Of a DNA stretch of 64,000 nt, positions 1 to 64,000 are shown one piece after another. The stretch covers positions 1 through 64,000 of the forward strand of contig JANWYH010000002.1 of the NCBI GenBank assembly GCA_025054715.1, given 5' to 3'. The stretch comes from Pyrinomonadaceae bacterium. GTDB taxonomy: Bacteria; Acidobacteriota; Blastocatellia; Pyrinomonadales; Pyrinomonadaceae. How positions within the stretch are numbered: the stretch's first letter is position 1; the number at the start of each line of letters is the position of its first letter. The translations under genes were made by a program, and so were the position numbers. The notes under the pieces were generated by a model. That model saw only the letters and a program-made list of their open reading frames with translations, made no database searches and was not told where the DNA came from.

Positions 1-497
1 TAGAGGATGTAAATCAAACCCTTTCAGCCTATGTTAGAGCACAGCTAGTTTCTTGCATTTTTATTGGATTTCTATGCACCACTGGCTTTTACTTTTTAGG
101 CTTAAATTATTCGCTATTGTTAGGGATTCTGGCAGGCATTTTTGAATTCGTGCCCCTGATAGGACCGCTGGTCATCGGTTTAACGGCTACCGTTGTGGCA
201 GGAATTACTGATTCATTCCAGACGGCAACCTATACGGCTATCTTTTTGATAGCTTTGAGAATCTTTCACGACTATGTAACATACCCAAAGATAGTAAGAG
301 GCGGCATTCATCTTCCCCCTGTAATCATTATCCTTTCTATCCTAGTAGGCGAAAAACTTGCAGGCGTAGCAGGCGTATTTCTCGCCATCCCTATAACCGC
401 CTTACTAATTGTTCTATACAAACATATCCTAGAACACAGAAAAAGTAAGGGATTCTTCAGTGAGCTTCTTAATGAGAAAACAGAAGCTGAACAATAA
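1..497 (+). CDS. AI-2E family transporter, C-terminal part (partial)
   Basis: The reading frame is open from the left edge (first full codon at base 3), so the N-terminus lies outside the window. The visible ~164 residues carry three or four hydrophobic segments, and the phrases VNQTLSAYVRAQL, LLGILAGIFEFVPLIGP and FLAIPITALL are typical of the PF01594 (YdiK/PerM/AI-2E exporter-like) family. These are inner-membrane proteins with about eight helices whose substrates are often unknown; 'AI-2E' is a family name, not a proven substrate. The C-terminus ends in a short charged tail. No clear terminator follows. Confidence 0.85.
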   Translation, partial: EDVNQTLSAYVRAQLVSCIFIGFLCTTGFYFLGLNYSLLLGILAGIFEFVPLIGPLVIGLTATVVAGITDSFQTATYTAIFLIALRIFHDYVTYPKIVRGGIHLPPVIIILSILVGEKLAGVAGVFLAIPITALLIVLYKHILEHRKSKGFFSELLNEKTEAEQ

Positions 498-715
498 AAT
501 TCCAAATTTTTAGAAAAAAATCCATTTTCTCGAATTTTTCTTTAGAACCAGCTCTATGGAAACAAGCGATTCCAAAAGCTTAAACATCGAAAAATCAATA
601 AGATGGAGAGGCAAGGTTTTTTGCAAAAATTTTGGCATAGCTCTTGCTAGAAAAAGGTTTGAAATCCAGAAAGGCTTTCTTATAAAAGCCATTTCAATTC
701 TTAAGGAGGCAAAAG
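498..715. other. intergenic leader of the TonB receptor gene
   Basis: This 218-bp AT-rich gap holds no convincing gene. It contains a sigma-54-type promoter (632-648) and the ribosome binding site AAGGAGG at 703-709 in front of the TonB receptor. No strong palindromic enhancer site was recognised between 498 and 630. Confidence 0.6.
632..648 (+). promoter_or_regulatory. sigma-54 (-24/-12) promoter
   Basis: TTGGCATAGCTCTTGCT has GG at 634-635 and GC at 646-647, exactly the 12-base offset of the RpoN consensus TGGCAC-N5-TTGCW. Transcription would start near 659, giving a ~57-nt leader before the TonB receptor start at 716. A 15/17-identical element lies at 36687-36703, next to a sigma-54 activator gene. 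Confidence 0.7.
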
Positions 716-3700
716 ATGAGGAAATTCGTCTTTAGTTTGTTGTCAGTTTTTTGCTTTTCGCTCTTTTCATTTGCTCAGTCGGGCACGGGTAACCTAACGG
801 TTAACGTTTCAGACCCTAGCGGTGTTATCCCGGGCGCGACTGTAGTAGTGGTAGATAACAAAACCGGCAGAGAAAGAACCTTCGTCACGGGAAGCGATGG
901 TTCAATAGCTATACCCAACTTAGAAGTTGGAGAATACACTGTCAGAGTATCTGCTGAAAATCGCAAAACAAGTGTTTACAACGATGTCAAAATAGAAACT
1001 GGTAGAACCTACGTCTTGAGTGCTATTCTTCAACCCGGTGACGTTAAAGAAACTGTAGAAGTAACTGCTGGAACTGAATTGATAAACAGCGCTACAGGGG
1101 AAATCTCCAGAACAATAACCCAAAGAGAAATCGTAGAGCTCCCCTTAAACGGAAGAAACCCGCTTGCGCTGATAACTTTGCAAGCAGGAACTTCATCAAA
1201 TGGTGCAACTAACACAGTTATAAACGGTCAGCGCACATCGTTTACAAACATAATGCGTGATGGACTTAACATTCAAGATAACTTCATCCGTGCTAATGCT
1301 ACAGATTTCGTTCCTGATCGACCAAACGTTGATGACGTAGAAGAATTTACGATCATCAACCAAAATGCTGGTGTCGAATACGGTTACGGAGCTTCTCAAA
1401 TCCAATTTGTTACCCCACGTGGAGGCAATAGATTAAGAGGTGCTTTGTTTATTTACAACCGCAACTCTGAATTTGCTGCAAACTCTTTCTTTAACAATCT
1501 AAATCGCATAGCTAGACCTTTCTTGAACAGAAACCAGTTTGGTTTTCGTGTCGGCGGTCCAATAATTCGTAACCGACTGTTTTTCTTCGGAAGCTATGAA
1601 GGTTTCCGTCTGCGTCAATCAACTACCATAACAAGAACCACTCTATTGCCGAGTGCAAGAGCTGGTATCTTTACTTACATTGACAATAGCGGTGTAACAA
1701 GAACCATTGACGTTCTAACAACAGCTGGAGTTACGGCAGACCCAGTCATAGCAAGTAGAATTTTATCCAAGCTACCTCAAGCTAATAACTTCATTTCTGG
1801 TGGAGATTTCAGAAATACGGCAGGATATACCTTTAGTCAAAAGCAAGACCAAGACAGAGATGCTGTAACGACTCGTTTTGACTTTGACCTCAACACTCAA
1901 CATACCTTTTCGACTATTTACATGTATAGAAAAGAATTTCTGCTCCGCCCAGATGTTGACAATGGGGGATTCAATACCGTCCCGTTTGGCTTTCAAGGAG
2001 CAAGAACCTACACTACTAACTCAGCTTGGCGATGGACACCGAGCGGAAACTGGCTTAACGAGTTTCGCGTTGCTTTACAGCTGAGCAGACCCTTCTTTGA
2101 TAGAAATGATCAACCTACAAACTACTTCCTTTCACTCCCTGTGATTTCAAGTCCAGAATCAACTTTCCAAAAGCAAGGACGAAACACTGCTATTTGGCTT
2201 GTTAGAGACGATGTTACATGGACCAGGGGGAGACACACCATTCGCTTTGGTGGACATGCTTACTGGTTCCGTATCAATCCATATGGACCTCCGGCTTTCG
2301 CTAGATCAACAATTCCAACGATTACAATAGGAACTAACGTAAATACTCCACAGCTTTCTGCTGCACAGTTTCCAGGCGGAATTTCTTCTGCTCAACTTAG
2401 CGCAGCTAATGGACTTCTTGCTCTTCTCGGAGGTTTTGTAAGCAGCGTAAGCCAAACCTTCAATGTAACAAGCAAGACCAGTGGCTACCAACCAAATGTG
2501 CTTCCTCAACGTAGATTACATTACGAACACTACTCATTCTATCTTGGTGACCAATGGCGTCTAAGACCTGGACTTACTCTTAACTTTGGCGCTAGATATG
2601 AAGTTTACACTCCTTTAAGCGAGCCTGATGGACTAGCTCTCGAACCTGTTCTTGGTTCACAAGCCAGCATGCTAAACGCTATTCTCGATCCAAATGGTAC
2701 ATATAACTTCGTTGGAACCAATAATGGTGACAACAGATTTTTCAAGACCGACAAAAACAACATTGCTCCAAACATTAGCTTCGCTTGGTCACCAGAGTTC
2801 GGTGGTTTCTTAAAGTATTTATTCCCTGGAGACGGAAACACGGTTATCCGTGGCGGATTCAGCGTCAACTTCGTTAATGACGAATTTGTTCGCTCCGCCG
2901 ATAATGCCCTAGTTAACAACGAAGGTCTTTCGCAAACTGTAACTGTTTCGAATCTAAATCAACGACTTGCTACTTTCTCAAATCCGGTTACTATCCCAGC
3001 TTTCCAAGTTCCTAGAACTTATGCTCAAAACAATGCTTTAGCTGGGAACTTCGGCACTGTTTTTGCTGTCGATCCAGACATACAAGTCCCAAGCCTCTAT
3101 CAATGGAACATTGGCATTCAAAGAACGCTTCCATGGAAAATGGCTCTTGAAGTTAGATATGTAGGAAACCGTAGCAACAACCTCATCAGAGGACTTGACT
3201 TTAACCAAGTAATAATCAAGGAAAACGGTTTCCTTGAAGACTTCCTGAGAGCCCGTTTCAATATGTCCATAACTGGAGGTGCAGCGGGTAATCCAGCGTG
3301 CACTACTAGTGGATGTTTGCCTTTGACCTTCTTCCCAACTTTGCCAAACGGTGGTCTGCTAACAAATGCAACAATCAGGGCGCAAATTTGGGCAGGAACA
3401 CCTGCAGATTTGGCAATTCTTTACATAACCAATCCCAGCATATTCCCAGGAGTTAGCGCCAGATTCCTGAGAAATCCAAACACAGGCGTTGCAGACTTAG
3501 TCGGTAACTTTGCAAAATCAAATTACAATTCTTTGCAAGTAGAACTCCGTCGTAACTTTTCACAAGGAGTTTACTTCCAAGCCAACTACACTTTGCAAAA
3601 GACTTTAACTGATGCTGCTGGCGTCGGGCAAACACGCTTTGATCCTCTCATTGACAACGCTAATCGTCGTTTAGAGTACGCTCGCGCTGATTTCGATACC

Positions 3701-4369
3701 GAACATGTCATTAACTTTAACGGAATCTTCGAACTACCTTTTGGCAAAGGTAAACCCTTCTTTAATCAAGGTGGTATCGTAGATTTGATTCTTGGTGGAT
3801 GGCAGCTTGGCGGAATCATGCGCTTCTCAACAGGCGCACCGATTTCAATAACTGACCCGAGAGGAACGCTAAATAGAGCCGGACGCTCAGGAAGACAAAC
3901 TGCATTCTCTAATCTGAGCAATTCAGAAATTTCTAGACTGATCGGTATCTATAGAACACCTTGCGGCGTCTTCTTCATCAATCCAGCAGTTATCAACATT
4001 AACCAAGCAAACTTGGCATCTGGTAACTGCACTGCTCTTGGAAGCGGACGTGGTGCCGAAGGCTTCGGAACAAGCTTCCCAGGACAGGTCTTCTTCAATG
4101 TTGCCCCGGGTGAAACCGGAAATATGGCTCGTAATGCCTGGAATGGACCTATCTACTACAACTGGGATGCTTCAGTGCTGAAGAACTTCCGTATAAGAGA
4201 AAACATGCGCTTGCAACTGCGTGCAGAAGCTTTCAATGTTCTCAATAGAGCTAACTTCTTCGTTGGAGTCTTCCCAGGAAATGGAAACATTAACAGCACA
4301 ACCTTTGGACGTATAACCACGTCCTATGCACCTAGAATCGTGCAATTCGTCGCTAGATTCGAGTTCTAA
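716..4369 (+). CDS. Oar-like TonB-dependent outer-membrane receptor
   Basis: 1217 aa. A signal peptide (about residues 1-20, ending SLFSFAQ) is followed by a carboxypeptidase-regulatory-like beta-sandwich (about 24-110; phrases DPSGVIPGATVVV and GSIAIPNLEVGEYTVRV), a plug region (about 120-230, with ELPLNGRNPL) and a very large beta barrel ending in the aromatic outer-membrane signature VARFEF. This architecture is characteristic of the large receptors found in many copies in Acidobacteriota; the substrate is often a peptide or glycan but cannot be told here. The start is fixed by AAGGAGG seven bases upstream. It is monocistronic, from a sigma-54 promoter at 632 to a strong terminator at 4397, so its expression is probably activator-controlled rather than constitutive (inference). 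Confidence 0.9.
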   Translation: MRKFVFSLLSVFCFSLFSFAQSGTGNLTVNVSDPSGVIPGATVVVVDNKTGRERTFVTGSDGSIAIPNLEVGEYTVRVSAENRKTSVYNDVKIETGRTYVLSAILQPGDVKETVEVTAGTELINSATGEISRTITQREIVELPLNGRNPLALITLQAGTSSNGATNTVINGQRTSFTNIMRDGLNIQDNFIRANATDFVPDRPNVDDVEEFTIINQNAGVEYGYGASQIQFVTPRGGNRLRGALFIYNRNSEFAANSFFNNLNRIARPFLNRNQFGFRVGGPIIRNRLFFFGSYEGFRLRQSTTITRTTLLPSARAGIFTYIDNSGVTRTIDVLTTAGVTADPVIASRILSKLPQANNFISGGDFRNTAGYTFSQKQDQDRDAVTTRFDFDLNTQHTFSTIYMYRKEFLLRPDVDNGGFNTVPFGFQGARTYTTNSAWRWTPSGNWLNEFRVALQLSRPFFDRNDQPTNYFLSLPVISSPESTFQKQGRNTAIWLVRDDVTWTRGRHTIRFGGHAYWFRINPYGPPAFARSTIPTITIGTNVNTPQLSAAQFPGGISSAQLSAANGLLALLGGFVSSVSQTFNVTSKTSGYQPNVLPQRRLHYEHYSFYLGDQWRLRPGLTLNFGARYEVYTPLSEPDGLALEPVLGSQASMLNAILDPNGTYNFVGTNNGDNRFFKTDKNNIAPNISFAWSPEFGGFLKYLFPGDGNTVIRGGFSVNFVNDEFVRSADNALVNNEGLSQTVTVSNLNQRLATFSNPVTIPAFQVPRTYAQNNALAGNFGTVFAVDPDIQVPSLYQWNIGIQRTLPWKMALEVRYVGNRSNNLIRGLDFNQVIIKENGFLEDFLRARFNMSITGGAAGNPACTTSGCLPLTFFPTLPNGGLLTNATIRAQIWAGTPADLAILYITNPSIFPGVSARFLRNPNTGVADLVGNFAKSNYNSLQVELRRNFSQGVYFQANYTLQKTLTDAAGVGQTRFDPLIDNANRRLEYARADFDTEHVINFNGIFELPFGKGKPFFNQGGIVDLILGGWQLGGIMRFSTGAPISITDPRGTLNRAGRSGRQTAFSNLSNSEISRLIGIYRTPCGVFFINPAVININQANLASGNCTALGSGRGAEGFGTSFPGQVFFNVAPGETGNMARNAWNGPIYYNWDASVLKNFRIRENMRLQLRAEAFNVLNRANFFVGVFPGNGNINSTTFGRITTSYAPRIVQFVARFEF

Positions 4370-4396
4370 AGAATCGAGAATCTAGTATTCAATTCC

Positions 4397-4428
4397 AAGG
4401 CGGAAGTTTTCTAGCTTCCGCCTTTTTT
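4397..4428 (+). terminator. rho-independent terminator of the TonB receptor gene
   Basis: A perfect 10-bp stem AAGGCGGAAG (4397-4406) / CTTCCGCCTT (4415-4424), 8-nt loop, T-run 4423-4428. A TATAAT box follows at 4430-4435 and could serve the next operon. Confidence 0.9.
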
Positions 4429-4468
4429 GTATAATCCAGTTAGACGTGTAGAGAAGGAGAAAATCATC

Positions 4469-5296
4469 ATGACTACTAAATTTCTACTCTTAACGATGAA
4501 TTTGATTTTACTTTCTGCTGTTAGCCTTTCTCAAAAGCTTAAAGCAGAGGATATCCTAAGCAAGCACCTTGAAAAGATTGAAGGTTTAAGTAAGTTGAAA
4601 AACATAGTAGCTTCTGGAACAGTTAGCTTTACGATGTTAAGAGCTGGTGGTGCAGGTGGTAGCGGGAAGATAGTAATCGCATCAGAAGATAACAAGCTCC
4701 TACTCGGAATGAGTTTTATGATACCTAATTATCCCGGCGAAACCATAATTTTTGACGGGAAAGATTCAAAAATAGCCTTTGCAATAAATAACGCTCGCTC
4801 AGAATTTGGCAATTACATTTTCCGTTATCCTGAAGTTCTACGGGAAGGACTTTTGGGTGGTCCTTTTCTAACTCATTGGGCATTGAAAAGGCTCAAATCA
4901 AGTAAAGCAAAGATCAGTCTGGATGGCATTAAAAAAGTAAACGGTAGAGAAGCTTACGTTTTGGAATATCAACCTAAAGGCTCATTCGATTTAGAAATCC
5001 GTATATTCATTGATAAGGAAACGTTTCACCATGTCCGAACGGAGTATTTCCGAGTAATTTCTGCCATTCAAGGTCCTAATCCGGACGCATCCGCAAGTAG
5101 AAGGGAAAGAAGAGAAGAGATGATCGAAGAATTTTCCGATTACAAAGTAGTAAATCAAATCGAAATTCCCCACAGCTATAGAATTTATCTCATGATCGAA
5201 GGGCAATCCAGAACGAATGAGTATGAATGGAAAGCTAATTTTTCACAATTTTTCTTTAATCAGGAACTCGATCCAAATACCTTCGTAGCTAAATGA
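4469..5296 (+). CDS. secreted LolA-like / outer-membrane lipoprotein-sorting-like protein
   Basis: 275 aa from ATG 4469. This start was chosen because GAGAAGGAGA (4451-4460) precedes it and a signal peptide follows directly (TTKFLLLTMNLILLSAVSLSQ); a TTG at 4427 is in frame but overlaps the upstream terminator. After the signal peptide the pattern AEDILSKHLEKIEGLSKLKNI...GTVSF and later KKVNGREAYVLEYQPKG resembles the LolA/LolB-like half-barrel proteins common in Acidobacteriota, but no family is certain. It is probably periplasmic. It overlaps the next gene by ATGA (5293-5296), so the two are translationally coupled and head a four-gene envelope operon. Confidence 0.65.
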   Translation: MTTKFLLLTMNLILLSAVSLSQKLKAEDILSKHLEKIEGLSKLKNIVASGTVSFTMLRAGGAGGSGKIVIASEDNKLLLGMSFMIPNYPGETIIFDGKDSKIAFAINNARSEFGNYIFRYPEVLREGLLGGPFLTHWALKRLKSSKAKISLDGIKKVNGREAYVLEYQPKGSFDLEIRIFIDKETFHHVRTEYFRVISAIQGPNPDASASRRERREEMIEEFSDYKVVNQIEIPHSYRIYLMIEGQSRTNEYEWKANFSQFFFNQELDPNTFVAK

Positions 5297-6336
5297 CAAA
5301 ACAACAGAAAAGCTTATTACCACCGATTGGAGCAGGCGATTTGATCGATCGCTCCATAAGACTTTATCGCCAGCACATTTTAACTCTAATTCTTATCGCC
5401 ATTCCGCCAGTTTTATTCTGCACGTTACTTTCTACCGGCTGGAACTTTTTTGTCTATTCAAACTTGTCATCAAGAATAGAAGTAGATTTTCTTGCTTTAT
5501 TTGGTAACACCATCTTTTGGTTAGCAGAGCTTATTATGATTCTTTGTGTAATGGGAGGATTTTCAAGAAATCTTGTCAGTTCGATAGTCTTTGAAACTCC
5601 AATTTCTTTCCGAGAAACTTATCTGATTGTAGTAAAAAAAATTGGAAAACTTTTTGTATCCTCGGCTTTAGTCGCAACATTTTTGCTAGTAGTTTTTTTT
5701 ATCACTTTTTATTTCTCACTTGTTGTATTTTTCCTTCTAGTTGGCGTGTTGTTATATATAACCAGCCCCCTCTTTTATCTATCCATGATATCTGTTTTTC
5801 TCTCTCTCATAGTTGTTTTTCTAGGCGGTGGTTGGATCTTCTTTTTCGTAGCTTCTAGATTCGTTTATGTTCCACAGGTAATAGCAGTTGAAGGAAAAGG
5901 CGTTTTATCGGCTATTTCACGCAGTTCAAGTTTGGCTCGAGCAAATACTAATCGAGTTTATGCACTTTTTGTCTTCACTATAATAGTTGTCTATGTTGCT
6001 TTAGCTTTGATATACATACCGCTCTTGATCTACAGCTACTTTAGTGGTGTAGAAAATTTTATTTTCAAAACCATGGACAGAAGTCCATTATGGTACTTAA
6101 TAATCAGCGAAGGTTTGTTCCAAATAAGCTTGGTTCTCGCAAGTCCAGTTCTTATGATAGGTTTATCACTTCTCTACATAGATGAAAGAGTAAGAAACGA
6201 AGGCTATGATATTGAACTTCTAGCAGCAAGGCATCTAGAAGAAGTGCCATTACTAGAAACCCAGTCAACCCCTTTTCATCCTGTATTGAAAAATGAGATC
6301 AGCGAGCAGTCCGTTAAAATTTTCAACATCAGCTAA
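5293..6336 (+). CDS. multi-pass inner-membrane protein of unknown function
   Basis: 347 aa starting in the ATGA overlap with the LolA-like gene. The N-terminus (LPPIGAGDLIDRSIRLYR) is amphipathic and is followed by about six hydrophobic segments, with a conserved-looking cytoplasmic stretch FVPQVIAVEGKGVLSAISRSSSLARAN between them (shown in part). This layout is that of the 'glycerophosphoryl diester phosphodiesterase membrane-domain'/DUF975-like membrane proteins, which carry no catalytic site themselves. The C-terminal ~45 residues are charged. The next gene begins 44 bp before its stop. I infer a role in envelope or membrane assembly from the operon only. Confidence 0.6.
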   Translation: MTKQQKSLLPPIGAGDLIDRSIRLYRQHILTLILIAIPPVLFCTLLSTGWNFFVYSNLSSRIEVDFLALFGNTIFWLAELIMILCVMGGFSRNLVSSIVFETPISFRETYLIVVKKIGKLFVSSALVATFLLVVFFITFYFSLVVFFLLVGVLLYITSPLFYLSMISVFLSLIVVFLGGGWIFFFVASRFVYVPQVIAVEGKGVLSAISRSSSLARANTNRVYALFVFTIIVVYVALALIYIPLLIYSYFSGVENFIFKTMDRSPLWYLIISEGLFQISLVLASPVLMIGLSLLYIDERVRNEGYDIELLAARHLEEVPLLETQSTPFHPVLKNEISEQSVKIFNIS

Positions 6337-7330
6337 GATCAGGCTTTGTTTTGCGGTCCTACTACTTGCAAATGTGGCTTTTTCTGCCATTTCGTTGGAG
6401 GAATACCAAGCAAAGCTACATAAGCTAAAATCCGAGTTAATCTTATCAGATGAAAAAGACTCTACCCTTTTCGACAGAGCAAGAAAAGATTTTCCTAATC
6501 GAGTTACAATCGAATCTGGAAACTCAAGATTTGAAATCAGCAATGAATGGTTACTCAGCAAATTAGAAAAAATTCAAAATAGTAGTGGTGAAGAAAGAAA
6601 ATCTAATGTTGATGAAACGCTGAAAACAATCGAGTATGCACTTAAAGAAGTGGAAAAGCTAAAGCAAACTAAAACTGCTTCTCTTTCAAAAAGCGAGGCT
6701 AAAAAAAAGCTAGAACAAATACTCTCCAAACCCGAATACTTAAAACCTGAAGAAAAAGAACCTAACGCTTTTGAAAAATTCATAGAAAATATCCTTAGAT
6801 GGTTACAGAGAAACTCTCCAAAACCTGTAATTCCCGAAGCCAGTTCAGAAACACAGAAAATTTTAAGTTTAGTTCTTCAGATTATAATAACAGTCCTGCT
6901 CTGCGTCCTGATCGGCATCCTTTTCTATCGGCTGACTTTAAGAAGTACTAGCAATAACACTTTATCAGAGGAAGATGAAACAATCGTTCTAGGGGAAAAG
7001 CTTTCGAAGACCAACTCTTCAGAAGACTTGTTGTCTGAAGCTAAACGTCTTGTTGAAGAAGGCAATATGAGACTTGCTATTAGAAAGGCTTATATTGCAC
7101 TTCTATATGAGCTAGCCAACAGAAAAATATTAAGACTTTCGAAGAATAAAACAAATCGAGATTACCTTGAAGAGGTAAAGCATAATCTTGAAATCTACCC
7201 AAGTTTTTGCTCAATGACTAAAAGCTTCGAGCGAGCTTGGTATGGTTTCAGAAACCTTACAAGATCAGACTGGGAAAATTTTATGGCTACTTATAAACAA
7301 ACCATAAATAAAAGGGTAGGTAAAGGATGA
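6293..7330 (+). CDS. DUF4129 domain membrane protein
   Basis: 345 aa. A signal-like hydrophobic segment lies at about residues 15-31, then a long Lys/Glu-rich periplasmic helical region, one transmembrane helix at about 193-217, and a C-terminal cytoplasmic DUF4129 domain (about 245-340). The last is recognisable from LAIRKAYIALLYELA, KTNRDYLEEV and FERAWYGFRN. DUF4129 proteins usually sit with DUF4350, MoxR ATPase and DUF58 genes and have been linked to transglutaminase-like or secretion modules. The start at 6293 lies inside the previous gene (44-bp overlap), and the next gene starts in an ATGA overlap. Confidence 0.75.
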   Translation: MRSASSPLKFSTSAKIRLCFAVLLLANVAFSAISLEEYQAKLHKLKSELILSDEKDSTLFDRARKDFPNRVTIESGNSRFEISNEWLLSKLEKIQNSSGEERKSNVDETLKTIEYALKEVEKLKQTKTASLSKSEAKKKLEQILSKPEYLKPEEKEPNAFEKFIENILRWLQRNSPKPVIPEASSETQKILSLVLQIIITVLLCVLIGILFYRLTLRSTSNNTLSEEDETIVLGEKLSKTNSSEDLLSEAKRLVEEGNMRLAIRKAYIALLYELANRKILRLSKNKTNRDYLEEVKHNLEIYPSFCSMTKSFERAWYGFRNLTRSDWENFMATYKQTINKRVGKG

Positions 7331-8616
7331 AACAAAAGATTATCCTTTTCTTTGTTTTGTTTCTATGTCTAATTGCTTTCGTATCTCTCAACGCCATCTC
7401 TTATATTCGAAGAAACTCTGCTATAGAAAAGGAAAGTTTTCCCAATCGCTCAAGCTTCAACTCTGGAGCAACTGGAACTAAGGCTTTCTACGAAATTCTC
7501 TCCCAAACAGGAAAAGATGTGATTCGCTGGCAAAAACCTATCGAAGCTTTTATCCATTCGGACTTCAACGCTATTATAATAGTTGAGCCGTTACTGATAA
7601 ACTTAACTACTGAAGAGATAGAAAAACTACTGGAATGGGTATCTACTGGAAACAAACTTATCTTAATTACCAGAAGTCCTGAACCTACGCTGTTGAATGT
7701 CTCGTCCGATTGGACATTAATTGCAAGCTCCAATCCTTCATATAAGATTTACGAAATTGACCCCTACAACGCATCTGAGATGACCCATAACACTGCTGCT
7801 ATCAATCCTTCTTATCCGACTCTTTACTCACGAGACGTCATCGCTATTCAACCATCACAATTCGCTACGAAGATCTCCCTATCCAAAACTCCGTCGAACA
7901 ATCAGGATGGCAAAAGAATCTACTTAAATGCTACGACTCCTGTCGTGCATTTTGCAGACAAAAGTGGAGCGGTTTTAATCAGCATTTATCTAGGCAGTGG
8001 TGAAATAGTTCTCTTAAGCGATCCATTTATAGTCTCAAACACTGGAATAAAGCTCGCCGATAATCTACAAATGGCACTCAACCTAGTCGAATCTCAAAAC
8101 AAAATCGCCTTCGATGAATATCATCATGGCTACGGCTCGGCAGAATCTGCTTTAATTAACTATTTTCGAGGCACTCCAATTTTTGCCTTTCTGCTTCAGT
8201 TGGCTTTAATTTCATTGGCAATTCTTTTTTCAAGAAGCCAAAGATTCACACGTCCTCTCCCCATGCCCCGAAAAGACAGACTATCGAAACTCGAGTATGT
8301 TTCAGCCATGGCAGAATTACAAAAAAGAGCTAGAGCCTACGACTTAGCCTTAGAAAACGTCTATCTAGAATTTCGCCGACGAGTATCCAGTCTCTTTGGT
8401 TTAGACTCATCAAAAACTTATCCTGAAGAAATGGCAACACAAATAAGGTCAAGGATAGACTCAGATGAAAAGCTAGAAAAAATGCTGAGAAGATGCGAAG
8501 CCGTCTGCAAGGGAATCAAAATAGGAGAAAAAGAGGCTATGGATTTGGTATCTTATTTGAGAAAAATAGAAGAAAAACTCGGAATTAGAAAACGTGAGCG
8601 AAGATTAAGACTCTAA
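7327..8616 (+). CDS. DUF4350 domain protein
   Basis: 429 aa. There is an N-terminal membrane anchor (residues 5-25), then a periplasmic DUF4350 domain with GATGTKAFYEILSQTG and LEWVSTGNKLILITR, a second membrane helix at about 282-300 (IFAFLLQLALISLAILFS) and a cytoplasmic helical tail with DRLSKLEYVSAMAELQKRARAYD. This matches the usual partner of DUF4129. MoxR and DUF58 genes normally complete this cluster but are not adjacent here. It is the last gene of the 4469-8616 operon. Confidence 0.75.
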   Translation: MKQKIILFFVLFLCLIAFVSLNAISYIRRNSAIEKESFPNRSSFNSGATGTKAFYEILSQTGKDVIRWQKPIEAFIHSDFNAIIIVEPLLINLTTEEIEKLLEWVSTGNKLILITRSPEPTLLNVSSDWTLIASSNPSYKIYEIDPYNASEMTHNTAAINPSYPTLYSRDVIAIQPSQFATKISLSKTPSNNQDGKRIYLNATTPVVHFADKSGAVLISIYLGSGEIVLLSDPFIVSNTGIKLADNLQMALNLVESQNKIAFDEYHHGYGSAESALINYFRGTPIFAFLLQLALISLAILFSRSQRFTRPLPMPRKDRLSKLEYVSAMAELQKRARAYDLALENVYLEFRRRVSSLFGLDSSKTYPEEMATQIRSRIDSDEKLEKMLRRCEAVCKGIKIGEKEAMDLVSYLRKIEEKLGIRKRERRLRL

Positions 8617-8618
8617 CT

Positions 8619-8741
8619 CTACCATGCAAAATAGGCAATCAGTATCGGCACTATAAGCCACAAAAGCCCCTTAATCAAAAAGAACAGAAAACCGACTACG
8701 CCTAAACGCTTAATCCACTGATTAACTTTTCCTCTTTGCAT
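8619..8741 (-). CDS. 40-aa single-helix membrane peptide
   Basis: Read on the minus strand from ATG at 8741 to TAG at 8619-8621, this frame encodes 40 residues: a basic N-terminus (MQRGKVNQWIKRLG), then one hydrophobic helix (VVGFLFFLIKGLLWLIVPIL) and IAYFAW. The amphipathic/basic start followed by a membrane helix with a central Lys looks like a real small membrane protein. It ends 2 bp from the stop of the convergent DUF4350 gene and fills an otherwise empty gap. The ribosome binding site is weak, so this remains a prediction. Confidence 0.5.
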   Translation of the reverse strand: MQRGKVNQWIKRLGVVGFLFFLIKGLLWLIVPILIAYFAW

Positions 8742-8801
8742 AAATTTCAGGATAAAATTTTATTACTAAACTTTGCAAATCAAGCTCGCCGAATTTAGCC
8801 T

Positions 8802-9458
8802 ATGTTGCGTCTTTGTACAGTATTTTTGCTAACTTTAACAATCAGCTTTTCACAAGACACACCGCCAAAAGAGAAAGGAAAAAAAGAGGCAGAATTGATC
8901 GAGATTACAAAACTTGATGAAACGATAAAGCTCGACATAAGGTATGCAACATCCAATAACTTCGTCGGAAGACCTGTTTACACCGAAGCAAGGGCTTTCC
9001 TTCAGCGACCAGTCGCAAAGGCGCTTGTTCGTGTTCATAAAAAGCTCAAAAATATTGGACTTGGTTTAGTCATATTCGATGCTTATCGCCCTTGGTCGGT
9101 TACTAAACTTTTTTGGGAAATTACGCCGCCAGAAAAGCGAATTTTCGTAGCAGATCCGTCTGTTGGTTCAAAACACAATCGTGGCTGCGCTGTTGACCTC
9201 GGTCTTTACGATTTGAAAACGGGTAAACTTCTTCCTATGCCATCCGAATATGACGAATTTACTGAAAGAGCCTCGCCTACTTACTCAGGAGCTACAGAAG
9301 AGGAAAGAAAAAACCGAGATTTGCTGATAAAAATGATGCAAGAAGAAGGTTTCACGGTAAATCCTTATGAATGGTGGCATTTTGACCACAAGGACTGCCA
9401 AAAATATGCTGTTTACGACATTCCCTTTTCGGAAATAGGAAAGAAGCGGAAAAAGTAA
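8802..9458 (+). CDS. D-alanyl-D-alanine dipeptidase (VanX/DdpX family), exported
   Basis: 218 aa with a signal peptide (about residues 1-17). The zinc and catalytic signature of peptidase family M15D is complete: SKHNRGCAVD (His125, Asp132) and YEWWHFD (Glu190, His193), plus YRP with Arg96. The enzyme cleaves D-Ala-D-Ala. In a non-resistant Gram-negative context it more likely recycles peptidoglycan dipeptide than confers vancomycin resistance, as no vanH/vanA/vanS partners are nearby. No Shine-Dalgarno is evident before ATG 8802. Confidence 0.85.
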   Translation: MLRLCTVFLLTLTISFSQDTPPKEKGKKEAELIEITKLDETIKLDIRYATSNNFVGRPVYTEARAFLQRPVAKALVRVHKKLKNIGLGLVIFDAYRPWSVTKLFWEITPPEKRIFVADPSVGSKHNRGCAVDLGLYDLKTGKLLPMPSEYDEFTERASPTYSGATEEERKNRDLLIKMMQEEGFTVNPYEWWHFDHKDCQKYAVYDIPFSEIGKKRKK

Positions 9459-9460
9459 AG

Positions 9461-10183
9461 CTATCTTGCAACTTTCTTTTCCGCCTTATTTACATTAGCA
9501 GAGTCAACGTTTACATTTGCTTGGGGCGGCATAGATTGGCTTGCCATATTTGCCGCTTCTCTCTCAATCAAAGACCTAGGTTTTCCTGGAGATTTGTAAA
9601 CTCCGCTAAAAATTTCACCTACCGCCAATCGCCAACTAGTATTATCAACTTTTGCTGTGGCACCAGCATCAAGTAATTTCTTTGCTATCTCCTCTGCTTC
9701 GCTAAACAAAGCTCTTTTCCTACCGTAAACCTTATTTGCTTCTTCAATGACTTCCATTCCTTGAATCGCTTTTGCCGTCTCCGTTACTTTCGCCCTATCA
9801 TCACCGACAAATTCAAAAGAAACCTCTGCTTCTTTAACAAACGGTAAATCTTCCCAAAGTCTTCTCCTCTCATTCCAAACTTCTACGGCTCCGAAATCTC
9901 CACTTATTCGCTCATCGCGTATTTCCGGCATCGCAGCTGAAAATGTAGTTTCAGTAAAACCATTTTTTATAACCTTCTCAACGGAGCTTTTTTCCATATT
10001 CGCTTTAGCCTCAGCCAACATCAAAGTTCCATTTGAAAGCCATTTTTTTATCTCTTCTGGATTTTTACTTTTCACTGCTCGATAAAGCATCTTATACGCT
10101 TCGGTAGGCGAATCTGCCGTGCTTTTTTCTTTCTGACAAGCAAAAACAAAAAATACGAGAAACAAAATAGCTACCTTTTTCAT
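9461..10183 (-). CDS. putative lipoprotein of unknown function
   Basis: 240 aa on the minus strand. The N-terminus KKVAILFLVFFVFACQ is a lipoprotein signal with the modified Cys at residue 16. The mature region begins with a DUF4878-like alpha/beta cone pattern (PTEAYKMLYRAVKSKNPEEIKKWLS), which in other proteins forms a ligand-binding NTF2-like fold, followed by a region without recognised motifs and an Asn/Val-rich tail. It is convergent with the dipeptidase gene (2-bp gap) and divergent from the folate gene. Confidence 0.6.
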   Translation of the reverse strand: MKKVAILFLVFFVFACQKEKSTADSPTEAYKMLYRAVKSKNPEEIKKWLSNGTLMLAEAKANMEKSSVEKVIKNGFTETTFSAAMPEIRDERISGDFGAVEVWNERRRLWEDLPFVKEAEVSFEFVGDDRAKVTETAKAIQGMEVIEEANKVYGRKRALFSEAEEIAKKLLDAGATAKVDNTSWRLAVGEIFSGVYKSPGKPRSLIEREAANMASQSMPPQANVNVDSANVNKAEKKVAR

Positions 10184-10223
10184 TTTCTCTCCTACAAAAT
10201 AAGTTACATCTCGACAACAAAGT

Positions 10224-10229
10224 TATAAT
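10224..10229 (+). promoter_or_regulatory. -10 box placing the start at the initiation codon
   Basis: TATAAT lies exactly six bases before the GTG start at 10236, so the predicted transcript begins at or next to the start codon. No Shine-Dalgarno is present and the -35 is weak. Confidence 0.5.
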
Positions 10230-10235
10230 ACTTTT

Positions 10236-10832
10236 GTGAAAGCTAATACTCAAAATGCCAATAAGGCAAAACTTCGCAAAATTTTTCTTCAAAAAAGGCT
10301 TAGTCTATCTTGCTCGGAGCTAGAAACTATGAGTAAGCAAGTTGCCGAAAAGTTCTTTACTTACTTTGACCTATCAAACAAAAAAAATCTACACTGTTTC
10401 CTGCCAATTGATAAATTCAACGAAATCAACACCCTTTTTATCTTTGAAAAAGTCTGGAAAGAATTTCCAAACGTTAAAACATTTGCTCCCAAAGTAAATT
10501 TTGAAACCAATTCGATAGAAAGCATACGCTTTACTCAATTTTCAACCGTTGAACAAAACAAATGGGGAATTAAAGAACCCACATCAGGAGAGGCGATCTC
10601 AAGTAGTGAAATAGAGCTTGTTATTTTACCTCTATTATGCTTTGACAAAAGAGGCCATAGAGTCGGATATGGTAAAGGCTTTTACGATAGATTTCTAAAG
10701 GGCTGCAAAAAGGATTGTCTTAAGATAGGACTGAGCCTATTTGAACCTGTAGAAAGTATTTTAGACGTAACCGAAGAAGATATAAAAATGGATTATTGTA
10801 TCACACCGTCAGAAGTTTTTAAGTTCGTTTAA
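10236..10832 (+). CDS. 5-formyltetrahydrofolate cyclo-ligase
   Basis: 198 aa from GTG 10236. The enzyme converts 5-formyl-THF plus ATP to 5,10-methenyl-THF. The frame shows the substrate loop VGYGKGFYDRFL (PF01812 signature), the acidic LPLLCFDKRGHRVG lead-in and a basic N-terminus KAKLRKIFLQKR expected for this cytosolic enzyme. Length fits the family. The GTG was kept because a TATAAT sits just upstream (leaderless arrangement); an internal ATG at 10330 would remove the conserved basic N-terminus. It ends in a 4-bp convergent overlap with queE. Confidence 0.85.
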   Translation: MKANTQNANKAKLRKIFLQKRLSLSCSELETMSKQVAEKFFTYFDLSNKKNLHCFLPIDKFNEINTLFIFEKVWKEFPNVKTFAPKVNFETNSIESIRFTQFSTVEQNKWGIKEPTSGEAISSSEIELVILPLLCFDKRGHRVGYGKGFYDRFLKGCKKDCLKIGLSLFEPVESILDVTEEDIKMDYCITPSEVFKFV

Positions 10833-11473
10833 ACGCCGCGAGCATCTGCTCCCCAGATGAATTTGTGAAGCTGAAGATTTAGCCTTACTTTTAATCCGCT
10901 AGCAGCTACTGCTTCCGCTATTTCTTTCAAATCAGTTCCCCAAACTGGAGAAATCAATATTTCTTTGGCTCTTTCTTGCAGTCTATACTCATCTATCACT
11001 CTCTTTGCAAAATCCAAATCCTCTAGATTTGCGACCACAAACTTCACCTCATCTTTGCTTCGATCGATCATTTCGAGATTTTTCCAGTAATTTCTTTCAC
11101 TTTCACCCGAAGCAGGACACTTTACATCGAGTATAATTTTTGCTCTTCTGTCAACGTTTTCTATAGAAAAATATCCTCCTGTCTCTATCAAAACCTCATA
11201 CTCTTTGTCACACAGAGCAGTAATAAAAGCAAACACATTCTTTTGAGCTAGAGGCTCTCCTCCAGTTATCTCTACCAACTGGCATTTGTACTCCTTGATT
11301 TTTGCGAAAATCTCATCAAAACTCATTCTGACGCCGCCGGTAAAAGTGTATTCCGAGTCGCACCAAAGGCAGCGCATTGGGCAGCCCGTTAAACGAACGA
11401 ATATACAAGGTCTGCCTGCGTGAGAAGATTCGCCCTGAATCGAAAGGAAAATTTCCGTAACTCGAAGCTCCAC
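10829..11473 (-). CDS. queE: 7-carboxy-7-deazaguanine synthase (QueE)
   Basis: 214 aa radical-SAM enzyme of 7-deazaguanine (preQ0/queuosine) synthesis, turning 6-carboxytetrahydropterin into 7-carboxy-7-deazaguanine. Visible features are SIQGESSHAGRPCIFVRLTGC near the N-terminus and the [4Fe-4S] motif C31-x3-C35-x2-C38 (CPMRCLWC, followed by DSEYTF), then the GGEPLAQ SAM-binding motif. Start is GTG 11473, one base past the expected start point of a TAAAAT box at 11481-11486 (leaderless-like). Other que genes are not adjacent, although a queuosine-precursor transporter lies at 45.2 kb. Confidence 0.9.
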   Translation of the reverse strand: MELRVTEIFLSIQGESSHAGRPCIFVRLTGCPMRCLWCDSEYTFTGGVRMSFDEIFAKIKEYKCQLVEITGGEPLAQKNVFAFITALCDKEYEVLIETGGYFSIENVDRRAKIILDVKCPASGESERNYWKNLEMIDRSKDEVKFVVANLEDLDFAKRVIDEYRLQERAKEILISPVWGTDLKEIAEAVAASGLKVRLNLQLHKFIWGADARGV

Positions 11474-11558
11474 AAATCTTATTTTACGACAAATTCTCCG
11501 AAAGAGTTTTTAAACTAAAATTTTCTTCAAAACTTAAGCAATAAAGCTAAACTTGAGT

Positions 11559-11564
11559 TAAAAT
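11559..11564 (+). promoter_or_regulatory. -10 box, leaderless arrangement
   Basis: TAAAAT is followed by six bases and then ATG 11571; no ribosome binding site is visible. Confidence 0.4.
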
Positions 11565-11570
11565 TTAAGC

Positions 11571-12161
11571 ATGCCGTCTGGTGAGTTAATAGATGTCAAC
11601 CCAAAAATTCTGAATTCAACGGTTGAGTTTTTAACTGCAATGATTACACCTGCGCTCTTGATTTCGGCAACTGGATCGCTTGTTCTTTCTACTTCTACGA
11701 GACTTGGACGTGTTGTCGATCGCGTGCGCGAATTAGAGAAAAGACTAAGTGAACTAATAACCGCAGAAGACAAAGACTCTATTCCGCTTTATGAAAAAAG
11801 ACTCGAGGTTATAGTGCACCTTCTTGACAAAGTCACGAGTCGTGCCAGAATTTTACAAAGCGCCATGAGCGCATTTTACTACGGCTTATGCTTTTTCATT
11901 TTGACAAGTGTTACAATTGCAGTTGTTGGACTATTCAATGTCTATCGCTGGTTACCGATTCTGGTTGGAATAGTCGGAATAATATTTCTTTTTTACGGTA
12001 GTGCTCTCATGCTCCGAGAGACAACTATGGCAACTGCAACAATTAAAGCCGAAATGGATTTTACATGGAGTTTAGCAAAAACAGTTGCACCAAAAGAGAT
12101 AATTGAAAAATATACCCTGATAAATGGAGAACTTGAGAAAAAAGATGAGGCACGAACCTAA
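11571..12161 (+). CDS. DUF2721 membrane protein
   Basis: 196 aa. The family pattern is clear: an N-terminal membrane segment with LTAMITPALLISATGSLVLSTSTRLGRVVDR (shown for recognition in part), a cytoplasmic helical stretch with many Arg/Glu, then two close transmembrane helices (about residues 102-145). Function of DUF2721 is unknown. The next gene's start lies within its last 38 bp. Confidence 0.75.
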   Translation: MPSGELIDVNPKILNSTVEFLTAMITPALLISATGSLVLSTSTRLGRVVDRVRELEKRLSELITAEDKDSIPLYEKRLEVIVHLLDKVTSRARILQSAMSAFYYGLCFFILTSVTIAVVGLFNVYRWLPILVGIVGIIFLFYGSALMLRETTMATATIKAEMDFTWSLAKTVAPKEIIEKYTLINGELEKKDEART

Positions 12162-13167
12162 ATTTTTGAAACTCTATCGAACAGGTGAGCTAAAGCAAAG
12201 AGTAGAAGCACTCGAAAAAATGCTTGAAGCTTGTTCAGTGTGTCCTAAAAACTGCGGCAATAACCGCCTTCGAGATGAAATAGCTGCTTGTTATTCCGGG
12301 AGATTGCCTATAGTTTCAGCCTATACACCTCACTTCGGAGAAGAACCCTTTCTTACAGGCACACGCGGCGCAGGAAATATATTCTTTGGAAACTGCAACT
12401 TAAGATGCGTTTACTGCCAAAATTATCAGATTTCTCAGACATGGAAAGAGCAAAGGCTCAATGAAGTAACTCACGAGAAACTTGCTGAAATAATGCTTGA
12501 GTTACAGCAAAGGGGCTGTCACAACATAGGTTTTGTAAGCCCTACTCATTTTGTTCCACAGATGGCACGTGCAATTTTGATAGCAGCAGAAAAAGGTCTC
12601 TGCCTACCAATAATTTACAATACGAATGCCTACGATTCTGTAGAGGTTTTAAGACTACTTGATGGAATCGTTGACATATACCTCCCTGACTTAAAATACG
12701 CTGATTCTGAGGTTGGTTTTCAATACTCGAAAGTTCGCGACTACGTAAAATACGCCCGAATGGCGCTCAAAGAAATGTTTCGACAAACCGGTGATAGTTT
12801 AATATTCGACAAAGACGGACTATTAAAAGCTGGGCTTGTAATACGCCTTCTTGTTTTGCCAAATGATTTAGCTGGCATTGAGGAAAGTCTAAAGTGGATA
12901 AAAGAAGAGCTTTCGCCGAAAGTCGCAATTTCATTGATGGCTCAATACTATCCAACGCACAAAGCGGCAACCGATCCGCGCTACATCCTTTTATCTAGGA
13001 GAATATCAATGCGAGAATGGTTCTCTGCAGTTGAAGCATTGGAAGCACTCGGTTTTGAAGAGGGATTCATTCAGGAATATGAATCTGCTTCGTTTTATTA
13101 CCGACCGGATTTTGACGACAAAGAAACACCATTCAAAGATATAAGAGATTTCGAGATATGCAAGTAG
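12124..13167 (+). CDS. radical SAM protein of the PflA-like / COG1313 type
   Basis: 347 aa (or 340 aa if the second ATG at 12145 is used; both lie inside the DUF2721 gene). The radical-SAM cluster motif is C91-x3-C95-x2-C98 (NCNLRCVYCQNY). An upstream Cys cluster CSVCPKNCG (37-44), plus Cys56, is typical of the uncharacterised 'putative pyruvate formate-lyase activating enzyme' group, which has no adjacent glycyl radical enzyme in many genomes and none here. Phrases VSPTHFVPQM and DIYLPDLKYAD are also family-typical. The target is unknown. It overlaps bcp by 10 bp. Confidence 0.8.
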   Translation: MENLRKKMRHEPKFLKLYRTGELKQRVEALEKMLEACSVCPKNCGNNRLRDEIAACYSGRLPIVSAYTPHFGEEPFLTGTRGAGNIFFGNCNLRCVYCQNYQISQTWKEQRLNEVTHEKLAEIMLELQQRGCHNIGFVSPTHFVPQMARAILIAAEKGLCLPIIYNTNAYDSVEVLRLLDGIVDIYLPDLKYADSEVGFQYSKVRDYVKYARMALKEMFRQTGDSLIFDKDGLLKAGLVIRLLVLPNDLAGIEESLKWIKEELSPKVAISLMAQYYPTHKAATDPRYILLSRRISMREWFSAVEALEALGFEEGFIQEYESASFYYRPDFDDKETPFKDIRDFEICK

Positions 13168-13610
13168 GAGAAGATGCACCCGATTTTGTCTTGAAAGATG
13201 AAAATGGCGATAGCTGGCGACTTTCAGAAAACTTAGGCAAAACCATAGTTTTGATTTTTTACCCTGGCGATGACACGCCAGTTTGCACTAAGCAGCTTTG
13301 CTCGATTCGTGATAATTGGGAAAAATACGTAGCCACAGGCGCTCTAGTCATCGGAATTTCGACAGACTCGAGCGAGTCACATAAAAAATTCATCGAAAAA
13401 TACAATCTGCCAATAAAGCTGCTCTCGGATGAAACAGCCGACGTAGTAAAAAAATACGGAATGCAATCATGGATACCAGGATATTCGGCAAGAGGCGTCG
13501 TTATCATAAGCAAAGACGGTAAAATCGTTTATCATAAGGTTCAACCACTTAGTATCTTTCGACCCAAAGATGATGAAATAATTGAAGCTATAAGAGCAGC
13601 GGAGAAATAA
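13158..13610 (+). CDS. bcp: thiol peroxidase, BCP/PrxQ family peroxiredoxin
   Basis: 150 aa. It reduces H2O2 and organic hydroperoxides using thioredoxin. FYPGDDTPVCTKQLC contains the peroxidatic Cys43 and the resolving Cys48 five residues on, the arrangement of E. coli Bcp-type atypical 2-Cys enzymes. The C-terminal thioredoxin-fold strands (ARGVVIISKDGKIVY) are intact. It starts within the radical-SAM gene, so the two are co-translated. Confidence 0.9.
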   Translation: MQVGEDAPDFVLKDENGDSWRLSENLGKTIVLIFYPGDDTPVCTKQLCSIRDNWEKYVATGALVIGISTDSSESHKKFIEKYNLPIKLLSDETADVVKKYGMQSWIPGYSARGVVIISKDGKIVYHKVQPLSIFRPKDDEIIEAIRAAEK

Positions 13611-13640
13611 AAAGGCTTACCTTTTCGATACCGTGGTGCT

Positions 13641-13949
13641 ATGATCAAGTTTATGGGACTTTTTTCATCCGAAAAATTCAAATGTTTGCGTTGCGATCGA
13701 GGTGGCGAACAACTTAAATTCGCACCATTCCCCAATGAAATTGGAGCTAGAATATACAATGAAATTTGCCAACTTTGCTGGAAAGAGTGGCTACAAAAAC
13801 AAAATCAGCTTATAAATCACTTCGGATTAGATGTATCCGATCCTGAAGCCCAAGAGTTTCTTTTTGACCAACTTAAGTTTTATCTTTTCAATGAAGGCAA
13901 AAACTTAGCAGAAATTGACACAAGCAAAGAAGGAACTATTCGCTGGTAA
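13641..13949 (+). CDS. YggX-like Fe(2+)-trafficking protein with two CxxC pairs
   Basis: 102 aa (98 aa if started at the second ATG, 13653). The core matches YggX: FPNEIGARIYNEIC, WLQKQNQLINHF and a C-terminal LFNEGKN, the family that protects iron-sulfur clusters from oxidative damage. Unlike canonical YggX, which has a single N-terminal Cys, this protein has CLRC (15-18) and CQLC (43-46), which could form a zinc or iron ribbon. It follows the bcp peroxidase by 30 bp, consistent with oxidative-stress defence. Confidence 0.7.
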   Translation: MIKFMGLFSSEKFKCLRCDRGGEQLKFAPFPNEIGARIYNEICQLCWKEWLQKQNQLINHFGLDVSDPEAQEFLFDQLKFYLFNEGKNLAEIDTSKEGTIRW

Positions 13950-13956
13950 TGAAAAA

Positions 13957-14889
13957 TTATGCCGTAATGATAACAGCTTTTTTACCTGTTAGCTCCGAGA
14001 AATCTTTTGTATAAACGGTTTCAACCTTGCGAACGCGACCGATGGTTTCTATTAATTCCTGTGTTGAGGTGATTCCGTCTTCGACAAAGGAAATTGCCCA
14101 TTTCTCTACATGCGAAGCTGTCTGCAAAAAATCTTCTATTAGTTTCAGATACTGGCTTTTCGTTTCAGCTTTAGCTGTTAACTTATTGTTGTAAGATAGT
14201 TCAAGCTCATGCCAGAAGTTATCCGCTTGCCTTAGCCATTCCTCCCTCCAAGCCTTCCAACCAAGACTCTTTACAATGTCAACATTTCTTAACGGAGGAA
14301 GTCTTAGAAACATTAAATCAGGAACAAAATCCAGATCTCTTTTATGCTCAGCGATGAAATCATTTGGACTTTTAAATTGACAGAAATTTCTTTTCTCATT
14401 TTCAACAGGCGCCGGATGCCTCACCCACAGACGTTTGAAAACCTTTGACAGTGGCTGTCTTAAATGCCGAGTTTCTTCGGAAAACGAAAGAGCATAGTCT
14501 CCTACCTGCATAGCAATATAAAAGGCTATTGACTTTGAAAAGTTGGTCTCTAATTTTTCAATATTTCGACGAACATTATCGAACCACCAGGCATCAGTTT
14601 CGCCAAACCATTTTCTCAAAGCGTGATTATTAAGCTGATAATAAGGAACGTAAGCATCTTCAAGCACAACTTCTACTTCTTCTTCAGACAAAACGTTAGA
14701 GTTATTTTCTATTAAAGCCTGAGCCTTAACTAGTGAGCTTTGAAGCGTGTGATTTGCGGTGACTTGAATTTTCCAACGCTTCAAATAAAGTCCAAGATAC
14801 GGTTCCCAACTAAGTGGAATGGCTACAGAAGAAAATCTCAATCTTCTTAGAATGTTGAGCTCGAAAGCAAGCCAACCGTTTTGATACAT
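13957..14889 (-). CDS. degenerate D12-class DNA adenine methylase-like protein
   Basis: 310 aa, not certainly assigned. The order of elements fits the D12 (Dam-like) fold. GLYLKRWKIQVTANHTLQSS followed by KAQALIENN (about 33-63) occupies the place of motif I and its 'VxANDxLxxSxxxAKAxIENN' continuation; IAFYIAMQVGDYA (121-133) follows; WAISFVEDGITSTQELIETI (264-283) resembles the D12 C-terminal 'LSYxDxxxxSxEEL' segment. The catalytic motifs appear lost: motif I FxGSG is replaced by SWEPYLG (27-33), and the DPPY region reads DLMFLRLPPL (191-200). If the fold is right, it should be catalytically inactive. It is the last gene of a minus-strand operon after the HD-GYP and PATAN-J-TPR genes (2-bp gap). 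Confidence 0.5.
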   Translation of the reverse strand: MYQNGWLAFELNILRRLRFSSVAIPLSWEPYLGLYLKRWKIQVTANHTLQSSLVKAQALIENNSNVLSEEEVEVVLEDAYVPYYQLNNHALRKWFGETDAWWFDNVRRNIEKLETNFSKSIAFYIAMQVGDYALSFSEETRHLRQPLSKVFKRLWVRHPAPVENEKRNFCQFKSPNDFIAEHKRDLDFVPDLMFLRLPPLRNVDIVKSLGWKAWREEWLRQADNFWHELELSYNNKLTAKAETKSQYLKLIEDFLQTASHVEKWAISFVEDGITSTQELIETIGRVRKVETVYTKDFSELTGKKAVIITA

Positions 14890-14891
14890 AG

Positions 14892-15503
14892 TTAAACGTC
14901 GCCTTTCACAATCTGCACAGAACTTTCAAGTTCCTCGAATATCTGTTCGATATTACCTAGTTCAAAAAAAACCTTTACTACTGTTGGATCAAACTCAACA
15001 CCAGCTCTTTCCCTTATGTATTCTTTTGTTTCCTCTTCTGAAAATGCGGCACGATAAGAGCGCATAGCAGTCATTGAAACAAACGAGTCCGCAACTCTCA
15101 AGATTCTCGCTGACAGAGGGATTTCCTCTCTTTCCAAAGCATCTGGATACCCAGTTCCGTTCCACCATTCATGATGCCATCTAACGAGCAGTTGAGTAGC
15201 CTTCGGAAAATTCCTTCTTGCGAGCTCCTGTTCACCTATGATCGGATGTCGCTGCATGTCAAGCCTCTCTTCTTCGTAAAGAGCTCGGTTCTCTTTTAAG
15301 TAACTCCGATTCATCACCATTTCACCTATATCGTGAAGAAGTGACGCCTGCCATAAAACTTCTCTGTCATAATCCGTAAACCCAAACGCAACTGCCATTC
15401 TATCAGAAAGAATTGCTATTCGAACAGCGTGAGGACAGCTATATCCTTCAGCTTTATCAATAGAATCGGCTAAGGTTAAAATTTGGCTGTCAAAGTCACT
15501 CAT
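14892..15503 (-). CDS. HD-GYP-like metal-dependent phosphohydrolase
   Basis: 203 aa, essentially a single domain. Visible ligands are His25, the HD pair H57-D58 (LLHDIGE), His86 in RHPIIGEQ, H110-H111 and the GTGYP loop (116-120), and Asp139 (ILRVADSF). This is the metal-binding order of HD-GYP domains, which hydrolyse cyclic di-GMP or related cyclic dinucleotides. There is no receiver or sensor domain, so it may work with its operon partners. Stop is 2 bp from the methylase-like gene's start. Confidence 0.8.
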   Translation of the reverse strand: MSDFDSQILTLADSIDKAEGYSCPHAVRIAILSDRMAVAFGFTDYDREVLWQASLLHDIGEMVMNRSYLKENRALYEEERLDMQRHPIIGEQELARRNFPKATQLLVRWHHEWWNGTGYPDALEREEIPLSARILRVADSFVSMTAMRSYRAAFSEEETKEYIRERAGVEFDPTVVKVFFELGNIEQIFEELESSVQIVKGDV

Positions 15504-15552
15504 AATGAAAAAAGTTTTACAGAAAAAGGCTTGAAAATCCAGCTTAAACTTT

Positions 15553-17031
15553 TTATTTTCTTTGAGAAAGCTCTTCCAGCATCTTCAACGCTCTTGGCTC
15601 ATTTGGGAAAGCCTCCAAAATTCTTCTCAACTCACCTTCAGCTCTCCGTAAAAGTCCATAATTTAAGTAAAACTCAGCAAGCATTATCCTGTAGTCTGGA
15701 TTTTTCGGGTCTAACTTGATGGCTTCTTGAAGCTCGGCTTCAGCCTTAAATTTATGTCTTTCATCTAAAGAAAGAAGCTTTCCATAGAAAGCTCTATAAC
15801 GAGCATTTCCTGGCTCTAAAAACACAGCTCTAGCTAAAAACGGCAAGGCTTCAACATATTTTTCTTTAGTCATCAGTTCGTATCCTTCTTTGAAAGCCTC
15901 TTCAGCAGCGGACTCTCCTCTCGCTTCAGTTTTTGATTTCATATGATTACGAATTTTCAAATCGTAAGCCTGCCTTGATCGCTCATCTTTAAGAGTCTCA
16001 TAAGCACGTGCAATCTGACTAAATGCCTTTTGAATTCGCTCATGCAATTGCGTCCCTGCTTCTTTGTGAAATCTGTCAGGATGAAATCTCTTCGCTAAGG
16101 AAAAATAAGCTTTTTTTATCTCCTCATCTGTGCTTTGTGTCGAAACATTTAGAACTTGGTAAAAGTTTTCGGCATGCTCGACACGGTTTAAGTATTCTTC
16201 TAGTGCTTCTTCAGCTTCTTCTTTTTGTTTCTTTTCTTCTAACTTAATCGCCTCTGAAACCTTGTGATCAGACGGTTTTAACCGCACGGAACGAATCGCT
16301 TGGATTTGTGCCTGTGAAAAAATTGGTTTACCATCTTCCCTGTCAAGAACTCCGCAAAGCCAAAGAGTATAAACAATCCTTAAAACCTCATCTTCAGGAA
16401 GACCACAAATCGAAAAAAGTTCCTCAAGCGTTAACTGACGATCTTCAAAACGAGAAAGAACATAAGCTTCTTTTGGTAATAAATTAACTTCAGGCTGGTT
16501 TAGTTTAGCTAAAAACTTTTCTTGAAAAGAGCTGAAAGATAAGCGAATTCGCTCCAAAGATTCTGCTCTTGCGTAAGCTAAAAAAATCTCGTTCAGATTG
16601 ATCTCGTAGTTCAGGTTTTCCTTTGCCCGAGCAAGTGTCGTAAAAAGCCATTCACCATCGCACCAGCTCAGAAGGTTTAATAGTATTCTTTCGATTTGCA
16701 GCTTAAAAGCTTCTTTCAAATCTAGCTCGTTAATTAAACCCTTATTCAAAAGCGATTGAGCAAGCTCGAAATCATTTGTGATGGCAGGAATTTGCACAAG
16801 CTGCTCTTTTTGAAGTTTTCCTTTTTCTAGTAAAACTACAAAGAGCCTATGAATGCGCTCATTTGAGCTTGCAAAAACAACTTTACCCTTACGAAGATAA
16901 ATAACTGCTTGCCTTTGTCCCTGATTTAACCTAAAAGAACCATCGAATTCTAATTTGCAAGACTCAGCTAAGACCTCAGCAAAAGGTCGTTCAGATACCC
17001 TGCCAGAAGCTTGCAGTAACTCTAATACCAT
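15553..17031 (-). CDS. PATAN/DUF4388 - J domain - TPR protein
   Basis: 492 aa. The N-terminal ~110 residues look like the PATAN (DUF4388) module (FDGSFRLNQGQRQAVIYLRKGKVVFASS), found in bacterial signalling proteins. A winged-helix-like middle part follows, then a DnaJ J domain (about 289-355) with the HPD triad intact at 317-319 (AKRFHPDRF), and C-terminal TPR repeats (about 375-490). The intact HPD predicts DnaK stimulation. Start ATG 17031 is preceded by AAAGG. It heads the operon with the HD-GYP-like and methylase-like genes. Confidence 0.8.
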   Translation of the reverse strand: MVLELLQASGRVSERPFAEVLAESCKLEFDGSFRLNQGQRQAVIYLRKGKVVFASSNERIHRLFVVLLEKGKLQKEQLVQIPAITNDFELAQSLLNKGLINELDLKEAFKLQIERILLNLLSWCDGEWLFTTLARAKENLNYEINLNEIFLAYARAESLERIRLSFSSFQEKFLAKLNQPEVNLLPKEAYVLSRFEDRQLTLEELFSICGLPEDEVLRIVYTLWLCGVLDREDGKPIFSQAQIQAIRSVRLKPSDHKVSEAIKLEEKKQKEEAEEALEEYLNRVEHAENFYQVLNVSTQSTDEEIKKAYFSLAKRFHPDRFHKEAGTQLHERIQKAFSQIARAYETLKDERSRQAYDLKIRNHMKSKTEARGESAAEEAFKEGYELMTKEKYVEALPFLARAVFLEPGNARYRAFYGKLLSLDERHKFKAEAELQEAIKLDPKNPDYRIMLAEFYLNYGLLRRAEGELRRILEAFPNEPRALKMLEELSQRK

Positions 17032-17183
17032 CCTTTAGCATAGTTTAATGATTTTCAACAAAATCACAAAATGCACCTTTGAAAATAGAATTTGCTCAAC
17101 TGGAAAACATAGGTTAAAATTGCCCTTTTGGCAAAAGCCAATTCTAAAACGCTATAAGAAAAGGAGTTTTTAAGGGAGTTTTT
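17032..17183. promoter_or_regulatory. divergent promoter region
   Basis: This 152-bp gap separates the PATAN-J gene (minus) from the ATP-grasp gene (plus). It contains an inverted repeat TTGGC-AAAA-GCCAA (17133-17146 region) followed by TATAAG, and two SD-like GGAG motifs before ATG 17184. Confidence 0.4.
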
Positions 17184-18218
17184 ATGAAAAAAGTAGGAAT
17201 TTTAGTCGGAAGAGAAAAAAGCTTTCCAGAAGCTATTATCAAAAGCATAAATGAACGTGGACAGGGCGAAGTAATAGCTGAGATGATGAAGGTCGGCGGT
17301 ATTCCCTTGAATCAGCAAAAGCAATACGACATCATAATTGATAGAATATCGCATGAAGTGCCGTATTATCGTGCAATGCTAAAACGAATGGCTCTTGAAG
17401 GCACTTATGTAATAAACAATCCTTTTTGGTGGTCTGCCGACGATAAATTTTTTAACTACAGTCTTGCGGCGAAGCTAGGCGTTGCAATTCCGAAAACTGT
17501 TTTGTTACCTCAACACTCTTACATACCTGATATAGTCAGCGAGTCTCTCAGAAACCTGGAGTTTCCAATTGACTGGCAAGGAATAGTTGATTACGTAGGC
17601 TTCCCAGCATTTTTGAAACCACACGATGGCGGTGGCTGGAAAATGGTTTCAAAAATCCATTCTCTTGAGCAACTCTGGTATCAATATAACCAAACTGGCA
17701 CTCGCTGCATGGTTCTACAGGAAGCAATAGAATATGATAAGTTCGTTCGTTGCTATTGTATAGGACAAAAAAGAGTGTTGATAATGCCCTATGACCCGAG
17801 TAAGCCTTATCTTTCCGGACAGCAGTATTTCCAAGCCGAAAACTATCTGGAACCGCAATTAAGAGATAAAGTCGAAGAAGACACAATAAAAATATGCCAA
17901 GCATTAGGATATGACATAAACACCGTTGAATTTGCAATAAAAGACGGTGTTCCTTATGCAATAGATTTCATGAATCCAGCACCAGACGCAGAACTTGCCT
18001 CTGTTGGAGAATTTAATCATAACTGGTTCGTGAACGCTGTTACAGACCTTGTATTTGAAAAATTAAGCAAGGAAATAGAAATACCAGAATATCGCTGGCT
18101 GGCTCTACTAAACGGCATGAACGCCGTTCAAAAAAAAAAGATAAGAACTAAAAGAGATTCAAAAGAAAAAGCAACCTCAAAACCTAAAACAAAAAAAGCC
18201 AGCAGTAACCAGCGGTAA
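17184..18218 (+). CDS. ATP-grasp ligase of unknown specificity with a Lys-rich tail
   Basis: 344 aa, cytosolic. The RimK/ATP-grasp layout is visible: N-terminal Rossmann-like part (KKVGILVGREKSFPEAI), ATP-binding FLKP (Lys145) and the glycine loop DGGGWK, the hinge VLQE (Glu180), and the metal ligands DFMNPAPD (Asp261, Asn264). Substrates could be amino or carboxylic acids; nothing here identifies them. The last ~28 residues are almost all Lys, Ser, Thr and Arg, which is unusual and may bind nucleic acid or be a modification target. A strong GGGAG lies before ATG 17184. Confidence 0.75.
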   Translation: MKKVGILVGREKSFPEAIIKSINERGQGEVIAEMMKVGGIPLNQQKQYDIIIDRISHEVPYYRAMLKRMALEGTYVINNPFWWSADDKFFNYSLAAKLGVAIPKTVLLPQHSYIPDIVSESLRNLEFPIDWQGIVDYVGFPAFLKPHDGGGWKMVSKIHSLEQLWYQYNQTGTRCMVLQEAIEYDKFVRCYCIGQKRVLIMPYDPSKPYLSGQQYFQAENYLEPQLRDKVEEDTIKICQALGYDINTVEFAIKDGVPYAIDFMNPAPDAELASVGEFNHNWFVNAVTDLVFEKLSKEIEIPEYRWLALLNGMNAVQKKKIRTKRDSKEKATSKPKTKKASSNQR

Positions 18219-18238
18219 ACAGTCCGTACTTAGCCAAA

Positions 18239-19072
18239 ATGCAGAAGTGGAAAGGGTTTTTTGTAGCCGTTTACAATAAATCTTTTGAAGATGAAATTTT
18301 CGGTCGAGCCGCTGAAATTGCCTTTTACTTTCTTTTCTCGATCTTTCCGCTTCTGCTCTTTCTAACAACACTTTTTGGACTTGCTTTGAAAAATTCAGAC
18401 GAGCTTCAAACGCAACTTTTTTCTTACCTTAAACAGGTAATGCCTGGATCGGCTTATGAGTTACTTCAGAAAGCATTGCACGAAGCAATCCAAGAAAGCT
18501 CTGGCAGTAAAATAACGTTAGGACTCATAATGATACTCTGGTCAGCTTCTGCTGGATTTGAAAGCCTTAGCAATGCCTTAAACAAAATTTACGCAGTCGA
18601 GGAAACTCGCTTTTGGTGGCAAGTGAAACTGAATGCAATTTTTCTAGTTTTAGCAGTAAGCCTGCTTGTTCTTGTAGGAATTACGCTTAATCTATTTGTC
18701 TCAAACTTAATTTCAGGTCTTTTTGGCAAGACTATTGCTGAAGTCCTCTCGAGTTTCATAATTTTGACTCTTTTGTTTTCAATCTTCGAACTAGTTGATA
18801 ACTTCTGTCCGAATTTCAGTCGCAAACAAAGACGTTTTTTTTCTTGGGGAGCAGTAGTTTCGATTTTGTTGTGGTTACTAGTTTCAAGTGCTTTTAGTTT
18901 CTATCTTCGATTTTTTGGCAATTATGCTAGAGTTTATGGTTCTCTCGGTGCGGTAATTATACTAGTTTTTTGGTTTTATCTTTCAGCTTTGGTTATACTA
19001 ATCGGAGCTGAAGTAAATTCTCTTTACCGGAGCAAACTTAAAAATGTCTTTAATGCTTCAGGAAATAACTGA
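18239..19072 (+). CDS. YihY/BrkB family inner-membrane protein
   Basis: 277 aa with six hydrophobic segments. AAEIAFYFLFSIFPLLLFL near the N-terminus, the ILWSASAGFESLSNALNKIY segment and the C-terminal YGSLGAVIILVFWFYLSALVIL are the classic YihY/BrkB (PF03631, formerly called 'ribonuclease BN') signatures. The role is uncertain. It lies 20 bp after the ATP-grasp gene, and the SIS gene starts inside its last codons (29-bp overlap). Confidence 0.85.
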   Translation: MQKWKGFFVAVYNKSFEDEIFGRAAEIAFYFLFSIFPLLLFLTTLFGLALKNSDELQTQLFSYLKQVMPGSAYELLQKALHEAIQESSGSKITLGLIMILWSASAGFESLSNALNKIYAVEETRFWWQVKLNAIFLVLAVSLLVLVGITLNLFVSNLISGLFGKTIAEVLSSFIILTLLFSIFELVDNFCPNFSRKQRRFFSWGAVVSILLWLLVSSAFSFYLRFFGNYARVYGSLGAVIILVFWFYLSALVILIGAEVNSLYRSKLKNVFNASGNN

Positions 19073-20072
19073 GCAGCCGGTTGTTCTTGAACGAACGATC
19101 CAAGCTGAAAAAGAAAAGATAAGAAAGCTAGGAAACTACCTTCGATCTAAGGATATAAGATTGATAATTCTAGTAGCTCGTGGCAGCTCTGATAATGCAG
19201 CACTTTTCGGGCGTTACTTATTGGAAATCACAACTTTTATACCCGTTTCTCTATCAGCGCCTTCGGTTTTTACGCTCTACAATGCTAGTCTAAAACTTGA
19301 CAATGCCTTAGTGATAGGGGTTTCTCAATCTGGAGAAGGCACAGACATCAACACGGTTCTTGAAAAATCAAAAGCGGCTGGCGCCTTTACCATAGGCATA
19401 ACTAATGAGCCGGACTCTTCAATGACGAAAATTGTGGATGAAACACTTTTAATCCATGCAGGACGAGAAAAATCCGTTGCCGCGACTAAAACTTATACTG
19501 GTCAAATGCTTCAATTCTACATGCTTTCTTCAGTTCTTTCCGACGTGAAAATCGAATATGAGCAGATACCGAGCTTTTGTGCCGAGAGTTTGCAGCTTCG
19601 CTCAACAGTTGAAGAAATTGTTGCTCGTTATGCCTTCATGGAAAATTGCGTCGTTGTAGGACGCGGTCTAAACTACGGAAATGCTTATGAGCTTGCCTTA
19701 AAACTTATGGAAACTTGCTATGTAGTCGCTGAGAGATTCTCTTCAGCAGACTTCTTTCATGGTCCACTTGCAATAATTGAAAGAAGATTTCCTGTGATAA
19801 TGTTTGCGCCTTCGGGCGTTACAAAAAAAAGCAACATAGATTTACTCAGACGTCTTCGTGAGCTTAAAGCTGACAGCCTCTCGATTACAAACGATGAAGA
19901 AATAGCATCTCTAAGCTCGAGGTATATTGCAATGTCGAAGGAAATAGATGAATTTTTATCACCGATTCCTTTTATAATACCAGCACAGCTCTTTGCCGCT
20001 CTTCTTGCCGAGACAAAAGGCTTAAATGCTGACTCACCGCGATCTCTATCGAAGATAACAAAAACTTTATGA
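19044..20072 (+). CDS. tandem SIS-domain sugar-phosphate isomerase/deaminase (GlmS/NagB-II type)
   Basis: 342 aa with two SIS domains and no glutaminase domain. It begins like the isomerase half of GlmS (MLQEITEQPVVLERTI), and has the phosphosugar-binding loops ARGSSDNAALF, SQSGEGTDINTVL and VGRGLNYGNAYELALKLME, the GREKSVAATKTYTGQ active-site strand and FFHGPLAI. This pattern fits glucosamine-6-phosphate deaminase NagB-II or AgaS-like enzymes. The neighbouring UDP-HexNAc dehydratase suggests amino-sugar metabolism for glycans. A second ATG at 19053 is an equally plausible start. Confidence 0.8.
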   Translation: MSLMLQEITEQPVVLERTIQAEKEKIRKLGNYLRSKDIRLIILVARGSSDNAALFGRYLLEITTFIPVSLSAPSVFTLYNASLKLDNALVIGVSQSGEGTDINTVLEKSKAAGAFTIGITNEPDSSMTKIVDETLLIHAGREKSVAATKTYTGQMLQFYMLSSVLSDVKIEYEQIPSFCAESLQLRSTVEEIVARYAFMENCVVVGRGLNYGNAYELALKLMETCYVVAERFSSADFFHGPLAIIERRFPVIMFAPSGVTKKSNIDLLRRLRELKADSLSITNDEEIASLSSRYIAMSKEIDEFLSPIPFIIPAQLFAALLAETKGLNADSPRSLSKITKTL

Positions 20073-20092
20073 ATCTTTAGGAGATGAAAGAA

Positions 20093-21142
20093 ATGCTTTT
20101 AGAAGGAAAACGCATTTTGGTAACAGGTGGAACCGGTTCGTTGGGACAAAGGCTAGTCCATCGACTTTTAACAGGCGAAATGGGAAAACCAGCAAAAGTA
20201 ATTGTATTTTCCCGTGACGAAGCCAAACAACACGAGATGAGGCTTTCTTTTTTGCATCGCAAAGCAGCCACAGACGAAATAATATATGAGAACTCCCAGC
20301 AGATTTTAAGCTTTCGAATAGGCGACGTAAGAGACTATGCATCTTTGGTAGCAGCTTTGCGAGATACAGACGTTGTTTTCAATGCAGCAGCAATGAAACA
20401 AGTCCCAACCTGTGAATATGCTCCATTTGAGGCAGTTCAAACAAACGTGATCGGAGCATACAACATCGTTAGGGCAATTAGAGAAAACAATCTGAAAGTT
20501 GAAACCGTAGTTGGCATTTCCACAGATAAAGCTTGCAAGCCTATAAACGTAATGGGAATGACTAAAGCTCTGCAAGAGCGAATCTTTATTGAAGCAAACC
20601 GTGACTTACCCAACACGAGATTTATATGCGTAAGATACGGAAACGTAATAGCTTCAAGAGGTTCTATTGTTCCTTTGTTCATCGAGCAAATCCGCAATGG
20701 CGGACCGGTCACGATAACCCTTCCGGAAATGACAAGATTTCTTCTAAGTCTTGACAGGGCAGTTGATACAGTTTTCGCAGCCGTAAAAGAAGCAAGAGCA
20801 GGAGAAACTTATGTTCCACAAGTTCCATCAGCAAAAGTAGTCGATATTGCTAAAGCTTTAATGAATGGACGTAAAATAGACATGGTTTTCATCGGAATCA
20901 GACCCGGGGAAAAAATCCATGAGATTATGATTTCTGAAGAAGAAGTCTATAGAACGACTGAAAGAAACGGTTACTATGTAATCCTGCCTATACTGCCCGA
21001 GCTTAGAAGAGAACCGCTCGCGAAGTCCGCTCTTTCAGGAGAGTATTCATCTGAACATAACAATTTAGACATTGAAAGCATAAAGAAGCTACTTGAAAAC
21101 GCAAGCGATGAGATCAAGTTCTTCACGAATTCAAAAACCTAA
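20093..21142 (+). CDS. UDP-N-acetylglucosamine 4,6-dehydratase-like enzyme (PseB/CapD/FlaA1 short type)
   Basis: 349 aa from ATG 20093, favoured because AGGAG (20079-20083) is 9 bases away; ATG 20084 is only one base from the same AGGAG. The SDR fold shows NAD-binding GGTGSLGQRL, NAAAMKQVPTCEY, the STDKACKPINVMGMTKA stretch (catalytic Asp/Lys and Met/Lys variant of PseB-like enzymes) and RYGNVIASRGSIVP. Products feed pseudaminic acid, FucNAc or related surface sugars. Its 3' end overlaps the convergent cyclase gene by 20 bp. Confidence 0.85.
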   Translation: MLLEGKRILVTGGTGSLGQRLVHRLLTGEMGKPAKVIVFSRDEAKQHEMRLSFLHRKAATDEIIYENSQQILSFRIGDVRDYASLVAALRDTDVVFNAAAMKQVPTCEYAPFEAVQTNVIGAYNIVRAIRENNLKVETVVGISTDKACKPINVMGMTKALQERIFIEANRDLPNTRFICVRYGNVIASRGSIVPLFIEQIRNGGPVTITLPEMTRFLLSLDRAVDTVFAAVKEARAGETYVPQVPSAKVVDIAKALMNGRKIDMVFIGIRPGEKIHEIMISEEEVYRTTERNGYYVILPILPELRREPLAKSALSGEYSSEHNNLDIESIKKLLENASDEIKFFTNSKT

Positions 21143-21923
21143 AAATTAAAGGACGGCTCGGAGTAGCCTCGCTATCGAATGCAGTTATTTGAAGATTGAG
21201 CAAAAAAACGCCGTCTTCTACTTCATTTGGAACATAGATCATCTCAGTAACAGTCTTATGAATTTTCGTTTCTGAAGCTAACCGAAAGCTACCTTGCGGC
21301 ACGTTCCAAAAGATACGATGATTCGTAAGCCTACCTTCATCAAATAATCTGTCAATCGAAGGTAAGTCAACAAGCAAATGATCGAACTCGCTAGCTATAA
21401 ACTCCATCGCTTGCAAAGAAAAAAAAGGCGGAATTTCGTTCAGGTAAGTTCTTTCAAGTTTACTTTCATCGTTCGGCAACGTGCGAACAATCAGTGCCTT
21501 CGGAGCTTCTTTTTTTTCGTATTTGATTTTTTGAAGAGCTTGTAACAGAGCTTTTCGAGTTATCAATTCGTCGCTTTTATTCTTTATAGGATAGTCTTCT
21601 GAAGTTCGATCAGCTCTTTCCGAAGTTACCGAAATTAAAAGAGCAGTAATAAAAACATCTTTCAAACACTCGTAAACAGCAATTCTTTCGTAAGTTATGT
21701 GCCCGACACACTCGGTATGCGTTCCGTTGCAATGAGGTATGAGCTTTATTTGACTGAAATTGCAACTTCCGCCCAAACGAGTGTCTCCAATTATTCGACC
21801 AGCTCTGCAACTTGCAATAGAAGCTCTTTCTACGCCGTAGGCATTAGGTTGCTTACCATCAAAAAGCAATGGAATTGCAATGCTAATAGGCGCTGATAAG
21901 TCAAAGAGATTAAAATCTGGCAT
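21123..21923 (-). CDS. cyclase / kynurenine formamidase-like metal hydrolase
   Basis: 266 aa. The metal motif of PF04199 is present in the variant HCNGTHTECVGH (consensus HxGTHxDxPxH; here Glu replaces Asp and Gly replaces Pro). Further family features are LFDLSAPISIAIPL at the N-terminus and FDHLLVDLPSIDR. Substrate unknown. It is the last gene of the lnt-prfB-ftsK operon, overlapping ftsK by 14 bp. Confidence 0.7.
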   Translation of the reverse strand: MPDFNLFDLSAPISIAIPLLFDGKQPNAYGVERASIASCRAGRIIGDTRLGGSCNFSQIKLIPHCNGTHTECVGHITYERIAVYECLKDVFITALLISVTSERADRTSEDYPIKNKSDELITRKALLQALQKIKYEKKEAPKALIVRTLPNDESKLERTYLNEIPPFFSLQAMEFIASEFDHLLVDLPSIDRLFDEGRLTNHRIFWNVPQGSFRLASETKIHKTVTEMIYVPNEVEDGVFLLNLQITAFDSEATPSRPLIFRFLNS

Positions 21924-24162
21924 CTTTCCCTTCTGTTTTTTCCATTTCGGTTAGAGCGTCAAAGGCAGCTTGTAAAACTGGTCTTGCCCGCAATGCACTA
22001 TCCATCTCTCCTACAAATCCAGCCCGAACCATCGCATCGAGAATCGCCGCAGCACGACCATAACCTATCCGCAAATGCCTTTGTAGAAGAGAAGTAGAAG
22101 CTCTTTTTGCGTTTACAACTATACGTAAGGCTTCCCAAAATAGAGGGTCTGTTTTTCCAGGTAACTCTGTTCCCTCCATTTCCTCTTCTGTCTTGGTTAT
22201 GGTCTCGTCGTATTCTGGCACTCCCTGAGATTTTATGTGCTCTACTATTTTGAAAATTTCCTTTTCTTCTACAAAAGCCCCGTGAATGCGTATTATCTGC
22301 GATGTTCCCGGCGGTAAAAATAACATATCACCCTTACCTAGAAGACGCTCTGCGCCGTTTGCGTCAATAATGGTTCTGGAATCTACTTTCGACGAAACCC
22401 TAAATGAGATTCTCGAAGGGAAATTTGCCTTTATCAAACCAGTTATCACGTCAACCGAAGGACGTTGAGTAGCAAGAACAAGGTGAATACCAACGGCACG
22501 AGCCATCTGAGCAAGCCTAGTTATGGATTCTTCTACTTCCCTTCCAGAGACCATCATAAGATCGGCTAACTCATCAATGATTATTACGATGTAAGGCATT
22601 CTTTTCCAAGGTTTTCCCTCTTCGTCAAATCTTCCTTGTTCGTTTCTTTCCTTTACTGCGGCATTATAACCATCAATGTTGCGAACTCCCCAGCCTGCAA
22701 GATACTTATAACGCCGCTCCATTTCCGAAACAGCCCACTTCAAAGAAATCGCAGCCCGTTTTGGATCAGTAATTATAGGCGTTGCAAGATGTGGAATATC
22801 AGCATACACACCTAATTCAAGGCGCTTCGGATCGACCATTATAAACTTCACCTCATCAGGTCTAGCCTTATAAAGAATAGAAACTATCAAAGCATTAACC
22901 CCAACCGACTTACCCGAACCTGTAGCTCCTGCAATCAAAAGATGAGGCATTTTTGCAAGGTCTGTTACGTAATTTGCACCATCAATCGTCTTCCCTAGAG
23001 CAATTGTAAGTAGCGACTCAGACTCACGAAATTTTTTCGATTCAATGATTTCACGAAGATGAATTGTTTCACGCTTTGTGTTCGGAACTTCTATACCAAC
23101 ATAAGCCTTGCCAGGAATTCGGTCTATCCTTATGGATTCAGCTTTCAACGCTAGACAAAGATCATCTGCTAGGCTTACAATCTTTGAATACTTAACGCCC
23201 GGATCCGGCTTGAACTCGTAAGTAGTAACCACAGGGCCTTGACAGATATTGACAACTCGACCCGTTACATTAAATTCTTTCACTTTCTCCATTATTTTTT
23301 CAGCCATAGCTAAAAGCTCTTCATCCTTTTGCTCTGAATAAAAAAGTGGTGCAGTTAAAAAATCAGTCGGTGGAAAAACGTAATCTTCAAAGCTTTGAGT
23401 AGTCACCCTTCTAGATGAAACATCCCGTTCTTGTTTCTCTTCGAGATGATTGCTGATTATAGCAGGCATCTGAATCTCCTCTACGGGCTCATCAATGCGC
23501 CTTATAAGCGGTTCATCATCAACCCTTTCAGGTTTATCAATCGTTTGAGGCTGCCTCCTTATTTTTACCTGCTTTCTTCTTTCAAAACGCCATTGCCGAT
23601 AGTCACTAAAGAATCTCTTTAATTTCTCAAACAAAGAATTAAAAGCTACCGTAAAGCCTTCTAAGAGAAAGGAAAAAGACACTCCCGTGATAACAACGAA
23701 AGAGACTACGATCAAAAGTGATAGCAAAATAATAGAGCCAACTTTCCCTAAATAAAACGCAATCTTCGCAACAAAAGCTCCAACTATCGCTCCATAACCA
23801 CCAAGTATTGAAACAAGCCCAGAAGCGCTAAAAAGAAAAGTAACCAAAGAAAATAGTTTTCCAAACTCAAACAGAACGGCTTGTGAGCGAAAAATCTGTA
23901 TAGAAAAAATAGCAAGTAAAAACGGTAAAACGTAAGCTACTAAACCAAAAGTGCTTATCAAAATCGCAGAAACATTTGCTCCAACAACTCCTATCCAGTT
24001 CTTAACAGGCTGACTGCTTGAGGTAATCACCGATGGATCATTTTCATTGTGAGAAATGAGGCACAACGAAATTACAACTGCAACTGCCATTAAAATTATG
24101 GCAACGACTTCGTCTGCGTAATTTTTGTGCCCTTTCTTAACCTTTAACATTTTAGTCTTCAC
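21910..24162 (-). CDS. ftsK: DNA translocase FtsK/SpoIIIE
   Basis: 750 aa, a typical length for the compact form. There are four hydrophobic helices in residues 20-185, a short acidic/basic linker, then the motor domain with Walker A GATGSGKS (412-419), the DPKRLELGVYADIPHL segment and Walker B YIVIIIDELADLM. A C-terminal gamma winged helix (STSLLQRHLRIGYGRAAAI) follows, which in other FtsK proteins reads KOPS. It acts at the septum to clear and resolve chromosomes. Start overlaps the end of prfB by 4 bp (ATGA-type). Confidence 0.95.
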   Translation of the reverse strand: MKTKMLKVKKGHKNYADEVVAIILMAVAVVISLCLISHNENDPSVITSSSQPVKNWIGVVGANVSAILISTFGLVAYVLPFLLAIFSIQIFRSQAVLFEFGKLFSLVTFLFSASGLVSILGGYGAIVGAFVAKIAFYLGKVGSIILLSLLIVVSFVVITGVSFSFLLEGFTVAFNSLFEKLKRFFSDYRQWRFERRKQVKIRRQPQTIDKPERVDDEPLIRRIDEPVEEIQMPAIISNHLEEKQERDVSSRRVTTQSFEDYVFPPTDFLTAPLFYSEQKDEELLAMAEKIMEKVKEFNVTGRVVNICQGPVVTTYEFKPDPGVKYSKIVSLADDLCLALKAESIRIDRIPGKAYVGIEVPNTKRETIHLREIIESKKFRESESLLTIALGKTIDGANYVTDLAKMPHLLIAGATGSGKSVGVNALIVSILYKARPDEVKFIMVDPKRLELGVYADIPHLATPIITDPKRAAISLKWAVSEMERRYKYLAGWGVRNIDGYNAAVKERNEQGRFDEEGKPWKRMPYIVIIIDELADLMMVSGREVEESITRLAQMARAVGIHLVLATQRPSVDVITGLIKANFPSRISFRVSSKVDSRTIIDANGAERLLGKGDMLFLPPGTSQIIRIHGAFVEEKEIFKIVEHIKSQGVPEYDETITKTEEEMEGTELPGKTDPLFWEALRIVVNAKRASTSLLQRHLRIGYGRAAAILDAMVRAGFVGEMDSALRARPVLQAAFDALTEMEKTEGKDARF

Positions 24163-25272
24163 TGCAAGTTTGCTTCTTGTTTTTGTTTGTAAAGCAAATA
24201 TTCCCTTATAAAATCATCAATATCACCATCTAAAACTGCATCAACATCTGTTCTTTCATACTTCGTTCTTGTATCTTTTACAAGGCGATACGGATGAAGC
24301 GTGTAGCTACGTATTTGAGAACCAAAAGATATTTCTCGCTTTGACGCTTCAAGCTCCATAACTTCTGCACGTCTTTTTTCAAGTTCCAACTCATAAAGAC
24401 GTGATCTTAAAACCTTCATTGCCATTGCTCGATTTTGAATCTGAGAACGTTCGTTTTGACAAGTAACTACAATTCCAGTCGGAATGTGAGTTATCCTTAC
24501 GGCACTATCAGTTACGTTAACATGCTGACCTCCTGCGCCTGACGAACGAAAAGTATCTATTCTTAAATCTTTTTCATTTATTTCAATTTCTATATCGTCT
24601 TCAACTTCAGGAATCACAAATAAAGAAGCAAACGAAGTTTCTCTACTCGCACCAGCATTGAAAGGCGATATTCTAACAAGCCGATGAACCCCAGCTTCGC
24701 AAGAAAGAAGACCGTAGGCATATTCGCCTTCGACGCGGAAAGTGGCAGATTTTATGCCTGCTTCGTTACCGGGCTGAACGTCGAGAACTTCAACCTTAAA
24801 TCCTTTTCTTTCAGCCCACCTTAGATACATCCTCAGCAGCATCTCAGCCCAATCTTGTGCGTCCGTCCCACCAGCACCAGCTTGAATAGAACAGATAGCA
24901 TTTTTGGAATCTGACTCACCAGATAAAAACATCTCGGTTTCTGCTTCTTCAACCTCTTTTTCAAGTCTTCTTATCAATTCAGACAGCTCCCTGAGGGAAT
25001 CCTCATCACTTTCCGCAAATTCAATTAAAACTTCTGCATCGGCTAAACCTTTTTCAAATCGCTCTTGCCGCTCAACAACTTTTTCTAAACGGCTCCTTTG
25101 ACGAAGAATCTTTTGAGCAGCCTCATTGTCATCCCAAAAATTCGGATCCGCTATTTCTGATTCGAGCCGTTTTAGCTCTTCGTGCTTCTTTGTTAGGTCA
25201 AAGAAACCTCCCAAGCTGCTCTACTTTTACGCTCAGCTGTTTATGTTTATCTCTTAAATCCGCCAAATCCAT
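24159..25272 (-). CDS. prfB: peptide chain release factor 2, expressed by programmed +1 frameshift
   Basis: The gene starts at ATG 25272-25270 and reads 24 codons (begins MDLADLRDK) up to CTT at 25203-25201 followed by in-frame TGA 25200-25198. Shifting +1 after CTT continues at GAC 25199-25197 into the long frame ending at 24159, giving ~370 aa. The slip site CTTTGAC with GGGAGG three bases upstream is the classic RF2 autoregulatory arrangement. RF2 identity is shown by the SPF tripeptide (RISPFNAGASRETS) and the GGQ loop (RSSGAGGQHVNVTD). The start lies inside the 3' end of lnt (26-bp overlap). A single-frame reading starting at TTG 25214 would wrongly truncate the protein. Confidence 0.95.
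25197..25212 (-). promoter_or_regulatory. RF2 programmed frameshift site
   Basis: On the minus strand: GGGAGG (25212-25207), three bases, then CTT TGA C (25203-25197). Low RF2 slows reading of UGA and favours slippage; high RF2 terminates, so the gene regulates itself. The spacing equals that of E. coli prfB. Confidence 0.95.
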
Positions 25273-26767
25273 ATTTTCCGAAAACTAAGAAAAAGAAACT
25301 CAAAATTAAACTCAAAAAAGCTAACCAATCTCCATATTTTACATAAAAAGTCGGCTTCGTGTCATTTTTTCGGACTTTCCAGATTCTAACAGCTTCCGTG
25401 TAAGGTTCTGCTTCGTCCAGAACAAAACCTTCTTCGGTTATAAAGGCAGTTATTCCGACATTTGTTGCTCTTACTACGGGACGAGACGTCTCAACCGCTC
25501 TAAAAACTGCATTTGCAAGATGTTGTCTTAAAACAGGTGTCCGCCCAAGATAGCCATCATTTGTAAGTTCAATTAGAAAATCCGCACCCTGTATTGCATA
25601 CTGACGGGAAAGGTTTGGGAAATGAGATTCAAAACAAATCATGACTCCTGCCTTGGCTCGACCAATTGAAAACAAATCAAACTCCTTCCCAAAAGCGAAA
25701 TTTCCAACTATGGTCGGCACAACATCCTGTAAAAAACTTGGCACTGGCGCATACTCACCAAAGGGAACTAAAAAAATCTTGTCATATTGCCCTACCTTTT
25801 GACCCCTCTCATCAATCATCACAGCAGAATTGAAGAAATTTCCAACTTCAGGATTTGGTTCAGCAGAATTGAAAAGAAGAGAAACTCGGTTTTGCCTCGT
25901 AAATTCACCGAAAAGTTTCCTGAGACTTTCATCTCGTCCGTATGAAAAATTCATTGGAGACTCGGGAAAAATAACTACTCGAGGAATTTCTTCTTCCAAA
26001 TAAAGCGCCGAAAGCGCATCTTCAGCCTTCTTGATATGCTTACCCTTAAGTTCTTCCCACAAATAATAATCAAGTCCGCTCATCGGAACATTAGGTTGAA
26101 GAACTATAAGCTTTGCGGCAAGCTCTCCTTTGTTTTCAATCTGTGACCTGAAAAGCAATCCAAAAAAAACAAAAATCACAAAAGCTAATGCGACGATGCC
26201 CATAAAATCTAAAGTCTTCTTTTCAAAAAAAACCAATAGCATCAGCACTAAAGAGGAATTTACTAAAACAACTAGAAAACCGACTAACCATATCCCACCT
26301 ACCGAAGCCAACGAAGCTATGTAAGGAACAAAAGCTTGCGAATATGCAATGGCATTCCAGTTGTTTCCTGTTACTTGAAACCTCAAAAACTCGATTGAAA
26401 CCCAAAGAAAGGGAGCTACCAAAACGGCTCTAACGCCGTACTTACTCAATAGAAATGCCAAAAAAAACGCAAAAATAGCTTTAAAAAAACCTACAAAGAC
26501 AGCGCCTAAAAAAATAAACAAATAAGCCAACACCGCAGGAATACCACCATAATGAATCAAAGCATAAGTCAACCACCAGCAGGAACCAAAAAAGAACAAA
26601 GTCCCCCATATCCATCCGAAAAACAAAGCCTGCCATTTGAAATCTTTTACCTTATATATCACCCAAAAAAAGGGCACAAGCGCTATCCATGCTATCCACC
26701 ATCTCTCAAAATCAGGAAAAGCAAAAACCAAAAGAAGCGCCGATAGAAGCGTTAATAAACTCTTCAT
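25247..26767 (-). CDS. lnt: apolipoprotein N-acyltransferase
   Basis: 506 aa. Six hydrophobic helices in the first ~215 residues are followed by a periplasmic nitrilase domain. The Glu of VVIFPESPMNF, the Lys of GQYDKIFLVPFGEYAPVPSF and the Cys of GVMICFESHFP form the expected Glu-Lys-Cys triad, and a final membrane helix closes the protein. It N-acylates lipoproteins in the inner membrane, consistent with a diderm cell. It begins the lnt-prfB-ftsK-cyclase operon. Confidence 0.9.
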   Translation of the reverse strand: MKSLLTLLSALLLVFAFPDFERWWIAWIALVPFFWVIYKVKDFKWQALFFGWIWGTLFFFGSCWWLTYALIHYGGIPAVLAYLFIFLGAVFVGFFKAIFAFFLAFLLSKYGVRAVLVAPFLWVSIEFLRFQVTGNNWNAIAYSQAFVPYIASLASVGGIWLVGFLVVLVNSSLVLMLLVFFEKKTLDFMGIVALAFVIFVFFGLLFRSQIENKGELAAKLIVLQPNVPMSGLDYYLWEELKGKHIKKAEDALSALYLEEEIPRVVIFPESPMNFSYGRDESLRKLFGEFTRQNRVSLLFNSAEPNPEVGNFFNSAVMIDERGQKVGQYDKIFLVPFGEYAPVPSFLQDVVPTIVGNFAFGKEFDLFSIGRAKAGVMICFESHFPNLSRQYAIQGADFLIELTNDGYLGRTPVLRQHLANAVFRAVETSRPVVRATNVGITAFITEEGFVLDEAEPYTEAVRIWKVRKNDTKPTFYVKYGDWLAFLSLILSFFFLVFGKYGFGGFKR

Positions 26768-26893
26768 TTCTAACTAAAAAGTTTATCAGATTCTTTTGTT
26801 GGCTTCCTCTTACATAAAAGTTTGAAAAAATTTTTATCTATTTGACTAAAATATTCAAAATGAATGAATCTCAAAACACAAAACAACAAAGTT

Positions 26894-26911
26894 TGTCATT
26901 TTTAAATGACA
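26894..26911. promoter_or_regulatory. inverted repeat upstream of lnt
   Basis: TGTCATTT-TT-AAATGACA is a perfect 8-bp inverted repeat about 130 bp upstream of the lnt start, shaped like a dimeric repressor or activator site. A TTGACA lies beside it on the minus strand. Regulator unknown. Confidence 0.4.
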
Positions 26912-26950
26912 CTTTTTGTCAATTTCCTAGAATTGAAAAACAGAAATTAT

Positions 26951-26978
26951 TTCAATTTGAATAAAGCATTCAATTTGA
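26951..26978. repeat. two direct copies of TTCAATTTGA
   Basis: Identical decamers at 26951-26960 and 26969-26978 (18-bp period). The same decamer and its reverse complement form the inverted repeat at 36581-36611 behind the sigma-54 activator gene, so one DNA-binding protein may read both regions. In AT-rich DNA the match could be chance. Confidence 0.4.
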
Positions 26979-26997
26979 CTTTATTTAGAAAGGCGAG

Positions 26998-27170
26998 AGC
27001 CCAGCCTAGGGCTGGGCTCAAAAAGGGAAGGCAGAACTGAAGGAACGCTCGGGAGGTCAGTCAAGCGCAGTGGCATACCACGCTTGGATGAGTGGTGGCA
27101 TGGCAAGGTCTTGATCAAATATCAAGCTATCCGCTTTTTTATATAGGCATTTAGTATGCCACTTCCAAGC
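26998..27170. ncRNA. candidate structured RNA, strand undetermined
   Basis: Elements visible: hairpin AGCCCAGCC/GGCTGGGCT (26998-27006/27010-27018); a stem AAGC-GTGG/CCAC-GCTT with CATA loop (27063-27085); a long-range stem GCTTGGA plus GTGGCAT (27082-27088, 27095-27101) pairing with ATGCCAC plus TCCAAGC (27156-27162, 27164-27170); and CTTGAT/ATCAAG (27110-27126) inside it. Some of these are mutually exclusive. All stems are Watson-Crick, so strand cannot be inferred. I could not match it to RNase P, SRP, tmRNA or a riboswitch I know. Confidence 0.35.
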
Positions 27171-27273
27171 TTTCAAGGATTTTAGGCTTTATAGGCAGAC
27201 ATCTCCTGACGGAAAGTTGGAATTTTTAACTAATTTCTAGAAGATTGCACTTTTTAGTGTATTTTTTGCGGGT

Positions 27274-29028
27274 TTATTTGCTACATCTTTCAACTTGTCT
27301 TTGTAGAGCAATTACTTCTTCGTTTTGAGGAGAGATTTCTAGAGCTGATTTAAGCCAGTTTTCTGCTTCTAAACAATTCTTAAACTCAATAGCAATTTTT
27401 GTCAAAGCTATGTAAGCTTCTATAAGACGGTTATCCCAAAAAATTGCGGTTCTAAAGTTACTTACAGCTTGATTCATTTCTCCACGCCTTAAGTAGATAT
27501 TTCCAATAAGCAAATATGCCTCTGCCGTCATTGGTTCACTCACCAAAACGCGCCTTAAAACCTGCATTGCTTCATCATCGCGTCCTTCTTTGTAGAGAGA
27601 CCTTGCTTGTTGCAAGAAAATCTCTATCTCGTTTACAGCCTTTTTCTCAGGCAATTTGTTCCTTTTTTCTGATATTACCACGGCTAATTCTTCTCTAGAA
27701 ACTTGACTAGTGCGCAAAGGTATTTCGAGGTTCTTGTTTTTAGTCCAAGTGTTTTCGAGTCTTGCGTAGTTCCTTAATAGTCTTCTTGCCTGATCATCAA
27801 GCTCAAAGGCTCTCTCTTTGTTTCCTATCTCCTGAAAAGCTTTGGCTAAAACGAAGCAAACCTCTCCATCATTTGGATTAGAAACTAAAACTTTTTCAAG
27901 ATTTTCTATGGCTTGCGCAAAGTCTTTATTTAAGAATAGAGCAATTCCGTAGTTAAAAAGTATCTCTGTATTTTCTGGGTCTGATGCAACGGCATTTTTA
28001 AGATATTCTATACCTTCATTCAGAAGTGCTGCACTTTTTCTTTTATCCTTCTTTTCTGCTAGAGAAGCCTGAATAGCTACTGCTCCGAGAAAGTTATGAA
28101 CTTTTATCATTTGCAGTTTTTCGGCAGCAGATCGTAAGGCAGCTAAAGCTTGCTCATAGTTTTTTTGTTGCCAATAAATTAAACCTATATGAAACGAAGA
28201 CTCTGGATAACGAGAACTGTCCTGTGGAATCAAGGAAAAATACCTTATTGCTTCTTGAAGGCGACTTTGAGCCATATAAAGATAACCCAATTCGATTGCG
28301 GCATCAGCATAAATTTTGTCTGATGGGTCTTCTCGTTCGGCGTAGATTCTCAAAGCATTCTTCAAGTAATTTTCACGAAGCTCTGTTTGGTTAGAAAGAA
28401 GCCCTTTTATGTAAGCTTCAAAAGCTTTCGGTGGTACCCTGTTAGTAACCTTCCTAATAAAATCCATCTCAGAAAAAGGAAATGTTCCTACTGAACCAGA
28501 AATACGCAAAAAAATTCTGTAAGCGAGCTTTCCTTGAAGTTGTTGCAATTTTGTCAAAGCTTCGCTTAGTAGAATTGAGTTATCACCTAACCCTTCATCA
28601 CTGCCTAGAATTTTCCCTTTATCTACTTCTATGATTATTGCTTTCACGCTAATAGTGGCATCCGTCTGCTCTTTTGCCGGAAAGATATTATATTCTCCTA
28701 TTACCAACATCGAAGATGCGGTTTCACGAGCAACCTTTAGCGATGATGCAATCGAAGGAAGACTAGTAAGCGAAATTCTCAGCTGCTGCTGGGCAATTTT
28801 TCTTTCTTCATTCGATACGACTTCTATTGAAAGCGAGCTTACCTCTTTTGAATCACCTAGCAAGTCAGCCAAGCCCTTAGCAATTGCTTCACCTATCCAA
28901 TTAAACTCTGATTTATTCTCAATGGGGCTTTTGTTTTCAAACGGCATGAAAATAACTCTATTCTTAGGAGTTTGCGCACTTACTTTCAGGAAAGTAAACA
29001 AAAGTAAGACTAAAATAGCTCTCTTCAT
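27274..29028 (-). CDS. secreted TPR protein with an N-terminal FlgO/TolB-N-like domain
   Basis: 584 aa. A signal peptide (residues 1-18, ending LKVSAQ) precedes a domain with VIFMPFENKS and FNWIGEAIAKGLADLL. Such 'PFxN...WxGExxAxxL' modules occur in FlgO/CsgG/TolB-N-like periplasmic proteins and ahead of TPR arrays. Two TPR blocks follow (about 235-410 and 475-580, e.g. YLLIGNIYLRRGEMNQAVSNFRTAI, quoted in part). It is probably a periplasmic scaffold. The gene stands alone on the minus strand, upstream of the structured gap before lnt. Confidence 0.75.
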   Translation of the reverse strand: MKRAILVLLLFTFLKVSAQTPKNRVIFMPFENKSPIENKSEFNWIGEAIAKGLADLLGDSKEVSSLSIEVVSNEERKIAQQQLRISLTSLPSIASSLKVARETASSMLVIGEYNIFPAKEQTDATISVKAIIIEVDKGKILGSDEGLGDNSILLSEALTKLQQLQGKLAYRIFLRISGSVGTFPFSEMDFIRKVTNRVPPKAFEAYIKGLLSNQTELRENYLKNALRIYAEREDPSDKIYADAAIELGYLYMAQSRLQEAIRYFSLIPQDSSRYPESSFHIGLIYWQQKNYEQALAALRSAAEKLQMIKVHNFLGAVAIQASLAEKKDKRKSAALLNEGIEYLKNAVASDPENTEILFNYGIALFLNKDFAQAIENLEKVLVSNPNDGEVCFVLAKAFQEIGNKERAFELDDQARRLLRNYARLENTWTKNKNLEIPLRTSQVSREELAVVISEKRNKLPEKKAVNEIEIFLQQARSLYKEGRDDEAMQVLRRVLVSEPMTAEAYLLIGNIYLRRGEMNQAVSNFRTAIFWDNRLIEAYIALTKIAIEFKNCLEAENWLKSALEISPQNEEVIALQRQVERCSK

Positions 29029-29123
29029 AAAACTTTCTACAAAAACATGCTCCCAACGAGGAATCTATTTTTGAATTAGATGCTTTCAGACATTTCATTC
29101 GGTGTTTGGCGGGAAGTAAAAAT

Positions 29124-29199
29124 TGGCAGTCGGTACGGGATTCGAACCCGTGTTACCGCCGTGAAAGGGCGGTGTCCTAGTCCACTAGACGAACCGACC
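29124..29199 (-). tRNA. tRNA-Glu (anticodon TTC)
   Basis: Minus strand, 76 nt with the CCA encoded (29126-29124). The acceptor arms GGTCGGT and ACCGACT pair with one terminal G.U; the anticodon stem-loop reads CCGCC-CTTTCAC-GGCGG with anticodon TTC; the T arm has GGGTTCGAATCCC. A strong promoter lies 36 bp upstream. A short reading frame covering the tRNA is an artefact. Confidence 0.97.
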
Positions 29200-29234
29200 T
29201 CATTATTCAAACAACAGTAAAAACGCGAAATTTC

Positions 29235-29263
29235 AGAATAGCTAATAACACCTTTCTTGTCAA
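29235..29263 (-). promoter_or_regulatory. sigma-70 promoter of tRNA-Glu
   Basis: On the minus strand TTGACA (29263-29258), 17-bp spacer, TATTCT (29240-29235). The predicted start near 29228 gives a ~29-nt tRNA leader. Confidence 0.75.
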
Positions 29264-29475
29264 ATCTCGCTATAAAGATTTCCACACTTTCAAAAATTAA
29301 AACAACAAAATCTTCATTTTGATACTAGATTAAACTTGACTTTTTTGCGAATTAGAATTAGTCTAATTTTAGTTTCATAGTAACCTAACGATGTGTTAAG
29401 TTCCGCACTTCTACTATTAGTATTTAAGGGCGAGCAGAGGGCAGTTAAAAACTTATTCCAAGGAGATAACGATCT
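29264..29475. other. upstream region of the cytochrome gene
   Basis: About 210 bp without a gene. It contains TTGACT (29336-29341) followed by AT-rich sequence with TCTAAT at 29362 (20-bp spacing, non-ideal) and the ribosome site AAGGAGAT at 29459-29466 before ATG 29476. Confidence 0.4.
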
Positions 29476-30855
29476 ATGAAAAAGGCGAAACTTATAGTTA
29501 GTGCGGTTGCGATTCTCTTCGCTATAACTCTTTTCGCAAGCTTACACGGCACACGCACCAGTGCCAAACAAGAGTCATCTGAAGACTTTAAGAAAATGGT
29601 AGAAAAAATGAAGGCTGAAAAGCCTGCGATCATGAAAAGGCACATGGAACTCCTACAAGAAAGATACGATCTTAGTAACCGTCCGTCAAAAACGGTTACG
29701 ATGTCAAGAGGAAAGCCAATTCAAGAAGGTGTCAGAGTTAAGTTGCCCGAAGGAATGACTTGGGAAAAACTAGCCTCCATGTCTCCGGAAGAAATCAGAG
29801 AAAAAGGGCTTTTCCCGAAAGGTTTTATGCCACTACCACATCCAAACCATCCAGAAGGTGGCATGCTGTTTCCTAAGTTCCACATAGACGAAATCCTGCG
29901 TCAGGAAGGTAGAGACCTTACAAGATTTGACCTTGATTACGATTTACCCGAACACTTTCTGCCAGAATTCCCTGCCCCAATTTACCTTACGACTCGTCCT
30001 GACCTAGGAGATGTTTCAAAGGGACAGCTGGTCACAATTGACAACTACTACGAGCTCTTCAAAAACATCTTGAATCCTAAACAACTGGAAGGACTTAGAC
30101 TTTTAGTAACTCCGTTTCCTCAACAGCAATTTAATCAAACTGACGATAGACGCTCAGAGAAACCAAGCCGTGGCGTTACCTGTTTTGACTGTCATGCAAA
30201 CGGACATACAAACGCAGCTACTCACCTAGTCGGAGATATACGTCCTCAAGAATTCAGACGCAGAATTGACACGCCGTCACTACGCGGCGTCAACATTCAA
30301 CGCTTATTCGGTTCACAACGTGCGCTAAAGAGCATAGAAGATTTCACAGAATTTGAACAAAGAGCTGCTTACTTCGATGGAGACCCAATAATGGCAACTA
30401 AAAAGGGCGTAAATCCTTTAGAACGCGGTAGCCAAGTGCATGCTATGGCTGAGTTCCAAGAATTACTTGATTTCCCACCTGCGCCAAAATTAAACATTTT
30501 CGGAAAACTTGATCCCAAAAAGGCAACTCCTTCGGAACTTCGAGGACAAGAGCTTTTCTTTGGAAAAGCCCAGTGCGCAACCTGTCATACACCACCCTAC
30601 TACACAGATAACATGATGCATAATCTCAGAGTCGAGCGTTTTTACAAGCCTCAAATGATAAATGGCAGAATGGCAAGTGCTGATGGACCAATCAAAACTC
30701 CTGTCTTACGAGGTATTAAGGACTCTCCGCCTTATCTACATGACGGAAGGCTTCTGACGCTTGAAGATACTGTTGAATTTTTCAACCTTATCTTAGAACT
30801 CAAGCTTACAGAACAAGAAAAGCAAGACCTTGTGGCTTTCCTAAGAGCACTATAA
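29476..30855 (+). CDS. exported di-heme c-type cytochrome (peroxidase/MauG-like)
   Basis: 459 aa with a signal peptide (about residues 1-30). Two covalent heme sites are visible, CFDCH (236-240) and CATCH (367-371). The C-terminal half (GQELFFGKAQCATCHTPPYY, then KTPVLRGIKDSPPYLHDGRL and LEDTVEFFN) matches the cytochrome c peroxidase/MauG-like family. The N-terminal ~220 residues are family-specific and have no motif I recognise. Likely periplasmic electron transfer or peroxide reduction; substrate unknown. Good AAGGAG site and a hairpin terminator after the stop. Confidence 0.8.
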   Translation: MKKAKLIVSAVAILFAITLFASLHGTRTSAKQESSEDFKKMVEKMKAEKPAIMKRHMELLQERYDLSNRPSKTVTMSRGKPIQEGVRVKLPEGMTWEKLASMSPEEIREKGLFPKGFMPLPHPNHPEGGMLFPKFHIDEILRQEGRDLTRFDLDYDLPEHFLPEFPAPIYLTTRPDLGDVSKGQLVTIDNYYELFKNILNPKQLEGLRLLVTPFPQQQFNQTDDRRSEKPSRGVTCFDCHANGHTNAATHLVGDIRPQEFRRRIDTPSLRGVNIQRLFGSQRALKSIEDFTEFEQRAAYFDGDPIMATKKGVNPLERGSQVHAMAEFQELLDFPPAPKLNIFGKLDPKKATPSELRGQELFFGKAQCATCHTPPYYTDNMMHNLRVERFYKPQMINGRMASADGPIKTPVLRGIKDSPPYLHDGRLLTLEDTVEFFNLILELKLTEQEKQDLVAFLRAL

Positions 30856-30862
30856 AATCAAG

Positions 30863-30890
30863 GCGCATCTCTTCGCTTGAAGAGATGCGC
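30863..30890 (+). terminator. hairpin terminator after the cytochrome gene
   Basis: Perfect 12-bp stem GCGCATCTCTTC / GAAGAGATGCGC with GCTT loop; the following TATATTT is only weakly T-rich. Confidence 0.7.
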
Positions 30891-30911
30891 TATATTTCAT
30901 TGAATACTTTA

Positions 30912-30930
30912 AAGAAAACAAAGTTTTCTT
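30912..30930. terminator. second, AT-rich hairpin between convergent genes
   Basis: AAGAAAAC-AAA-GTTTTCTT, with T-rich flank on the minus strand (TTTAAAG). It may terminate the PEP-CTERM/PEGA operon. A further inverted repeat CAATCTAT/ATAGATTG lies at 30969-30992. Confidence 0.45.
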
Positions 30931-31024
30931 AGTTCATCGAGTCTTTCCTTTAGTCGCAATATCTCAATCTATCTGCCGATATAGATTGCTGATATCTAAT
31001 TTTTCCCTCCTAAGGAAAAAGCCT

Positions 31025-31966
31025 TCATCTCAAAACGGGTGGTTTACCTCCAGGAGGGATTACCCACAATTGATATGTAGTCTTTTCCTTTGTCAATTCG
31101 CTCTGAGTTATGACTATTCTTCTTGGGTCAATCCCACGCACCTTTGTTAGGTAATCAAGAGTCCTTTTAGCAAGAACGTCAGCTTTGTTACGAGTGCGGC
31201 TAATTTTATCCGTTCCTTGATATATAATTATGTAACCTTGAGACTCAGGCTTGTTTTGAAGCTCAATTACAAAATTATCTAGTCTCGCTTTGTCATCATC
31301 AAACGAGCGTGATACAAATTCATCAAAATTATAGGATTTCGGCTCAGGTATAGATAACTTTTCTACTTCTGTATTAACTCTGTTCTTCTGAAAACAGGTG
31401 TTACCGTAAACATCGTCAGAGACATCTAGTTCGGCTATTATGGTTTTGCCACCAAGCCCTGTTGAGTCTACAGTTATGCTGGAAGTTCCAAGACCGCTTA
31501 TTATCTTTGCGCCTTCTGGAAACACACGCCAGCGATAGCTTAAAGGAATTTCCGTATTTTGAACTCGGTTCATCGCAACAAAAGTTACCAGATCACCTTC
31601 TTTTATCTTGTCGGGGGCTTCAACCCATACATCATAAGGACAAGGGCGTTTTGTAACCTTTTCTACTACCTTCACACAAATACAGTTTCTAACTCCTTTG
31701 CGAATCTCTATCTGCTTGACATAAGTTTGTCCGTTTGGTCCTCTGATTTCTAGCTTATGAGTTCCGGGCGAAAGATAGAATTCAGCAGGAGTATCAACAC
31801 CTGACATACCTATTACCACACCATCGACCACAACTGGATACGATTCAGGCGATGTTTTTATGGAGAGAATACCTGTATTCTTTGGCGGTTTTTTCTCGTC
31901 ATTTGCAAGGGATAAACCGAAGCTAAAAAACAGTAGTAAAAATGCACATACACACGTCGCTCTCAT
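31025..31966 (-). CDS. PEGA-domain protein with OmpA-like C-terminus
   Basis: 313 aa. Signal peptide (about 1-21), then a PEGA-type beta domain (about 30-100; GILSIKTSPESYPVVVDGVVIG, shown in part, and LSPGTHKLEIRGP). A central immunoglobulin-like region with VEAPDKIKEGDLVTFVA and several Cys follows. The C-terminal part (KADVLAKRTLDYLTKVRGIDPRRIVITQ, quoted in part) looks like an OmpA/MotB peptidoglycan-binding core, though the key Asp/Arg residues are not all evident. It overlaps the preceding PEP-CTERM gene by 4 bp (ATGA), so the two proteins probably act together at the cell surface. Confidence 0.65.
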   Translation of the reverse strand: MRATCVCAFLLLFFSFGLSLANDEKKPPKNTGILSIKTSPESYPVVVDGVVIGMSGVDTPAEFYLSPGTHKLEIRGPNGQTYVKQIEIRKGVRNCICVKVVEKVTKRPCPYDVWVEAPDKIKEGDLVTFVAMNRVQNTEIPLSYRWRVFPEGAKIISGLGTSSITVDSTGLGGKTIIAELDVSDDVYGNTCFQKNRVNTEVEKLSIPEPKSYNFDEFVSRSFDDDKARLDNFVIELQNKPESQGYIIIYQGTDKISRTRNKADVLAKRTLDYLTKVRGIDPRRIVITQSELTKEKTTYQLWVIPPGGKPPVLR

Positions 31967-32559
31967 TTTTCTTCCCTCCTGCTTCTAGAAAATCTTTTTC
32001 TAGCAATAATTCCTATACCTGCCAATCCAGTTCCAAATAGCAGAACAGCTATCGGCTCTGGAATCGGTTCTTTAGGAGTCGGCGTCTTTGTTGGTGGCCT
32101 CGTGGGTGTAGGCGTTACTGTAGGTGTAGGTGTCAGAGTTGGAGTTACCGTGGGCGTAGGCGTTGTGGTTGGGGTCGGAGTCACGATAGGCGTTTCCTCA
32201 CTCGTTATAAGGGGCACAAACGGAACGGCACCGAGCCCTAATAATGTCCACCAAGGAAAACCGCCTGCAGCCGGTATTACAACAGGACATTCGCACGCCT
32301 CGTCTTCGACTATTGATGTAGTAGTTTCTACTATTACCCTCTCGTCTTGTGTGGTTTGAGCATTTTCCCCACTTTGAGACTTATCTTTTGGTGGGTCGGT
32401 AAGACGTAGCTTTACGTAACTTCCCGAAGACGGTCTTAAATCGATTACTCGTTGCACGCGATCTAGACCTATGGGAGCAGCGGAAATTGTATCAAGTCCT
32501 ATAAAGATAAGCGTTACCAATAATATCAGGTTTTTCTTTACCTTGCTCATCGTTTTCAA
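31963..32559 (-). CDS. PEP-CTERM sorted surface protein with Pro/Thr-rich stalk
   Basis: 198 aa. Signal peptide (about residues 8-28), a ~70-residue polar region with CEC, a hydrophobic segment (102-120), a Thr-Pro repeat stalk (about 124-160) and a C-terminal PEP-CTERM signal: PEP at 167-169, hydrophobic helix VLLFGTGLAGIGIIA, then the basic end RKRFSRSRR. Exosortase (EpsH) and EPS genes normally process such proteins; none is in this window. Start could also be the second ATG at 32550. Confidence 0.8.
   Translation of the reverse strand: MKTMSKVKKNLILLVTLIFIGLDTISAAPIGLDRVQRVIDLRPSSGSYVKLRLTDPPKDKSQSGENAQTTQDERVIVETTTSIVEDEACECPVVIPAAGGFPWWTLLGLGAVPFVPLITSEETPIVTPTPTTTPTPTVTPTLTPTPTVTPTPTRPPTKTPTPKEPIPEPIAVLLFGTGLAGIGIIARKRFSRSRREEK
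32098..32190. repeat. degenerate short tandem repeats encoding the Thr-Pro stalk
   Basis: Units of about 6-12 bp built on GTAGG(T/C)GT / GTTGG(A/G)GT on the plus strand, i.e. Thr-Pro codons on the coding strand. Such tracts change length by slippage. Confidence 0.7.
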
Positions 32560-32630
32560 AGCCTGTTGAATTTAACTCTAAGAAAGGGTAAGTTTTAATT
32601 AGATACTTTTTCCAAAATTTTCGAAGAATC

Positions 32631-34034
32631 ATGTCAGAAGAAATAATTGGCAAAATTTTAGTAGATAAGTACAAAATTGAATCAATACTAAAAAGAAAGC
32701 AAGATTTTCTAATTTGTGCGGGAAAGCAGATTCTTTTAGATAAACCTGTTCTAATAAAACTCTTTTTCAAGCCATCAGTAAATCTTATCACGCAAGAAAT
32801 CCGTAGTCTTGCCACACTTCCCCATCCAAACATTGCGGGGTTGATAGATTATGGCGAGCAGGAAGATGGCACTATTTTTCTAATTACGGAAGCAATTAAA
32901 GGCAAAAGCCTCAAACAAACAATTCTTGAAAACGGATTCTTCGAGCTTGAAAAAGCAAATGACTTAATTCAGCAAATTTCATCAGCACTTATTGCGGCAC
33001 ATGCAAACGGTGTAGTTCACGGAAGATTAAACAGCGAAGACATCTATGTTGCTACGTCAGCCGACGGCAAGGACTTCGTGAAAATTTCTGGTTTTGGTCT
33101 AATCGGTAGTCCCGTGACAATGGAAGAAGCATTTTACCTTGCTCCTGAACAATTTTCAAAGAATGATTTGAAAGATACTCGCTCCGATATTTACTCTCTA
33201 GGAATAATCGCTTATGAGCTTTTAACAGGACACTTACCATTTTCTGGAAAAAGTCTAGATGAAGTAATGCAAAAGCACCTCAAAGAAACTCCTCCTCCAA
33301 TTTCCCATTTTCGGAAAGACATTCCTAGCGAAATCGAAGAAATAATTCGAAGAGCATTGGCAAAATCACCCGACAACCGCTTCCAGACTGTTAAAGGATT
33401 TGCCGAAAACTTCGATTTTGCCGTAAAGTTTGCAAAGAAATTAGCTCATACGAGCACGCAAGTAGCAGTTCCGAAGAATAATCCATGGAAAACGGCTTTC
33501 ATTGTTTTCTCAGGAATCATGATTCTAGGTAGCTTGTTTATTTATCTAACGCAAGTCAAGCAAACAGAACCTCCTACGTTACCCATAGAGGCAAACAGTA
33601 TTCCGGTTCAACCCTTAAATCCCGCGACCGGTATGATCGAACAGAGCCTTTCAAATATGTCTAACTTTGAATCAATGTCAAACATGATTCAATCTAACAT
33701 GAAACCCGAGGTCGTAAGAAGCAACGATTCTTGGTCTAGTGGAGCTTTCATCCCACCGCCAAGCACGCAATACTATGACGGAAATGTTAATCCACAAAGC
33801 CCGTTCATGGCGTCAGACGGGAATGTCTATATCATTGTCCCCAAAGCAAGTTCAAATTCAAATTCAAATCAACATACAAAACCGGAAACGAATAAATCTG
33901 CACCAAAGGCTTCGCCAACATCTGCTGCAAACCTAGAAGTTAAACCACAAAACAAGACGGCTGAACCAACTTTGCAAGAACCTAAAAACTCTCCAAAACC
34001 AACACCCTCTCCTACGCAAAACTTGCAAAAATAG
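32631..34034 (+). CDS. membrane-anchored serine/threonine pseudokinase
   Basis: 467 aa. Residues 1-265 have the protein kinase fold: VLIKLFF with Lys43, Glu56 in helix C, HANGVVHGRLNSEDIYV, YLAPEQF and DTRSDIYSLGIIAYELLTGHLPF. Catalytic positions are missing. The glycine-rich loop is absent, the HRD motif reads HGR (130-132), and DFG reads GFG (154-156). It is therefore probably a pseudokinase. One transmembrane helix lies at about 288-307, followed by a ~160-residue extracytoplasmic tail rich in Ser, Asn, Pro and Thr. No Shine-Dalgarno is visible at ATG 32631. It is 12 bp from the MOT1-type transporter gene and probably co-transcribed with it. Confidence 0.8.
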   Translation: MSEEIIGKILVDKYKIESILKRKQDFLICAGKQILLDKPVLIKLFFKPSVNLITQEIRSLATLPHPNIAGLIDYGEQEDGTIFLITEAIKGKSLKQTILENGFFELEKANDLIQQISSALIAAHANGVVHGRLNSEDIYVATSADGKDFVKISGFGLIGSPVTMEEAFYLAPEQFSKNDLKDTRSDIYSLGIIAYELLTGHLPFSGKSLDEVMQKHLKETPPPISHFRKDIPSEIEEIIRRALAKSPDNRFQTVKGFAENFDFAVKFAKKLAHTSTQVAVPKNNPWKTAFIVFSGIMILGSLFIYLTQVKQTEPPTLPIEANSIPVQPLNPATGMIEQSLSNMSNFESMSNMIQSNMKPEVVRSNDSWSSGAFIPPPSTQYYDGNVNPQSPFMASDGNVYIIVPKASSNSNSNQHTKPETNKSAPKASPTSAANLEVKPQNKTAEPTLQEPKNSPKPTPSPTQNLQK

Positions 34035-34046
34035 CTTTAACTAAAT

Positions 34047-35180
34047 ATGAATGGCATAAAATTCAATCGTCAGGAACTTTCAGGCGCTTTTGGTGACATA
34101 GGAACAGATTTCCCACTCATAGTTGCGATGATTTTAACAACGGGTCTTCATGGCCCCAGCGTTTTAATTACCTTTGGGCTTCTACAAATCTTTACTGGTT
34201 TGGTTTACAAAATACCTATGCCGGTTCAGCCTCTAAAAGCAATGGCTACGATCGTTATATCGCAAAAGATCGCCGGAAACATCTTGCTTGGAGCTGGACT
34301 CGCCATAGGTTTAGTCATGTTTTTTCTCTCTCTTGTAGGTCTTCTTGAAAAACTAACAAAGCTCATTCCAAAAGCAGTAGTGCGTGGAATCCAATTAGGA
34401 CTTGGAATCAGCCTTTGCATAATTGCCTTGAAAGAATACATCCCTTCGGAACAAATCTCAGGCTATTTAATAGCTATTGTTGCCTTCACAATTACAATTT
34501 TACTAATTGATAACAAGTACCTTCCCGTAGCTTTTCTGATAATCCTGCTGGGCGTAATCTATGCTCTGATTTTTAATGTAAACATACAAGTTATTCGCAA
34601 TTCCATCGGGATAAACTTGCCCCAATTTCATATTCCTACTATTGAAGATATAATTACAGGTTTTGTTCTCCTAGCACTTCCTCAGATACCTCTTTCTTTA
34701 GGAAATTCAATAATAGCAACCAAGCAAGTTACAGACGATTTGTTTCCAGAAAAGAACCTTTCCGTTAAAAAAATAGGAATAACCTACTCGATTATGAATT
34801 TAGTATCACCTTTTCTCAGTGGAGTCCCTTGCTGCCACGGTTCAGGTGGGGTGATTGGACATTACACTTTCGGCGGTAGAACCGGTGGTTCCGTAGTAAT
34901 TTACGGAATCTTTTATATTTTACTAGGATTGTTTTTTGGAAGTAGCTTTGAAGAAATCGTTAAGGTATTTCCCCTTCCGATTTTAGGCGTAATACTGTTA
35001 TTCGAAGGAGTGGCGATGATGAGCCTGATAAAAGATTTAACGGAAGAAAAGAGAGACTTCTTTATAGCAGTTCTCGTTGGCGCTATTGCGACTGGCTTAC
35101 CTTACGGATTTGTGATTGCAATCACGATTGGAACTTTAATTTTCTATAGCCCAGTTAGAATAAAATCTCTTGCCAGATAG
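34047..35180 (+). CDS. MOT1-type sulfate/molybdate transporter
   Basis: 377 aa with about ten to twelve hydrophobic helices. Two family signatures are clear: GAFGDIGTDFPLIVAM near the N-terminus and PMPVQPLKAMATI, both hallmarks of the MOT1 branch of SulP-related transporters (PF16983). A later segment GVPCCHGSGGVIGHYTFGGRTG is also family-typical. Plants use MOT1 for molybdate; bacterial substrates are mostly untested. It follows the pseudokinase by 12 bp. Confidence 0.85.
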   Translation: MNGIKFNRQELSGAFGDIGTDFPLIVAMILTTGLHGPSVLITFGLLQIFTGLVYKIPMPVQPLKAMATIVISQKIAGNILLGAGLAIGLVMFFLSLVGLLEKLTKLIPKAVVRGIQLGLGISLCIIALKEYIPSEQISGYLIAIVAFTITILLIDNKYLPVAFLIILLGVIYALIFNVNIQVIRNSIGINLPQFHIPTIEDIITGFVLLALPQIPLSLGNSIIATKQVTDDLFPEKNLSVKKIGITYSIMNLVSPFLSGVPCCHGSGGVIGHYTFGGRTGGSVVIYGIFYILLGLFFGSSFEEIVKVFPLPILGVILLFEGVAMMSLIKDLTEEKRDFFIAVLVGAIATGLPYGFVIAITIGTLIFYSPVRIKSLAR

Positions 35181-35195
35181 TCGAACTAGCTTTGA

Positions 35196-35201
35196 TATAA
35201 T
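35196..35201 (+). promoter_or_regulatory. -10 box before the sigma-54 activator gene
   Basis: TATAAT with TTGCCA at 35170-35175 (20-bp spacing). The predicted start is about three bases before ATG 35211 and no ribosome site is seen. Confidence 0.4.
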
Positions 35202-35210
35202 CAAAACTAG

Positions 35211-36566
35211 ATGAATAAGAGCAAGGTCTTAGTAGTTGATGATGAACCTAGAATACAGCAATCGCTACGAGCCATACTAGAAGATGAAGGCTACGAAGTA
35301 GGAGTCGCCTCAAGCGGTGAAGAATGCCTTAAATATGCTGAGCTAAAAAACTATGCTTGCATACTGCTTGACATCTGGCTTCCAGGAATAGACGGTCTTA
35401 GGACTCTTCAGTTATTGCGCGAGCAAGGCAATAACTGCCCTGTTATAATGATTTCTGGACACGGAAATATCGAAATAGCTGTCACAGCCGTAAAACTAGG
35501 CGCATTCGATTTCATAGAAAAACCCTTCTCAATAGAAAAAACTGTTTTGACCGTTCGTAACGCAATCAGAGCCTATCAGCTAGAACTTAAGAACGCTGAG
35601 CTTATACAGAGTCTAGACCAAGAATACGTAATGATAGGCGATTCGGTCGCAATGCGTGCCTTAAGGAAACAAATCAGAATTGTTGCTGAAACAGACGGGC
35701 GCGTGCTAATCACTGGAGAATCAGGAACAGGAAAAGAGTTGGTTGCAAGAGCTATACACAACCAATCAAAAAGAAAAGACGCCTCTTTCGTCGAAATAAA
35801 TTCCGCTGCTATACCCGAAGACCTGATCGAATCAGAACTCTTCGGTTACGTAAAAGGTGCCTTCTCCGGTGCAACCCATTCAAGAAAGGGAAAGCTTGAA
35901 ATTGCAGATGGCGGAACTCTTTTCCTAGACGAAATAGGAGACATGTCGCCAAGAATGCAAGCAAAACTTTTAAGAGTCTTAGAAGAAGGGCGCTTCGAGC
36001 CTCTAGGAAGCAACACACAAATAAAAGTTGATGTCCGAGTTATCTCAGCTACAAACAAGAATCTCGACGAGTTAATTGAATCAGGAAACTTCCGACATGA
36101 TCTCTTTTATCGCCTAAACGTAATTCCATTTGAAATTCCTCCACTTCGTGAAAGAATCGAAGACATACCTCTTCTTGTCGAACATTTTAACAAGAAATTC
36201 TCTGCCTCCTACGGCAAAAAACCAAAGGAATTTACACAGGAAGCAATCCAAATACTGCAAAGCTATGCTTGGCCTGGAAACGTCAGAGAACTAAAAAACA
36301 CTGTAGAAAGAATAGTTATAACCGTTCAAAAGGAAAAAATCACACCCAAAGAGCTACCTCCTCTTTCTATTGAACCAATAAGTTCTAAGCCTGCTCGCTT
36401 TCCCTCCTTGAAAGAAGCCATAGAAGATTTTCAAAGAAAATACATAGAGCAGAAAATAAACGAAGCCGGTGGCAACATCTCTAAAGCCGCAGAACTAATG
36501 GGAATAGATAGAAGTCATCTATATAGAAGAATAAAGTCACTTGGAATTGACATCGAAAAATTCTAG
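35211..36566 (+). CDS. sigma-54-dependent response regulator (NtrC/NtrX family)
   Basis: 451 aa with three domains. The receiver domain (1-120) has Asp10-Asp11, phospho-acceptor Asp54 (LLDIWLPG) and Lys104 (FIEKPF). The AAA+ domain (about 140-375) has Walker A GESGTGKE (169-176), the sigma-54 contact loop GAFSGA (216-221; consensus GAFTGA, Thr to Ser), Walker B GGTLFLDEIGDM and the R-finger region. The C-terminal Fis-type helix-turn-helix has NISKAAELMGIDRSHLYRRIKSLG. NtrX-like overall. The cognate sensor kinase is not adjacent. An inverted repeat and a -24/-12 promoter lie immediately downstream. Confidence 0.93.
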   Translation: MNKSKVLVVDDEPRIQQSLRAILEDEGYEVGVASSGEECLKYAELKNYACILLDIWLPGIDGLRTLQLLREQGNNCPVIMISGHGNIEIAVTAVKLGAFDFIEKPFSIEKTVLTVRNAIRAYQLELKNAELIQSLDQEYVMIGDSVAMRALRKQIRIVAETDGRVLITGESGTGKELVARAIHNQSKRKDASFVEINSAAIPEDLIESELFGYVKGAFSGATHSRKGKLEIADGGTLFLDEIGDMSPRMQAKLLRVLEEGRFEPLGSNTQIKVDVRVISATNKNLDELIESGNFRHDLFYRLNVIPFEIPPLRERIEDIPLLVEHFNKKFSASYGKKPKEFTQEAIQILQSYAWPGNVRELKNTVERIVITVQKEKITPKELPPLSIEPISSKPARFPSLKEAIEDFQRKYIEQKINEAGGNISKAAELMGIDRSHLYRRIKSLGIDIEKF

Positions 36567-36580
36567 GCTATCAAATTTTG

Positions 36581-36611
36581 TCAAATTGAATTATCTTTTA
36601 TTTCAATTTGA
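36581..36611 (+). promoter_or_regulatory. enhancer-like inverted repeat
   Basis: TCAAATTGAA (36581-36590), 11 bp, TTCAATTTGA (36602-36611): a perfect 10-bp inverted repeat centred about 118 bp before the predicted sigma-54 start at 36714, the usual distance for an NtrC-type enhancer site. The same decamer is repeated at 26951-26978. Confidence 0.5.
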
Positions 36612-36640
36612 AAAACGTTTAATTGTGTTTAGATTGGTTT

Positions 36641-36654
36641 AAGTTTATAAACTT
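36641..36654 (+). promoter_or_regulatory. 14-bp perfect palindrome
   Basis: AAGTTTATAAACTT, centred ~66 bp before the predicted start at 36714. It could be a second activator site or a bending-protein site. Confidence 0.4.
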
Positions 36655-36686
36655 TGTTTATACAACATTTACAAAAAGAAAAGATT

Positions 36687-36703
36687 TTGGCATAGTTTTT
36701 GCT
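36687..36703 (+). promoter_or_regulatory. sigma-54 (-24/-12) promoter
   Basis: TTGGCATAGTTTTTGCT, GG at 36689-36690 and GC at 36701-36702, correct 12-base offset. Predicted start about 36714, reading into a region with no gene on the plus strand. It is 15/17 identical to the TonB receptor promoter at 632-648. Confidence 0.7.
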
Positions 36704-36713
36704 TTCTTGGGAG

Positions 36714-36900
36714 AAAGGGAGAAGAATTTTCGAAGGGCGGACACTTTGAAGAACTGAGACACCTTAAAACCTCATTTCCTCCGATATTTGGAAAGTTTAA
36801 AAAAACGACTGTCAACCGTTCGAACTCGGTTTGCGCTAACCCTATCTGGTTTCTCCTCCTTTCCCTCATCCCCCTAAACGAGCGGTTGGCAGTCTTCTCA
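36714..36900 (+). ncRNA. candidate sigma-54-dependent structured RNA
   Basis: The predicted transcript has no convincing frame. Its main feature is a 16-bp stem, 36807-36822 with 36879-36894, enclosing 56 nt. Fourteen pairs are Watson-Crick and two are G.U on the plus strand; the same positions are A.C mismatches on the minus strand. A second hairpin, TTCTCAA/TTGAGGA (36894-36917), again has a pair that is U.G only on the plus strand. The loop is C-rich and contains CTCCTCCTTTCC, complementary to Shine-Dalgarno sequences, as in many trans-acting sRNAs. The 3' end is not defined, as no strong T-run follows. Alternatively the stem, with the A-run at 36799-36805, is the sdhCAB terminator on the minus strand. 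Confidence 0.45.
36799..36894 (-). terminator. possible terminator of the sdhCAB operon
   Basis: On the minus strand the 36879-36894/36807-36822 stem is followed by G and seven T (36805-36799), about 90 nt past the sdhB stop. The stem has two A.C mismatches on this strand and a 56-nt loop, so it would be an unusual terminator. Confidence 0.45.
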
Positions 36901-36983
36901 ATACGTGAACCTTGAGGAGAGATGGATTTCGATTTTTCTTTAGGACTGAAAGTTCTAAAGATCCTTTCAGAAAGCTTTAGAGT

Positions 36984-37778
36984 CTATTTCTTCAACCAGC
37001 CAAAAATTGCATTCATAGTTATTTCGCGATTGGTTTCATAGATGGCTTTTGTCAATGGGATATTCATCGGACAAACTTTGATGCAATTCTGAGCATTCCC
37101 GCAGTTGGTTATTCCGTCTTCACCCATTAAAGCCTCTAGTCTTTCATTTTTTGTCATTTTTCCTATTGGATGCATATTGAACAACCTAACCTGAGCTATT
37201 GCTTGAGGACCTATGTAATTATCGCCGTGATACTGTGGACAAGCTTCAAGACAGCATCCGCAGGTCATACATCTTGAATAGACATACCTTTCTTGAGCTT
37301 CTTTATTTGATATGCGAGGACCTGCGCCTAGATCGTGAGTTCCATCAAGCTCAATCCATGCTTTGACTCTTTTCAGATGCTCAAACATTTTCGTTCGATC
37401 TACTTTGAGATCACGTATGTTTGGAAATTTTGACATTGGTTGCAGAGTGATTATGTTGCTCCCCGAATCTAGAATTAAATCATCAATTAAAGCCGAGCAA
37501 GCTTGCCTTACGCGCCCGTTAATCACCATAGTGCAAATTCCGCAAACTTGCTCAAGACAGCTCATATCCCAAACTGGAGGATTGGTTTTGATACCTTCTT
37601 TAGTTATCGGATTTTTACGAATTTCCATTAAGGCTGAGATCACATTCAAGTTTCTACGATAATTTATTTCAAAGGATTGCCAATAGATAGGCGCATCTGG
37701 GCGGTCACGCCGCTGTATTCTTATTTCAATTTTTTCAGGTGGGTTTTCTAAAACTCTTTTTTTGTGTCCGTTCTTCAC
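36984..37778 (-). CDS. sdhB: succinate dehydrogenase/fumarate reductase iron-sulfur subunit
   Basis: 264 aa. Ligands for all three clusters are present: [2Fe-2S] in CLEQVCGICTMVINGRVRQAC (quoted to the last Cys; region 74-95), [4Fe-4S] in CMTCGCCLEACP and [3Fe-4S]/[4Fe-4S] in CGNAQNCIKVCP. It passes electrons from SdhA to the cytochrome b subunit. It is the last gene of sdhCAB, 15 bp after sdhA. Confidence 0.95.
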   Translation of the reverse strand: MKNGHKKRVLENPPEKIEIRIQRRDRPDAPIYWQSFEINYRRNLNVISALMEIRKNPITKEGIKTNPPVWDMSCLEQVCGICTMVINGRVRQACSALIDDLILDSGSNIITLQPMSKFPNIRDLKVDRTKMFEHLKRVKAWIELDGTHDLGAGPRISNKEAQERYVYSRCMTCGCCLEACPQYHGDNYIGPQAIAQVRLFNMHPIGKMTKNERLEALMGEDGITNCGNAQNCIKVCPMNIPLTKAIYETNREITMNAIFGWLKK

Positions 37779-37793
37779 TTTTCCTTTTCCTCC

Positions 37794-39584
37794 TTACTTT
37801 CCTTTTGGTTTACTATAATCTCGTTTTCTGGGTGGAATAAGGCTTGTGTCAACTGGTATGTAGCTAAACACTGGCCCTTCAGAAGACCATTCGGCAATAG
37901 TAGTTTTCAGCCATTCTTCGTCATTTCTTTCAGGAAATTCGGGCTTGTAATGAGCGCCACGAGATTCATTTCTATTAAGTGCGCCCAGAGTAATTACACG
38001 AGCTAACTCAAGCATATTCCAAAGCTGACGAGCATGAGGAAGAGCCTGTGTGGCCCAGAGATTAGAGTCATTGATTGAGATACGCTTGAATCTATCCATA
38101 AGCTCAAGAATCTTATTGTCTGTTTCTTTGAGCTTATCGTTGTAGCGTACGACCGTAACGTTTTCGGTCATCCATTTCCCAAGCTCTTCGTGTATTTTGT
38201 ACTGATTTTCTGGCCCTTCACTCTTCAGAATTTTCTCATTTATTTCCTGTTGACGCTTTACTTCTGCTTCGTGTATTCCGTTTGTTTCCGTTTCCTTGCG
38301 CTCAACATTTTTGACATATTCAATAGCAGAAGACGCCGCAACAAAACCTCCATAAACACAAGAAACTAGAGAATTAGCTCCGAGGCGATTTGCTCCATGG
38401 ATAGAGAAATCACATTCTCCGGCGGCTAGTAGCCCCGGTATATTTGTTCTTTGTTCATAATCTACCCATAAGCCACCCATCGAGTAATGAACTCCGGGGA
38501 AAATTCTCATCGGAACCTGTCGTGGATCATCACCAACGAACATCTCATAAATTTCCAAAATTGCACCAAGCTTGCGATTGAGAATTTCGGCTGGTATGTG
38601 AGTCAAATCGAGATAAACTTGATTTTCGCCGTTAACACCATACCCTTCTAAGCAAACCTTAAATATCTCTCTAGTGGCGATGTCTCGAGGGACTAGATTG
38701 CCGTAGGCGGGATATTTTTCTTCAAGAAAATACCAGCGTTCTGATTCTGGTATATCACGCGGATCTCGTCGATCACCCTTTTTGCGTGGCACCCAAATTC
38801 TTCCGCCTTCCCCGCGTGCTGACTCACTCATCAACCGAAGTTTATCCTCTCCGGGGATCGCTGTTGGGTGAACTTGTATGAATTCACCGTTAGCATACTT
38901 TGCTCCTTGTTGGTAACAGGCAGAAGCAGCGCTTCCTGTGCAAGTTTGAGAATTAGTTGATTTGCCAAAAATCAAGCCAGGTCCGCCTGTGGCTATTATA
39001 ACTGCATCCGCATAAAACGCTTTTAGCTCTAGATTTTGCAGATTCATCGCAACTACGCCACGGCAAACTTGATGATCGTCTAAAACAAGCGAGAGCATCT
39101 CCCAACCTTCATACTTTTTAACCTTACCCAAAACCTCATGCTTTCTGACTTGTTCGTCCAGAGCATATAAAAGTTGTTGACCAGTAGATGCACCAGCATA
39201 AGCTGTGCGGTGATGAAGCGTCCCGCCAAAACGCCTAAAATCAATCAAACCTTCTGGCGTTCTTGCGAACGGAACACCCATACGATCAAACAAATAAATT
39301 ATTTGCGGTGCCATCTCGCACATTCTTTTCACTGGAGGCTGATCGGCTAGAAAATCACCTCCGTAAACCGTATCGTCAAAATGCTTCCATGGAGAGTCAC
39401 CCTCACCTTTCGTGTTCACCGCACCATTTATTCCGCCTTGTGCACAAACTGAGTGAGATCTTTTAACCGGAACAACCGAAATTAAATCAACATCATAACC
39501 TGCTTCGGCTATCTTCATCGTCGCCGAAAGGCCGGCGAGCCCACCACCTACGACAACTATTTTAGCTTGCTTGGATACTGACAT
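37794..39584 (-). CDS. sdhA: succinate dehydrogenase/fumarate reductase flavoprotein subunit
   Basis: 596 aa. FAD-binding GGGLAGLSATMKIAEAGYDV, the covalent flavin His region RSHSVCAQGGINGAVN, substrate-site GGTLHHRTAYAG and RGEGGRIWVPR, and HPTAIPG are all present. Length and the short NADH-like N-terminus fit the Bacillus/Bacteroidetes-type (SQR class B-like) enzyme. It oxidises succinate to fumarate at the cytoplasmic face. Confidence 0.95.
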   Translation of the reverse strand: MSVSKQAKIVVVGGGLAGLSATMKIAEAGYDVDLISVVPVKRSHSVCAQGGINGAVNTKGEGDSPWKHFDDTVYGGDFLADQPPVKRMCEMAPQIIYLFDRMGVPFARTPEGLIDFRRFGGTLHHRTAYAGASTGQQLLYALDEQVRKHEVLGKVKKYEGWEMLSLVLDDHQVCRGVVAMNLQNLELKAFYADAVIIATGGPGLIFGKSTNSQTCTGSAASACYQQGAKYANGEFIQVHPTAIPGEDKLRLMSESARGEGGRIWVPRKKGDRRDPRDIPESERWYFLEEKYPAYGNLVPRDIATREIFKVCLEGYGVNGENQVYLDLTHIPAEILNRKLGAILEIYEMFVGDDPRQVPMRIFPGVHYSMGGLWVDYEQRTNIPGLLAAGECDFSIHGANRLGANSLVSCVYGGFVAASSAIEYVKNVERKETETNGIHEAEVKRQQEINEKILKSEGPENQYKIHEELGKWMTENVTVVRYNDKLKETDNKILELMDRFKRISINDSNLWATQALPHARQLWNMLELARVITLGALNRNESRGAHYKPEFPERNDEEWLKTTIAEWSSEGPVFSYIPVDTSLIPPRKRDYSKPKGK

Positions 39585-39601
39585 AACACAAACCTCAAAC
39601 T

Positions 39602-40321
39602 TTAGAATTTTCTCGGAGCAACTGGCTGAATTAACTCAGCTTCTTTTGGAGCATCGCACAAAACCTCAGGCATTAAGCCACAAGGTCTAACAAACGAGAA
39701 TGCCGCATTCGTCCCAACAGCAAAAAGTATTAAGCCTATTGCGGCACAAGCATACAGGGTAGCTTTCTGAGCCTTTTCTCCTATCACAATTCCCCAATCG
39801 ACAGCAAAAAGAAAGATTCCATAACCCAAGTGCCATGCTGTTGCCGCAACACCTAAAACATAAAAAATCAATATTCCTGCCGATTGAAAATCCCCGGCAA
39901 TTATAGCAAATGCTTTATCTGCATTTCCTGACACTTTTGTGGCGGTAAGTCCGAAGTCTCCAAAAAGCCCAAAGCGAAAATGCAAAATGTGAAACAAAAT
40001 AAAAACAAAAAGAAAAATACCAGTAACTCGCTGGAATAGGTATAACCAATTACTTAAGTATCCGTAACTTCTCACATTCACTTTCGCTTCTGAGGAAATG
40101 AAAATTCCGTAAACGGAGTGGAAAAGCAAAGGCAGAAATATGCCGAAAATTTCTATGAGAAGCAAAAAGGGAAGATGATGAATATCAGCAACGGCTTCAT
40201 TAAATACTTTCTCGCCATACATTGCCTTTGCATTAGTGAACATGTGAAAGAAGAAAAAAACACCAAGCGGAACTATTCCCGTCAGCTGATGCAGTTTTCT
40301 TAAAATAAAAGTTTTACTCAT
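39602..40321 (-). CDS. sdhC: succinate dehydrogenase cytochrome b558-type subunit
   Basis: 239 aa single membrane subunit with five helices, as in the di-heme Bacillus/Bacteroidetes type, so no separate sdhD is expected. RKLHQLTGIVPLGVFFFFHMFTNA (start quoted in part), HSVYGIFI, FILFHILHF and AWHLGYGIF supply the histidine heme ligands. GGAGG (40329-40325) precedes the ATG at 40321. It heads the sdhCAB operon and is divergent from a LysR regulator. Confidence 0.9.
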   Translation of the reverse strand: MSKTFILRKLHQLTGIVPLGVFFFFHMFTNAKAMYGEKVFNEAVADIHHLPFLLLIEIFGIFLPLLFHSVYGIFISSEAKVNVRSYGYLSNWLYLFQRVTGIFLFVFILFHILHFRFGLFGDFGLTATKVSGNADKAFAIIAGDFQSAGILIFYVLGVAATAWHLGYGIFLFAVDWGIVIGEKAQKATLYACAAIGLILFAVGTNAAFSFVRPCGLMPEVLCDAPKEAELIQPVAPRKF

Positions 40322-40331
40322 ACTGCCTCCG

Positions 40332-40348
40332 AATCTAATTTGTAGATT
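40332..40348. promoter_or_regulatory. LysR-type inverted repeat in front of sdhC
   Basis: AATCTA-N5-TAGATT contains a T-N11-A core, the LysR-family recognition pattern. It lies directly upstream of the sdhC ribosome site and within the sdhC/LysR divergent region, so the adjacent regulator is the obvious candidate to bind it. Confidence 0.45.
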
Positions 40349-40465
40349 AAGTCATACCCTTTGTTCTTGCAAGCTTTAGAGTTATCACTTTAGCTTGTTT
40401 GCAAAATTAGATCAACTTAATTTTTTTGCATTGACTGTCCAGAAAAACTTATATTTAGATTAGAA

Positions 40466-41350
40466 ATGCATATCGAAACGCTAAAAATTTTCTGTGATCT
40501 TGTTGAAACTCAAAGCTTTTCACTTGCGGCAGAAAAAAATTTTATAACCCAATCAGCCGTAAGTCAGCGAATTTGCAGTCTTGAAGAAAGATTCAACCGA
40601 AGACTTATCAATCGCGTTCGTGGAAAAAGCCAAATAAACCTAACTCCTGCAGGAGAAGTTTTCTATCGCCTTGCAAAGCAAGTTATTGCAAGCTATGAAG
40701 AGCTTGAAGAGAGCATGCGCAAATTCACTGACAGAATCAGTGGAAAGATAAAAGTAGCTACCGTCTATTCTGTAGGGTTACACGAACTTCCGCCAAAGGT
40801 GCGCGAGTTTATGTCAAAGTTTCCATCCGTGAAAATCGACATCGAGTATTCCAGAACAACCCGAATAGTAAGAGACGTCTTAAGTGGTGAGATTGAGCTT
40901 GGCGTTGTAGCTTTTCCCGAACCACGTCGAGGTATTACAATCGTTCCAATGCCCTCTGATAGACTAGTCCTCATCTGCCCTCCTGAACATGAACTTGCCC
41001 AAAGAGATAAAATCACGGTCAAAGAGTTAAAGGGCAAGCCCTTTGTAATGTTTGAGCGCGATATTCCTACAAGAAAAGCAATAGACAGAATTCTGAAGTC
41101 TTATGGTGTGAAAGTCAGGAAGGTTGCAGAGTTTGACAATATAGAAACGATAAAGCGCGCCGTTGAGGTTGGATTTGGACTTGCAATAGTGCCACATCCT
41201 TCAGTCATTGATGAAGAAAAGAATGGACAGCTAGCTGTAATTCAGCTTGCTGAGAAGGATTGGGTAAGACCTGTAGGGATTATCTACAGAAGCGATCGCA
41301 ATCTTTCACTTGCGGCTAAAAAGTTTATTCAGCTTCTTGGAAGCACCTAA
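40466..41350 (+). CDS. LysR-family transcriptional regulator
   Basis: 294 aa. An N-terminal winged helix-turn-helix (ETLKIFCDLVETQSFSLAAE, then QSAVSQRICSLEERFNRRL) precedes a periplasmic-binding-protein-like effector domain (KIKVATVYSVGLHELPP). It resembles the CysL/CbbR side of the family. The divergent position relative to sdhCAB suggests control of that operon and of itself; the effector is unknown. TTGACT at 40431-40436 and TAGATT at 40456-40461 (19-bp spacing) could be its promoter, which would leave no leader before ATG 40466. Confidence 0.88.
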   Translation: MHIETLKIFCDLVETQSFSLAAEKNFITQSAVSQRICSLEERFNRRLINRVRGKSQINLTPAGEVFYRLAKQVIASYEELEESMRKFTDRISGKIKVATVYSVGLHELPPKVREFMSKFPSVKIDIEYSRTTRIVRDVLSGEIELGVVAFPEPRRGITIVPMPSDRLVLICPPEHELAQRDKITVKELKGKPFVMFERDIPTRKAIDRILKSYGVKVRKVAEFDNIETIKRAVEVGFGLAIVPHPSVIDEEKNGQLAVIQLAEKDWVRPVGIIYRSDRNLSLAAKKFIQLLGST

Positions 41351-41416
41351 ATATAGGCTTGATCTATTAGCCGAGAAGGATAAAAATTATCGTTTGAGCT
41401 CTTGAGATTTTATCAA

Positions 41417-41457
41417 AGACCTTAAGGCTTTTCATCAGCCGAAAAGGTCTCTTTTTT
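41417..41457 (+). terminator. terminator-like hairpin abutting a start codon
   Basis: AGACCTT (41417-41423) pairs with AAGGTCT (41444-41450), with inner GGCT/AGCC (41426-41429/41437-41440), then C and six T (41452-41457) immediately before ATG 41458. The 3' arm contains AAAGG, the only Shine-Dalgarno-like sequence for the permease gene. It could be the lysR terminator, an attenuator, or an SD-sequestering stem. Confidence 0.65.
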
Positions 41458-43467
41458 ATGAGAAGACAAAAAAGAACGCTAAAAAAAAGAATCAAAAACT
41501 GGTTTCTAGCTGATATTCAAAGAATTGAAGGACCTCACGGCAAAGAAGGAGTTCACGGTCAACATCCTTGGTGGAAGGTCATGTGCCTTACAGGTGTTGA
41601 CTACTTCTCAACATTAGGTTATCAACCTGGCATCGCATTTTTGGCTGCTGGCGTGCTCTCTCCAATAGCTACGTTGTTTTTAGTTTTGATAACCCTCTTT
41701 GGAGCTTTCCCAGTTTATAGCAGAGTTGCTGCAGAATCTCCTCACGGTGAAGGTTCTATAGCAATGCTTCAATCGCTTTTTTCGAGATGGAAAGGCAAGT
41801 TAATAGTTCTGGTTTTACTAGGATTTTTAGCCACAGATTTTGTTATCACAATAACCTTATCATCAGCAGACGCAACAGCACATATCCTAGAAAATCCATT
41901 CGTTCATGAGCATTTACCATTTTTAGAACATCCGGTTTTGGTAACGATAGGGTTGATAACTATTCTAGGTATAGTCTTTCTTAAAGGTTTTCGAGAAGTT
42001 ATCGGAATAGCAGTATTTTTGGTCGTAACTTATTTATCACTGAACCTAATCATTGTCTCTGTTGCGCTCTATGAAGTTTTCACTCACCCGGAGCTTCTGG
42101 AAAACTGGGCTAATGCCGTCTACAACTATCGTGGAGCCGATGGTAACTGGCTTTTAATAATAGGAATAGCTTTGATTTATTTTCCAAAACTAGCCCTAGG
42201 ACTTTCTGGCTTTGAAACTGGAGTTGCCGTAATGCCATTGGTTAAAAGCCCTGATAGAATCAGGAACACACGCAAATTGCTTGGTACTGCAGCACTGATA
42301 ATGAGCTTTATGCTGGTCTGCAGTAGCCTTTCAACTGCTGTCATAATCGAACCCAAAGAATTCTGCCCAAGAATTGACTGCAAAAAAGCAAATCTTGAAT
42401 CATATCCATACTATTGTGCTTGCTCCGCTGAAGAAATAGAAAATGGTGTCGTAAAAGAGACGGGCAAAGCTAATGGAAGAGCATTAGCTTACATAGCCCA
42501 TAAGTATCTAGGGGAAATTTTCGGAACTGTTTATGATATAAGCACTATCTTAATCTTGTGGTTTGCTGGGGCATCAGCGATGGCGGGGCTTTTGAATATA
42601 GTGCCTCGTTATCTTCCGAAATTTGGAATGGCTCCAGAGTGGGCACGGGCCTCACGTCCGCTTACAATTGTCTTTACGATAATCTGTTTTGCCGTCACCA
42701 TTTGGTTTGAGGCAAGTGTCGATGCTCAAGGCGGAGCTTACGCAACGGGAGTCCTTGTCATGATTTCATCGGCAGCATTAGCGGTTACTATTTCCGCTTG
42801 GCGTCAGAAAAATCGTTGGAGATGGGCTTTTCTAATCATAACGATTGTGTTTGCATATACTACCGTTACGAACATTATTGAAAGACCCGACGGCATTAAA
42901 ATAGCCTCTTTCTTCATCTTTTCAATAATCCTTTCGTCTTTCATTTCCAGAGCTTTACGCTCGCTTGAGGTTAGAATTGACGAGGTTGAGCTGGATGAAA
43001 AGGCAATGGAGTTTATAAAGGACCTTGCTGAAAATGATATTCGTATAGTTGCAAACAGAAGAGAGACAGGCGATGTATCTGAATACCGTTACAAAGAGCA
43101 TGAAAAGCGAGTTGACAATCATATACCATCGAGCGACCCGATTCTTTTCTATGAGGTTGACGTAGGAGATGCTTCTGAATTCAAAGGAAAAATAAAAGTA
43201 AGAGGCGTCGAGGTAGATGGTTATAGAATTTTGCGGACGGAAGCTCCTTCAGTTCCTAATGCAATAGCGGCGCTTTTGCTCTATCTGAGAGACAAAACCG
43301 GTAAAGTTCCACATGTTTATTTCGGTTGGAGCGAGGGCAATCCTATAGTTTATCTGATGCGCTTCGTGCTGTTTGGTGAGGGGGACACAGCTCCCGTTAC
43401 TAGAGAGATTTTAAGACAGGCTGAGCCCGATCCGGATAGACGTCCAAACGTTCATGTAGGCGGTTGA
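41458..43467 (+). CDS. APC-superfamily permease (amino acid/K+ transporter-like)
   Basis: 669 aa with about twelve hydrophobic helices and a ~170-residue soluble C-terminal domain. The family signature near the N-terminus is [23 protein letters not shown], read in part as the discontinuous first helix of APC-fold carriers; [18 protein letters not shown] is a second conserved region. The C-terminal domain ([18 protein letters not shown]) is cytoplasmic and may be regulatory, as in KUP/KimA potassium carriers, but K+ specificity is not shown by sequence alone. Its 3' end overlaps the convergent zinc-ribbon gene by 16 bp. Confidence 0.7.
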
Positions 43468-43820
43468 TTTTCTGGTTTTATCAGATCAGGATTCATCGCC
43501 AAGAAGCACGTCCTGCAATAAACCGGACGACCTTGAGAAGGGTAAAAAGGCACGGTTGTATATACCCCACACTTTGAACAATGAACAGCTACCTCTATCT
43601 TCTGTTTTATTCCTGCTGCTTGCGCTGCCAGGATGGCTTCTAATCTTTCTGTCTTTGCCTTCTTGCAAGGTTTGCACCTTTTCGGTGGATTCTTCAATCC
43701 CTTGTCACGGAAAAATACCTGCTCGCCAGCTGTCCAAATAAATTTCTGACCACAATCAATGCAAATTATCTCAATATCAACAAATTCCTCTTCGCTAGAC
43801 GCTTGAGTCAATAATGTCAT
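43452..43820 (-). CDS. small double zinc-ribbon protein
   Basis: 122 aa. The N-terminal ribbon has [18 protein letters not shown] and NPPKRCKPC, the 'probable zinc-ribbon' (zf-trcl) pattern. A second pair is CSKCG and CRTC, spaced like the CxxC-x17-CxxC ribbon that follows in homologues from soil bacteria. Function unknown; nucleic-acid or ribosome association is plausible. Confidence 0.75.
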
Positions 43821-43959
43821 AACTACCCTTCCTCGGCCGTTAACATAAATTTAAGATAATCTAATTCATATTCTAACCTTTTCTTATTAGTATAAATCAA
43901 GCACTCGACTGCATTTTTGCTTTTACATTTTAAAGAGATAAACTTGAAGGCTTGGAGTT
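43821..43959. promoter_or_regulatory. divergent promoter region for the zinc-ribbon gene and purD
   Basis: 139 bp, AT-rich. TATAAA at about 43893 could be the purD -10. No purine riboswitch-like structure was seen. GGAG lies two bases before ATG 43960. Confidence 0.4.
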
Positions 43960-45225
43960 ATGAAAATTCTAGTGGTTGGCTCAGGTGGAAGAGAACACGC
44001 TCTCTGCTGGGCCTTTGCCAAAAATCCAGACAGAAAAATCTACTGCGCAGACGGAAACGCAGGGATTGCCGAAATTGCCGAATGCATAGACATAAAACCA
44101 ACACAAATAGAAAAGCTAGCAGACTTTGCTGAAACGGAAAAAATAGATTTGACTTTTGTTGGTGGAGAATCTGCCCTAGCACTAGGAATTGTTGATGAGT
44201 TTGAAAAAAGAGGACTAAAAATAATAGGTCCTAACAAACAAGCCTCAATGCTAGAAGCTTCAAAAGCATTTGCAAAAAACTTCATGAGCCGGTACCTCAT
44301 ACCGACAGCAAAATACCAAGTGGCAAATTCTATAGAAGAAGCCAAAGCTATAGTCAAAAGCAACTTCTTCGGTAAAAGTAAAATCGTTATAAAGGCAGAT
44401 GGACTGGCAGCGGGTAAAGGCGTTATAGTCACAGACGGAAAAGAAGAAGCTCTTGAAGCCATCAATCAACTCCAATCAATCGCTGGACAAGAAGCTACGC
44501 AAAAAATAATCCTTGAAGAAAGGCTAATCGGCAAGGAAATTTCGCAGATTCTCTTTTGCGATGGTGACAACTTTGTTCTTATGCCTCCCGTAAGAGATCA
44601 CAAGAGACTTCTTGACGGCGACAAAGGGCCAAATACTGGCGGAATGGGAACGATAGCCGATTGGAATCTCCTTACTGACGAGCAAAGGGAAGAAATAGTA
44701 GAAAACATAGTCAAGCCGACTCTGCAAGGATGCAAAAAAGAAGGCTTAAAATTCAAAGGAGTCCTCTTTCTTGGGCTGATGCTGACAGAAGAAGGCGCAA
44801 AAGTCCTTGAATACAACGTCAGGTTTGGGGATCCAGAAACTCAAGTCATCTTGCCGTTACTCGAAACAGATATTTTTGGTATTTCAGAAGCCATAGCAAA
44901 CGAATCCCTAAGAAATCTGGAAGTAAGATGGTCAAGATCAAGCGCCGTGTGTGTTGTCCTGGCTTCTAAAGGCTATCCTCAAAATCCGCAAGTAGGAGCG
45001 TGCATTTACGGTGTTGAAGATGTAGCAAAAACAAAAGACATTTTCGTTTTCCACGCAGGAACAAAAAGAAATGAAAAAGGCAAGTTAGTAACGGCCGGCG
45101 GTCGCGTTCTCGGTATAACCGCTATAGCTGAAAATATCGAAAAAGCAATCCAAAAAGCTTACCAATCTGTCGAGAAAATCCGCTTTGAAGGCATGCAATT
45201 TAGGCGTGACATAGGAGCAACATAA
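43960..45225 (+). CDS. purD: phosphoribosylamine--glycine ligase (GAR synthetase)
   Basis: 421 aa ATP-grasp enzyme of de novo purine synthesis. N-terminal MKILVVGSGGREHAL, the ATP site VIKADGLAAGKGVIV, LLDGDKGPNTGGMG and the metal-binding EYNVRFGDPETQ are all intact. Other pur genes are not adjacent. A 2-bp gap to the next gene suggests co-transcription with the queuosine-precursor transporter. Confidence 0.95.
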   Translation: MKILVVGSGGREHALCWAFAKNPDRKIYCADGNAGIAEIAECIDIKPTQIEKLADFAETEKIDLTFVGGESALALGIVDEFEKRGLKIIGPNKQASMLEASKAFAKNFMSRYLIPTAKYQVANSIEEAKAIVKSNFFGKSKIVIKADGLAAGKGVIVTDGKEEALEAINQLQSIAGQEATQKIILEERLIGKEISQILFCDGDNFVLMPPVRDHKRLLDGDKGPNTGGMGTIADWNLLTDEQREEIVENIVKPTLQGCKKEGLKFKGVLFLGLMLTEEGAKVLEYNVRFGDPETQVILPLLETDIFGISEAIANESLRNLEVRWSRSSAVCVVLASKGYPQNPQVGACIYGVEDVAKTKDIFVFHAGTKRNEKGKLVTAGGRVLGITAIAENIEKAIQKAYQSVEKIRFEGMQFRRDIGAT

Positions 45226-45227
45226 GG

Positions 45228-45929
45228 ATGAAACGATACAAATACTACGATCTACTGATGGCGACCTTTGTGACCGTGCTTCTTTGTTCAAATCTAATCG
45301 GAGTTCACAAGGTCACTTATGTTAATTTGCCATTGTATGGTGAATACGTCTATGGTGCTGGCGTGCTTTTCTTTCCGATAAGTTATCTATTCGGTGATAT
45401 TCTTACAGAAGTTTATGGATATGCGCGATCGAGAAAAGTAATCTGGGCGGGTTTCGGAGCGTTGATCTTTGCTTCGTTTATGTCTTTTGTTGTCGTAAAC
45501 TTGCCACCTGCTAGCGTTTATCCACCTGAAAGCCAAAAGGCGCTAGAAATGATTTTCGGGCAGACTCCGCGCATTGTCATCGCATCATTGCTAGCTTTCT
45601 GGGCTGGAGAATTTGTTAACTCATTTGTCCTTGCAAAAATGAAGCTACTAACAAAAGGCAAATTTCTATGGACTAGAACAATCGGCTCTACGATTGCGGG
45701 TGAACTTACAGACACACTGATTTTTTATCCAATCGCATTCTACGGCTTTTGGTCGAACGAACAACTCATTAGCGTAATGATTGGTAACTACTTCATTAAA
45801 GTAATGTGGGAAGTTTTGGCAACTCCGTTTACCTACGTAGTTGTCAATGCCCTAAAAAGAGCTGAACAAGAAGACTATTTTGACTATGATACTAACTTCA
45901 ATCCATTTATTTTGGAAGTAGAAAAATAA
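45228..45929 (+). CDS. queuosine precursor transporter (YhhQ/QPTR family)
   Basis: 233 aa with about six hydrophobic helices. LLCSNLIGVHKVTYV, GVLFFPISYLFGDILTEVYGY, FWAGEFVNSFVLAKMKLLTKGKF (read in part) and RTIGSTIAGELTDTLIFYPIAFYG are strongly family-typical. The family imports preQ0/preQ1 for queuosine tRNA modification. It has its own AGGAG and AAGG before ATG 45228. QueE at 10.8 kb indicates that the cell can also make the precursor. Confidence 0.9.
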   Translation: MKRYKYYDLLMATFVTVLLCSNLIGVHKVTYVNLPLYGEYVYGAGVLFFPISYLFGDILTEVYGYARSRKVIWAGFGALIFASFMSFVVVNLPPASVYPPESQKALEMIFGQTPRIVIASLLAFWAGEFVNSFVLAKMKLLTKGKFLWTRTIGSTIAGELTDTLIFYPIAFYGFWSNEQLISVMIGNYFIKVMWEVLATPFTYVVVNALKRAEQEDYFDYDTNFNPFILEVEK

Positions 45930-45955
45930 ACTGGTTAGGCGTAAGTTAGTATCTA

Positions 45956-46003
45956 CTGCAAATTTTCATCGGACACGTCTGCAAAAATTTTGATCCGACA
46001 CAA
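45956..46003. repeat. two imperfect tandem copies of a ~24-bp unit
   Basis: CTGCAAATTTTCATCGGACA (start of copy 1, 45956) and CTGCAAAAATTTTGATCCGA (start of copy 2, 45979), both ending in GACAC. They could be paired operator sites; no function can be assigned. Confidence 0.4.
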
Positions 46004-46081
46004 GAAACACATAAATTCTTCAGAACCCACCCAAAGCCCTGACCCCCTACTACTATAACAGCTGCACACATCTACTCTAAG

Positions 46082-46095
46082 AAGAACATGTTCTT
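46082..46095. promoter_or_regulatory. palindromic operator candidate upstream of deoB
   Basis: AAGAACATGTTCTT is a perfect 14-bp palindrome 25 bp before a TAAAAT box (46120-46125). It places a regulator near the -35 of the deoB promoter. Half-sites are spaced too closely for a Gram-positive SOS box. Confidence 0.45.
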
Positions 46096-46151
46096 TTTAT
46101 GGCAGTCTGAGTATTCTGATAAAATTTATGTTACACGTGAGGACTCTTCTT

Positions 46152-47336
46152 ATGACCAAAAGTTTCCGCCGAGTTTGCTTGATTGTTTTAGACTCTGTTG
46201 GAATTGGCGAGATGCCGGATGCAGAAAAGTGGAATGATAGAGGCGCTGACACTCTCGGGAACATACTGAAAACCTATAAACTTAAACTCGAAAATCTAAG
46301 GCAATTAGGACTAGCTAATATAAGAGCATTTGAGAGCCTGCCACCCGTCTCTTCACCCGCAGGAAATTATGGAAAATGCGCTCTTAAGTCAAATGGAAAG
46401 GATACAACTACAGGTCATTGGGAAATAACTGGGATAATTCTGCAAAAGGCTTTTCCAACTTATCCGAACGGATTTCCTTCGGAAATTATTGAAAAATTCA
46501 TATACGAAGCAAAGCTTCCGGGTATCTTAGGAAACATACCTGCTTCAGGAACTGAAATAATAAAGCAGCTTGGCGAGGAGCATATTAAGACAGGAAAGCC
46601 CATAGTCTATACTTCAGCCGACTCCGTCTTTCAAATAGCTGCACACGAAGATGTAATACCTGTTGAACGCCTCTACGAAATCTGCCGTATAGCCCGCCGA
46701 ATTCTTGATGGAGAGCATAAAGTTGGACGCGTAATCGCTCGCCCATTTGTTGGAAGTAGCGCCGAAAACTTCAAAAGAACGGAAAATCGCCATGACTACG
46801 CCGTCTCGCCGCCAAAAAATAATCTTCTCCCAATGCTAAAAGATAAGGGATTTGAAGTCGTTGGAATTGGAAAAATAACCTCTATCTACGATGCAGTCGG
46901 CATAACACGAGACTTTGTAGCAAAAAATAATTCCCAAGCCATTGACCAAACAATAAGAGCCTTAAAAGAAATAGAGTCAGAAGGCTTGATTTTCTCAAAT
47001 CTAGTTGATTTTGACATGCTCTATGGACATAGACGAGACGTTAAAGGTTATGCACAAGCATTGGAATACTTCGACTTGCGATTGTCAGAAATTCTTGAGG
47101 CTTTGCAAGAAGAAGACTTGCTCATTTTGACAGCAGATCATGGAAACGACCCAACCTACAAAGGCACCGATCATACTCGCGAATATGTGCCTTTGCTGGT
47201 TTATGGTAAGAAAGCAAAACAAGGCATTAACCTCGGAACTCGCGAATCGCTTGCCGATATTGGACAAACCATTGCTGAAAACTTCGGCTTGAAACTCGAA
47301 CAAGGAAAAAGCTTTTTGGATGAAATTCGCCTTTAG
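46152..47336 (+). CDS. deoB: phosphopentomutase
   Basis: 394 aa from ATG 46152, chosen over the upstream ATG 46128 because GAGGA (46139-46143) is 8 bases away and the protein then begins like its homologues (KSFRRVCLIVLDSVGIGEMPDA, read in part). The alkaline-phosphatase-fold metal sites are present: DSVGIG, DTLGNI, the catalytic Thr in KDTTTGHWE, and ILTADHGNDPTYKGTDHTRE. It interconverts ribose-1- and ribose-5-phosphate (and deoxy forms) in nucleoside salvage. It stands alone, 200 bp after the transporter gene. Confidence 0.93.
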   Translation: MTKSFRRVCLIVLDSVGIGEMPDAEKWNDRGADTLGNILKTYKLKLENLRQLGLANIRAFESLPPVSSPAGNYGKCALKSNGKDTTTGHWEITGIILQKAFPTYPNGFPSEIIEKFIYEAKLPGILGNIPASGTEIIKQLGEEHIKTGKPIVYTSADSVFQIAAHEDVIPVERLYEICRIARRILDGEHKVGRVIARPFVGSSAENFKRTENRHDYAVSPPKNNLLPMLKDKGFEVVGIGKITSIYDAVGITRDFVAKNNSQAIDQTIRALKEIESEGLIFSNLVDFDMLYGHRRDVKGYAQALEYFDLRLSEILEALQEEDLLILTADHGNDPTYKGTDHTREYVPLLVYGKKAKQGINLGTRESLADIGQTIAENFGLKLEQGKSFLDEIRL

Positions 47337-47345
47337 CAACGAAAC

Positions 47346-48863
47346 CTATCGTTTCAATGCTGCATTTACGAAAGCAGCAGCATCTTCTTTTAGTTTACGA
47401 AGAGAACCTTTCTCAATATACATCATGTGTCCGGCTTCGTAGTAAGCAAAAATTACATTGCGCCGCAGCTCTGGATCAAGATTCATGGCAGAAAAGGTGT
47501 ATTCAGCAGCAAAAAAAGGTGTTGCCATATCGTAATAACCACAGGCTACAAAAACTTTCATGTAAGGATTTTTAGACATGGCTGTTTTTAGAGCAGGTGC
47601 TACGTCAGCGTAGTTGTTAGTTACATTCCAATTCCACGGACCTATACCGCCACCAAGAATGTAATACTCCAAATCCGTTTGAAAGCCGAGTTCTCTGCGA
47701 ACGTAATCGTTGAAGGTAGCAGTATAAGGCGGCCGAATAGCCGTCAGACTTGGGTCAAAATCTGGACTACTTCCTGCCGCATCCTTGTCAATCCCGACGA
47801 AACGGCTATCTAGCCTACCTGTAGACCGTCTCTTTTCTCGAAGAAGCTCTTTGTTGAATTCCGCAAGTTCGACGCGAAAGTTGTTCTGTTCAATAAATTT
47901 CTGACTAAGCCCAGTTAAATTACTCATTTTTTCTAAAAGAGACTGCCTTTCTGTAGCAGAGAGTCGATCAATTCGCATAAGCGCTGGTGCATATTCATTC
48001 ATTGCAAACAAACGCGCCATTTCGACTACTTCTTCAAGTGGCTTTGATTGAAGAGATGGTGGAAGCTTTTTATGATACCATGCAGTCGCAGTGTAGGACG
48101 GCAAAATTAAAACCAAAGGCAAATCATTTCCATCCGCAAAACGTAAAGTCTGAAAATTCAGAACAGCGGAGACAAGCAAAATACCATTTAAAGCTATTCC
48201 CCGCTCGAAAAGATGATTTGTAAGACCCGAAACACGCGTCGAACCGTAACTTTCACCAACAAGAAATATCGGAGAAATCCAACGCTGATTACGAACAAGA
48301 TACATCCGTATAAATTCACCAACTGACTCGATGTCGCCATTCAAGCTGAAAAATTTCTGTCCTAACTCGGGTTTAACGGCTCGGCTATAACCAGTCCCAA
48401 CCGTATCAACGAAAACTAAATCAGTAAAATCTAACCATGTATACTCATTATCAACCAATTCGTAAGGTGGCGGCGGCATCATTCCATCATCAAGCATCCG
48501 GACTCTTTTCGGTCCCAAAGCACCTAAGTGAAGCCAAACCGACGACGAACCGGGACCGCCATTAAAAGAGAACATTAAAGGTCGTTTAGAAACATCCCTC
48601 ACATCATCGAGCGTGTAAGCCATGTAAAAAATTCTAGCTTCAAGTTCACCGGTTTGAGCGTTACGAATAGGCATGTAGCCTGCCATAGTAGTATAATTCA
48701 ACGTCCGCCCACCAACTCGAATAGAGTGTTTCCTTACAACAGGCTCAAATTCTTTCGAATCTGTTGTTCTTGAATCCGATGCTCTCTCTAAAACGCTCGA
48801 AGGAGTCGGCGTAGGAGTAACCGTCTGAAAAAAAAGAAGAAAAGAAAGTAACAAAGCAAACAT
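47346..48863 (-). CDS. exported S10-family serine carboxypeptidase-like peptidase
   Basis: 505 aa with a signal peptide (about 1-16) and a short Thr-Pro segment. The oxyanion region FNGGPGSSSVW, nucleophile Ser205 in GESYGS, the Asp in CGYYDMATPFFA and the His in YEAGHMMYIE make a complete family S10 triad. Such peptidases are common in Acidobacteriota and presumably digest extracellular or periplasmic peptides. Convergent with deoB (9-bp gap). Confidence 0.9.
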   Translation of the reverse strand: MFALLLSFLLFFQTVTPTPTPSSVLERASDSRTTDSKEFEPVVRKHSIRVGGRTLNYTTMAGYMPIRNAQTGELEARIFYMAYTLDDVRDVSKRPLMFSFNGGPGSSSVWLHLGALGPKRVRMLDDGMMPPPPYELVDNEYTWLDFTDLVFVDTVGTGYSRAVKPELGQKFFSLNGDIESVGEFIRMYLVRNQRWISPIFLVGESYGSTRVSGLTNHLFERGIALNGILLVSAVLNFQTLRFADGNDLPLVLILPSYTATAWYHKKLPPSLQSKPLEEVVEMARLFAMNEYAPALMRIDRLSATERQSLLEKMSNLTGLSQKFIEQNNFRVELAEFNKELLREKRRSTGRLDSRFVGIDKDAAGSSPDFDPSLTAIRPPYTATFNDYVRRELGFQTDLEYYILGGGIGPWNWNVTNNYADVAPALKTAMSKNPYMKVFVACGYYDMATPFFAAEYTFSAMNLDPELRRNVIFAYYEAGHMMYIEKGSLRKLKEDAAAFVNAALKR

Positions 48864-49320
48864 ACCTTATTTAATTTAAGTCTTTTTAAGAGTTTAAGAA
48901 CTTCTAGAAACGTAGATTACCACAATGAATTATAAAAATCACCAAGGCTGAAATGAAAGAGGCCGTAGCGAGTATAAAAAACGAAATACTTTTCAACAGA
49001 AACCTGTTTAATTGTTGAAAAAGGCCGATGTTGGAAGCTAGTGGCAGATTCAATTCATCTAAAACTAGCCCATCCATTTTTTTCAAAATCTTCACAACTC
49101 ATTGCCCGTGTATGGAAAACACTGATACTCAAATTTCACTGCCTCTTCTATTTTTGCCCTCCTAAAATAGTTCGTATAATCGAAAGCTCTTTTCCGCCAA
49201 TCATTTTTTCAAAATCTGGAAATTTAGGGCTCCACTAATTCAAAAAGAGATTTACGGTTTAACAGAAAATTCACTGCAAGTTGAATTTCAAATCTTGGCT
49301 TCTGGTTGTATCATAGAGCT
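48864..49320. other. 457-bp region between the S10 peptidase and phoX-like genes
   Basis: This mostly AT-rich interval includes the promoter of the S10 gene (left), a possible 63-aa minus-strand membrane peptide (48904-49095), and TATCAT at 49309-49314 just before the PhoX start. A plus-strand frame at 49041-49238 lacks any supporting feature. Confidence 0.5.
48904..49095 (-). CDS. possible 63-aa single-helix membrane protein
   Basis: GTG start at 49095. The product has a charged N-terminal half (MKILKKMDGLVLDELNLPLA) and one convincing hydrophobic helix near the C-terminus (SISFFILATASFISALVIFI), ending CGNLRF. There is only a weak GAG upstream of the start. Listed as tentative. Confidence 0.3.
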   Translation of the reverse strand: MKILKKMDGLVLDELNLPLASNIGLFQQLNRFLLKSISFFILATASFISALVIFIIHCGNLRF

Positions 49321-50724
49321 ATGGTTAGTAGAAGGGAATTCTTAAAGGGTGTCGCAACAAGCGGAGCTTTATTGGCCTTTAGCGGGTTTCAAAAAAGGGC
49401 TGAAGCTATTTTAACAAACTCGGTAGCAGATTTGAAAGCTTATGGTTTCGGCGAATTGTTTCCTACTCCTGCAAAAAATACGGGCGAGATTTACCTAGCA
49501 CTTCCTAAAGGTTTTCAATACAACGTCATAGGTAAAGTCAAAAGTCGTATGTCTGATGGAAATCTGACACCACCAGCTCACGACGGAATGTCAACCTTTC
49601 TCGTAAAAGGAGAGCTTAGAATTGTTAGAAACCACGAAGTAACAGGTGGCAGAATACCAAAACCTTCAGCAGCAATCGGGACAAATCCATACGATGAATC
49701 TGCCGCCGGGGGAACGACGACTCTAATAATAGATACGAAGACCAATGAGCTTGTCAAAGACTTTGTAAGTCTAAGTGGGACTTTGATTAACTGCGCCGGT
49801 GGTAAGACTCCTTGGGGTAGCTGGATTTCTTGCGAGGAAACAACTCTTGGCAAAACTGTAATAACTACGAAAGACGGACAAAAACAAGGCGGCTTTTTAA
49901 AACCGCACGGATATTGCTTTGAAGTTCCTGCATCTTCAAACTCACCTGTAAATCCAATCCCGCTAAAAGCTATGGGAAGATTCTGCCATGAAGCAATTGC
50001 CGTTGATCGAAAATCAGGCATAATCTACTTAACCGAAGACAACAAGATGGCTGGCTTTTACCGTTTTCTGCCGAATAGATACGGAAGACTCCAAGAAGGT
50101 GGCAAGCTCCAGATTTTGAAAATGAAAGACATAGACAACTTCGACACCAGAAAAGGCCAAAAAGTAGGTAAAAGCTTTACAGTAACATGGGTTGACATAG
50201 ACGATCCTGATCCAGAAGAAGCCGATGTTGATGAGCTTGCAGTTTTTAAGCAAGGAGCTAAGAAAGGAGCTGCCGTGTTTGCTCGCTTAGAAGGTATCTA
50301 CAGCGATGACAAAGGGCAAATATATTTTGTTTCAACTAGCGGTGGCGACAATAAAGGTGGTCAAATCTGGCTCTACAGACCCGTAAATAAGGATGAAGGA
50401 ATACTGACTTTAATTTTTGAATCTCCCGATAGAGACATTCTCGATATGCCCGACAACATCTGTCTTCACCCCAAAAATAATCTTTTGTTCATCTGTGAGG
50501 ATAGCGACTACATAGGTGAAGGTGGAACCATTGATAACTACATAAGGATACTTACCCCAAATGGCAAGATAGCAGACTTTGCAAAAAACATTACCGAAGG
50601 CTTTATAAGTGGCGAGTTTGCTGGTTCTACTTTCTCCGCCGACGGAAGAACACTCTTTGTAAATATCCAAACCGTTGGAGTAACACTAGCGGTCTGGGGC
50701 GATTGGGACAAATTTAGAATCTAG
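49321..50724 (+). CDS. Tat-exported PhoX/DUF839 family phosphatase-like protein
   Basis: 467 aa from ATG 49321. This start gives a proper twin-arginine signal (SRREFLKG, then a hydrophobic stretch); an in-frame TTG at 49306 would bury it. The PF05787 (PhoX) pattern is visible: KNTGEIYLALPKGFQYNVIG, HDGMSTFLVKGELRIVRNHE, CAGGKTPWGSWISCEET, FCHEAIAVDRKSGIIYLTED. PhoX enzymes are Ca/Fe alkaline phosphatases, but many homologues are untested. TATCAT ends six bases before the ATG, a leaderless arrangement. Confidence 0.85.
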   Translation: MVSRREFLKGVATSGALLAFSGFQKRAEAILTNSVADLKAYGFGELFPTPAKNTGEIYLALPKGFQYNVIGKVKSRMSDGNLTPPAHDGMSTFLVKGELRIVRNHEVTGGRIPKPSAAIGTNPYDESAAGGTTTLIIDTKTNELVKDFVSLSGTLINCAGGKTPWGSWISCEETTLGKTVITTKDGQKQGGFLKPHGYCFEVPASSNSPVNPIPLKAMGRFCHEAIAVDRKSGIIYLTEDNKMAGFYRFLPNRYGRLQEGGKLQILKMKDIDNFDTRKGQKVGKSFTVTWVDIDDPDPEEADVDELAVFKQGAKKGAAVFARLEGIYSDDKGQIYFVSTSGGDNKGGQIWLYRPVNKDEGILTLIFESPDRDILDMPDNICLHPKNNLLFICEDSDYIGEGGTIDNYIRILTPNGKIADFAKNITEGFISGEFAGSTFSADGRTLFVNIQTVGVTLAVWGDWDKFRI

Positions 50725-50774
50725 GCTTTTCTTCCTAATCTTGGAGGACTCCAACAGTACTATCTTCAATCCAT

Positions 50775-51011
50775 TCAAGCGGCTGTCTCAAAAAGAGATA
50801 ATATCTTTTTTCCTTCAGCCGAACGCGGATGAATGGTGCGAAGGTGTTTCCTACCTTGCATTTCCCAGATGGCGGTTATCTCACCGTCTTTTTCAACTGC
50901 ATGATAGGTTATCTCTTCTTCAACTGATTCATTTGTTCCTTTCAGTTCGGTATCTTCTTTTTCTTCTTCAGACACTTGAACGGTAGCTGCTATGCTTTCT
51001 GTTTCTGACAT
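50775..51011 (-). CDS. small acidic protein of unknown function
   Basis: 78 aa from ATG 51011, which has AAAGGG five bases upstream (a GTG two codons earlier is possible). The first ~30 residues are acidic and probably disordered (TESIAATVQVSEEEKEDTEL); the rest may form a small beta fold (ITYHAVEKDGEITAIWEMQGRKHLR). No family recognised. Promoter probably in 51018-51090. Confidence 0.55.
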   Translation of the reverse strand: MSETESIAATVQVSEEEKEDTELKGTNESVEEEITYHAVEKDGEITAIWEMQGRKHLRTIHPRSAEGKKILSLFETAA

Positions 51012-51093
51012 ATTCACCCTTTTCGAATTTTCAATTTTAAGCGGCTTTTATTTACAAAGTCAAATCTTCCTGTCAAACTTGAGACAAGGCGTA

Positions 51094-52197
51094 TCACTGA
51101 ACAAAGGAAACTTCGTAACCTTCACGATAACGCAAATTCATCGGAGAGCTTACCCCCCTAAGTTCAACCCTGATTTTCCTGTAAGTCTTTTCTTTACTTT
51201 CGTTTGACGAGTAGTAACCTAAGCTATAACTTGCACCAATGGCTTCAGCAATTTGCTTAAAAGCTCTTCTGGCCTCACTCAAATCAACTACAGGAAAAAC
51301 TTGTCCTCCCGACTCTTTGGCTAATCGCTGCATTTCATAATCGGCAATTTCATATAGTTTCTTGCTAATAGCAAGCCTTTCGAAATACCCGAGAGAACAA
51401 AAATCATACGTCTTCTCTACCTTTGACTTTGCGCCAAACTGCTTATAATACCGCCTAAGTTGTGCAGCCGAAAATTTGGTTGCTATTTCACAATCCTGCA
51501 AAAGCCCTTCTTCAAAAAAATCTCTCGTATCAAGCTGAATAAAATAGACCAAAATACCTTTCTTTTGAACTAATTCAAGAACTTCATCAAAATCTGCGAC
51601 ACTCACTGAGTCAACTCCATCGGTTAAAGCAACAATCGCACGCCTGCCTCGATATTTTTCTGTAGGTTCTTCGTTAAACACTTTGTTGAGAATTTCCAAC
51701 ATAGCATCATAGTAAGGAGTTCCGCCGCTGGTGCTGATGTTGGCTAAAGATTTCTCAAGAGTTAGACGCTCTTCGGTAAGACCAGTTAGAATTTGGCTTA
51801 CTGCTACTTGTTTCCCATCTCTAATTACGCTTTGAAAAGAAACTATAGCGACTTTATCATCTTTCCTCAATGACGAGATAAAGTAACTTGCAGCACGACG
51901 TATTAAAGGCAATTCATTTCGAGTCGAACCTGAAGTATCAAGAAGAAGAGCTATCTCAAAAGGAGCTTCCGTTAACGAAAAAGAAGCAATTTCTTGCTTC
52001 TTGCCGTCTTCATAAATAACGAAATTTTCTCTCTTAAGATTAAGAACTGGCTTGCCACTTGTGTCAGTTACTATAACAGGAACATTGATAAGTTTTGTCT
52101 CGATGCGTATTATTTCGTCTTCTTCCTTCCTGTCTTGCGCAAAGCCAAAAGCACAAAGAAGAAGAATAGCTATATAGATTTTGAATTTGCGTAACAC
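51094..52197 (-). CDS. secreted VWA protein of the acidobacterial VWFA-related type
   Basis: 367 aa. Signal peptide (about 1-20), a short domain with IETKLINVPVIVTDTSGKPV and LKRENFVIYEDGKKQEI, then a von Willebrand A domain with the complete MIDAS start LLDTSGST and LTDGVD. The C-terminus has SYSLGYYSSN and YRKIRVELRG. This arrangement is the TIGR03436-type protein family abundant in Acidobacteriota. Role unknown; surface adhesion or complex assembly is likely. Start is GTG 52197 with TATAAT at 52217-52212. Confidence 0.9.
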   Translation of the reverse strand: MLRKFKIYIAILLLCAFGFAQDRKEEDEIIRIETKLINVPVIVTDTSGKPVLNLKRENFVIYEDGKKQEIASFSLTEAPFEIALLLDTSGSTRNELPLIRRAASYFISSLRKDDKVAIVSFQSVIRDGKQVAVSQILTGLTEERLTLEKSLANISTSGGTPYYDAMLEILNKVFNEEPTEKYRGRRAIVALTDGVDSVSVADFDEVLELVQKKGILVYFIQLDTRDFFEEGLLQDCEIATKFSAAQLRRYYKQFGAKSKVEKTYDFCSLGYFERLAISKKLYEIADYEMQRLAKESGGQVFPVVDLSEARRAFKQIAEAIGASYSLGYYSSNESKEKTYRKIRVELRGVSSPMNLRYREGYEVSFVQ

Positions 52198-52211
52198 TTT
52201 TCAACTTTTAG

Positions 52212-52217
52212 ATTATA
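52212..52217 (-). promoter_or_regulatory. -10 box of the VWA gene
   Basis: TATAAT on the minus strand, 14 bases before the GTG start; the predicted leader is only about 8 nt and has no Shine-Dalgarno. Confidence 0.45.
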
Positions 52218-52344
52218 TTCCACTAGACTACGATAAACCAAAAATTTGTATGAAGAAGCAAAGTCTAGATGATCAGCTGAAACAGGTAAGTTGTAGAAAA
52301 AATTCTTGGATAAATCTGTTCCTGCCAACTTTCGAGTCGAAAAG

Positions 52345-52376
52345 AAAAAACCTGCCCTACACCAGGGCAGGTTTTT
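52345..52376. terminator. bidirectional rho-independent terminator
   Basis: A-run, CCTGCCCT (52351-52358), loop ACACC, AGGGCAGG (52364-52371), T-run 52372-52376; works in both directions. It lies just past the acyl-CoA dehydrogenase stop. Confidence 0.9.
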
Positions 52377-52388
52377 CAGCGTTTTGAT

Positions 52389-54158
52389 CTAGAAAACATA
52401 AGCGTTTGCCGAGATTAGTGCATCAGCAATTCGTTGACGAGCTGCAATCGTGTTCACAGGAGAGCTATTTTTTGTAAATCGCTTCAATGCGACTAAAAGT
52501 ATTTTTGCTTCATCACCTTCGGACATTGCAGCAATCGTGTTTCTGGCAATCATTTCTATTCGCTGCATTGCATCGTTGCAAAAAACTTGTGCCATGTCAA
52601 TCTGCCTTGAGGCATCGAAACCTCGACTTGCTGTTTTTTTAGCGCGAAGAACGGCTGTTTCCATAGCGTAAGCATTCATGATTATATCGGCGCAGTTTAT
52701 CAGGATCTCCTGCTGATTTTGAATGTCAGCCATGTATTTCTGCGCTGCAGTTCCCAGAATCATTAAGGCTACCTTCTTAGCATTTTTTGCAAGTTTAGAT
52801 TCTCTAGCAAGCAAGCTCTCATCTTCATCGAACGAAAGCGCAGGATTCATTATTTCATCCTGAAGCGCTTTTGCTGCTGCAAATAGCTCTAGCTGACCCT
52901 TCATCGCTCGTTTCAAAAGCATTCCTGGAATTAACATTCGATTGATTTCATTTGTTCCTTCATAAATTCGGCTTATTCGTGCATCTCTATACGCTTTCTC
53001 AGCAGGATAATCAGCCGAATACCCATAGCCACCATAAATTTGCACCATCTCGTCAACTACATAATCAAGAGCTTCAGAACAGAAGACCTTGTTTATGGAG
53101 CTTTCAACCGCATACTCTTCAATCGAACGCATTTTCCTTTCCGTATCAGCTCCATCACCTATCAAGGCGTCAATCATACCGACCGTTCTGTAAGTAATGC
53201 TTTCAGAAACCCAAGTTCGGATAGCCATCTCAGCTAGCTTGTGCTTTATTGCACCGAAAGAAGAAATAGGCTTGCCAAATTGATGACGCTCATTTGCATA
53301 GCGGACAGACTGATGAATCGCAAGCTTCGCTCCACCCGTTGCAGATGCTCCAAGCTTAAAGCGCCCAACATTTAAGATGTTAAAAGCTATTTTCGCACCA
53401 TCACCCACCTTCCCGAGAATGTTTCCTACAGGCACTCTCGCATCCGAAAGAATCAAAGGAGTAGTCGAACTAGACTTAATACCCATTTTATGCTCTTCTG
53501 CGCCGGGACGGCAATTTTCGCTTCTTTCAACCAAAAATGCAGAAAACTTTTCGCGCTCACCGTCAACCTTTGCAAAAACAATGTAGATATCGGCAAATCC
53601 ACCGTTGGAAATCCACATTTTCTCGCCGTTTAACACGTACTCCTTTCCATCTTCTGATAATCTAGCGTGACATTTAGCTCCGAGAGCATCCGAACCGCTA
53701 CCGGCTTCGGAAAGGCAATAGGCTGAGACCACCTCACCTGATACAATCTTCGGAATCCAAGTTTTTTTCAGCTCTTCAGAACCAAAATAAAGGATCGGCA
53801 AAAGCCCGATAGAAGTTTGTGCTCCAAAGGTTGTCCCAAAACCGCCACTGCGGCCTATATTTTCTGCGATGACCACGCCCGTTGTTTGATCAAGCCCCAA
53901 GCCTCCATACTCTTCGGGGATAGTAGCTCCCAAAAGCCCCAGCTCACCTGCCTTTTTTAACAAATCACGAGCAACTTGCCAGTTATGCTTTTCCATTTCG
54001 GGAATTTGCGGAAGAACTTCACTGTCAACAAAGCTGCGCGTCGTTTCACCTATCATTCTCTGCTCTTCCGTTAAGTCCTCGGGCGTGAAAACTTCCGTAA
54101 CATCTTCAATCAAAAAGGCACCACCCTTTACAAAATCTTTCTCCATTTTTGCTTCCAT
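52389..54158 (-). CDS. acyl-CoA dehydrogenase, long-chain (ACADVL-like)
   Basis: 589 aa. Substrate and FAD motifs are intact: YCLSEAGSGSDALGAKC, WISNGGFADIYIVFA, FGKPISSFGAIKHKLAEM, QIYGGYGYSADYPAEKAYRDARI and the catalytic-Glu motif IYEGTNEINR. The ~170-residue C-terminal helical extension is typical of the very-long-chain mitochondrial/bacterial type, which is often membrane-associated. It performs the first step of fatty-acid beta-oxidation. AAAGGAG precedes the ATG. A FadR-like operator overlaps its promoter. Confidence 0.93.
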   Translation of the reverse strand: MEAKMEKDFVKGGAFLIEDVTEVFTPEDLTEEQRMIGETTRSFVDSEVLPQIPEMEKHNWQVARDLLKKAGELGLLGATIPEEYGGLGLDQTTGVVIAENIGRSGGFGTTFGAQTSIGLLPILYFGSEELKKTWIPKIVSGEVVSAYCLSEAGSGSDALGAKCHARLSEDGKEYVLNGEKMWISNGGFADIYIVFAKVDGEREKFSAFLVERSENCRPGAEEHKMGIKSSSTTPLILSDARVPVGNILGKVGDGAKIAFNILNVGRFKLGASATGGAKLAIHQSVRYANERHQFGKPISSFGAIKHKLAEMAIRTWVSESITYRTVGMIDALIGDGADTERKMRSIEEYAVESSINKVFCSEALDYVVDEMVQIYGGYGYSADYPAEKAYRDARISRIYEGTNEINRMLIPGMLLKRAMKGQLELFAAAKALQDEIMNPALSFDEDESLLARESKLAKNAKKVALMILGTAAQKYMADIQNQQEILINCADIIMNAYAMETAVLRAKKTASRGFDASRQIDMAQVFCNDAMQRIEMIARNTIAAMSEGDEAKILLVALKRFTKNSSPVNTIAARQRIADALISANAYVF

Positions 54159-54184
54159 AACTTTTGCTCCTTTCGTTTTCTGAA

Positions 54185-54219
54185 ATTATATCTGAATGAA
54201 TGCTCATTCAGCAAGCGGA
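54185..54219 (-). promoter_or_regulatory. promoter with FadR-like TetR operator
   Basis: On the minus strand TTGCTG, 18 bp, TATAAT (54190-54185). The palindrome TGAATGA-ATGC-TCATTCA (54193-54210) fills the spacer. It closely matches the TGAATGA-N4-TCATTCA operator of Bacillus/Thermus-type FadR, a TetR-family repressor released by long-chain acyl-CoA. The repressor gene is not in this window. Confidence 0.8.
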
Positions 54220-54252
54220 AAGTTCGTAAGTGTCGAATTTTTCCACAAATAA

Positions 54253-54849
54253 TTAGATACGCTTGAAAGCTAAAACTTGAACGACCGATCCTAGACCTTT
54301 GTGAAAAACACCTTCTCTAACTTCCCTAACCACCTCGCGCGCAATTTCAAATTCGAGCCCGCTCAAATCTTCTTTCAAATCTTCTATCTCATAAAGAAGC
54401 TCTGGGTCTTTCGGTCCGCCCGTTCCATATTGAAGCTGACGAGGAGAATAAGCCTCTAAAATAAAAACCCCAAAAGGCTTTAATCCCTCTACTGCTGATC
54501 TGTGAACTTTACGGCGACTTTTGGGAGGAAGATGCCCGAAAATAGAAACTACGGCGTCCCATTTGTTTTTATCAATCTCATACAAAGTGACATCTGAAAG
54601 AACTGTTTCTATCTCAACTCCTTTTTCTGCTGCAAGCCTTCTTGCTTTTTCAAGACCTACCTTTGAACTATCAACGGCTGTAACTCTATGCCCCTTGGTA
54701 GCCATAAAAACAGCATTTCTACCTTCGCCTTCACAAAGAGAAAGCACTTTTGACGAAGGCGGAAGTCTATCTATTACCGAAGCCAAAAAGTCGTTGGGCT
54801 CCTTTCCGTAAACGTATTCATCGCAAGAAAACTTTTCGTCCCAGTTCAT
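54253..54849 (-). CDS. class I SAM-dependent methyltransferase (TehB-like)
   Basis: 198 aa. Rossmann motif I is VLSLCEGEGRNAVFMATKGH, followed by VTAVDSSKVGLEKARRLA and the motif-IV region WDAVVSIFGHLPP. The 'EGEGRNA' variant is typical of TehB-like/thiopurine-type small-molecule methyltransferases. Substrate unknown. It is the last gene of the pyrE operon, 6 bp after DUF1992. Confidence 0.75.
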   Translation of the reverse strand: MNWDEKFSCDEYVYGKEPNDFLASVIDRLPPSSKVLSLCEGEGRNAVFMATKGHRVTAVDSSKVGLEKARRLAAEKGVEIETVLSDVTLYEIDKNKWDAVVSIFGHLPPKSRRKVHRSAVEGLKPFGVFILEAYSPRQLQYGTGGPKDPELLYEIEDLKEDLSGLEFEIAREVVREVREGVFHKGLGSVVQVLAFKRI

Positions 54850-54855
54850 AACTTC

Positions 54856-55194
54856 CTAAAACTTTTTTCTTTTTCCTAAGCGATTTCTTTCAAGAATCAT
54901 GGAAAGCGCCATTGATTTTTCGTTTAGCAATTTGCTGAGAAGTTTTAGTTGCCGCTCATTTTCGCAAACTTTCATCTTCTCCTTTAACTCACCAATCTCT
55001 CTGATAAGCTCCACTTCCAATGGGACAATCTTATGATTTTTCAAAAGGGCATAGGCAGCTCGCACGTCTTCTGGTGCAGCGAAGTATTCATCTAAATTTA
55101 TTGGCTTACCTTCACCTTTAAGCCCGCTGAATTTGCCCTCCGATATAGCTTTTTGTATTTGTTCTTCAATGAATTTTTCCAGCCACATAATCAT
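54856..55194 (-). CDS. DUF1992 (DnaJC28-like) protein
   Basis: 112 aa (110 aa from the third codon, ATG 55188). KFIEEQIQKAISEGKFSGLKGEGKPI is the conserved core of the DUF1992 / DNAJC28 central domain, here without a J domain. Function unknown. Its start lies inside the last 29 bp of asnB. Confidence 0.8.
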   Translation of the reverse strand: MIMWLEKFIEEQIQKAISEGKFSGLKGEGKPINLDEYFAAPEDVRAAYALLKNHKIVPLEVELIREIGELKEKMKVCENERQLKLLSKLLNEKSMALSMILERNRLGKRKKF

Positions 55195-57058
55195 TTTCTA
55201 TAAATTGCCGATACCAAATTTCAAAACTTATAAGCCGAAAAATTTTACTCGAGTCATCTGCTCCACTCAAAAATCTGCGAGTCAAATACTCCAAGTACTC
55301 TTTATTAAAAACCCCACGACTGATTACTCTTTCGCTTAACACATATTCGTCGATCAATTTCTTAAACCTTGTTCTTAGCCATTTATTTACCGGAACTGGA
55401 AAACCCATCTTCGGACGACTCAGGATTTCTTCAGGAATTTTCTTCTTCATTGCCTGCCGCAAAAGCCACTTTGTGGTTCCGGAACGAATCTTGAGTTCTG
55501 CCGGCATCTTTGCGCAAAATTCCACTAGATTATGATCGAGAAAAGGTTCACGTGATTCGATCGAAGCCGCCATGCTCATTTTATCTTGCTTCATTAGAAG
55601 TTCTTGAAGATACGTTTTCATATCAACATAAAGAAGTTTATCTAGGATGTTTCCGACCTCAGAAGCTTCCAAAAGGCGTTTTTGATGAAAATATGCATCT
55701 TGTAACTTTTCTTTTGCTTTTTTTGTGAAAAGCTTATCCTGTGATTTTCTATTAAACACTGCAAAGTTATCGAAAAAAAGTTCTTCAATGTTTGCTTTTC
55801 TTACAAGAAAAGTTCTTGAGAGTTTACCGTCTGAATTTTCAAGAAGTAGCCTTATAAACTGCCTGAACTTCAGTGGTAGCAAAGATTCGTATCTTTTACC
55901 GTATTCAATAAGTTTTATAGCCTTAACATATCTGGCGTATCCAGCTAAGGTTTCATCACTTCCTTCGCCCGTAAGAACTACCTTAACATGCTTGCTGGCA
56001 AGGCAAGCAACAAAATAAAGCGGAATGCAAGCCTCAAAGCTTATTGGTTCATCATTTTGCCAAATAAGTTTAGGAAGAGAAGAGAAAAAATCTTCTCCAG
56101 TTACGATGATTTCGTGATGATCGGTCTGAAAATGCTTTGCCACGATTCTTGCAAATTGAAGCTCATTGCTTTCATCGTCATCAAATCCAACCGAAAAAGT
56201 TTTAATCTGTTCACCTGCCTCTTCCGTCATCATAGCGCAAATAGCTGATGAATCAATACCACCCGAAAGAAACATCCCTAGTGGAACGTCTGACATCAAT
56301 CGGATTCTTACGCTTTGACGGAAAAGTTCTAGCCAGTTTTCGACGAAAAAACTGTCGTCGCCTATCGTTTTTGGTTCAAAGCTTAAGTCCCAGTATTTTT
56401 GAACTAAAATTTTTCCATCTTGCCACAAAAGAAAATGACCCGGCAACAGCAACTTGATACCATTAAAAAGAGTTTCATCAGAACAAGCTCCGTGGTTTGC
56501 CATTCTTTCTGCAAGAGAACTGTAGTTTAGCTGTGGCTTTATAACTTCGAGAAGGCTTTTAATCTCCGAAGCAAAAAACAAACTACCATTTTCACCGTGA
56601 AAGTAGTATAGCGGTTTTACTCCTAATCTGTCGCGTGCCAGAAACACTCGTTTTAGATTTCTATCCCATATTGCAAAAGCAAACATGCCGCGAAGGTGCT
56701 TTAGACATTCCGTTCCGTATTCTTCGTAAAGATGAATTATAGTCTCCGTATCGCACCGAGTTCTATAGGAATGACTTTTGCGCTCAAGTTCCTGACGAAG
56801 GTCTGTATGGTTATAAATCTCGCCGTTATAAACCAAAATGATTGAACTATCTTCATTAAACATTGGCTGATGGCCACCTTCGATATCAACTATTGAAAGC
56901 CTTCTGTGACCTAAGCCCACTTTTCCGTCTAACTCGATGAATTCGCCCTTATCGTCAGGCCCTCGATGGCTTAGCTTGTCTCTCATTCTGCGCACAGCCT
57001 CAAGTTTTACTTCGTCTCGAGAAAATCTAGGATAAGCCATTCCGACTATTCCACACAT
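55166..57058 (-). CDS. asnB: asparagine synthetase, glutamine-hydrolysing
   Basis: 630 aa. Cys2 (MCGIVGMAYP) is the glutaminase nucleophile, with YNGEIYNHTDLRQEL and the class II amidotransferase fold in the first ~200 residues. The synthetase domain has the ATP pyrophosphatase loop LSGGIDSSAI and LTGEGSDETLAGY. The C-terminal SREPFLDHNLVEF is also typical. In such contexts this family can also amidate cell-surface or peptidoglycan components, but Asn synthesis is the default. 1-bp gap to uppS. Confidence 0.88.
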   Translation of the reverse strand: MCGIVGMAYPRFSRDEVKLEAVRRMRDKLSHRGPDDKGEFIELDGKVGLGHRRLSIVDIEGGHQPMFNEDSSIILVYNGEIYNHTDLRQELERKSHSYRTRCDTETIIHLYEEYGTECLKHLRGMFAFAIWDRNLKRVFLARDRLGVKPLYYFHGENGSLFFASEIKSLLEVIKPQLNYSSLAERMANHGACSDETLFNGIKLLLPGHFLLWQDGKILVQKYWDLSFEPKTIGDDSFFVENWLELFRQSVRIRLMSDVPLGMFLSGGIDSSAICAMMTEEAGEQIKTFSVGFDDDESNELQFARIVAKHFQTDHHEIIVTGEDFFSSLPKLIWQNDEPISFEACIPLYFVACLASKHVKVVLTGEGSDETLAGYARYVKAIKLIEYGKRYESLLPLKFRQFIRLLLENSDGKLSRTFLVRKANIEELFFDNFAVFNRKSQDKLFTKKAKEKLQDAYFHQKRLLEASEVGNILDKLLYVDMKTYLQELLMKQDKMSMAASIESREPFLDHNLVEFCAKMPAELKIRSGTTKWLLRQAMKKKIPEEILSRPKMGFPVPVNKWLRTRFKKLIDEYVLSERVISRGVFNKEYLEYLTRRFLSGADDSSKIFRLISFEIWYRQFIENDYVAGKIH

Positions 57059-57059
57059 A

Positions 57060-57848
57060 TCAACCCGTAATCTTACCTATGCCGCCGAAGCGACGCTCCC
57101 TTTTCTGATAATCAATGATGGCTTTGAGAAACTCAACTCGACGAAAATCAGGAAAAAGAACAGGCGTAACGTAAATTTCGCTATAGGCTATCTGCCAAAG
57201 TAAAAAGTTTGAAACTCTAAATTCACCACTCGTTCTGATCAGCAAATCCACTTCTGGCAAACCATAAGTGTAAAGATTTCGTTCTATGTCATCCTCGCTC
57301 AAATCCTCAGGCGTTTTACCTTCTTCGATGAGCCTTCTCATTGCCTTGCGTGCAGCTTCGACGATTTCAGCGCGTCCACCGTAATTTAGAGCAACACTTA
57401 AGATCGTTCCTGTATTGTAGCGAGTTTTCTGTTCGGCATTGACAATTCTTTCTTGAATATCTTTATCCAATCGGCTTATTTTGCCAATAGATTGAAAACG
57501 AATGTTGTTTTTATGCACATTGTCAAGCTCTTTTTCAAGATAAAACTTGAGCATCTCCATCAAACCTGAAACCTCTTCTTTTGGTCTTTTCCAATTTTCC
57601 GTCGAAAAAGCATATAAAGTCAGGGCTTTTATACCGAGCCTTGCACTTGTATCGAGAAGAACCCTTACAGATTCAGCTCCTTCACGATGCCCTCGAATGC
57701 GTGGCAAACCACGTATCTTAGCCCAGCGACCGTTACCGTCCATTATTACCGCAACGTGTCTAGGCAGCCTCGACAGATCAATTTGCGACAAAAGTTTAGA
57801 TTCTTCAGAATCAGGTTCAACCACTCCGACGAAACTTTTTATCATCAA
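57060..57848 (-). CDS. uppS: isoprenyl transferase (undecaprenyl diphosphate synthase)
   Basis: 262 aa cis-prenyltransferase. The catalytic Asp lies in VAVIMDGNGRWAKIRGLPR, followed by GHREGAESVRVLLD, LTLYAFSTENWKRP and the C-terminal DLLIRTSGEFRVSNFLLWQIAYSEI (read in part). It makes the lipid carrier for peptidoglycan and glycans. Overlaps the DUF952 gene by 4 bp. Confidence 0.95.
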   Translation of the reverse strand: MMIKSFVGVVEPDSEESKLLSQIDLSRLPRHVAVIMDGNGRWAKIRGLPRIRGHREGAESVRVLLDTSARLGIKALTLYAFSTENWKRPKEEVSGLMEMLKFYLEKELDNVHKNNIRFQSIGKISRLDKDIQERIVNAEQKTRYNTGTILSVALNYGGRAEIVEAARKAMRRLIEEGKTPEDLSEDDIERNLYTYGLPEVDLLIRTSGEFRVSNFLLWQIAYSEIYVTPVLFPDFRRVEFLKAIIDYQKRERRFGGIGKITG

Positions 57849-58153
57849 AAAAGATTCCTTTCTTCAACCATAACTACGGCTGAAAAGTTTATTTTGCCAT
57901 AAACATGAGGATAAAATTCTCCTTCTGCTGTTGGCTCAACTCTTACTTCCGCATTCAATAGATGCGGATTAACATGCAAAATTATAACCTTTTCTTCCCT
58001 GGCAAAATACTTGCGTAAAACATCTTCTATTTGATACTTAAAGCTACAATGAATGAAACCTTCCCGATGAAGACTTTCTGTCTCATATTGATCAAAACCC
58101 TGCTTTTCCTTCCATTCATCCGTCTTTACAATGTGATAAATCAACATTTTCAA
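57845..58153 (-). CDS. DUF952 family protein
   Basis: 102 aa. Family pattern: LIYHIVKTDEWKE, EGFIHCSFKYQI and EFYPHVYGKINFSAVV. DUF952 proteins have an ADP-ribosyl-transferase-like fold, and their role is unknown. 4-bp overlaps with both neighbours place it firmly in the operon. Confidence 0.8.
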   Translation of the reverse strand: MKMLIYHIVKTDEWKEKQGFDQYETESLHREGFIHCSFKYQIEDVLRKYFAREEKVIILHVNPHLLNAEVRVEPTAEGEFYPHVYGKINFSAVVMVEERNLF

Positions 58154-58899
58154 TAAGAAACTCTAAGCAAAGTTAGACCATGTGCCGGTGCCGTAGCACC
58201 TACAAACTTTTTGTTTCCTGTCTCTAAAGCTTTTCTTATAGAGTCTGTCTCGAGCTTTCCCAAACCCACTTCAAGCAAAGTTCCGACAATCGAGCGAACC
58301 ATGTAGCGTAAGAACCCGTTGCCTGTTATGTAAAATTCTATCATCTTAGCTTGCGCTCTATCGTCGAATCGGGTTTTAACGTCAAGCGAAAAGATAGTGC
58401 GAATCTTACTTCTTGACTTATCATCTGCGCAAGAAAACGCCGTCCAATCGTGCTCTCCAATCAAAATTTCAGCAGCCCGTTTGATTTTCTCCATATCCAA
58501 ACTTCTTGCCTCGTGAAGAGCGTATCTTAGCCAAAAAGGCGACATTACAGGTGAGTTAACAACACGATAAACATAAGTTTTACTTTTAGCAGAAAACCTC
58601 GCATGAAATTGCTCATCAACCCTTTCAACGAATATTACTCTTATGTCTTTTCCTAGGTTACCATTTATTGCTTGTCTAAGCTTTTCCGCCGTAAAAGATT
58701 TTGTCATCTTTACGTTTGCGACTTGCCCTTCGGCATGAACACCGGCATCAGTTCTACCAGAACCACAAACATACACTCTACTACCCTCGAGCAAAGATAA
58801 CACTCTCTGAAGCTCACCTTGGACAGTGCGCTTATTCTTCTGAATTTGCCAGCCGTGAAAATCCGTCCCGTCGTATTGAATCAAAAGCTTGAAGTTCAT
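58150..58899 (-). CDS. truA: tRNA pseudouridine synthase A
   Basis: 249 aa. The catalytic Asp is in GSGRTDAGVHAEGQV; the N-terminus LLIQYDGTDFHGWQ and the C-terminal FLRYMVRSIVGTLLEVG complete the TruA signature. It modifies positions 38-40 of tRNA anticodon arms. Overlaps pyrE by 4 bp. Confidence 0.95.
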   Translation of the reverse strand: MNFKLLIQYDGTDFHGWQIQKNKRTVQGELQRVLSLLEGSRVYVCGSGRTDAGVHAEGQVANVKMTKSFTAEKLRQAINGNLGKDIRVIFVERVDEQFHARFSAKSKTYVYRVVNSPVMSPFWLRYALHEARSLDMEKIKRAAEILIGEHDWTAFSCADDKSRSKIRTIFSLDVKTRFDDRAQAKMIEFYITGNGFLRYMVRSIVGTLLEVGLGKLETDSIRKALETGNKKFVGATAPAHGLTLLRVSY

Positions 58900-59459
58900 C
58901 TTCTACTTCCTGGCTTTATAGCAGGAATTCCTTTTACGCACAAAGGGCATTCTTGAGGGGCATAAACCGGAACATTCATTGAAACTAACCACGTCCTAGG
59001 CACGCCGACATCCGCTGTCCCATAAGATCGATCAATTATCGAGGTTGCACCAATGATTTTCGCACCGCGCAAAGCTTCGATGCACTCTCGCGTAGAACCA
59101 CCCGTAGTTACCACATCTTCAACGACCAAAACTCGCTCGTTTTTCTTAACTGAAAAACCACGCCTTAAAGTCATTTTACCGTTTTCTCTTTCCGTCCATA
59201 TAAACCTTGCATTCAAAGCATCTGCCACTAAAAAACCTATTATTAGCCCACCGATAGCAGGCGACGCTACGGTTTCGATTTGTTCGTTCAAATATTTTTC
59301 CGCAATAAGCTTGCCAAAAATTCTCGCCTCTGAAGGCTTCTGTAAGGCTAAAGCGCATTGAAGATAAATCGGGCTATGTAACCCACTTGACAAAATAAAA
59401 TGTCCTTCAAGAAGTGCTCCTGCACTGCGAAAATGCCGCAAAATGTCTATCTCGCCCAT
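58896..59459 (-). CDS. pyrE: orotate phosphoribosyltransferase
   Basis: 187 aa. The PRPP-binding motif is VLVVEDVVTTGGSTRE; FILSSGLHSPIYLQCA and the flexible-loop lysines (ENGKMTLRRGFSVKK) fit OPRTase of pyrimidine synthesis. Cys-rich end (ECPLCVKG) is seen in many PyrE of the long-loop type. First gene of the minus-strand operon ending at 54253. Confidence 0.92.
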   Translation of the reverse strand: MGEIDILRHFRSAGALLEGHFILSSGLHSPIYLQCALALQKPSEARIFGKLIAEKYLNEQIETVASPAIGGLIIGFLVADALNARFIWTERENGKMTLRRGFSVKKNERVLVVEDVVTTGGSTRECIEALRGAKIIGATSIIDRSYGTADVGVPRTWLVSMNVPVYAPQECPLCVKGIPAIKPGSRR

Positions 59460-59521
59460 AAGTAATCAAGAGATTTTACCCAATAGAAACATTAAAATCC
59501 AATCTCGCAAAGCCTTCCTCT

Positions 59522-59550
59522 TTGACATCTGATTCTTAGAGTTTCACAAT
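59522..59550 (+). promoter_or_regulatory. sigma-70 promoter for the exonuclease gene
   Basis: TTGACA (59522-59527), 17-bp spacer, CACAAT (59545-59550). Predicted start about two bases before ATG 59559, so the message is nearly leaderless. Confidence 0.55.
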
Positions 59551-59558
59551 AACAAAAG

Positions 59559-60398
59559 ATGCTTTTACACCGTAACCTTATCTCAAATTCTGAAAAAATA
59601 GTTGAAGCGATTAAGTTACTTCGCTCTTTTGGCGGTAGAACTTCTGTGATGAAATTCGCTAAAAGATTTGCCAATATATCCTCTAAAGACCAAGCTCAGC
59701 AATTTGCAGAAGAGTTGTCAGGAAAAGACCCAAGAATAGTCGTAAAAGATGGCTTCATAGAATATATCCCACTTGAAAAAAGAAACTACATACTTTCTGA
59801 ATCGAGTTTCGTAGTTTTAGACATAGAAGCAACTGATTCGAAATTCCCCCCGGGAAGAATTCTTGAAATTGGAGCCTACAAAATCAAAAATCGGCAGATA
59901 ATAGGCAAGTTTCATAGTCTCGTAAATCCGCAAACTCCCGTGCCGAAATTCATAAAAGAACTTACCGGCATTTCCGATGAAATGGTCGAAAAATCGCCAG
60001 TCTTTGAGCAACTGATTTCAGACTTTTTGGAATTTCTTGATGACTCGATTCTAGTTGCTCATAATACCCGATTTGATGTTAGGTTATTAAACTATGAAAT
60101 TGGCAGAACTTATGAAAGTTATCAGCTCCTAAATCCAAGTCTTTGCACGGTTCAGCTTTCAAGAAAACTTATCACTGGGCTTGAAAATTATCGCCTGAAG
60201 ACAATTGCAAACTACTATTCGATAGAAATCGAAAATCTACATCGTGCCGACGATGACTCCTACGCAACGGCAAGAATTTTTATGAACCTTCTTTCAGAGC
60301 TTGAGAACCTTGGTATAAAAGACCTAGAGGGCATCAAAAAACTCAAAAACCTGAAGGAAAGTAATGCAACCATCGGAAACTCTTCAGCTATTGGTTAA
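59559..60398 (+). CDS. DnaQ-like 3'-5' exonuclease
   Basis: 279 aa. The first ~80 residues look like a small winged-helix region. The exonuclease domain (about 88-260) has DEDDh motifs: FVVLDIEATDSKFPPGRILEIGA (read in part), AHNTRFDVRLLNYEI and HRADDDSYATARIFMNLL, as in DNA polymerase III epsilon and its stand-alone relatives. No UvrC/GIY-YIG or helicase domain is fused. It may act in DNA repair or RNA trimming. Its 3' end overlaps the convergent M16 gene by 11 bp. Confidence 0.85.
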   Translation: MLLHRNLISNSEKIVEAIKLLRSFGGRTSVMKFAKRFANISSKDQAQQFAEELSGKDPRIVVKDGFIEYIPLEKRNYILSESSFVVLDIEATDSKFPPGRILEIGAYKIKNRQIIGKFHSLVNPQTPVPKFIKELTGISDEMVEKSPVFEQLISDFLEFLDDSILVAHNTRFDVRLLNYEIGRTYESYQLLNPSLCTVQLSRKLITGLENYRLKTIANYYSIEIENLHRADDDSYATARIFMNLLSELENLGIKDLEGIKKLKNLKESNATIGNSSAIG

Positions 60399-61728
60399 GA
60401 AATACCTTTTCATCTATTGACTTTGAGTTACCGACCACAATGAAACGAATGTTTCTCATATACTTTTGAGCGACACGGCGAACGTCTGCCGGCTTTACTT
60501 GATTTATTCTTTCTAGAAACATCAAAGAATTACGCCAGCCTCCTCCGATAAGCTCATATCTTCCAAGCTCACCAACCTGAGAAGCGTTCGTTTCAAGCCG
60601 TAGATAATACATCGTCGAGAAAAATCCTGGAAATCCTACGAAGCTGTTTTCATCAAGCGTTTCCCGCCGCAACTTCAAAATTTCCTTCAACATAAGCTCA
60701 ACTGCCTGATTAGCATCCACGGCCGTTACATAAATACTTGCTGTATTGGCTTCGTTGTCATTCATTGAAGCGTCTGGAGCATAAGAAAGCTGTCGCTCCA
60801 GACGAATTTCTTGATTTAAGCGAGATTGAAGAAGCGAAATCGCAACCTTCATAGGATAGTAATCAGGGTCAGACGGTGAAGGAGCTGCAAAGACACCTCT
60901 TACGTAGTTTGTCTGAACATTTCTCTCGACTACTTCTAAAGTAGGTTTATCAAATTTCAAAGCAGGTAAAGGTTTTTGTCTATAATCTCCTTTCGGAAGT
61001 TTTCCGAAGGTCTCTGCAACTCTTTTCTTTACATCTTCAACATCAACGTCTCCGACAAAAACCAAAAGTAGTTGAGAAGTCTGGAGAATCCTCCGATAAT
61101 AATCCTGCACGTCCTTAAGCGTGAAACGATTTATGTTTTCAATCGTTCCAAGCGGCTCGTTTGCGTATGGATGCCCCTCATAAATAAATCTTCTCTGAAG
61201 AACATCAAGAAAATTATCTGGACTGATGCTTCTACTTCTCAAGATGGTCAAAATTCGTTCACGAACAATTGATAAGTCTTTATCTTCAAAAGCTGGATTT
61301 ATAATTAAATCGCTAAAGATTTGCCATGACTTGCTGAAGCTAGTCTTTGTGCTGACCAGAGAGATCACACTGAAATCTTCACTGGCTTCCACGTTTATTG
61401 AGCTTCCTATTCTTGAAAGCTCACGTTTAAGGACATCCCTTGGAAAATTTTTGCTTCCTTCGATAGCTACTGAAAGAGCAAAATTTTCTATGCCAGTAGT
61501 TTCTGGTGTTAAATTCCTAACACCTCCTCTCACGAAAAGCCCAACAGCAACGGTTGCCGTGGTAGGACGGGGCTTGACAATTACCTTCAAGCCGTTTGTT
61601 GTCTCAAATTCTGATACAGATTGAAATTCCTGTGTTTTAGAATTTACAGGTTCTGACTGAGCCAATTGCTGAGAAAATGTAAAACTATAAAAAAGCAGAA
61701 AAAGAACTAGAAATACTGTTTCTTTCAT
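60388..61728 (-). CDS. M16-family peptidase homologue, non-catalytic subunit
   Basis: 446 aa with a signal peptide (about 1-19, TFSQQLAQ). The M16 fold is evident (VKPRPTTATVAVGLFVRGGVRN, read in part; TTGIENFALSVAIEGSKNF), but the zinc motif HxxEH of active members is absent at the expected place. It should pair with the upstream catalytic homologue, as in other bacterial M16 heterodimers. Located 2 bp after that gene. Confidence 0.85.
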   Translation of the reverse strand: MKETVFLVLFLLFYSFTFSQQLAQSEPVNSKTQEFQSVSEFETTNGLKVIVKPRPTTATVAVGLFVRGGVRNLTPETTGIENFALSVAIEGSKNFPRDVLKRELSRIGSSINVEASEDFSVISLVSTKTSFSKSWQIFSDLIINPAFEDKDLSIVRERILTILRSRSISPDNFLDVLQRRFIYEGHPYANEPLGTIENINRFTLKDVQDYYRRILQTSQLLLVFVGDVDVEDVKKRVAETFGKLPKGDYRQKPLPALKFDKPTLEVVERNVQTNYVRGVFAAPSPSDPDYYPMKVAISLLQSRLNQEIRLERQLSYAPDASMNDNEANTASIYVTAVDANQAVELMLKEILKLRRETLDENSFVGFPGFFSTMYYLRLETNASQVGELGRYELIGGGWRNSLMFLERINQVKPADVRRVAQKYMRNIRFIVVGNSKSIDEKVFLNQ

Positions 61729-61730
61729 AA

Positions 61731-63200
61731 CTAATCCCCTAGTAAATCCTTTTCAGTAAGATTTAGCTTCTTCTGATTTTCGGCTGACAACATCACCACG
61801 ACAACGTATGGTTTCTTGTGAATATAAGTAGAAATGTAACGACTTATATCTTGTCTAGATACGGCGCGCAGGTTTTTGTAGTAATTACGATAATATTCTG
61901 TGCCGGTTGCTGCCCACCAAAAGCCTAACTCGTGAGTATACTCACTTAGTTTTTCTCTACGATAAAGATTTTCAGCCTCAAGCAATACTTTTGCGTTTTC
62001 TAACTCTTCATCTGTAAAGTATTTTTCATCCATGAAGCTAGCTATTTCTTCTTTAAGTTTCTTGATAGCCTGCCTAGCTTTTTCGACCGAAGTAATCATT
62101 GTTATTCTTATGGGACCGACGTTGCGTTGCGTGTAATAATGGACGTTTAAGCTTGTTGCAAGCTCTGAATCTATCAAAGCCTTCTGCAGTCTAGAACTTG
62201 GTTGTTCAACGATGAAAGAAAAAACATCAGCAGCATAGGTTGATGCATCATCTTTACCGATAGAAGGCCCATGCCAGCCGAATTGGACAATGACGTTATC
62301 TACGTCTTGAGTCAAAATCACAGCTTCGCTCTTTTGCAAAGGCGGATGCTCAACTAGCGGATACTTTACAAAGGGGTCTTCACCCTTTTGCCAGCTTCCA
62401 AAAAGCTGTTCGGCAAGCTTGAAGACTTCTTCTGGATCAACATCGCCAGTAATCACTAAGGCCGTGTTGTTAGGAACATAATACCTGGATTGAATAAGAC
62501 GCATCTTTTCAACTGTAGCACTTGCAACTGTTTCGCGTGTTCCCCCAGGATTTTTGCGACTTGGATATTTGTAAAAAAGTTTATCCATCATTGTCCTTTC
62601 AAGATAGTAACCCGGCTCTGACATTTGTCGGTCAAGCTCGCTTAAAACTATTTGAATCTCCTTTCTCAGCTCCTCCTCGTTAAAAGATGGATAAACGAGT
62701 GCATCGCGCATCAATCGCATCATTGTAGAAAGATTTTTACTTGTAGTGTAAAAGTAATAGTTTACGTGCTCTTCATGAGTTGAACCATTCCGCAAAAAAC
62801 CTATTTCATCAATTGTTCGAAGGTAGCTAACGTCACCTACTTGATTTCTATACCTCATCGCAGCGGGGCAATTATTGCTTAAGTAAAGATCGCTTCTTCC
62901 AAGCGAGTTAAAAAAGTCACATCTGAAAATTTCTATTGCACGATTTGTATTAAAAAACATGTGCTCATAAAGATGAGATAGCCCGTTTAATTCAGGTGGC
63001 TCAGTAAAAGAACCATTGCGAACAACCGCCTCAACCGTTACAAGCGGAACGGAACGGTCTTGCAAAACTATAATTTCTAAGCCATTGGCCAGTTTCTTGT
63101 TTACAAAGGGAACTTCTAATCCCCTCGAAACTGCTTGCGACGAAAAACCAATTTGTGACAAACTAAAAAGGAAAGTGATAAGTAAAACTAGCTTTTTCAC
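61731..63200 (-). CDS. M16-family zinc metallopeptidase, catalytic subunit
   Basis: 489 aa with signal peptide (about 1-20). HLYEH at 76-80 is the inverted zinc motif, preceded by ELNGLSH and followed by an acidic region ending IQIVLSELDRQ that supplies the third ligand. Such periplasmic M16B pairs degrade peptides. First gene of a two-gene operon. Confidence 0.9.
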   Translation of the reverse strand: MKKLVLLITFLFSLSQIGFSSQAVSRGLEVPFVNKKLANGLEIIVLQDRSVPLVTVEAVVRNGSFTEPPELNGLSHLYEHMFFNTNRAIEIFRCDFFNSLGRSDLYLSNNCPAAMRYRNQVGDVSYLRTIDEIGFLRNGSTHEEHVNYYFYTTSKNLSTMMRLMRDALVYPSFNEEELRKEIQIVLSELDRQMSEPGYYLERTMMDKLFYKYPSRKNPGGTRETVASATVEKMRLIQSRYYVPNNTALVITGDVDPEEVFKLAEQLFGSWQKGEDPFVKYPLVEHPPLQKSEAVILTQDVDNVIVQFGWHGPSIGKDDASTYAADVFSFIVEQPSSRLQKALIDSELATSLNVHYYTQRNVGPIRITMITSVEKARQAIKKLKEEIASFMDEKYFTDEELENAKVLLEAENLYRREKLSEYTHELGFWWAATGTEYYRNYYKNLRAVSRQDISRYISTYIHKKPYVVVVMLSAENQKKLNLTEKDLLGD

Positions 63201-63252
63201 AAGATGCTCCTAAAAATTTTCTTAGGGTGATTGTAACATACGAGGTGAAACA

Positions 63253-63480
63253 ATGAAAACAGATGCTTTGACACACGGCGCAAGAACATTGATGAATCGT
63301 AATCCAGAAGTTAGAGCATGGATCGAAAACTATCTGAAGGAAAAGGTCCGTGCTGAAAAATCTGAAATGAGCGATGAAGAGTTTGAAGTTTTTTGGAAAT
63401 ACCATAAGCCTGAAATAATACATGAACGTTCAGCAGAGGGCTTCCTAGCCTACAAAGAACACACAAAACAAGGGAGTTGA
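63253..63480 (+). CDS. small soluble protein of unknown function
   Basis: 75 aa. GAGGTG lies upstream of ATG 63253. The product is helical and charged (EVRAWIENYLKEKVRAEKSE) without cysteines or membrane segments. No family recognised. It is followed directly by a membrane protein gene. Confidence 0.6.
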   Translation: MKTDALTHGARTLMNRNPEVRAWIENYLKEKVRAEKSEMSDEEFEVFWKYHKPEIIHERSAEGFLAYKEHTKQGS

Positions 63481-63878
63481 GTCAAAAAGTGCATATAAAG
63501 GAAAAATTCATTGGTCCGGGAGGCACGCAAGGCGGTTTTCTGGAGTTTTTTCTAGGCTTAGCAATGACAGTCATTGGAGCATATCTACTTACAAACAGAG
63601 TAGTTGTAACGACTGGTTTTTGGAATCTTTGGGGGTACAATACCTTTGGCTTATCGCTTCTTCCTTTAACCTTTGGCGTTGCTTTTCTTTTTTTCAATGG
63701 AAAGTCAATTATCGGATGGATACTTGTCTTCATAGGCGTTCTAATAATTTTTGTCGGTGTTTTAATGAACCTAAATATTTATTTTCAGCCTACAAGCCTT
63801 TTCAACACGCTAATAATGCTTTTACTTCTAGCAGGCGGTTTAGGCCTAATAGCAAGGAGTCTGGTGGAACATGAGTAA
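63477..63878 (+). CDS. small four-helix membrane protein of unknown function
   Basis: 133 aa if read from TTG 63477 (overlapping the previous stop), 129 aa from GTG 63489, which has AGGGAG 12 bases upstream. After a basic start (VHIKEKFIGPGGTQGG) there are about four hydrophobic helices. The last (FNTLIMLLLLAGGLGLIARS) ends in a charged tail. No family recognised. The ENPP-like gene starts in its last codons. Confidence 0.6.
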   Translation: MSQKVHIKEKFIGPGGTQGGFLEFFLGLAMTVIGAYLLTNRVVVTTGFWNLWGYNTFGLSLLPLTFGVAFLFFNGKSIIGWILVFIGVLIIFVGVLMNLNIYFQPTSLFNTLIMLLLLAGGLGLIARSLVEHE

Positions 63879-64000
63879 AATCATTAAAAGCCTATTGCTC
63901 ATCATTCTACTAACCAGCTTTTCCTTAGCACAAATAAAGGATTTAAAACCTACAGTCATTCTGGTTTCTTTAGATGGTTTTCGTGCAGATTACATAGAAA
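63871..64000 (+). CDS. ENPP-type phosphodiesterase, N-terminal fragment (partial)
   Basis: ATG 63871 overlaps the previous stop. The 43 visible residues comprise a signal peptide (SKIIKSLLLIILLTSFSLAQ) and PTVILVSLDGFRADYIE, the metal-binding start of the type I phosphodiesterase/nucleotide pyrophosphatase (alkaline-phosphatase superfamily) fold. The gene continues beyond the window. Confidence 0.8.
   Translation, partial: MSKIIKSLLLIILLTSFSLAQIKDLKPTVILVSLDGFRADYIE

Follow-up and report, generated by a model that had tools for sequence, protein, structure and literature searches.

A predicted sigma-54-dependent small RNA with an anti-Shine-Dalgarno loop, conserved at unrelated genomic positions in two species of a Pyrinomonadaceae genus

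The window analysed here, a 64,000-nucleotide stretch of DNA from a Pyrinomonadaceae bacterium, is part of contig C16 of genome G000 (size 2.45 Mb) and contains an intergenic unit between a gene for an NtrX-type response regulator (35211-36566, plus strand) and sdhB (36984-37778, minus strand). The regulator carries a REC domain, an AAA+ sigma-54 domain and a Fis-type HTH (Pfam and NCBIfam). Its best NCBIfam match, NF051870, reaches 480 bits, below the NtrX equivalog cut-off of 600, and we therefore call it NtrX-like. GAFSGA replaces GAFTGA in this protein, a change shared with its nearest orthologues, many distant ones having GAFTGA. A strong orthologue (E < 1e-150) is present in 36 of 40 relatives, and the closest named relatives of the regulator are Pyrinomonadaceae and Chloracidobacterium metagenome genomes, which places the genome in the Acidobacteriota as Blastocatellia-like. 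In two relatives (L070 and L071) the gene upstream of the orthologue encodes a large membrane protein that we take to be NtrY; in G000 the gene stands apart from this usual NtrY-like neighbour, downstream of a MOT1-type transporter. On the other side, sdhB (Pfam and NCBIfam) is a convergent neighbour lying outside the RNA unit described below. Just beyond its stop codon there is a hairpin at 36938-36961 with perfect arms (CUUUAGGACU/AGUUCUAAAG), probably marking the 3' end of sdhB or acting as a terminator common to the convergent genes, with no T-run after it on either strand. The candidate RNA region is single-copy in the genome, as judged by a check for repeats and mobile elements. No tRNA or tmRNA was found in the region, and Rfam searches at gathering and permissive thresholds gave only chance-level matches for it, so that no family was assigned.

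The unit contains a sigma-54 (-24/-12) promoter, TTGGCATAGTTTTTGCT, at 36687-36703 on the plus strand, with the GG-N10-GC spacing of the element satisfied and a predicted start at about 36713-36714. The initial annotation had described it as near-consensus; it is in fact an exact match to the consensus that we used, YTGGCAYR-N4-TTGCW. Across the genome this pattern gave 7 exact and 63 one-mismatch matches, 70 altogether against 24 for the reversed-pattern control; a pattern with spacing off by one, which serves as a wrong-spacing comparison only, gave 7. None of the seven exact sites lies within a coding region, one merely touching the start of an over-extended ORF, while nearly all the one-mismatch sites inspected fall within ORFs. 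Five of the other six exact sites precede a gene start and one is cut by a contig end, leaving 36687-36703 as the only readable exact site of the seven in the genome with no ORF behind it. The genome encodes rpoN. In agreement with the earlier statement that no plus-strand gene follows the promoter, no plus-strand ORF of at least 50 aa starts within 350 bp of it.

Upstream of the promoter, at 36581-36611, there is a perfect 10-bp inverted repeat (TCAAATTGAA-N11-TTCAATTTGA), present as originally annotated. We read it as a predicted upstream activator site (enhancer), TCAAATTGA-N13-TCAATTTGA, made of a pair of TCAWWWTGA dyads spaced by about 22 bp; it is centred ~118 bp before the predicted start, within the usual enhancer range of ~80-150 bp. 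A family search with a strict two-dyad pattern found it in 7 of 119 family genomes, the reversed control giving 0. Beyond the genus there are seven such sites, and at six of them a sigma-54 box follows at a distance of 63-99 bp, a linkage with a chance probability of ~2e-8 calculated from the measured background. The genes behind this family-wide dyad (TCAAAWTGA-N10-15-TCAWTTTGA) and box encode secreted S8 peptidases at L224, L227, L229 and L231 (~position 1501), one of them Pfam-confirmed, and an HD-GYP-type protein at L226 and probably, as its paralogue, at L230, these two from inspected translations. In G000 itself, single dyad-type sites also precede three further exact sigma-54 boxes (L150, L155 and L156). 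Because the dyad is linked to sigma-54 boxes across the family, the inverted repeat is very probably a genuine activator site, and dyad plus box before S8 peptidase and HD-GYP genes delineate a candidate, undescribed sigma-54 regulon. The initial annotation had also singled out AAGTTTATAAACTT at 36641-36654; it is indeed a perfect 14-bp palindrome, but it is not kept in the related genome described below and is therefore probably due to chance.

Downstream of the promoter we predict a small RNA at 36714-36940 on the plus strand, whose start and end we infer, from the promoter position, the structure, its conservation and the lack of coding sequence. It would contain a 14-nt element, AAGAACTGAGACAC, at 36749-36762, and a main stem-loop at 36807-36894 with a 16-bp stem (36807-36822/36879-36894), two G.U pairs on the plus strand and a 56-nt loop. 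The length of this stem is by itself non-significant (16 bp against a shuffle maximum of 20), and the fold of the whole transcript is unexceptional (z -1.1). The segment 36803-36898, however, has a folding energy of -31.1 kcal/mol when read as plus strand (z -5.7, 0 of 200 shuffles) and of -26.2 kcal/mol as minus strand (z -1.6, 15 of 200 shuffles); significant stability of the stem claimed at the outset is thus confined to the plus strand. Two segments of the loop stand out, A (CTCGGTTTGCGCTAA, 36825-36839) and B (GTTTCTCCTCCTT, 36849-36861). Segment B contains CCTCCTT and is the likely seed; the Shine-Dalgarno (SD)-complementary sequence reported earlier for the loop was found as CUCCUCCUUUCC at 36853-36864. 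A second hairpin of 8 bp (CUUCUCAA/UUGAGGAG, 36893-36919) shows the same strand asymmetry, also as had been claimed. No canonical terminator for the RNA was found in the window, and its 3' end probably lies in the U-rich stretch that follows this second hairpin.

To compare the unit with related genomes we searched the 119 family genomes at the DNA level with loose thresholds and obtained one coherent match, at ~46270-46690 of contig C21 of G001, the only other member of the genus compared, so that all conservation described here rests on two sequences. Eight elements are co-linear in the two genomes: the left and right enhancer arms, the sigma-54 box, AAGAACTGAGACAC, the 5' stem, CTCGGTTTGCGCTAA, TTTCTCCTCCTT and the 3' stem. 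The 14-nt element and both loop segments are identical, which makes the two invariant segments of the loop natural contact sites. The sigma-54 box of G001, TTGGCATGGCGCATGCT, has one mismatch, and its enhancer counterpart, TCAAAATGA-N12-TCATTTTGA, stands at the matching place and differs from that of the window by symmetrical changes that retain the dyad. A covariance model built from the window alone recovers the G001 copy at 25.7 bits (E 5e-5 in 81 kb). The stem is longer in G001, ~22 bp, and is followed, in the place of the second hairpin of the window, by an intrinsic terminator, GGCGAAGG-TTTCCCGCT-CCTTCGCC-TTTTTT, identified by inspection and folding; a simple scan for terminators passes over it, probably on account of the 9-nt loop. 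A wider covariance search of the family gave no further members, the other matches being on inspection coding sequence or devoid of promoter and motifs; since its strict filters also missed the known G001 copy, these negatives are weak and do not establish absence elsewhere, and the RNA gene appears so far restricted to one genus. Several relatives have sdhA codons (KRSHSVCAQG) that look like 36811-36837; we judged this a coincidence, as sdhA of the window itself reads differently and G001 shares no more than CTCGGTTTGCGCTAA of that stretch.

All 11 stem positions with letters in both sequences pair on the plus strand, as do all 27 comparable cells of the covariance alignment. Between window and G001 the stem carries one two-sided change (C-G to U-A) and three one-sided changes, two of which give G.U pairs in G001 that are unpairable on the minus strand. 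Substitutions preserving pairing on the minus strand only had been named as evidence against the RNA; in these two sequences we see the opposite outcome, with plus-strand pairing kept. With two sequences only, covariation support rests on one two-sided pair and a shuffle control is powerless, and the stem changes are thus consistent with a plus-strand RNA and no proof of it. An RNA might also not be made at all, the sigma-54-like and hairpin sequences having arisen by chance in an AT-rich intergenic region, as the unremarkable fold of the whole transcript would allow; we regard this as scarcely credible, given that another species keeps the co-linear elements at an unrelated genomic position and that the enhancer is tied to sigma-54 boxes family-wide.

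The G001 copy also bears on what kind of RNA this may be. The first ATG past the predicted start, at 36922, opens 39 codons that run antisense into sdhB, and a purine-rich, SD-like GAGGAGAG just before it could mark a short mRNA for a 39-aa protein (36922-37041, MDFDFSLGLKVLKIL...), the second hairpin sequestering its SD. We consider such a message very unlikely, for the ORF overlaps the 3' end of sdhB in antisense orientation and has no counterpart in G001, where the terminator stands instead, and no ORF common to the window and the G001 RNA was found. Likewise, the genes being convergent, read-through from 36714 would overlap the 3' end of sdhB, and the initial annotation had proposed a role antisense to the sdhB 3' untranslated region. 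This idea fails because the gene neighbourhood is not conserved: in G001 the RNA lies on a contig different from that of sdhB, nowhere near sdh, and the conserved loop would not be part of any overlap with sdhB coding sequence, leaving cis-antisense action on the sdhB 3' end barely conceivable.

The G001 RNA is flanked instead by an arginase-family gene and an S8 peptidase gene, with its terminator just upstream of the latter and on the same strand. As enhancer and sigma-54 box precede S8 peptidase genes elsewhere in the family too, the element could be a 5' leader or attenuator, a sigma-54-transcribed leader plus terminator before the peptidase gene, of which the window copy would be an orphan relic. 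We hold this to be improbable, since the window copy keeps promoter, enhancer and loop without a downstream gene, and the G001 peptidase differs in architecture, with its catalytic domain at 155-434 versus from residue 353 in other genera.

Promoter, activator dyad, plus-strand structure and SD-complementary loop are all kept in G001 despite the different neighbourhood. Because the sigma-54 box is exact and rare, the dyad is linked to such boxes in the family, the elements are co-linear in G001 and the stem is significant on the plus strand only, a plus-strand, sigma-54-driven, trans-acting sRNA with an anti-Shine-Dalgarno loop is the best-supported and, in our judgement, the probable reading. 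Its promoter, enhancer, structure, strand, conservation and lack of a conserved ORF are supported by the sequence and by the comparison with G001; its action in trans and the blocking of SD sequences we infer. In such a mechanism, a bEBP would bind the paired TCAWWWTGA dyads at 36581-36611 and activate sigma-54 polymerase at 36687-36703, yielding a free-standing RNA of ~225 nt whose strong stem would present a G-poor loop. The CCTCCTT within GTTTCTCCTCCTT is the core of the 16S anti-Shine-Dalgarno, which makes SD pairing the simplest mechanism: the invariant segment would mimic that sequence, and the RNA would most likely pair with the ribosome-binding sites of trans-encoded mRNAs and block their translation. 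Expected targets would be mRNAs with AAGGAGGAG-like SDs. Scanned with the 13-nt seed complement at up to one mismatch, the two genomes had no target in common. One G001 gene, called pilC-like from inspection, matches the loop segment at 12 of 13 bases immediately ahead of its ATG, with a duplex of -22.3 kcal/mol, a match that may be due to chance because the sequence is SD-like. The loop core was not found in viral contigs.

As for the activator, the adjacent NtrX-like regulator (35211-36566) is the obvious candidate because the enhancer begins only 14 bp beyond its stop codon. The published NtrX DNA site, CAAN2-5TTG, which comes from alphaproteobacteria (PMC9223101), resembles half of the dyad; the enhancer region of the window has CAA-N1-TTG twice and CAA-N3-TTG once just upstream, and the G001 sequence TCAAAATGA does not fit. 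Doubt arises because in G001 the RNA and the ntrX-like gene are on different contigs, and because G024 has a perfect enhancer and sigma-54 box without a close orthologue of the regulator (best 41%; assembly 90% complete). A further reason is a second bEBP gene at L155 (reverse strand, ~106-1501), which is directly followed by a TAGTTCATTTTGAACTA palindrome of the TCATTTTGA type. We therefore name the NtrX-like protein as activator of the RNA only tentatively, as a candidate alongside the L155 bEBP. At L155 an exact sigma-54 box and then a roadblock-like gene come after the bEBP gene and palindrome, which repeats the arrangement of the window.

Regulation of this kind is known from sRNAs of other bacteria. 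The Qrr sRNAs under LuxO and GlmY/GlmZ under GlrR have sigma-54 promoters with bEBP enhancer sites, and crcZ adjoins cbrB. The predicted RNA resembles Qrr and GlmY/GlmZ in having a sigma-54 promoter and a bEBP enhancer site at the sRNA gene, but it has no sequence, structure or Rfam match to them. CrcZ and CrcY of Pseudomonas and Azotobacter are sigma-54-dependent sRNAs under the NtrC-type activator CbrB (PMC6296734). The likeness lies in the pairing of such an sRNA with an NtrC-type regulator, the activator in the window being only a candidate; CrcZ sequesters the translational repressor Crc, whereas the window RNA offers an SD-complementary loop, and the sequences are unrelated. The anti-SD motif in a loop recalls the alpha-r14/NfeR1 and AbcR sRNAs of rhizobia, in which an unpaired anti-SD motif of the CCUCCUCCC type blocks translation initiation, and NfeR1 is linked to the Ntr system, LsrB activating it and NtrC repressing it (PMC10746234). 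NfeR1, however, has three hairpins, each with an unpaired CCUCCUCCC, where the window RNA has one loop with CUCCUCCUU, and it is not driven by sigma-54, unlike the predicted RNA; no homology between them is shown. A narrow search of open-access full text found no paper on a sigma-54-controlled sRNA in Acidobacteria, a negative of little weight.

If the RNA is real, regulation of the CrcZ, Qrr and GlmY kind extends to a distant phylum, and its gene occupies different positions in the genomes of two congeneric species. Independently of the RNA, the activator dyad offers a ready handle on a candidate family-wide sigma-54 regulon of secreted peptidases and HD-GYP proteins. More speculatively, an NtrYX-type system in Acidobacteriota could be a true sigma-54 activator acting via the TCAWWWTGA dyad to control secreted S8 peptidases and HD-GYP proteins in the family, with a genus-gained RNA arm, a broad anti-SD sRNA silencing many messages when the regulator is active; we regard this larger scheme as doubtful. 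Finally, the window contains a second exact sigma-54 box, TTGGCATAGCTCTTGCT at 632-648 on the plus strand, 68 bp before 716-4369, which encodes an Oar-type TonB-dependent receptor with a carboxypeptidase-regulatory domain, and at L151 an exact sigma-54 site is followed by another Oar/TonB-receptor-like protein.
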